The notes under the pieces were generated by a model that saw only the letters and a list, made by a program, of their open reading frames with translations, had not been told where the DNA came from and ran no database searches. The position numbers and the translations under genes were made by a program. From a virus, in the IMG/VR virus record IMGVR_UViG_3300018416_002324, positions 1-22,042 of that record: a DNA stretch of 22,042 nt. The stretch is one strand, 5' to 3'. This document shows, piece by piece, positions 1 to 22,042 of the stretch (position 1 is its first letter; every line of letters starts with the position of its first letter).

Positions 1-633
1 CCGACTTACAAAAAGTCGCTCGTTGAATTTTATACCTTTACTCGACCTCTGAGTGATCTTAAGGAAGATCATGGTCTTCATGAGGATGCAAAAACATACT
101 TAGTCAAAGAGATTGGTTGGCGATGGGGAGACTTCACTATCGAGGTGCCAGAAACTGACGAAGAAATTGCTGAGTGGTTAGAGTTCAAGGACGAAGGTCA
201 ATATGAAACATTCTATGATCTTGCAGTTGACTACGGTCTGACTGAAACAGACGAAGAGACTGGAGAAGAAGTCTTGCCATCAGATCGAAGCGTAGTCGAA
301 TTGATTGAAGGAATGCTATTGCCTGATCTTGATGACGATTACATTATGATCAGCGAGGATTATCCTGATGCTCAAATGAATTCTACTTGGGATGGATGTT
401 GGGAAGACTGGAGTATCAGAACTGGTTGGACAAAAGAAGCACCAGTGTTAGATGATATCGATGAATTAATCGAAGAGGTCGATGAAGCATACGCTGAAGA
501 ATACGAAGAAGGCGTAGAGGCACTTGGTTGGACATTCGAAACCTGCGAATACGAAATGCACTGTAAGCCCATGATCACTCCTATCGATGAAAATGGTGAA
601 GAGATCGGTGAACCAATGATGTCAGAGGAATAA
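1..633 (+). CDS. Acidic hypothetical phage protein, 5'-truncated by window edge
   Basis: The reading frame is open from the first base to TAA at 631-633, giving 210 visible residues; the true start lies upstream. An internal GTG at 145 could be read as a start, but the frame continues without a stop through the preceding 144 bases with similar codon use, and there is no Shine-Dalgarno sequence before 145. The protein is very rich in Glu and Asp, with many Trp and Tyr residues, and has no membrane segment. I do not recognise a family. It ends two bases before the next start codon, so it heads a compact run of small genes that also contains 636-830 and 830-1141. An acidic soluble protein could be a DNA mimic or an early host-takeover protein, but nothing in the sequence proves this. 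Confidence 0.75.
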   Translation, partial: PTYKKSLVEFYTFTRPLSDLKEDHGLHEDAKTYLVKEIGWRWGDFTIEVPETDEEIAEWLEFKDEGQYETFYDLAVDYGLTETDEETGEEVLPSDRSVVELIEGMLLPDLDDDYIMISEDYPDAQMNSTWDGCWEDWSIRTGWTKEAPVLDDIDELIEEVDEAYAEEYEEGVEALGWTFETCEYEMHCKPMITPIDENGEEIGEPMMSEE

Positions 634-635
634 TC

Positions 636-830
636 ATGGAATGGGTATTAGTATACATCACTCTCACTTTTCATGGTCATCCAATAGTAGAGGAACTCGG
701 TCGATACGATTCAATGGCTGAATGCTTTAAGGCTAGAGAGTACAAATCTTTAGAATTGGGAAGTGAGTCGGGTTACTTTCCTGTAGGATCTCAGGCTGTG
801 TGCGTGTCAAATCTAAAGGAAATTCATTAA
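636..830 (+). CDS. Small hypothetical phage protein (64 aa)
   Basis: ATG at 636 follows AGAGGA at 624-629 with good spacing, two bases after the upstream stop. The 64-residue product has a hydrophobic N-terminal beta-like stretch (MEWVLVYITLTF), a central helix-like segment around GRYDSMAECFKAREY, and a second Cys in AVCVSN near the C terminus. The two cysteines (near residues 29 and 56) could pair or bind metal. Small proteins of this pattern are common in marine T4-like phages, but I cannot assign a function. Its TAA stop (828-830) overlaps the next ATG, so the two are probably translationally coupled. Confidence 0.65.
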   Translation: MEWVLVYITLTFHGHPIVEELGRYDSMAECFKAREYKSLELGSESGYFPVGSQAVCVSNLKEIH

Positions 831-1141
831 TGAATTTAGACATGTTCGGAAATCCTGTGGGAACAAAATACCCAGGAGAAGATGGTTGTCCCGAAGGCAT
901 GATGTGTATTCCTGAACAGGACTTTCGCTCAATGCTTACGGATAATGACATGCAATACACTGCGGAAGGAACGATTGAACCTGCACAAGGCGATGCAGAA
1001 GCAATCATCGACTTCACAAAGGATTTGCTGTTTTTAGATATCAGCGTAATCCTTAACATGGCTGTACCTCTCACTATATTTGCTATATATGGCTTAACTA
1101 TCTACGCAGGAGTGAAATTCATACAAAAAAAGTTCTCCTAA
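830..1141 (+). CDS. Small single-pass membrane protein (103 aa)
   Basis: The start chosen is ATG 830 (TAATG overlap with the upstream stop). AAAGGA at 815-820 is well placed for it, while an in-frame GTG at 800 has no such site. The first 70 residues are polar and acidic with two Cys (GEDGCPEGMMC). Residues of about 72-96 form one strong transmembrane helix ending in a Lys-rich tail (KFIQKKFS), so the long N-terminal part should face outward or into the periplasm by the positive-inside rule. No recognised family. It closes the first three-gene run before the promoter at 1156. Confidence 0.65.
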   Translation: MNLDMFGNPVGTKYPGEDGCPEGMMCIPEQDFRSMLTDNDMQYTAEGTIEPAQGDAEAIIDFTKDLLFLDISVILNMAVPLTIFAIYGLTIYAGVKFIQKKFS

Positions 1142-1155
1142 ACCAAAAATAATGG

Positions 1156-1183
1156 TTGACTTACTGGTGGATCCTGTTATTAT
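1156..1183 (+). promoter_or_regulatory. Sigma70-like early promoter P1
   Basis: TTGACT at 1156-1161 and TATTAT at 1178-1183 are separated by 16 bases, with a TG just before the -10. The spacer carries GGTGGATCCTG, a variant of a motif shared with promoters at 1415, 3690 and 3987. It drives the 60-residue gene at 1215. Confidence 0.75.
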
Positions 1184-1214
1184 ATAATCTGAACTAGCGA
1201 AAAGGACAGATCAT

Positions 1215-1397
1215 ATGGAACTCCAAGTCATTGAAATCCCAAACATTCATGAGTTTGTCGGTAGCATTCCTGCCGGTAAAAGTCTTACTGTCTATGAAAA
1301 GGGTACTGACCCATTAGACGGCTATGTCTTGTATGGTTTTGATGAAATCGGCATGTTTGATGCTGAGTTCAAAGCACCAGCCTATTGTTTTTGTTAA
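1215..1397 (+). CDS. Small hypothetical protein (60 aa)
   Basis: ATG 1215 is preceded by AAAAGGA at 1200-1206. The product has 60 residues, is acidic, and ends in a striking AYCFC C terminus. It has no membrane segment or signal peptide, and I do not recognise a family. It lies alone between two nearly identical promoters (1156 and 1415), so it is a single-gene transcription unit, or the first gene of a read-through unit into the VWA gene. It is probably an early accessory protein. The ORF, the ribosome site and the promoter together make it credible despite its size. Confidence 0.65.
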   Translation: MELQVIEIPNIHEFVGSIPAGKSLTVYEKGTDPLDGYVLYGFDEIGMFDAEFKAPAYCFC

Positions 1398-1414
1398 AAA
1401 AGTGAAAATAATGG

Positions 1415-1442
1415 TTGACATTCTGGTGGATCCTGTTAGGAT
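1415..1442 (+). promoter_or_regulatory. Sigma70-like early promoter P2
   Basis: TTGACA at 1415-1420, a 16-base spacer, then TAGGAT at 1437-1442 (a second possible -10, TATACA, lies just downstream). The flank and spacer (AATAATGG before the -35 and CTGGTGGATCCTGTTA inside) are almost identical to P1 at 1156. Drives the VWA protein at 1467. Confidence 0.75.
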
Positions 1443-1466
1443 ATACATATAGTCAAGGAGAAAGTG

Positions 1467-3674
1467 ATGTTTTCACAAAAATCAGTTCTAGCCCGCTTAC
1501 TCGCTAATGAGAATATTAGCGTCCAGCAGGGCAATTTTAAGACTGCCTTCTTTGATGTCGAGAATCGTGTTCTCGGTCTTCCTCTCTGGAAAGAGATGTC
1601 GGCTGATGTTTATGATCTTCTCGTAGGTCATGAAGTCGGTCACGCATTATACACACCTTCTGTCGATAAGATCCAGATCAAAGGTGTTCCCTTCGCATAC
1701 GTTAACGTGATTGAAGATATTCGGATTGAGAAGAAAGTTCTCTCCAAGTATCCTGGTCTTGTTAACAATTTCAAGCGTGGGTATAAAGAGTTAGTCGAGA
1801 TGAATATCTTCGGCACCAAAGAGAAGGACATTAATGAGATGTCTTTCATGGATCGTCTTAACATCAAAGCCAAAGGTCGTGATCTGGTCGATGTGGAGTT
1901 CTCTGAGGAAGAGCAACCCTATGTCGATATGGCTATGAAGGTCGAGACATTCGAAGATGTTGAGAAAGTTTGCCGTGAGCTGGTTGCTTGGATCGGCGAG
2001 AAGTCTGAAGATCAGCAAGAGCAAGAGTCAGCGATGACTGCCGAGCAAATGCAGGATCTCATTGATCAACTTAAAGATGAAGACCAGACACCACCTCAAA
2101 GTGGTGAAGGTGAGTCAGAAGAATCTGATGAGAATGGTGAGGAGTCTAGCGACTCATCCAGCGACTCAGAAGATGGCGAAGGTGAGGAGTCTAGCGACTC
2201 ATCCAGCGACTCAGAAGAGGGAGATGAAGAGGGCGAAGAAAGTTCTTCTAGCGCCCAAGACACTCCAGCTACCGATGAGTTAGAGTCCGATGATGGCGAA
2301 AAGTCTATCGCTGGCAAAGGGGCTGACGGTGTGCCAGAGGGACTTCCTGAAGTTGAGACTGAGAATGCTCAATCTCAAAACATGGAAACGCTTGTCGATA
2401 GCATCGGCAAAGTTTACGTGCAGGGAATGCCACGTGCGGTTTTCGAAATCCTTCGTAACGATTACAAGACAATTTTGGCTGAGCGAGTAAAGCATGACCA
2501 AAAGCTGGTTGAACTGGGTTACGAATTTGATGAGAATCCCGTTGCGTTTTCTACTTTCATGGCTGAGACCAAGCAAGTGGTTAATCTCATGGCTAAAGAA
2601 TTTGAGATGCGTAAGGCTGCCTATCGTTCAGTTCGAGCCCGTACTTCGACTAAGGGTTCGCTTGATGTGAACAAGCTTCACTCTTACAAGTATGACGACC
2701 AGTTGTTCAAGCAGGTCACTACTCTTGCCGACGGTAAGAATCATGGAATGATCATGCTGGTTGATTACTCTGGATCAATGTATCATCGTTTGCCTGCGGT
2801 AATTCGCCAGACGATTGCTCTGGTTCAGTTCTGCAAGCGAGTGAACATTCCCTTTGAAGTTTACAGTTTCACTTCTACACGTGGTAGCGTTGATCGAGAT
2901 GCACTAAAAGCCGCTTCTAGCAACTTGACCCGATTCGAGTATGATGAACTGGTGTTGAACCAGCTATTCACCAACAAGATGGGCAAGCGTGATTATGATG
3001 AGGCACTGAAGGGCTTCTATGATTCAATCATGAAAGTTCGTTACCTGAACCGATATGAGGCACTGGGAAGCACTCCTTTGAACTCTGCTCTTCTAGCCTG
3101 TGAGCATATCATCAAAGATTTTCGAAAGAACAATCCAGTTCATAAACTGAACCTGATTACTCTGACTGATGGTCACTCAGATGCCGCTAGTATGGTTTAC
3201 GGGGCTGATTATGATCCATATAATTCAGCCGGTCAACGTCAACGTCAGCTAATTATTCCAGTGAACGGAAAGAATGTCACTCTTGAATATGGGTGGGGTC
3301 GATACCGTGAGCAAACTGCCGCACTTCTGAAAGCGATTTCTGGCAATGATATCACCACTGCAAACTTCTTTATCTGTGACCGTCGTGATTTTCGATCTGA
3401 ACAGTATGCAATACTTGCTTGGGATCACGCCGCTCAAAAGAAAGCAAAAAGTGATATGTCAAAGAACGGTGTTTGGATTGTCGAGAACGACTCAGGTTAT
3501 GATCGCCGATTCATTATGCTGGACAAGTCTGCTTCTATGTCAGGTGAGACTGATGAACTTGAAATTGACTCAAGTGCAACCCCAGCCCAGATCGCCCGTG
3601 CCTTCAAAAAGCACAGTGGATCTAAGAAAGGCAACCGAGTTGTTACTCAGAAATTTGCAGAATTAGTTGCCTAA
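1467..3674 (+). CDS. HEVGH zinc-peptidase-like / VWA-domain protein (CobT-like)
   Basis: The start is ATG 1467, six bases after AAGGAG (1455-1460); a GTG at 1464 is too close to that site. Of 735 residues, the N-terminal part holds HEVGH at 55-59 with a downstream NVIED (80-84) that could give the third zinc ligand, as in gluzincin peptidases. Residues of about 205-262 are a Ser/Asp/Glu linker. The C-terminal half is a von Willebrand A domain with the MIDAS motif DYSGS at 433-437 and a later TLTDGHSD. This layout matches the CobT-like VWA proteins that marine T4-like phages carry beside a CobS-like AAA+ protein, which here begins at 4058. AAA+/VWA pairs act as chaperone-like remodelling machines. 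A role in cobalamin synthesis is not supported because no other cobalt-chelatase gene is present. The substrate is unknown. Confidence 0.85.
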   Translation: MFSQKSVLARLLANENISVQQGNFKTAFFDVENRVLGLPLWKEMSADVYDLLVGHEVGHALYTPSVDKIQIKGVPFAYVNVIEDIRIEKKVLSKYPGLVNNFKRGYKELVEMNIFGTKEKDINEMSFMDRLNIKAKGRDLVDVEFSEEEQPYVDMAMKVETFEDVEKVCRELVAWIGEKSEDQQEQESAMTAEQMQDLIDQLKDEDQTPPQSGEGESEESDENGEESSDSSSDSEDGEGEESSDSSSDSEEGDEEGEESSSSAQDTPATDELESDDGEKSIAGKGADGVPEGLPEVETENAQSQNMETLVDSIGKVYVQGMPRAVFEILRNDYKTILAERVKHDQKLVELGYEFDENPVAFSTFMAETKQVVNLMAKEFEMRKAAYRSVRARTSTKGSLDVNKLHSYKYDDQLFKQVTTLADGKNHGMIMLVDYSGSMYHRLPAVIRQTIALVQFCKRVNIPFEVYSFTSTRGSVDRDALKAASSNLTRFEYDELVLNQLFTNKMGKRDYDEALKGFYDSIMKVRYLNRYEALGSTPLNSALLACEHIIKDFRKNNPVHKLNLITLTDGHSDAASMVYGADYDPYNSAGQRQRQLIIPVNGKNVTLEYGWGRYREQTAALLKAISGNDITTANFFICDRRDFRSEQYAILAWDHAAQKKAKSDMSKNGVWIVENDSGYDRRFIMLDKSASMSGETDELEIDSSATPAQIARAFKKHSGSKKGNRVVTQKFAELVA
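2136..2218 (+). repeat. Tandem 38-bp direct repeat, period 45
   Basis: The stretch beginning GGTGAGGAGTCTAGCGACTC occurs at 2136-2173 and again, identical over 38 bases, at 2181-2218. It encodes repeated GEESSDSSSDSE in the acidic Ser linker of the VWA protein. It looks like a recent tandem duplication and may vary in copy number. Confidence 0.9.
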
Positions 3675-3689
3675 AAGTGAAATTAAGGG

Positions 3690-3717
3690 TTGACTTACGG
3701 GTCAATCCTGCTAAAAT
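3690..3717 (+). promoter_or_regulatory. Sigma70-like early promoter P3
   Basis: TTGACT at 3690-3695, 16-base spacer, TAAAAT at 3712-3717 with TG before it. The -35 region and spacer form an imperfect inverted repeat (GGGTTGAC with GTCAATCC). Drives the gene at 3754. Confidence 0.75.
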
Positions 3718-3753
3718 ATAATCTGAAATTGAGTTAAACCTTTGGAGATGAAA

Positions 3754-3990
3754 ATGCAAAAAGTTCAGGAAAAAATGCAAGCGATCAGTGCCGCTCAGAA
3801 TGCCTTCGCTACTATAGAAAGTATTCGACCAGGTGCAATACCTCAAGAAACTAAGGTGCTGTTAGCCGAACTGAAAGTCGATCTAATGGATATACAAGAT
3901 GCCCAAGAAGAGCAAAACTCTTCTGGTCCGTTTGGAGAAATGAACAATTTAGTTGAAAATTTCTTTGAAAATAATGCATTTAAAGGTTGA
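3754..3990 (+). CDS. Small helical hypothetical protein (78 aa)
   Basis: ATG 3754 is chosen because GGAG at 3744-3747 gives a 6-base spacing; upstream in-frame TTG 3742 and ATG 3748 overlap that ribosome site. The 78 residues are mostly predicted helix, with Gln, Glu and Ala repeats (QKVQEKMQAISAAQ) and a second helix around KVLLAELKVDLMDIQDAQEE. This fits a small coiled-coil or helical-bundle protein. No family is recognised. It sits between the CobT-like and CobS-like genes with its own promoter, and its TGA stop lies inside the -35 box of the next promoter, so it may work with that pair. Confidence 0.65.
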   Translation: MQKVQEKMQAISAAQNAFATIESIRPGAIPQETKVLLAELKVDLMDIQDAQEEQNSSGPFGEMNNLVENFFENNAFKG

Positions 3991-4014
3991 CATTGTGGTC
4001 CAACCTGCTATACT
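3987..4014 (+). promoter_or_regulatory. Sigma70-like early promoter P4
   Basis: TTGACA at 3987-3992 contains the TGA stop of the preceding gene (3988-3990). After a 16-base spacer comes TATACT at 4009-4014 in an extended TGC context. The spacer GGTCCAACCTG is the P1-P3 motif, and GGTTGAC with GTCCAACC forms a near-palindrome. Drives the CobS-like gene. Confidence 0.8.
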
Positions 4015-4057
4015 ACTTGTATAGATTGAGATAAACCAAGTGACTGGAGACTATATT

Positions 4058-5260
4058 ATGATGAATTTATCCGAAACCCAAGCCAATCTTCTTGACTCGT
4101 TTGTAGCGGCTCACGAAGGTAAGGCTTCTTTTGAGCGCCAAGAGATGTTTACTTTTGCCGAAGAGAATGGCTTTAGTGGCTCTGCCGCTTACACTCTCAT
4201 GAAACAACTCCCTCGCATCGGTCGTGGTATTTACCAGATGATCGGCTCGGGAAATGTTGTTCCCATGACACCCCAAGTATCGCCGCAAGCGATACCTCAG
4301 CAACCCGCACCAGCCGCACCTGTTGCCGCTGTCGGTAAAGTGCAGTCTACCTCTTCTGAGGAAGTCTACGTGCCTAGTGCTGATTCTACGTTTGTGAAGT
4401 GGGGCTATTTCACTGACGTTAAGAAGATTATTCAAAGCCAACTGTTCTATCCCATGTACGTTGCTGGTCTCTCTGGTAACGGTAAGACGATGATGATCGA
4501 ACAAGCCTGCGCTACCCTCAAGCGTGAATACGTCCGTGTTCAGATTACGCCTGAGACTGATGAGGATGATCTGATCGGTGGATTCCGCTTGCTGAATGGC
4601 GAGACTGTCTTTGCAAAAGGTCCAGTCATCAAGGCGATGGAAGCTGGAGCGATCCTGTTGATCGATGAGATTGATCGTGGCTCGAACAAGCTAATGTGTC
4701 TGCAAGGCATTCTAGAAGGCAAGCCCTTCATGATCAAGAAAACTGGTGAAGTGGTTACACCTCAGCCAGGGTTCAACGTCATTGCTACTGCTAACACTAA
4801 AGGTCAAGGAGATGAACAGGGTCGCTTCATTGCGGCAACGATTATCGATGAGGCATTCCTTGAGCGTTTCACTATTACGCTTGAGCAACCTTACCCTTCG
4901 GCTGCCGTTGAGAAGCGAATCGTTAACAACCACATGACCAAGTTCGGTGCGAATGATACTGAGTTTGCTGAAAAGCTAGTGCAATGGGGTCAAGCGATCC
5001 GTAAGACTTTCCAAGAAGGTGGGGTCGATGAGATCATCTCAACTCGCCGTCTGTGCCACATTGTTCAGACCTTCTCAATCTTCAATGACCGAATGAAGGC
5101 TATCGAATTGTGTGTCAATCGTTTCGACACTGATACACGTGGTGCCTTCATCGATCTTTACACTAAGATCGACACTGGTGCATACCAGACTGAAGAGATC
5201 CTCTCTGAGATGGACGCACCAACGCCCACCGATGAGGACTTAGCCAACACCCAGTTCTAA
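4058..5260 (+). CDS. cobS: CobS-like AAA+ ATPase (MoxR-type), phage family
   Basis: The start is ATG 4058 (or 4061) behind TGGAGA at 4045-4050; the in-frame GTG at 4040 lies upstream of that site. The 400-residue protein has a small N-terminal helical domain (1-62), a Pro/Ala/Gln linker (68-95), then an AAA+ module with Walker A GLSGNGKT (137-144), Walker B ILLIDEID (199-206), a sensor-type VIATANTKG, and a C-terminal helical lid. This is the protein annotated as CobS in marine T4-like phages. In bacteria CobS is the ATPase of the aerobic cobaltochelatase. Without CobN, and next to a VWA/HExxH partner, the phage protein is better seen as the motor of a two-part remodelling system. It ends 18 bases before a strong terminator, closing the early block. 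Confidence 0.88.
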   Translation: MMNLSETQANLLDSFVAAHEGKASFERQEMFTFAEENGFSGSAAYTLMKQLPRIGRGIYQMIGSGNVVPMTPQVSPQAIPQQPAPAAPVAAVGKVQSTSSEEVYVPSADSTFVKWGYFTDVKKIIQSQLFYPMYVAGLSGNGKTMMIEQACATLKREYVRVQITPETDEDDLIGGFRLLNGETVFAKGPVIKAMEAGAILLIDEIDRGSNKLMCLQGILEGKPFMIKKTGEVVTPQPGFNVIATANTKGQGDEQGRFIAATIIDEAFLERFTITLEQPYPSAAVEKRIVNNHMTKFGANDTEFAEKLVQWGQAIRKTFQEGGVDEIISTRRLCHIVQTFSIFNDRMKAIELCVNRFDTDTRGAFIDLYTKIDTGAYQTEEILSEMDAPTPTDEDLANTQF

Positions 5261-5278
5261 ATAGTAGACAGGGTTTTA

Positions 5279-5303
5279 CAGGAGCTTCGGCTCCTGTTTT
5301 TTT
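5279..5303 (+). terminator. Rho-independent terminator
   Basis: A perfect 7-bp stem CAGGAGC/GCTCCTG closes a TTCG tetraloop and is followed by seven T. It ends the cobS unit. Confidence 0.93.
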
Positions 5304-5317
5304 CAAAAGGATAAAAT

Positions 5318-5686
5318 ATGGGACTATTACAATACGGACTGCTAGGAGCTATTTTGGCTTTTACAGTAAACCAATCAGAAGTTTCCCAAGCTGTGGTTGT
5401 TGGAATTATAGCATTATACGCAACCATCTTTTACTATTACGTGATGATGGTTATGATGACCTTAAAAGAGATATCGTTTGACTGGGAGAGCGGTGTCAAT
5501 TATATATGGCAGACTCGTATCATACTAGCTATGGCTATGGCTATTTTGATGATGCAAGGTTATATAGAAGTCTTCTACTACGCATTGCCATTCTTTGCTA
5601 TAGGCTTTATAGGAGACATATTTTCAACGCTGTTACTATTGGGATTCATCTCACTAAGTGACGCAAAGAAAGACCCTAAAGACTAG
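5318..5686 (+). CDS. Polytopic membrane protein, about four TM helices (122 aa)
   Basis: ATG 5318 has AAAAGGA about 7 bases upstream. The 122-residue protein is strongly hydrophobic: helices at roughly 3-18, 26-49, 68-90 and 91-113, with a short polar loop around EISFDWESG and a basic C-terminal tail (DAKKDPKD). The Tyr-rich YYYVMM segment and many Met residues are notable. No conserved family is recognised. It starts just after the terminator at 5279 and has no clear promoter of its own, so it may depend on read-through. It could be a holin-like, superinfection-exclusion or channel protein, but there is no evidence to choose. Confidence 0.7.
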   Translation: MGLLQYGLLGAILAFTVNQSEVSQAVVVGIIALYATIFYYYVMMVMMTLKEISFDWESGVNYIWQTRIILAMAMAILMMQGYIEVFYYALPFFAIGFIGDIFSTLLLLGFISLSDAKKDPKD

Positions 5687-5749
5687 TCTAACTTTTGTTC
5701 AACTAATGCCATTCATGATATTGATGATATAGTCAATCTTCATAAAACC

Positions 5750-5778
5750 TTAACACAATCCTGATAATTTTGTTATAT
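5750..5778 (+). promoter_or_regulatory. Possible weak sigma70-like promoter
   Basis: TTAACA at 5750-5755, a 17-base spacer, TTATAT at 5773-5778 with TG before it. A GTTAC-taagc-GTAAC inverted repeat follows near the expected transcription start. It would serve the secreted protein at 5835. The match is imperfect. Confidence 0.4.
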
Positions 5779-5834
5779 ATAAAGACGTTACTAAGCGTAA
5801 CACTTCCATTAAATTACTACAGGAGTATAAACAT

Positions 5835-6068
5835 ATGAAAAATTTAGTTATTGGTGCTTGTCTTGTTGCCTCAGGATTTGCTGGTACTGCGTCTGCCGAA
5901 GCAAAAGATTATGTAGCACGATTGAATGATAACGGATTGTATTGTGCCAGAGTCGAGACAGTTGGAATCAATGGTTTGCCTCAGCGTAAAACACGATGCC
6001 GAACATTAGAGGGTTGGGAAAAAGCTGGATATTTAGTAGGACAAAAAGAGGTATCAGAGGTAGAATAA
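5835..6068 (+). CDS. Small secreted protein of alphaproteobacterial type (77 aa)
   Basis: ATG 5835 follows CAGGAG at 5819-5824. Residues 1-21 are a classical signal peptide ending in GTASA, so the mature protein of about 56 residues should be periplasmic or secreted. The mature part has LYCARVE, a basic RKTRCRT and a LEGWEKAGY segment. This C...(R/K)xxC(R/K)T..xW arrangement resembles short secreted proteins common in Alphaproteobacteria (recalled from memory, not searched). The two Cys would fit a disulfide. Function unknown. Its TAA overlaps the start of the next gene (ATAATG), which suggests coupling. Confidence 0.7.
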   Translation: MKNLVIGACLVASGFAGTASAEAKDYVARLNDNGLYCARVETVGINGLPQRKTRCRTLEGWEKAGYLVGQKEVSEVE

Positions 6069-6274
6069 TGATTAAGTCGATCCGAAACTGGACACTTGGT
6101 GTTTTATTCTTTGGTTTGTGTATGATAGGATTTGCGGGTCCATTAATTTGGCCCGAACTGTACACGCATCACTATTCAATTCCCCTTGTTCAACATCATG
6201 TAGAACTGTGTGGCATGGAGCCGATTAACGTAATTCAATTCTGTGAACCTTTTGAAGTAATTGGGATCGCTTAG
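6068..6274 (+). CDS. Small membrane-anchored or secreted protein (68 aa)
   Basis: ATG 6068 overlaps the upstream TAA, and GAGG lies at about 6056-6059. The frame also extends upstream to an ATG at 5996, but that part overlaps the secreted protein and would put 24 charged residues before the membrane segment. Residues 8-27 form a hydrophobic helix after a basic start (MIKSIRNW), either a signal anchor or an uncleaved signal peptide. The outer part has His-rich THHYSIPLVQHH and two Cys (ELCGME, QFCEP). The His/Cys content suggests possible metal binding, but no family is recognised. Confidence 0.65.
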   Translation: MIKSIRNWTLGVLFFGLCMIGFAGPLIWPELYTHHYSIPLVQHHVELCGMEPINVIQFCEPFEVIGIA

Positions 6275-6325
6275 AAATACTGAGATCAAAGGTGTCATTT
6301 TAACGACACTTTTGCACATAAAGTA

Positions 6326-6347
6326 GGCGCCGAAAGGCGCCTTTTTT
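6326..6347 (+). terminator. Rho-independent terminator
   Basis: GGCGCC-gaaa-GGCGCC (6326-6341) followed by six T. A weaker GTGTC/GACAC hairpin followed by TTTT lies just upstream near 6291-6313. The last T is the first base of the late promoter box. Confidence 0.9.
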
Positions 6348-6354
6348 ATAAATA
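6347..6354 (+). promoter_or_regulatory. T4-type late promoter TATAAATA
   Basis: An exact T4 late-promoter -10 box, the sequence read by host core RNA polymerase carrying the gp55 sigma with gp33/gp45. It follows directly on the terminator and is 35 bases before the start of the curli block. No other convincing promoter is visible until 11660. Confidence 0.8.
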
Positions 6355-6388
6355 ATCGTATAATGAAAACTACTCAGAGGAATTGGAT

Positions 6389-6667
6389 ATGGAAATGCTA
6401 CAGTTTGTAGCGGATGTTGGGTTTCCAATTGCATCTGCACTCGCTGGTGGATTCTTTGTTTTCTTGACACTCAAGTTCATCTTAGATGGCGTACTTGGTG
6501 ACATAAAAACTCAAAGAGGATTTGCTCAGTCACTTGATAATCGAATTAAAACAATGAACAATGAAGTAGTCAGAATTGATGTTTCAGTATGTCACGCTTT
6601 TGGAATATCTCCTGACTTAAATCGTCTATCTAGAGCAGATGGACAAACCGACGCAAGGAAGGACTAA
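6389..6667 (+). CDS. Small membrane protein with C-terminal polar domain (92 aa)
   Basis: ATG 6389 lies 7 bases after CAGAGGA; an upstream in-frame TTG at 6383 is too close to that site. The N-terminal 30 residues hold one membrane helix with a GFPIASALAGG motif. The rest is amphipathic with NRIKTMNNEVVRIDV, probably a short coiled coil. The layout (VGFPI-helix, then coiled coil) is shared with the gene at 6881, so the two look like distant paralogues. Small proteins with this GFPI membrane segment are frequent in phages. A holin-like role is possible but unproven. First gene after the late promoter at 6347. Confidence 0.65.
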   Translation: MEMLQFVADVGFPIASALAGGFFVFLTLKFILDGVLGDIKTQRGFAQSLDNRIKTMNNEVVRIDVSVCHAFGISPDLNRLSRADGQTDARKD

Positions 6668-6671
6668 AAAA

Positions 6672-6878
6672 ATGATGTTTGTAGATTACACCTTCTCATT
6701 AGCAGGTGAGCATATCATGATGGATAGAGAGTTAGATCCTAATCACGTTAAAATCAAAGACGGAGACAGGTTCATGGCAAAGATAGAAGAGATCCATCAT
6801 GATGGTAAAAGCTTACAACAAATCACATTTGTTAAACATCCAGACGATATGAGTAATACGCCTCCCGAACAGGAATAG
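6672..6878 (+). CDS. Small hypothetical protein (68 aa)
   Basis: Start ATG 6672 (or 6675) is placed by AAGGA at 6655-6659; a longer in-frame start at 6639 would overlap the previous gene and lacks a ribosome site. The 68 residues are soluble and appear beta-rich (FVDYTFSLAGEHIMM, FMAKIEEIHHDG, QQITFVKH), like a small beta-barrel or SH3-type fold, with a disordered Pro/Glu tail. No family is recognised. It sits between two GFPI membrane proteins in one late operon, and its stop is two bases before the next ATG. Confidence 0.6.
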   Translation: MMFVDYTFSLAGEHIMMDRELDPNHVKIKDGDRFMAKIEEIHHDGKSLQQITFVKHPDDMSNTPPEQE

Positions 6879-6880
6879 AT

Positions 6881-7216
6881 ATGGAAGTATCTGAATCACT
6901 TGATATAGCCCAAATTGTTAGTCAATATGGGTTCCCGATCATTGCCGCCTTAGGCTTAGGGTATTTTATATTTTATATTTGGAAATGGGTGACTGAGGAA
7001 GTCAATCCCGTTATAGACGAATCACATATGACACTCATCGCTTTAATCGATAGGGTTCGTATGTTGGATAATGATCTGATTAGACTTAAGACTAAATTGG
7101 ATCTTATCCTGGAACAACAGGAAAAAGAAAAAAATGAGAAATCAAAACAAGAAAAGGATAACACTACTAACGCTGTTAACTCTACTGCTACTGCCAATAA
7201 GCGCAAAGGCAAGTGA
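6881..7216 (+). CDS. Single-pass membrane protein with coiled coil (111 aa)
   Basis: ATG 6881 follows CAGGAA. Residues of about 14-37 are a membrane helix with YGFPIIAALGLG, like the protein at 6389. Residues 50-85 form a coiled coil (IALIDRVRMLDNDLIRLKTK), and the tail is a low-complexity Lys/Glu/Asn/Thr region ending KRKGK. The last 83 bases overlap the start of csgF in another frame, so the low-complexity tail codes at the same time for the CsgF signal peptide. Its position before csgF suggests an accessory role in curli export or a spanin/holin-like function; neither is proven. Confidence 0.65.
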   Translation: MEVSESLDIAQIVSQYGFPIIAALGLGYFIFYIWKWVTEEVNPVIDESHMTLIALIDRVRMLDNDLIRLKTKLDLILEQQEKEKNEKSKQEKDNTTNAVNSTATANKRKGK

Positions 7217-7619
7217 ACTAACGCACGACTTTATGTCACCTGCGTTTAACGGACAGGGTTATAGTTCGCACATTCTGACCATCGAACAGATACAGGCGAA
7301 TCGAAAGAAAGAATTAAAAGACGAGGCACAAGCGGAAGCCGACAGACTTGAAAGAGAACGTAAGAGTACAAATGCTTACAAGTTCCAGAATAACCTAGAG
7401 TCTCGTATCTACGCTACCCTCTCTAAGAACATTGCAGACCAGCTCTTTGGTGAGACTGGAGAAGCCACAGTAGACGGAGAGTGGTATGTTGCAGAGTCTC
7501 CATTCGGTGATGAAATATCTTGGATGAGACAAGACGGAAGAATTTATGTAACGATCAAAGATTCGAATGGCGATATCATTTCCGAATTTGACGTGCCAGT
7601 AGGGGAATTTGCGTTCTAA
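7134..7619 (+). CDS. csgF: CsgF-like curli assembly factor
   Basis: ATG 7134 starts inside the upstream gene, behind AACAGGAAAAAG. Residues 1-27 are a clean signal peptide (Lys/Arg, then a Leu/Thr core, then SAKAS). The mature N terminus has MSPAFNGQGYSSHIL, matching the CsgF feature of a Phe/Gly/Asn-rich segment that binds inside the CsgG pore. A charged helix follows (about 50-80), then a C-terminal beta domain with DGRIYVTIKDSNGDIISEF. In enterobacteria CsgF caps the CsgG channel and anchors the nucleator. The 161-residue length is near the family norm. Its TAA overlaps the ATG of csgG, so the two are coupled. CsgE and CsgC were not found in the window. Confidence 0.82.
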   Translation: MRNQNKKRITLLTLLTLLLLPISAKASELTHDFMSPAFNGQGYSSHILTIEQIQANRKKELKDEAQAEADRLERERKSTNAYKFQNNLESRIYATLSKNIADQLFGETGEATVDGEWYVAESPFGDEISWMRQDGRIYVTIKDSNGDIISEFDVPVGEFAF

Positions 7620-8407
7620 TGAAACACTTTTTTGTCATCATAGCCCTTGCACTCACAATGAGTGGATGCGCTACAATAACTGAAGACTTTGGATTTATGC
7701 CAGAGCCTGAACCGCCTGAAGTGATCAAGAACGAGAATACAGAGTTCTTGACGCTTCCGGCACCTGCTACTGGTAAAGCAGTTGTAGCAGTATACGGCTT
7801 TGACGATAAGACTGGACAGCGTAAGCCCAGTGATAGAATGGCAAATATAAGCACGGCTGTGACACAAGGTGCAGAAGTATGGTTGATTAAGGCTCTTCAA
7901 GAAGTAGGTGGAGGGACTTGGTTTCAAGTAGTAGAGAGAGTAGGACTAGAAAACTTAACTAAAGAAAGACAGATAATAAGACAAAATCGAGCCGTAGTCG
8001 GAGATAAAAGAGAACTGCGGCCCATGTTATTTGCAGGTGTACTCATTGAGGGTGGCATTATAGGTTATGATTCTAACGTATTGACTGGAGGCTCAGGTGC
8101 TAGATACTTAGGAATAGGTCCTAGCACACAATACAGGCAAGACGTTGTAACAGTTACTATGCGTATGGTGAGTGTTCAGACTGGAGAGGTTCTAATAAGT
8201 GTTTCAACTACAAAAACTATTATTAGCACAGGAACTAGCATGACGTTTTTTAGATTTTTTGATATGGGAACAAATAGTTTAGAGGCAGAGATGGGACACA
8301 CTATTAATGAGCCTGTAAATTATGCCGTTCGAGTTGCAATTGAGCAATCTGTCGTGGAACTTATAAAAGAGGGAGCAAGAAAAAAATATTGGTCTTTCGT
8401 TGAGTAA
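7619..8407 (+). CDS. csgG: CsgG-like curli secretion channel lipoprotein
   Basis: ATG 7619 overlaps the csgF stop. The N terminus is a lipoprotein signal with lipobox MSGC (Cys17). The body follows E. coli CsgG closely as I recall it: VYGFDDKTGQ, ISTAVTQGAE, ERVGLENLTKERQIIRQN, VLIEGGIIGYDSN, GGSGARYLGIG, TGEVLISVSTTKTI, FFRFFD and NEPVNYAV. The family forms a nonameric outer-membrane pore that exports unfolded curlin. At the constriction, the E. coli Tyr51/Asn55/Phe56 set seems to correspond to Asp72 (uncertain), Asn76 and Ile77 here, so the pore lining may differ. The 262-residue length is close to normal. It precedes two curlin-repeat genes. Confidence 0.93.
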   Translation: MKHFFVIIALALTMSGCATITEDFGFMPEPEPPEVIKNENTEFLTLPAPATGKAVVAVYGFDDKTGQRKPSDRMANISTAVTQGAEVWLIKALQEVGGGTWFQVVERVGLENLTKERQIIRQNRAVVGDKRELRPMLFAGVLIEGGIIGYDSNVLTGGSGARYLGIGPSTQYRQDVVTVTMRMVSVQTGEVLISVSTTKTIISTGTSMTFFRFFDMGTNSLEAEMGHTINEPVNYAVRVAIEQSVVELIKEGARKKYWSFVE

Positions 8408-8462
8408 GAATTTTAAAATTAATATTTGATATGAAAAGGAGAAATAATACTAACAATAAAAT

Positions 8463-8476
8463 GCATCGAAAGGTGC
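8463..8476 (+). other. GNRA-capped hairpin in csgG-curlin gap
   Basis: GCATC-gaaa-GGTGC forms a 5-bp stem (one G-U) with a GAAA tetraloop, without a T run, 15 bases before the curlin ATG. It may stabilise the mRNA or tune curlin translation relative to csgG. The 84-base gap holds no clear promoter. Confidence 0.45.
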
Positions 8477-8491
8477 TTAAAGGAAAGAGAT

Positions 8492-9178
8492 ATGAGTTTT
8501 AATAAACTTTTAGGAATTGCAGTAATGACTGCATTAGCGTTACCTGTATTTGCGAGTGACGTATACATCGATCAAGCAGGTAGCGGATCTACTATCGATA
8601 TCACTCAAACTGGTGATGGCAACAAAGTGGGTAACTCTACTACAGCTACAACATTAACTGGTGACAGCCAAGATATTGATATTACTCAAACAGGTGATAA
8701 CAACCTGGTTGATATATCAACTGCTTCTGGATCAAACGACACTACAATTGCAATCACAAATACTGGTGATAGTAATGAGACTGTAGTAGGAATTGCTTCA
8801 ACAGGTACTACATTTACTTCTACCATTACTGGTGATAGTAATCTCGTAACAGTCTGCGGTGCTAATGATGGTTCTGGTGCAGCCACTACTGGCTCAGTAA
8901 CAAATGGAACCGCATCAGTCACTCAATCAGGTACTATTCCTGCTTGTACTAGTGAAGTTGCCGCTGTTGATACTACAACTACTTTAGTTACAAACGGTGA
9001 CTACAATTCTATCAACTTTGAACTGGATGCAGCCGACGCTGTAAACACAATTACAGTTGGTGGTACCACTTCAAGTAGTTTCAATAGCATTGACATAAGC
9101 CAAACTGGTGGTGATTCGCCTGTAGTAACAATGACGGTAGACGGCAACAACAATGCCATTGTCATTGATCAACAGTAG
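8492..9178 (+). CDS. Curlin-repeat protein (CsgA/CsgB-like amyloid subunit)
   Basis: ATG 8492 follows AAAGGAAAG. Residues 1-21 are a signal peptide ending PVFA. The mature protein is almost wholly imperfect curlin-type repeats in which hydrophobic and Gln/Asn residues alternate: STIDITQTGDGN, QDIDITQTGDNN, TTIAITNTGDSN, TITGDSN, NSIDISQTGGDS and a final NNAIVIDQQ. These match the Ile-x-Ile-x-Gln...Gly-x-x-Asn pattern of curlins, which stack as a beta solenoid in amyloid. A Cys pair (TVCG, IPACT) brackets a region with weaker repeats, so a disulfide-closed insert is possible. It is the likely main substrate of CsgG/CsgF. The tail overlaps the next gene by 26 bases. Confidence 0.85.
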   Translation: MSFNKLLGIAVMTALALPVFASDVYIDQAGSGSTIDITQTGDGNKVGNSTTATTLTGDSQDIDITQTGDNNLVDISTASGSNDTTIAITNTGDSNETVVGIASTGTTFTSTITGDSNLVTVCGANDGSGAATTGSVTNGTASVTQSGTIPACTSEVAAVDTTTTLVTNGDYNSINFELDAADAVNTITVGGTTSSSFNSIDISQTGGDSPVVTMTVDGNNNAIVIDQQ

Positions 9179-10256
9179 GGTATTACTAGCATTTTTGGTA
9201 ATCACACTTAGCGGAGTCGCCAACGCTAACGTGCAGACGGTGGGTAGTGTTACTGAGCAATCAGGTAATGCCGCTCAAATTAAACGTGGCGATGATGAGA
9301 TACAATCTCAAAAGGGTGTCGGCGTCTCTATGGATGATGAGATAACGACAGCTAAGACCAAACTTGGTCTTACATTTGTAGATGATACTAAAGTGAGTGT
9401 ATCGGAACAGAGTACGTTGGTCATCGATGATTTCATATATGACCCGAATGCTGGCACAGGTAAACTCGCAATGAACGTTGCACTTGGAACTGTGAGATAT
9501 TCTTCAGGTGCAATTGCGGCAAACTCCCGAGAAAATGTGAAACTCAGAACTCCCACTGCCACAATATCGGTAAGGGGAACTGACTTCACAATGACGGTAG
9601 ATGAACTAGGAAGAAGTCTAGTCATTCTTTTGCCAACATGTCCAGACAATGGTGACCCGTGCTGGACAGGAAAAATTGAAGTAGCAACGGATGTAGGTTT
9701 TGTAATATTATCTCAGGCATTTCAAGCAACACTAGTTTCGAATGAGATGTCAAATCCGTCAAAGCCAGTTATCATAGACATGGATGGTCGAGGCATTGAT
9801 AACATGCTGATCGTTGCTCCGCCCAATGAACTGAAGGGCGTGGGATATATTGAACAAGCCGAAGTAGAGGAATATTTAGATACAGACTTATTAGAATTCG
9901 CAGAACTAAACAATGACGACCTACAAGAAGATAAATTAGAATTTCTGGAGCTTGATATCAATCGACTTGATATCGAGTTCCTCATCAACATTTTAGATGC
10001 CACAGCAATGTTGCAAGATGAACAACTAGAAATAGATCCTGTATTGCCCACATACAATCAATACAGACAGACTGTTCAGGCATACTACGATGAAGAAACA
10101 ATTGGTATTTTTAGCGAAAGTTCGACACATATTACGAGTGTCACTACCGAAAGAGATACCGACGGAGATGTAAATATGTACAAAGATTCAGTCCCCGCAC
10201 TGATACAGCTAAACGGAGGTGGCGATGTTATCATCAATATTACGCAGTCTCAGTAA
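9153..10256 (+). CDS. Secreted FecR-domain protein in the curli operon
   Basis: ATG 9153 lies inside the curlin gene's end; no strong ribosome site is visible, and TTG 9159 or 9165 are alternatives. All give a signal peptide ending VANA. Residues of about 40-150 are a FecR-type domain: KLGLTFVDDTKVSVSEQS, MNVALGTVRYSSG and RTPTATISVRGTDF. These match the periplasmic FecR fold, used in iron-signalling regulators and in cell-surface proteins of Alphaproteobacteria. The C-terminal half is acidic and helical (ELNNDDLQEDKLEFLELD), and the end is GGGDVIINITQSQ, which looks like a single curlin repeat. It may dock to the curli fibre or nucleate it, a CsgB-like role; this is inference. It overlaps the next gene by 32 bases. 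Confidence 0.8.
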   Translation: MPLSLINSRVLLAFLVITLSGVANANVQTVGSVTEQSGNAAQIKRGDDEIQSQKGVGVSMDDEITTAKTKLGLTFVDDTKVSVSEQSTLVIDDFIYDPNAGTGKLAMNVALGTVRYSSGAIAANSRENVKLRTPTATISVRGTDFTMTVDELGRSLVILLPTCPDNGDPCWTGKIEVATDVGFVILSQAFQATLVSNEMSNPSKPVIIDMDGRGIDNMLIVAPPNELKGVGYIEQAEVEEYLDTDLLEFAELNNDDLQEDKLEFLELDINRLDIEFLINILDATAMLQDEQLEIDPVLPTYNQYRQTVQAYYDEETIGIFSESSTHITSVTTERDTDGDVNMYKDSVPALIQLNGGGDVIINITQSQ

Positions 10257-11511
10257 ATTAGCACTCGTATTAATACTCTTTCTTCCAGTAAATGCTTATG
10301 CAGATAGTGTGTTTATATACTATAGCAATGCTACCAGCGCCGCATATACCAATCTAAAAAATATACTAGAAGCCGCAGGATATACAGTATACAGTAGCAC
10401 TAGCACTACCGTAAGTTCGACTGATGTAAGCGGTATGGATCTTGTCATCGATATAGCAGGAACATCAAACTGCGGGTCAAATTGCCGAAGCGTTTACGAC
10501 AGTTACGTTGATGGTGGTGGTACGCTAATCATTTCTGCGCCATATGGTGCAACAAATAGAATTGGTAACATTGAAACACTCATAGAATCCACAATGGGCG
10601 TAGGCTATATGACTGTAGCGGGAGGATGTAATACATGCTACGTTTCAATAGCAGTTGGCGATTATGCATCTAGCACCTCAAGTGAGAACACATTACCAGG
10701 TCCAGATCATGTTTTTTCTGCCTCTGGCGGTGAAGCTATGGCAGCACAGAGTTCTACGTCAACTTGGTACACTTGGTACGCATGGAATTATGGCGATGGA
10801 CAGGTAATTGTGACGTTCGGATATGGACAGTTTTCATCAACCCACACTTACGCAGATAACATGGAAACATTTCTGACTACAGCAACTTCGGATTCTGATC
10901 CAACTCCAATTTATGGCACATCAGGACTGACAACAGCACAAGCAACAAGAGTAGCGGCAAAGCAAGCCCTTGCTGATAACGGACAAGGAAATACGGTTGA
11001 AATCGATATTGACGGCTCTAGTAATGACATATTCATAGAGCAAGCAGGTGGTCCGAGTTACGTACTGCTATCGATATTAGGAAACACCAATGCTGTTGAT
11101 ATTGATCAAGATATGGACTTAGGCGCTCATGGGTATACAGAGATTGCTATTATTGGAGACAGCAATGAGTTTGATCTCATTCAGACTGGCAGTGCCGATA
11201 AAGCCGCTTTCGTGCTTATCGAAGGAGACTCAAATGACGTACTTGTCAGCCAAACTGGAGACGGTAGTCATTACTTAGACTTAGAAGTCGAAGGAGATAA
11301 TCATGAAGTAGATGTGCTTCAGTCGGGAAGTGGAGATCACGAAGCAACAATTGCTCTTGACGGATCACAACCTTGGAACTTTGAACTCAATCAGACCGGA
11401 GCAACCAATAAGACATATACACTACCGCACATTATGACAGATGGATCTGGAGTGAGCGGGACATGTAATGCTATTGGCGGTTGCAATTTGACAGTGTATC
11501 AAAATGATTAA
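10225..11511 (+). CDS. Fusion of Rossmann/GATase-like domain with C-terminal curlin repeats
   Basis: ATG 10225 follows GGAGGT at 10215-10220; an in-frame GTG at 10219 overlaps that site. Residues 1-26 are a signal peptide ending AYA. Residues of about 28-218 resemble an alpha/beta class-I-amidotransferase-like or ThuA-like domain: SVFIYYSNATSAAYTNLKNI, then DLVIDIAG, GGGTLIISAP and GQVIVTFGYG. It has two Cys pairs (NCGSNC, GCNTC) and no clear catalytic triad. Residues of about 252-400 hold roughly six curlin-like repeats of 22-25 residues (NDIFIEQAG, NAVDIDQDM, NEFDLIQTG, NDVLVSQTG, HEVDVLQSG, WNFELNQTG). A last Cys pair (GTCNAIGGC) precedes the C terminus. It is probably a second curlin that displays a folded domain on the fibre. 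I know of no described equivalent. Confidence 0.78.
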   Translation: MLSSILRSLSKLALVLILFLPVNAYADSVFIYYSNATSAAYTNLKNILEAAGYTVYSSTSTTVSSTDVSGMDLVIDIAGTSNCGSNCRSVYDSYVDGGGTLIISAPYGATNRIGNIETLIESTMGVGYMTVAGGCNTCYVSIAVGDYASSTSSENTLPGPDHVFSASGGEAMAAQSSTSTWYTWYAWNYGDGQVIVTFGYGQFSSTHTYADNMETFLTTATSDSDPTPIYGTSGLTTAQATRVAAKQALADNGQGNTVEIDIDGSSNDIFIEQAGGPSYVLLSILGNTNAVDIDQDMDLGAHGYTEIAIIGDSNEFDLIQTGSADKAAFVLIEGDSNDVLVSQTGDGSHYLDLEVEGDNHEVDVLQSGSGDHEATIALDGSQPWNFELNQTGATNKTYTLPHIMTDGSGVSGTCNAIGGCNLTVYQND

Positions 11512-11668
11512 GAAATCTCCTGTAGTTTGTTGGGCGTCAAAGTGGGTAAACACTGGAGAAGTTGAAAAACTGAAAATGGACAATGGTCAGTTCATGTTCA
11601 GACCAATCAAAAAGCTAGATTACGTTGAAAATCCAGACTGGAGACCTCGTGTAAAGATTGATAAATAG
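11504..11668 (+). CDS. Small basic hypothetical protein (54 aa)
   Basis: ATG 11504 overlaps the upstream gene by 8 bases, and the frame runs to TAG at 11666-11668. The 54 residues are basic and soluble: MIKKSPVVCWASKWVNTGEV, then KMDNGQFMFRPIKKLDYV and WRPRVKIDK. It has no membrane segment. The ordered composition (three Trp, balanced charge, no low complexity), the tight coupling and the stop lying inside the next late promoter box suggest a real gene. Function unknown; a small nucleic-acid-binding or regulatory protein is possible. Confidence 0.6.
   Translation: MIKKSPVVCWASKWVNTGEVEKLKMDNGQFMFRPIKKLDYVENPDWRPRVKIDK
11660..11667 (+). promoter_or_regulatory. T4-type late promoter GATAAATA
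   Basis: One mismatch from the T4 consensus TATAAATA. It overlaps the stop codon of the 54-residue gene and is 26 bases before the cyclase start. Confidence 0.6.
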
Positions 11669-11693
11669 TATGTAACGACTTGAGAGGTTCAAG

Positions 11694-13745
11694 ATGAAGA
11701 GACTGCTTTCGCCATTATTTGCTATTTTCACTACGTTATTTCTAACGTGGCTGACTCTATTAAATCCCACCCTACTACAAAGCATTGATCTGAGGATCAG
11801 TGATCAACTAATCGTAAAGGAAAAGGAATTCATCGATGATGTCGTGCTGGTCGACATCTCTGAAAAGACTTTAGAGGTTCATGGACAATATCCACTACCG
11901 AGAAACATCTATGGGGATTTAATCCTCAGATTGCGTCAAGCGAATGCAGGTGTTATCGTATTTAATCTATCGTTTCCGGAAGAAGATCGCACAGGTCAAG
12001 ACGAAGGCTTCACGCTTATGCTTCCGAACGGAGTCATTCTTTCTCACTTCCCTAGCAATACGGCTCAGAATAGATCCGCATACAGTACAGCTATTGTACA
12101 AGTTGGTGGTGATGCTCTGGATTATATTTACAATTATCCTGGCATAGCCGCTAACATTGAGAAGTATGAGATGCAAGCAACTGGCATCGGAATTGCAAAT
12201 ACTCTGCCTGAGATCGATGGAGTAGTCAGACGATTGCCTATGATTGCTGGTGTACAAGATAGTCTTTACCCGTCAATTATCCTAGAGATTTTTAAAGCGT
12301 ACACTGGGTCTAATACGTTTCAAGTTAAGAGCAATGAGTTTGGAGTACAGGCAGTACGTGTAAAAGGATTTCCAACAATCAATACTGACCCTCAGAGTAG
12401 AATATGGATCAACCCGAATTATGATTTTGCACGATATGATCTGACTGACGAATTTAACGATCTAAACGGTGCTACAGTGTTTATTGGTGTCACCGCAGAT
12501 GGTATCTCAAACCCTGTTCCAACTGCTTCAGGTGCCGCATATGGACATGATATCACTGCAAGAGCATTTACCTCAGTCAAGAACCAATACAACATCGTAA
12601 CCCCTCCGCTTGCTGAATTTGCTAAACTGGCAACTATTCTAGGTCTTGGTTTATTAATTGTAGCACTCAGTTACGTTAGATTTGGTTGGTTACCACCACT
12701 CATTCTGGTTGGAGCATCGATATATTTTCCTATATATTGGTTCAATAATTATGCAGAACTCTACATCATTATGATGCAAGGTGCTATGGCGATGTTGGTG
12801 TTTGCTCACGTGTACGGTGTGAAGTACGGTCAAGAATACTTTGCTAAGATGCGTATTAAGAAGCAGTTTGGTACATACCTATCAGCACCGATGGTAGAAA
12901 AACTACAGAAGAATCCGGAGTTACTGCAACTCGGTGGAGAGACAAAACATATGACATTCTTGTTCTGTGATATACGTGGCTTTACGCCCATCTCAGAGCA
13001 ATATAAGACAGATCCTCAGGGTCTGACAGAACTTGTGAATAGATTCCTGACCCCAATGACTAACATCATTATGGAGAATGAAGGTACCATTGACAAGTAT
13101 ATGGGTGACTGCATTATGGCTTTCTGGAATGCACCACTTGACGTAGAAGAGCAAGAAAGAAAAGCATGTAAGACTTCCGTGCAGATGTACGATGCATTAG
13201 AAGTACTAAATGCCGAGCTAGAAAGTGAAGGACTTTTGCCTATTAATATAGGCGTGGGCATCAACAGCGGTTCAGTCGTTGTTGGTAATATGGGATCTGA
13301 GCAAAGATTTGACTATTCAGTGTTAGGTGATGCAGTCAATTTAGCAGCCAGACTCGAAGGACAAACGAAAGGATATGGAGTGAAAACAATTATTGGAGAA
13401 GAAACCGCAAAAGAAATCGAAGACGTATTTGCGGTACTAGAACTGGACTGTATTGCAGTGAAGGGCAAAAAAGAAGGAGTACGAATTTTCACAGTACTCG
13501 GTGAGCATGATTGGTGGAATAAAAACTCTGCCTATGTCCCAGACACTAAAACTCATAACGGAATGCTAAATTTATATCGATTGCAGAAGTTTGATCTTGC
13601 TATCAAGTGGTGCGAGGATCTAAAGGGAGCATTCTTGGGAACTATGGACGATTACTATGACGTGTGGATTGAACGTTGTAATGAGATGAAGACCCACGAT
13701 CTTCCAGAAGATTGGGATGGAGTATATAGACCGACTACTAAATAA
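11694..13745 (+). CDS. CHASE2-domain class III adenylate cyclase
   Basis: ATG 11694 has GAGAGG about 8 bases upstream. The 683-residue protein has an N-terminal membrane helix (5-27) and a CHASE2 sensor domain (about 30-300, with VVLVDISEKTL, PLPRNIYGDLI, LPEIDGVVRRLP). Three more membrane helices follow (about 308-327, 331-350, 354-374), then a cytoplasmic class III cyclase domain. Catalytic residues are complete: metal Asp426 in CDIRGF and Asp472 in KYMGD, substrate Lys468 and Asp546 (the adenine-specific pair), transition-state Asn549 and Arg553. It should therefore make cAMP, with an extracytoplasmic ligand controlling activity. The C terminus ends in the LPEDWDGVYRPTTK segment typical of bacterial CHASE2 cyclases. 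A full-length, apparently active transmembrane cyclase is very unusual in a phage. It has its own late promoter and lies directly after the curli block. Confidence 0.9.
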   Translation: MKRLLSPLFAIFTTLFLTWLTLLNPTLLQSIDLRISDQLIVKEKEFIDDVVLVDISEKTLEVHGQYPLPRNIYGDLILRLRQANAGVIVFNLSFPEEDRTGQDEGFTLMLPNGVILSHFPSNTAQNRSAYSTAIVQVGGDALDYIYNYPGIAANIEKYEMQATGIGIANTLPEIDGVVRRLPMIAGVQDSLYPSIILEIFKAYTGSNTFQVKSNEFGVQAVRVKGFPTINTDPQSRIWINPNYDFARYDLTDEFNDLNGATVFIGVTADGISNPVPTASGAAYGHDITARAFTSVKNQYNIVTPPLAEFAKLATILGLGLLIVALSYVRFGWLPPLILVGASIYFPIYWFNNYAELYIIMMQGAMAMLVFAHVYGVKYGQEYFAKMRIKKQFGTYLSAPMVEKLQKNPELLQLGGETKHMTFLFCDIRGFTPISEQYKTDPQGLTELVNRFLTPMTNIIMENEGTIDKYMGDCIMAFWNAPLDVEEQERKACKTSVQMYDALEVLNAELESEGLLPINIGVGINSGSVVVGNMGSEQRFDYSVLGDAVNLAARLEGQTKGYGVKTIIGEETAKEIEDVFAVLELDCIAVKGKKEGVRIFTVLGEHDWWNKNSAYVPDTKTHNGMLNLYRLQKFDLAIKWCEDLKGAFLGTMDDYYDVWIERCNEMKTHDLPEDWDGVYRPTTK

Positions 13746-13767
13746 CACACTAAAGCGAAAAAAAGAC

Positions 13768-13795
13768 TTGACATATCTGCCTTATGCTGTATAAT
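13768..13795 (+). promoter_or_regulatory. Sigma70-like promoter
   Basis: Exact TTGACA (13768-13773) and exact TATAAT (13790-13795), spacer 16, without the GGTnnAnCC spacer motif of P1-P4. ACTAAATA at 13737-13744, a late-like box, lies just upstream, so the hydrolase gene may be expressed in both phases. Confidence 0.8.
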
Positions 13796-13837
13796 GACTT
13801 TATACGATTGATAAAACAATAGAAGTATGAGGCAGTT

Positions 13838-14395
13838 ATGAAAGTACGGAATATTATATCTGGGACATTGTCCCTATTGTTAGTAGCTAGTGGTGCTATA
13901 TTCACTGTTCAAGAACTTAAGGCTCAAGAAGAGTCTCAGAAACAGCAACAACTACAGATAGAAGCAGAGATTGCTGATATCCAATTTCAAGAACAGTTGC
14001 AGTGTATGGCACTCAACATATATCATGAAGCAAGAAGCGACTCTACTCTGGGTCAAGAAGCTGTAGGGTTCGTAACAATGAACCGAGTCTACAACTCTAA
14101 GTATCCAGATACGATTTGTGATGTTGTGTATCAAGCACATGTAAACAGTAAAGGTCAACCCATTCGAAACAAATGCCAGTTCTCTTGGTACTGTGATGGC
14201 AAATCAGATGTACCTAAGAATCAGGCTAAATTTGAAGAAGCAATGCACAATGCAGAGTGGGTAATGAAATACTATGGTATTGAACGTGACATTACGGACG
14301 GCGCCATAATGTATCACGCATACTATAGCAACCCTTACTGGTCTTTGCATTACACAAGAACAAGTCGAATTGAGTCTCACATTTTTTATAAATAA
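13838..14395 (+). CDS. SleB/CwlJ-type cell wall hydrolase (probable lysis protein)
   Basis: ATG 13838 follows GAGGCAG. Residues 1-22 form a signal-anchor segment, followed by a Gln/Glu-rich coiled linker (29-55). The Hydrolase_2 domain begins with CMALNIYHEARSD (Glu64 of YHEAR is the presumed catalytic residue), continues GQEAVGFVTMNRV and YPDTICDVVYQ, then CQFSWYCDGKSD with conserved Cys and Trp, and ends AYYSNPYWS. This family cleaves peptidoglycan as a lytic enzyme or amidase-like hydrolase, and marine T4-like phages use it as endolysin. The N-terminal hydrophobic segment suggests Sec export (signal-arrest-release type). Its TAA overlaps the next late promoter. Confidence 0.88.
   Translation: MKVRNIISGTLSLLLVASGAIFTVQELKAQEESQKQQQLQIEAEIADIQFQEQLQCMALNIYHEARSDSTLGQEAVGFVTMNRVYNSKYPDTICDVVYQAHVNSKGQPIRNKCQFSWYCDGKSDVPKNQAKFEEAMHNAEWVMKYYGIERDITDGAIMYHAYYSNPYWSLHYTRTSRIESHIFYK
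14387..14394 (+). promoter_or_regulatory. T4-type late promoter TATAAATA
   Basis: Exact consensus late box at the end of the hydrolase gene, preceded by a T run, 39 bases before the kinase start. Confidence 0.78.
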
Positions 14396-14432
14396 GAGAA
14401 AGACACAAACTATATCAAGGACTTAAATAAAA

Positions 14433-15314
14433 ATGCGTGGTTTTTCGACTTACTTAACAGAGGCTTTAGTCGAAGAGTATCTATCGGAACAGTACGATAT
14501 TCTTCTAGAAAAACTGATCACATTCGGTGGTCAGGCTTATCCTAAATTTGGTAACATTGTCATCATGGCAGGTGGGGCTGGATCAGGAAAAGGATTCATT
14601 AAGGACAAGTTAGTCGGTATCGAAGGTAAGACATTTGATGTAGATGAACTCAAGGGAGCGGCAGCCGCATCTCCTGCTATTCAAGCACGTATTAAGAAAG
14701 AACTTGGACTAGACATTCAGAAGATTGGCGCTGATCTTAAGAAGCCAGAGAACGTTGCTAAGATGCATCAGATTGTTGGTGACTACTTAGACCTAGACAA
14801 TCGTGTAAAGAAAGCATTGTACAGAGGCATTCTACTTGCAGATCCAGACCGTAAGCCGAATCTAATATTTGATGTAACACTCAAAGACTTACGCAAACTA
14901 CAAAATATTTCGAGTCAAGCCCAAGCACTAGGATACGCAAAAGAGAACATCCATATCGTATGGGTAGTTAATGATATCGAAGTTGCAAAAGCACAGAACC
15001 TAAAACGTAGCCGTACAGTACCCACAGAAATATTAGTCAATACTCATCGTGGAGCATCTCAGACCATGCTTGATATTGTAAGCATGGGCAAGACGTTGAA
15101 AAAGTACATGGATGGCGACATCGTGTTTGCGTTTAATAAAGTAGGCGTAGATAGTACGATCTCTAAGTCTACCAAAGGCGGCATGTACGTGAAAGATGCT
15201 AATTACTTCTATGTTAAGAGAAAGCAGAAAGACGTTACTCCAGCCGATAAGCTAGATAAGACGTTGAGAATGAAGATCAAATCATATGTACCTGCTAATT
15301 CAGAGTGGCTGTAG
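14433..15314 (+). CDS. P-loop (zeta-toxin/AAA_33-like) kinase with possible capsid-targeting N terminus
   Basis: ATG 14433 follows AAGGA. The 293-residue protein has Walker A GGAGSGKG (47-54) after a NIVIMA beta strand, then TFDVDELKG, a helical insert, LIFDVTLKD (Walker-B-like), and WVVNDIEVAKAQNLKRSRTV with the Arg-rich lid typical of zeta-toxin/polynucleotide-kinase-like enzymes. The substrate is unknown. The N terminus MRGFSTYLTEALVEEYLSEQ resembles the T4 capsid-targeting sequence of internal proteins (MKTYQEFIAEA) and has L-x-E sites (LVE, LSE, LLE) like those cut by the gp21 prohead protease. With a perfect late promoter upstream, it could be packaged in the capsid and injected. That is inference. 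Confidence 0.75.
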   Translation: MRGFSTYLTEALVEEYLSEQYDILLEKLITFGGQAYPKFGNIVIMAGGAGSGKGFIKDKLVGIEGKTFDVDELKGAAAASPAIQARIKKELGLDIQKIGADLKKPENVAKMHQIVGDYLDLDNRVKKALYRGILLADPDRKPNLIFDVTLKDLRKLQNISSQAQALGYAKENIHIVWVVNDIEVAKAQNLKRSRTVPTEILVNTHRGASQTMLDIVSMGKTLKKYMDGDIVFAFNKVGVDSTISKSTKGGMYVKDANYFYVKRKQKDVTPADKLDKTLRMKIKSYVPANSEWL

Positions 15315-15318
15315 AGAT

Positions 15319-15326
15319 CATAAATA
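15319..15326 (+). promoter_or_regulatory. T4-type late promoter CATAAATA
   Basis: One mismatch from TATAAATA. The downstream bases (ATATGAGAGAA) are almost the same as those after the late-like box at 18439 (ATACATGAGAGAA), suggesting a shared late-promoter extension. Drives the bilin operon. Confidence 0.6.
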
Positions 15327-15380
15327 ATATGAGAGAATAAACTATGATCGCAATAGCGACAAATGAATTGGAGATGAAAA

Positions 15381-15941
15381 TTGAATTTAAAACAGCTAAC
15401 AGCAGAAAACCATAGATCAGCAGAACGCAAAGAGTTTGCTAAAATATTGATGAGCGGCGAGATTGACCCCGCTCTCTATTACAGATACTTAATTAACCAA
15501 TCCCAAAACTACGTTGTACTTGAGCAGGCTCTCAAAGAGCTGGCATTTCCTCATGAGTTTAGGTCCGTGTTTAGAGCAAAGCGCATTATTAATGACCTGC
15601 AAGAACTTGAGGAAACTTATGGCTTCACGTATGACGAACACCTGATATGTAGATCAACCCAAGAATATGCAAGTCACATCGAAATGCTTCTTATGAACGA
15701 AGATGTAGACGGAATAATTTCGCACTTATATGTGCGACACTTTGGAGATATGTATGGCGGTGCAATGATCGCTAAACGTATTCCAGGTAGTGGTACGATG
15801 TATGAATTTGATAATAAGGAATCTATGAAAGAGAACATTCGGCTGTTGCTGAATGATAATATGGCAGATGAGGCAAACAGGTGCTTTGCCTTTGCGATTA
15901 GACTATTTGAGGAGCTATTACATGAAGAGCGAATTGGATGA
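15381..15941 (+). CDS. hemO: Heme oxygenase (phage HemO/HO1-like)
   Basis: The start is TTG 15381: GGAG at 15370-15373 gives 7-base spacing, and the nearby ATG codons are out of frame. The 186 residues follow the HO1 fold: LTAENHRSAE near the N terminus supplies the proximal heme ligand His11, and HLYVRHFGDMYGGAMIAKRI matches the distal-helix Gly-rich motif (GD.xGG) that holds oxygen above heme. The enzyme opens heme to biliverdin IX-alpha, CO and iron using electrons from ferredoxin or similar. Shorter than plastid or cyanobacterial enzymes but sized like phage HemO. It lies in one operon with the bilin reductase at 16068, which would use its product. The rare TTG start may lower expression. 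Confidence 0.85.
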   Translation: MNLKQLTAENHRSAERKEFAKILMSGEIDPALYYRYLINQSQNYVVLEQALKELAFPHEFRSVFRAKRIINDLQELEETYGFTYDEHLICRSTQEYASHIEMLLMNEDVDGIISHLYVRHFGDMYGGAMIAKRIPGSGTMYEFDNKESMKENIRLLLNDNMADEANRCFAFAIRLFEELLHEERIG

Positions 15942-16071
15942 ATCATTTGAAAGACTAATGGTTGCTTTTGGAGAGAGGCAGAAAAGACTTGATCGAATTA
16001 ATACGATGCTATATGGTCTTTATGTACTCATCATAGTAACTACAGTTGTGGGAGCAGTGGTGTTCAAATGA
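15922..16071 (+). CDS. 49-residue single-pass membrane peptide between hemO and pcyX
   Basis: ATG 15922 follows GAGGAG at 15909-15914 inside the end of the heme oxygenase gene, a 20-base overlap. The frame opens further upstream, but no ribosome site supports an earlier start. Residues 1-27 are a charged helix (ELDESFERLMVAFGERQKRL), and residues 29-48 are a membrane helix (LYGLYVLIIVTTVVGAVVF) ending in Lys. The TGA stop overlaps the ATG of pcyX (ATGA). This three-gene coupling suggests a role in the same pathway, for example tethering the enzymes to the membrane. That is inference. Confidence 0.65.
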   Translation: MKSELDESFERLMVAFGERQKRLDRINTMLYGLYVLIIVTTVVGAVVFK

Positions 16072-16754
16072 GTATTATATGGGAAAGTTTGATTGATCTA
16101 CAAAACAATCTAATATCACAACTTGAAGAAGACGCAACCGAGATTCGAGAACCTGGCATGGAAAGATTCAATCAGCCTGGTTGGGTAAACAGAGTTTGGC
16201 GTAACGATAACTACAGACGGGCTCACGTAGATGTTGTTGATATGCGTGAAGAGAAAAAGTTGTGGATGATGCATGTATGCGTTTTTCCTCACGTACATAA
16301 TGACGGACCAATCTATGGGTTTGACGTTATTGCTGGTGCTAACAAGATGACTGGAGCATTCTATGACTTCTCATCTACCACTAATCAAGATCATCCTATG
16401 ATTGAGCATTTCGCAAAGATTGCTAAGACGCTAGAATGGAAAAGAGAAAGAGAGTTACCGCCATGGGCGAAAGCAATCTTCAGTGATCATATGATCGCCG
16501 CTGGTATGGTCAAAGAGCCGGCAGAGATCGATCAGATATGTAAGGTTGCCAGAGAAGGTCTGTGTTACTACAAGAAGAACATTGGCAAGTATAACGGATA
16601 CTCAGATAGCGATTTCGGTAAAGCAACTCAAAACTATTATGCTACACATCAAAAAATGAATCCTCACACTCCTAACGTGATGAAGAGTCTAGGACTAGAT
16701 CCAGATGATGTTGATGCATTTATATCCGAGTCTTTATTTCCTGAAATATTGTAA
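16068..16754 (+). CDS. pcyX: Ferredoxin-dependent bilin reductase, PcyX-like
   Basis: ATG 16068 overlaps the preceding TGA. The 228 residues match the ferredoxin-dependent bilin reductase fold. WMMHVCVFP holds His69, equivalent to PcyA His88, and GPIYGFDVIAG holds Asp86, equivalent to PcyA Asp105. MTGAFYDFSSTTNQDHP follows the PcyA substrate-pocket segment. Asp55 seems to stand where PcyA has Glu76. The PcyX group, known from uncultured oceanic phages, reduces biliverdin to phycoerythrobilin, so with heme oxygenase the pair would make a pink bilin from heme in two steps. PcyA, PebS and PcyX cannot be separated for certain by eye; the non-cyanobacterial context favours PcyX. No ferredoxin gene is seen in this window. 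Confidence 0.83.
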   Translation: MSIIWESLIDLQNNLISQLEEDATEIREPGMERFNQPGWVNRVWRNDNYRRAHVDVVDMREEKKLWMMHVCVFPHVHNDGPIYGFDVIAGANKMTGAFYDFSSTTNQDHPMIEHFAKIAKTLEWKRERELPPWAKAIFSDHMIAAGMVKEPAEIDQICKVAREGLCYYKKNIGKYNGYSDSDFGKATQNYYATHQKMNPHTPNVMKSLGLDPDDVDAFISESLFPEIL

Positions 16755-16807
16755 TATGATCTTTACATAAGATTCGTCTAATGTAATATGATTTTTACAT
16801 AAGATTC
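16750..16807 (+). repeat. Two 26-bp direct repeats, each an inverted repeat, period 32
   Basis: TGTAATATGATYTTTACATA plus AGATTC occurs at 16750-16775 and 16782-16807 with one difference. Each copy contains ATYTT-tacat-AAGAT, which can fold or bind a dimeric regulator. The copies are 32 bases apart, about three helix turns, and lie directly upstream of the barrel/PiT genes. Probable operator or double regulator site. Confidence 0.65.
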
Positions 16808-16825
16808 ATAAAAGCTTTATATAAT
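16794..16825 (+). promoter_or_regulatory. Possible promoter for barrel-PiT operon
   Basis: TTTACA (16794-16799), inside the second repeat copy, and TATATA/TATAAT at 16818-16825, spacing 18-20. The spacing is long, so an activator may be needed. Confidence 0.35.
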
Positions 16826-16852
16826 CTTCACATTTTTGATATACATAGAAGT

Positions 16853-16905
16853 GTGTAGGCAATAACGCCTATACGTTTGTGAGCGCAGGGGTAAAGCCTG
16901 CAAGC
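16853..16905 (+). promoter_or_regulatory. Structured 5' leader with two hairpins before the ribosome site
   Basis: Hairpin 1: GTGTAGGC (16853-16860) with GCCTATAC (16867-16874), 8 bp with one G-U, 6-base loop. Hairpin 2: GCGCAGG (16883-16889) with CCTGC-aa-GC (16897-16905). AAAGGAG starts only two bases later. It could control translation of the outer-membrane protein and PiT. It matches no riboswitch I recognise. Confidence 0.5.
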
Positions 16906-16918
16906 AAAGGAGAAATGT

Positions 16919-17461
16919 ATGAAAGCACTATTGCTTGCCATTTTGGCAAGCGTGTTCGTGTGTCCAGCTTATGCTGAGATTGCAGAACACAATTACAAAG
17001 TAAAGAAAGACGATTGGACATATACGTATCGACATAGAGAAGGTACCTGGCATACTGAAGTTGGAAAGAAAGTAGGACCAATTGCAGTCATGTATAGACA
17101 CGCTGATCTTATTGATGCAAAAGAAAATCGTATAAAATTCACACACAACATCTACAAATCAAACCACTTCAAACTCGACCATCGTATTGAGTACCGTCAT
17201 TTCGACACCAAAGAATCCCACTGGCGCTATCGTTTCATTCTATTTGCAAAACGCAAGATTGCTGATAGCGTTTGGCTATGGGCAAAGATTCAACCAAGAA
17301 TCAGTTTAAAAGATGAGAAAGTGTTTGACGCACGTGACCAATTTGGTGTACAATACAGAAATGGTAAATTGAAAATATCTCCCTTTGTAGAGAGGGGAGC
17401 TACTGAAGACTACAAGCATAAGCAGATTGTTTATGGTACACACGTAGAATACGAGATATAA
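16919..17461 (+). CDS. Small outer-membrane beta-barrel protein upstream of PiT
   Basis: ATG 16919 follows AAAGGAG. Residues 1-19 are a signal peptide ending AYA. The mature 161 residues show alternating aromatic/basic beta strands (YTYRHREGTWHTEVG, VMYRHADL, HRIEYRHFDTK, WRYRFILFAKRK, WLWAKIQPRIS, FGVQYRNGKLKISPFVERG), ending THVEYEI. This pattern is that of an 8- to 12-strand outer-membrane barrel, related in style to KdgM/DUF2490-like porins. The many Arg, Lys and His residues facing the strands would favour an anion such as phosphate. It sits 12 bases before the phosphate permease in one operon, suggesting an outer-membrane pore paired with an inner-membrane transporter. Masking of the phage receptor is the alternative. 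Confidence 0.72.
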   Translation: MKALLLAILASVFVCPAYAEIAEHNYKVKKDDWTYTYRHREGTWHTEVGKKVGPIAVMYRHADLIDAKENRIKFTHNIYKSNHFKLDHRIEYRHFDTKESHWRYRFILFAKRKIADSVWLWAKIQPRISLKDEKVFDARDQFGVQYRNGKLKISPFVERGATEDYKHKQIVYGTHVEYEI

Positions 17462-17473
17462 GGAGTACGTAAT

Positions 17474-18439
17474 ATGGAAATGTTAACACTATGGAGCGCA
17501 GTTGGGTTCCTATTCGCCGCTTATGCGGTAATCGCAAATGATTCAGTACAGACGCTAGGTACTTGGATGGCATCTAACAATGAGCGTTTCAACTACAAGA
17601 CGTTATGGGCAGCCGCAAGTGCAGTACTACTTGCAACGCTTTGGTATGGTTGGACAGTGAATGGCGGTGACATTAGTTACGGTCGTCTAAACAAGATTCC
17701 CTGGCAAGAGGTTCAATGGTATCATGCCGCAGCCCCAGCCATTCTTGTTGCACTGACTAGACTTGGTGTACCTGTATCTACTTCATTCTTGGTGTTATCA
17801 GTATTTGCTTCAACTTTCGTGTTGGAGAAAATGCTTATGAAATCGATCATGGGGTATGGTGTAGCCGCAGGCTTTGCATACATGATATGGTTTGCTATCA
17901 CTAAGTATGCTGGTCATTGGTTCGATGAGACACAGCCTGTAACTGAAGATAACAAAAAGTATTGGCGTATTGCTCAATGGTTTGCAACTGGTGGATTGTG
18001 GTGGACTTGGCTGTCACATGACATGGCAAACATCGCAGTATTCTTGCCACGTGTAGTTCCTGTAGACTTGATGATTGTGATCTCTGCCGTTTTCGTGGCA
18101 GGGCTGTTCTTCATGTTTAGAGAGCGTGGCGGTAAGATCCAACAGATCGTACTAGAGAAGCATAACACTCGTTATGTCCGAAGTGCGACACTGATCGATC
18201 TGTTCTACTGGTTATGCTTATACTTCTTCAAAGAACTCAATGACATTCCTATGTCTACTACTTGGGTCTTTGTTGGTCTACTTGCAGGACGTGAACTCGC
18301 AATGGCTACATACTTTGGTAAGCAAAAGACCAAGAGTGTGTTCCCATTAGTTGCGAAAGACTTTGGCAAGATGATGGTAGGACTTGGCGCATCTGTTGCT
18401 CTAGTATTGCTAGTGCATTATGTGATAAATCCTATGTAA
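17474..18439 (+). CDS. PiT-family inorganic phosphate permease
   Basis: ATG 17474 follows AAGGAG. The 321-residue protein has about 8-10 membrane helices and the duplicated PiT signature: ANDSVQTLGTWMAS and GVPVSTSFLVLS in the first half, SHDMANIAVFLPR and DIPMSTTWVFVGLLAGRE in the second. These correspond to the GAND and PVSTTH motifs of proton/sodium-coupled phosphate carriers. The central hydrophilic loop is short, which gives a compact member; bacterial PitA is longer (about 500 residues). It should import phosphate through the inner membrane during infection. Marine phages more often carry pstS or phoH for phosphate stress, so a PiT permease is a less common solution. It ends just before a late-like TAAATA box. 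Confidence 0.86.
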   Translation: MEMLTLWSAVGFLFAAYAVIANDSVQTLGTWMASNNERFNYKTLWAAASAVLLATLWYGWTVNGGDISYGRLNKIPWQEVQWYHAAAPAILVALTRLGVPVSTSFLVLSVFASTFVLEKMLMKSIMGYGVAAGFAYMIWFAITKYAGHWFDETQPVTEDNKKYWRIAQWFATGGLWWTWLSHDMANIAVFLPRVVPVDLMIVISAVFVAGLFFMFRERGGKIQQIVLEKHNTRYVRSATLIDLFYWLCLYFFKELNDIPMSTTWVFVGLLAGRELAMATYFGKQKTKSVFPLVAKDFGKMMVGLGASVALVLLVHYVINPM

Positions 18440-18446
18440 CTAAATA
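18439..18446 (+). promoter_or_regulatory. Late-like promoter box ACTAAATA
   Basis: Overlaps the PiT stop region. Two mismatches from TATAAATA, but the following ATACATGAGAGAA is nearly the same as that after the late box at 15319. Too close to the 45-residue ORF (ATG 18451) to be its only promoter. Confidence 0.35.
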
Positions 18447-18450
18447 ATAC

Positions 18451-18588
18451 ATGAGAGAAAAATGGAAGGCATTAGTAGACTGGCTTGCAAACCCAATGGT
18501 ATTCATGTGGGGTACTTTTGCCTTCTTTTTTATTAAGGGCTTAGTCTGGCTCGTATTGTTGTTTTTTGGTTACTATTTTGTAACTTAA
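18451..18588 (+). CDS. 45-residue membrane peptide
   Basis: ATG 18451 to TAA 18586-18588. Residues 1-12 are charged (MREKWKALVDWL), and about 15-44 are very hydrophobic with Phe, Trp and Tyr (FFFIKGLVWLVLLFFGYYF), long enough for one helix or a tight pair. No good Shine-Dalgarno sequence is seen, and the start is 11 bases after the PiT stop, so it may be coupled to PiT. The clear membrane pattern argues for a gene, the missing ribosome site against. Its stop is four bases before the tmRNA -35 box. Confidence 0.5.
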   Translation: MREKWKALVDWLANPMVFMWGTFAFFFIKGLVWLVLLFFGYYFVT

Positions 18589-18591
18589 TGC

Positions 18592-18620
18592 TTGACACAA
18601 GCCCATTACCATGTTATATT
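18592..18620 (+). promoter_or_regulatory. Sigma70-like promoter of tmRNA
   Basis: TTGACA (18592-18597), 17-base spacer, TATATT (18615-18620) with TG before it. Expected start is near 18627, just before the tmRNA acceptor piece. Confidence 0.8.
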
Positions 18621-18621
18621 A

Positions 18622-18629
18622 GATAAATA
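18622..18629 (+). promoter_or_regulatory. T4-type late promoter GATAAATA overlapping tmRNA start
   Basis: One mismatch from TATAAATA, immediately after the sigma70 -10 box. Late transcripts would begin near 18636, at or inside the acceptor piece. Confidence 0.45.
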
Positions 18630-18695
18630 AGAGTGATTCGCTGAAGCTTATCAACGCTGGACAGGACTCGGGTGCGACTCCCGACAGCTCCACCA

Positions 18696-18777
18696 AAAGT
18701 ACATTGCGCCTTACTGCAATAAGGTGTCTTTGCAGGGACACAGACCTCGCAAGGGTCGAAGACAATGTATTTTTGAT
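18696..18777 (+). other. tmRNA intervening segment, folds as closed three-hairpin junction
   Basis: Begins right after the encoded CCA and ends at the first base of the coding piece. AAAGTACATTG (18696-18706) pairs with CAATGTATTTT (18763-18773), 11 bp with one G-U. Inside are CCTTA/TAAGG (18709-18724), GTGTC/GACAC (18724-18741) and GACC/GGTC (18743-18757) hairpins, with loops of 6, 8 and 7 bases. The segment should be removed by RNase P and 3' processing enzymes, leaving two RNA pieces. Confidence 0.75.
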
Positions 18778-18863
18778 GGGGCTGAAGTAGGAATCGACTG
18801 ACAGAATAGAGAACGTGGAGAATTCGGGCGCAAGCTCCGTTAACGCAAGAACCTAAACTAAAC

Positions 18864-18908
18864 GCAAACGATAACTTTGCACCTTCAGAGTACGCCCTAG
18901 CGGCATAA
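18864..18908 (+). other. tmRNA tag reading frame ANDNFAPSEYALAA
   Basis: Fourteen codons from GCA 18864 to TAA 18906, preceded by ACTAAAC, with hydrophobic ALAA end as needed for ClpXP-type proteolysis. The charging alanine is added before the first encoded residue. Confidence 0.92.
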
Positions 18909-18920
18909 ACTGACGGGCTG

Positions 18921-18954
18921 CCGACTTGCCTTGGAACAGAAAAGTCGGACCAAG
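18921..18954 (+). other. tmRNA H-type pseudoknot
   Basis: CCGACTT (18921-18927) pairs with AAGTCGG (18942-18948), and the loop CTTGG (18930-18934) pairs with CCAAG (18950-18954). It lies just after the tag stop, where tmRNAs carry pseudoknots. Confidence 0.75.
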
Positions 18955-18979
18955 TTTCAATAATAAGAAAGGAAATCTA

Positions 18980-19348
18980 ATGAAACTCGTAATTGCAACT
19001 GTTGCGGCATTAACAGCAACCACTGCATATGCAGACTCTATGTGGTCATTCGGTGGTGACGTAGACGCTAACTATGCTGTAGATGCAGAACGCATGACAG
19101 TTGACATCGAACCGGCGTTGACATTTTCACCAACTGAAGGCTTGAACTTTGTAACAAGCACAGAGTTGGCACTATGGGATAACGAATTGGTAGCAGATAA
19201 CACTATCGAAGTTATGCCTACGCTTGATTTCGAATTAAACTATACTATGGGCGCAATGGATTCTGTAGAGTACTATGCAAAGACAAAGTACAACCTAGAG
19301 TCTGCCGCACGTGAAGAGATTCATATCGGCGCAACTTTTAGCTTCTAA
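18980..19348 (+). CDS. Small outer-membrane-type beta-barrel protein (122 aa)
   Basis: ATG 18980 follows AAAGGA at 18968-18973. The frame opens further upstream to a TTG at 18926, but that part lies in the tmRNA. Residues 1-19 are a signal peptide ending AYA. The mature protein of about 103 residues has amphipathic strands (MWSFGGDVDANYAV, RMTVDIEPALTFS, LNFVTSTELALW, NTIEVMPTLDFELNYTM, SVEYYAKTKYNL) and ends EEIHIGATFSF with a terminal Phe, the classic signal for Bam-dependent insertion. It resembles a compact eight-strand barrel. Acidic, unlike the basic barrel at 16919. A superinfection-exclusion or receptor-masking role is possible; no family is recognised. Confidence 0.72.
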   Translation: MKLVIATVAALTATTAYADSMWSFGGDVDANYAVDAERMTVDIEPALTFSPTEGLNFVTSTELALWDNELVADNTIEVMPTLDFELNYTMGAMDSVEYYAKTKYNLESAAREEIHIGATFSF

Positions 19349-19368
19349 AAGCGCAAACTATTAAGATA

Positions 19369-19396
19369 AAAAGAGGCGGAATTACTCGCCTCTTTT
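19369..19396 (+). terminator. Rho-independent terminator (bidirectional shape)
   Basis: AAAAGAGGCG (19369-19378) pairs with CGCCTCTTTT (19387-19396), 8-base loop; A-rich and T-rich flanks would let it act on both strands. It separates the tmRNA/barrel unit from the replication block. Confidence 0.9.
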
Positions 19397-19407
19397 CACA
19401 AAATGTA

Positions 19408-19436
19408 TTGACAGAGACATTGATATCTGTTATTAT
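19408..19436 (+). promoter_or_regulatory. Sigma70-like promoter of dsbA-like gene
   Basis: TTGACA (19408-19413), 17-base spacer, TATTAT (19431-19436) with TG before it. Confidence 0.8.
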
Positions 19437-19468
19437 GAACACTCATTTAATCAACATGAGGATATAGT

Positions 19469-19732
19469 ATGTCATCAATTATAATACCGTCAAGCGAAGC
19501 TGATCGTAAGCGCATTAAAGAAGCGATGGAAGAAATCAGCAATTCATACTTGCGACAAGAAGCCGAACGTGAGTTTGTAAAGGAAGCAATTATTTCCCTT
19601 GAAGACGATGTTGGTATACCTAAAAAGTATCTCGGCAAAATGGCTCGCATCTATCATAAGCAAAATATGAGCGAGATCGTATCAGAGATTGAAGAGATTG
19701 AAGCCCTTCTTGAAACTGTAAATAATGCTTGA
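19469..19732 (+). CDS. dsbA: DsbA-like dsDNA-binding protein (T4 late transcription)
   Basis: ATG 19469 follows GAGGA. The 87-residue length is close to T4 DsbA (89). The pattern ISNSYLRQEAEREFVKEAI, then VGIPKKYLGKMARIYHKQNM and IEALLETV, matches the marine T4-like phage group of this small helical protein, which in T4 binds double-stranded DNA near late promoters. The location before the gene 33-, 59- and 32-like genes repeats the T4 order. The TGA stop (19730-19732) lies inside the -35 box of the next promoter. Confidence 0.82.
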   Translation: MSSIIIPSSEADRKRIKEAMEEISNSYLRQEAEREFVKEAIISLEDDVGIPKKYLGKMARIYHKQNMSEIVSEIEEIEALLETVNNA

Positions 19733-19757
19733 CAAGCGTGATATCGCCTGCTATAAT
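19729..19757 (+). promoter_or_regulatory. Sigma70-like promoter overlapping dsbA stop
   Basis: Exact TTGACA (19729-19734), 17-base spacer, exact TATAAT (19752-19757) with TGC before it. The dsbA stop codon is part of the -35. Confidence 0.85.
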
Positions 19758-19788
19758 AAGCAAATGTAAATCAGAAAAGGAGACAACG

Positions 19789-20004
19789 ATGGTAAAACAT
19801 CTATCAACTTTCTATAAAGAAGATAGTTCTGGTCCTAGAGCAGAAATGTTCATTAACGAAAATGACGTTATAGGCTTGAATTACTACATGGGTATCGGTG
19901 ATACTGAGCCCTTTAAGACTGAGATGTTTCCAGGTAAGCATGAGTCTTATGTAGAAGATGCCGCTGAAAACTGGACTATGGGAATCAAGATACTCAATGG
20001 CTAA
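19789..20004 (+). CDS. Small hypothetical protein (71 aa)
   Basis: ATG 19789 is chosen because AAAGGAG at 19776-19782 gives 6-base spacing; the frame upstream overlaps the promoter. The 71 residues are acidic with aromatic residues (SGPRAEMFINENDVIGLNYY, then SYVEDAAENWTMGIKIL). The AENW..G...L ending looks like small proteins found in other marine T4-like genomes. No function is known. It overlaps the next gene by 8 bases and leads the unit that runs into the replication genes. Confidence 0.7.
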   Translation: MVKHLSTFYKEDSSGPRAEMFINENDVIGLNYYMGIGDTEPFKTEMFPGKHESYVEDAAENWTMGIKILNG

Positions 20005-20185
20005 AACTGAGTATATTGAAGACGGTTTGTATCGAGTCGAAATTGATACAAACATGGGCACAGTCTCACTTGGCGGTGAGAATTATATTAATGATAATAG
20101 GGATCATGCCTATATATTTCAAGTAGCCTACTTGTTGGGCAGGGAGCATAAAAAATCGCAGATAACAAAAGCATTGGGCTTATAA
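19997..20185 (+). CDS. Small hypothetical protein (62 aa)
   Basis: ATG 19997 overlaps the preceding stop. The ribosome site is weak, consistent with translational coupling. The 62 residues start with a beta-like part (DGLYRVEIDTNMGTVSLGGE) and end with a basic helix (AYLLGREHKKSQITKALGL) that could contact nucleic acid. No family is recognised. It lies between the dsbA-like and gene 33-like genes, so a link to late transcription is possible by context only. Confidence 0.62.
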   Translation: MAKTEYIEDGLYRVEIDTNMGTVSLGGENYINDNRDHAYIFQVAYLLGREHKKSQITKALGL

Positions 20186-20208
20186 AGGAGCTAAACTCTG
20201 AAACGATC

Positions 20209-20403
20209 ATGAAAGAGATCGCAGAGAATATTTCTAAAGGAGTGCCGTACATTGACGCCGTAATTGTATACGCAGATAAGTATGGACTTGAAGTAGAAGT
20301 AATCGGTGAGATCATACGCCGATCACCAGTTCTGAAAGCAAAGATTTATCGAGAAGCTGAAGAACTAAATATGGTAGAGAAACTGACTAGGTTGCCAGTA
20401 TGA
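20209..20403 (+). CDS. 33: Gp33-like late-transcription co-activator
   Basis: ATG 20209 is the first standard start in the frame, yet the only good ribosome site (AAAGGAG, 20184-20190) is 18 bases away, so initiation may need coupling or RNA folding. The 64 residues (T4 gp33 has 112) keep the conserved core: VPYIDAVIVYADKYGLEVE, then a VIGEIIRRSPVLKAKIYREA helix and a terminal EKLTRLPV like the clamp-binding end of gp33. In T4, gp33 ties the gp45 sliding clamp to host RNA polymerase and activates late promoters with gp55. This fits the late boxes found in this window. It overlaps the gene 59 start (ATGA). Confidence 0.78.
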   Translation: MKEIAENISKGVPYIDAVIVYADKYGLEVEVIGEIIRRSPVLKAKIYREAEELNMVEKLTRLPV

Positions 20404-21005
20404 CAAAAAGCCTGTATAGCACACAAGACGCCTTTGACGTTTACATATGCTATCTTGCTTTGAAAAGGCACTTTAGTTCGAACTACGATTACTTTAAATA
20501 CAACGGTAAGGTTAACGCCAGAATCGATGCATTTGAAAATCGTAAGGACAAGTTTTTCTTCTTTAAGTTGGCGAAACGAAAAGACTATAAAGACTTTCTG
20601 TTAGCCAACATGGTCAATAATCCAGACGTTTGGATTGGAGACCTAGTTGACAGTGAGACTGCTAATGAAGTATTCATGGAGTGGTCAAAACGTCAACAGT
20701 CTTTGGGATATGTGTTTGGTAATGAACTAGACGAATTGAACGAAGACTTTAATGCTAACTTCGTTGTTGAAGACGGGCAGTATCCTCGTATATTGTCTCT
20801 CTTCAACATGAAGCGCATCAGCATCGAAACTCTAGTCATCTTAAGTGACTTGACAGGATGCTTCAAGTACTGGGACAAAGCAATCAATGATACGATAGTT
20901 TATCCTAGTATAAATAACATTGTCAACAAATATGGACCGTTTCTAAATTATGATAAAGCGAAAATGCGGAAAATATGTCTTGACAAATACAACGCAATAC
21001 TGTAA
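20400..21005 (+). CDS. 59: Gp59-like helicase loader
   Basis: ATG 20400 overlaps the gene 33 stop. At 201 residues it is close to T4 gp59 (217). The start (YSTQDAFDVYICYLALKRHF) matches the N-terminal DNA-binding helical domain, and SYLKRKDYKDFLLANMV-like spacing (here RKDYKDFLLANMVNN), NFVVEDGQYPRILSLFNMKR and ISIETLVILSDLTG match the C-terminal half as I recall it. Gp59 loads the gp41 helicase onto gp32-coated forks. It lies between the gene 33-like and gene 32-like genes as in T4. The end of the gene contains the gene 32 promoter. Confidence 0.87.
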   Translation: MTKSLYSTQDAFDVYICYLALKRHFSSNYDYFKYNGKVNARIDAFENRKDKFFFFKLAKRKDYKDFLLANMVNNPDVWIGDLVDSETANEVFMEWSKRQQSLGYVFGNELDELNEDFNANFVVEDGQYPRILSLFNMKRISIETLVILSDLTGCFKYWDKAINDTIVYPSINNIVNKYGPFLNYDKAKMRKICLDKYNAIL

Positions 21006-21009
21006 TATA
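20981..21009 (+). promoter_or_regulatory. Sigma70-like promoter of gene 32
   Basis: TTGACA (20981-20986) inside the end of gene 59, 17-base spacer, TAATAT (21004-21009) with TG before it. Gives gp32 its own supply beyond the operon. Confidence 0.8.
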
Positions 21010-21047
21010 TACAGCAATATAAACCGCTATACAAGGAGTATACAAAT

Positions 21048-21983
21048 ATGACTACATCTTTTTCAGCCCTTAAGAAGGCTCGTACATCATCATTCGACAA
21101 GCTGAACTCTCAGCTCCAGAAGATGAATTCAACAGGTAACAAAGGCGATGATCGCTTCTGGAAACCTGAAGTAGATAAAGCAGGTAATGGTTATGCCGTT
21201 ATTCGTTTTTTACCCGCACCGCAAGGTGAAGATATGCCATTCGTAAGAATGTGGGATCACGGATTTCAAGGTCCTGGTGGCTGGTATATCGAAAACTCTC
21301 TCACCACTCTTAATCAGGATGATCCAGTTTCTGAGTATAACTCAAAGCTGTGGAACTCTGGTCATGATGAAGACAAAGAGACTGCACGTAAGCAGAAGCG
21401 TAGGTTGAACTACATCGCTAACATCTATGTCGTGAAAGATAGTGCAAACCCTTCACGTGAAGGTCAAGTATATCTTTATAAGTTTGGTAAGAAAATCTTC
21501 GACAAACTGAACGATGCAATGAATCCTCAGTATGACGATGAGTCTCCAATTAACCCATTTGATTTTTGGGAAGGTGCAGACTTCAAACTAAAAATTCGTC
21601 AAGTAGAAGGCTATCGTAACTACGATAAGTCCGAGTTTGATAGTGTAAGCGTATTGTCTGGTGCAGACGGTGCTAACCTGTCAGATGAAGCACTTGAAGA
21701 AGTTTGGGGTAAGCAACATTCCCTTCAAGAAATTGTTGATCCTAAAAACTTCAAATCTTATGATGAACTGAAAGCAAAACTGTATAAGGTTCTAGGACTT
21801 GATGGCGGTGCACACGCACCCACGGTTACCGCTGAGGACGACAATGCGGGGATGGGGTTCACTCCGAATTTTAAAGAGCGAACAGCTCCTGAACCGGAAG
21901 CATCTCCATCTCCAACTCTTGCTAGTGATAACGGTGATGATGAATCACTGGATTTCTTCAAGAGTCTAGCTGAGGATAATTAA
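21048..21983 (+). CDS. 32: Gp32-like single-stranded DNA-binding protein
   Basis: ATG 21048 follows AAGGAG. The 311 residues (T4: 301) follow the gp32 plan. The N-terminal basic tail (LKKARTSSFDKLNSQLQKM) drives cooperativity. The OB-fold core has YAVIRFLPAP, MWDHGFQGPGGWYIE, RRLNYIANIYVVKD and VYLYKFGKKIFDKL. The C-terminal acidic tail ends ESLDFFKSLAEDN and contacts replication partners. The protein has no Cys: the T4 zinc ligands (SCPVC) are replaced by DDPVSEY, while the His of the DHGF segment is kept. The zinc subdomain therefore must be stabilised otherwise. It coats single-stranded DNA in replication and recombination. A terminator follows. Confidence 0.93.
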   Translation: MTTSFSALKKARTSSFDKLNSQLQKMNSTGNKGDDRFWKPEVDKAGNGYAVIRFLPAPQGEDMPFVRMWDHGFQGPGGWYIENSLTTLNQDDPVSEYNSKLWNSGHDEDKETARKQKRRLNYIANIYVVKDSANPSREGQVYLYKFGKKIFDKLNDAMNPQYDDESPINPFDFWEGADFKLKIRQVEGYRNYDKSEFDSVSVLSGADGANLSDEALEEVWGKQHSLQEIVDPKNFKSYDELKAKLYKVLGLDGGAHAPTVTAEDDNAGMGFTPNFKERTAPEPEASPSPTLASDNGDDESLDFFKSLAEDN

Positions 21984-21984
21984 T

Positions 21985-21996
21985 CTAATTAATTAG
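21985..21996. repeat. 12-bp perfect palindrome after gene 32
   Basis: CTAATTAATTAG immediately after the gene 32 stop. AT-rich; it may be a protein site or chance. Confidence 0.5.
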
Positions 21997-22007
21997 TTGA
22001 AGCGACT

Positions 22008-22041
22008 AAGGCGGCTTGCAGAGATGTGAGTCGCCTTTTTT
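22008..22041 (+). terminator. Rho-independent terminator after gene 32
   Basis: AAGGCGGCT (22008-22016) pairs with AGTCGCCTT (22029-22037), 9 bp with one G-U, followed by T residues to the window end. Confidence 0.88.
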
Positions 22042-22042
22042 A

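Follow-up and report, generated by a model that had tools for sequence, protein, structure and literature searches.

A conserved folded RNA in the spacer of a circularly permuted phage tmRNA gene

Introduction

What becomes of the stretch that separates the two halves of a circularly permuted tmRNA gene, and can it have a role of its own when the gene is carried by a phage? Phage tmRNAs are already known, and their spacers have so far been treated as waste, normally discarded. The window analyzed here (the whole stretch of 22,042 nucleotides, a 22-kb IMG/VR fragment) contains such a gene, and its spacer appears to be under stronger constraint than any other part of the gene, the same RNA being kept elsewhere in phages whose tmRNA lacks it. 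If the spacer acts as a small RNA independent of the tmRNA, genes of this permuted kind would have two products and the element would provide a handle on the way marine phages manage host translation. The spacer RNA, rather than the tmRNA, is worth following.

The permuted tmRNA gene and its neighborhood

A circularly permuted tmRNA gene, complete and with the tag ANDNFAPSEYALAA, occupies positions 18623–18951 of the window (plus strand, as all features mapped below between 18592 and 19732). ARAGORN reports a permuted tmRNA* at 18603–18999 with this tag, and two Rfam covariance models match significantly, above their gathering cut-offs: RF04321 tmRNA_permuted (18635–18908, 98.9 bits, E 1.8e-18, cut-off 47) and RF01849 alpha_tmRNA (18588–18951, 74.3 bits, E 8.3e-19, cut-off 50), the latter being the top-scoring model within its Rfam clan in a scan from which lower-scoring clan members were dropped. 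The three concur on what the initial annotation had read from the letters, a phage-encoded two-piece tmRNA of alphaproteobacterial type, and its coordinates (18630–18957) were accurate to about 10 nt.

The acceptor half with its CCA lies 5′ of the coding half. The acceptor (3′) piece (18623–18695; ARAGORN, Rfam and direct reading), whose 5′ end at 18623 is inferred from the promoter, includes GGAC (18664–18667), a T-arm with the stem TCGGG/CCCGA and the loop TGCGACT (the hosts sampled usually have GGC(G/A)GTA), the acceptor 3′ strand CAGCTCC (18685–18691), an A and the encoded CCA (18693–18695). After a spacer of 82 nt (18696–18777), the coding (5′) piece (18778–18951, its end taken from the alpha_tmRNA model) comprises the acceptor 5′ strand GGGGCTG (18778–18784), a D-like loop and the mRNA-like part. 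All seven pairs of the acceptor stem form, G3-U70 included, and the tag frame found by ARAGORN (18864–18908) is complete, with codons at 18864–18905, a TAA stop at 18906–18908 and a hydrophobic degradation end (ALAA), in agreement with the earlier reading of both features. The tRNA-domain pairs, CCA, tag frame and order of halves are those of the Caulobacter-type RNAs described by RF04321 and RF01849.

Directly 5′ of the gene is a sigma-70-like promoter (18592–18620; TTGACA-17-TATATT with TG before the second hexamer) with 11 of 12 consensus matches. Since the scanned region holds four such sites and 4.8 are expected in shuffles, the argument for this promoter is its position and not the count; the Methylophilales phage Melnitz has TTGACA-17-TATAAA at the equivalent place upstream of its tmRNA. 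An open reading frame of 122 aa with a signal-peptide-like start (18980–19348), for which no family was found in Pfam or PHROGs, begins 28 nt past the end of the tmRNA model and is probably co-transcribed with it. It is followed by a gp33/DsbA-like late transcription regulator (19469–19732; PF11126, 2.7e-9; phrog_639), a conserved neighbor of phage tmRNAs that has a counterpart of the same kind in Melnitz. The surroundings also encode CsgG, a curlin-repeat protein, a FecR-domain protein, gp59 and a gp32-like single-strand binding protein, and the T4-like context suggested at first is borne out by the gp33-like regulator, gp59 and gp32 immediately downstream.

Elsewhere in the window, a heme oxygenase (PF01126) adjoins a ferredoxin oxidoreductase family protein (phrog_7278) at 15381–16754, much like the pairs for bilin synthesis known from phages, although this phage does not look like a cyanophage. 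A protein with a Zeta-toxin-like kinase domain (PF06414, weak match) is encoded at 14433–15314, and a peptidase-family protein and an AAA ATPase (phrog_459 and phrog_249) with likeness to a cobalt-chelatase-type module at 1464–5260.

Relation to other phage and host tmRNAs

As a tmRNA, the window gene is nothing unusual among marine T4-like phages. The initial annotation had taken a permuted tmRNA in a T4-like genome for rare or undescribed, a view overturned by published and database examples. A permuted alpha-type tmRNA was described in 2022 in the T4-like marine OM43 myophage Melnitz (MZ577097), in a study that put the number of two-piece phage tmRNAs at 53, of which 50 came from marine or aquatic samples (PMC9004378); permuted forms are what RF04321 was made to detect, and the corresponding database includes 79 unique tmRNAs of phages, all forms counted (PMC11915505). 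One scan of viral contigs yielded at least about 80 permuted tmRNAs among at least 124 loci, and 153 permuted tmRNAs from four scans together were parsed into pieces, well over 100 being in IMG/VR contigs.

Melnitz resembles the window in its curli genes and in a tmRNA immediately upstream of the late-transcription coactivator with equal promoter spacing. Its tag is ANDNYVPVDYALAA, and it differs in a spacer of 142 nt with a small open reading frame instead of the element described below, as well as in a glutamine riboswitch just 3′ of the tag frame (52.8 bits); the riboswitch model RF01739 has no match in window 18400–19100 at E up to 10. The Pelagibacter phage HTVC008M has the curli module in common with the window, and according to ARAGORN this part of its genome contains no tmRNA.

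Is the gene a decayed remnant from a host chromosome? Its alpha-type sequence would fit such an origin, but the stems and tag are intact, a promoter-like site is present and, when 165 tmRNAs are placed on a tree, the 35 alphaproteobacterial genes fall into a single clade that excludes the 130 phage genes (the window row duplicating that of L041), so that this reading is largely refuted and very improbable. The proposed comparison with host ssrA genes thus gave no sign of recent transfer from a sampled host, which is all that the tree argues against, the alignment being short and the hosts sampled only 35.

The search for smpB that had been recommended came out negative: SmpB (PF01668) was found in none of 37 phage records, including the complete Melnitz, HTVC008M and Bajun and the fragmentary record of the window, and was detected in the 10 control genomes. 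Host SmpB is therefore probably used. The absence of a phage SmpB from these records would also suit an RNA that inhibits host tmRNA or acts as its decoy in place of a working rescue RNA, for which the tmRNA without a CDS of phage DS6A provides a reported precedent (cited in PMC11915505). This is improbable, as the tag frame, G3-U70 and the ALAA end are intact in the window and its relatives retain a complete frame with varied tags.

A conserved fold in the spacer

The most unusual part of the gene is the spacer. A covariance model of it, R1, matches window 18696–18773, leaving TGAT (18774–18777) before the coding piece. In an alignment of 20 distinct spacer-element sequences, the outer stem P1 (18697–18706 with 18763–18772) has double changes in 6 of 10 pairs and 99% of cells paired, and the hairpin P2 (18707–18726; 7 bp) has them in 6 of 7 pairs with 100% of cells paired. 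The 6-nt loop of P2 (CTGCAA, 18714–18719) is complementary to TTGCAG at 18730–18735, and this loop pairing keeps six of six pairs in all 20 sequences, with double changes in three. The hairpin P4 (18743–18757; 4 bp, loop TCGCAAG), which could not be aligned for lineages B and C, shows double changes in one of four pairs and 94.9% of cells paired. Taken together, P1, P2, the loop pairing and P4 have 98.9% of cells paired and 16 of 27 pairs with double changes; none of 500 shuffles reached any of the measures, and slid controls were 34–41% paired. The same anatomy with a different sequence occurs in a second lineage (L013, L495, L615, L640 and others; ATGCAC/GTGCAT) and in a third (L019/L685; CTGTAA/TTACAG), the loop pairing covarying across the three. 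The 82-nt spacer is thus a conserved folded RNA in its own right.

Because a 6-bp loop pairing, a 7-bp stem and a 3-nt linker are sterically tight, the two helices may be alternative states, and a pseudoknot, kissing hairpins (TGTC-TTTGCAG-RGACA) or alternating helices are all possible. Pairing of a hairpin loop with a downstream strand is also found in the pistol, preQ1 and SAM-II pseudoknots, which are self-cleaving RNAs or riboswitches. The present element differs from these in that no described Rfam family matches any of the three elements searched at E up to 5–10, all matches being at chance level and far below cut-off.

The spacer of the window recurs, with its length of 82 nt, in 28 phage tmRNAs, 15 of them distinct. 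Among 14 distinct tmRNAs the spacer has an identity of 0.908, compared with 0.752 for the acceptor half, 0.736 for the 5′ domain, 0.801 for the tag and 0.57–0.58 for the flanks, and it exceeds the mature tmRNA in 88 of 91 pairs, figures that are inflated because most relatives were picked by a pattern inside the element. Between the window and L072, which was picked by a tmRNA motif and not by that pattern, identity is 0.84 in the spacer and 0.66–0.73 in the mature parts.

Copies outside tmRNA genes

The element is also present without a tmRNA, in 20 stand-alone copies of which 19 sit 9–17 nt before a tRNA; the exception is a lineage-B copy in L029 with no tRNA nearby. According to ARAGORN, 17 of the 19 stand-alone copies of lineage A precede tRNA-Trp, and in L283 and L352 the element is 5′ of tRNA-Cys, followed by tRNA-Trp. 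A terminator-like hairpin and a T-run precede the element in the stand-alone copies displayed. In L299 (850–1000), L324, L336 and relatives a conserved stretch, TTGGCCACC...GGGGTATGTCTTGACGTGACTTT, lies 5′ of the hairpin and the element and may represent either another small RNA or a promoter region.

A search with R1 found exactly one copy, either in the tmRNA spacer or on its own, in each positive phage contig (n = 25, including a T4-like contig of 160 kb), most of these contigs being fragments in which a second copy is possible outside the assembled part. Six contigs (G161, G163, G173, G175, G177 and G009) carry a stand-alone copy together with a permuted tmRNA that lacks the element; many other phage tmRNAs and all sampled host tmRNAs lack it as well. 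The single copy and these six contigs indicate that the element is apparently needed once per phage and not by the tmRNA. R1 has no match in the whole Melnitz genome, and no related match to the element was obtained among named phages and plasmids. Run against 399 genomes of the host phylum, R1 gave none either, which is weak evidence given its strict filters and lack of a positive control. No literature on spacer elements of phage tmRNAs was found among open-access papers, and the spacer RNA is apparently undescribed.

The occurrence of one element at two unrelated positions, and of near-identical spacers in otherwise diverged tmRNAs (in L340 identity is 0.93 for the spacer and 0.67 for the 5′ domain), would be expected of a selfish or mobile RNA or DNA cassette that inserts beside tRNA-like genes. 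Such a cassette is nevertheless an unlikely explanation of an element that has a single copy per contig, no open reading frame and covariation at the RNA level, and whose positions nearly always fit tRNA-type processing.

Possible roles of the gene and its spacer

The reading favored with good confidence is that of a complete permuted tmRNA that works with the host rescue machinery and whose conserved pseudoknotted spacer would be released as a small RNA. Host RNA polymerase would transcribe one precursor, which RNase P and 3′-processing enzymes would cut at GGGG and CCA, and the two tmRNA pieces would stay paired via the acceptor stem. Host AlaRS would charge this two-piece RNA, and host SmpB and ribosomes would use it, stalled nascent chains gaining the end ...ALAA and passing to host Clp proteases, which may keep translation running during infection. 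The same tRNA-type cuts would release the 82-nt spacer, which would persist as a small phage RNA of its own. Whether the spacer RNA lies in a tmRNA gene or in a tRNA transcript, RNase P would generate its 3′ end by cutting at the 5′ end of the next tRNA-like sequence, which may be why such different genes host the element.

Host two-piece tmRNAs have parsed spacers of 5–53 nt (about 10–12 nt in SAR11), all without the element, whereas phage spacers range from 7 to 247 nt, a range partly shaped by the length limits set in two scans. The 103 unique phage spacers of at least 45 nt end in a stem (median 10 bp), and this closing stem reaches at least 7 bp in 92% of them and in 3% of shuffled sequences. 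With the position of the element, always just 5′ of a tRNA or tRNA-like 5′ end except in L029, this speaks for a mere processing or folding aid, a stem that joins the halves and exposes the cut sites for RNase P and at the CCA. That the element is no more than this appears rather doubtful: it is missing from many phage tmRNAs and from every host tmRNA sampled, the six contigs with an element-free permuted tmRNA keep one copy elsewhere, and a closing stem alone leaves the covarying pseudoknot, the single copy and the conservation above that of the mature tmRNA unexplained.

An independent role is somewhat more plausible than such an aid, and can be put forward tentatively: the RNA of tmRNA spacers and tRNA-Trp transcripts may represent a new class of phage small RNA, single-copy, of about 78 nt, pseudoknotted and acting on its own in infection. 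It is conceivable, with similar reserve, that this class borrows tRNA processing for its ends and is directed at targets such as host translation, RNases or defence. In E. coli, tRNA processing likewise frees 3′ETS-leuZ, a spacer RNA, from a tRNA transcript; the likeness is one of process, and the window element differs in being phage-borne with a conserved, covarying fold.

Other spacers and the Melnitz riboswitch

The spacer was also considered as a decayed tRNA, and this was rejected: ARAGORN detects no tRNA in any spacer tested, and T-arm-like hairpins (e.g., AGGGTTCAAGTCCCT) occur in only 6 of 97 phage spacers (L022, L073, L079, L107, L115 and L433; 0.4% of shuffles), the window not among them. 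In those six the hairpins are possible tRNA remnants.

An open reading frame that starts with ATG, encodes 25 aa or more and has a Shine-Dalgarno-like sequence is present in 14 of 53 unique phage spacers of at least 90 nt, compared with 2% of shuffles (L002 from 2939 onward, L088, L064, L086, L069, L513, L570, L575, L603 and others). Some encode peptides that resemble a single membrane span and end in ...YLVFF, with TGA just before the GGGG of the tmRNA; judged from their sequences, these frames look like small protein genes nested in tmRNA genes.

Finally, the Melnitz riboswitch was examined as a possible artefact of the tmRNA motif GAAGUAGG, an explanation rejected in view of its 52.8 bits; the riboswitch is real. 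It lies at L002:3240–3288, between the tag frame and a short open reading frame further downstream (ATG at about L002:3311), and given this location it may control that frame and not ssrA as published.
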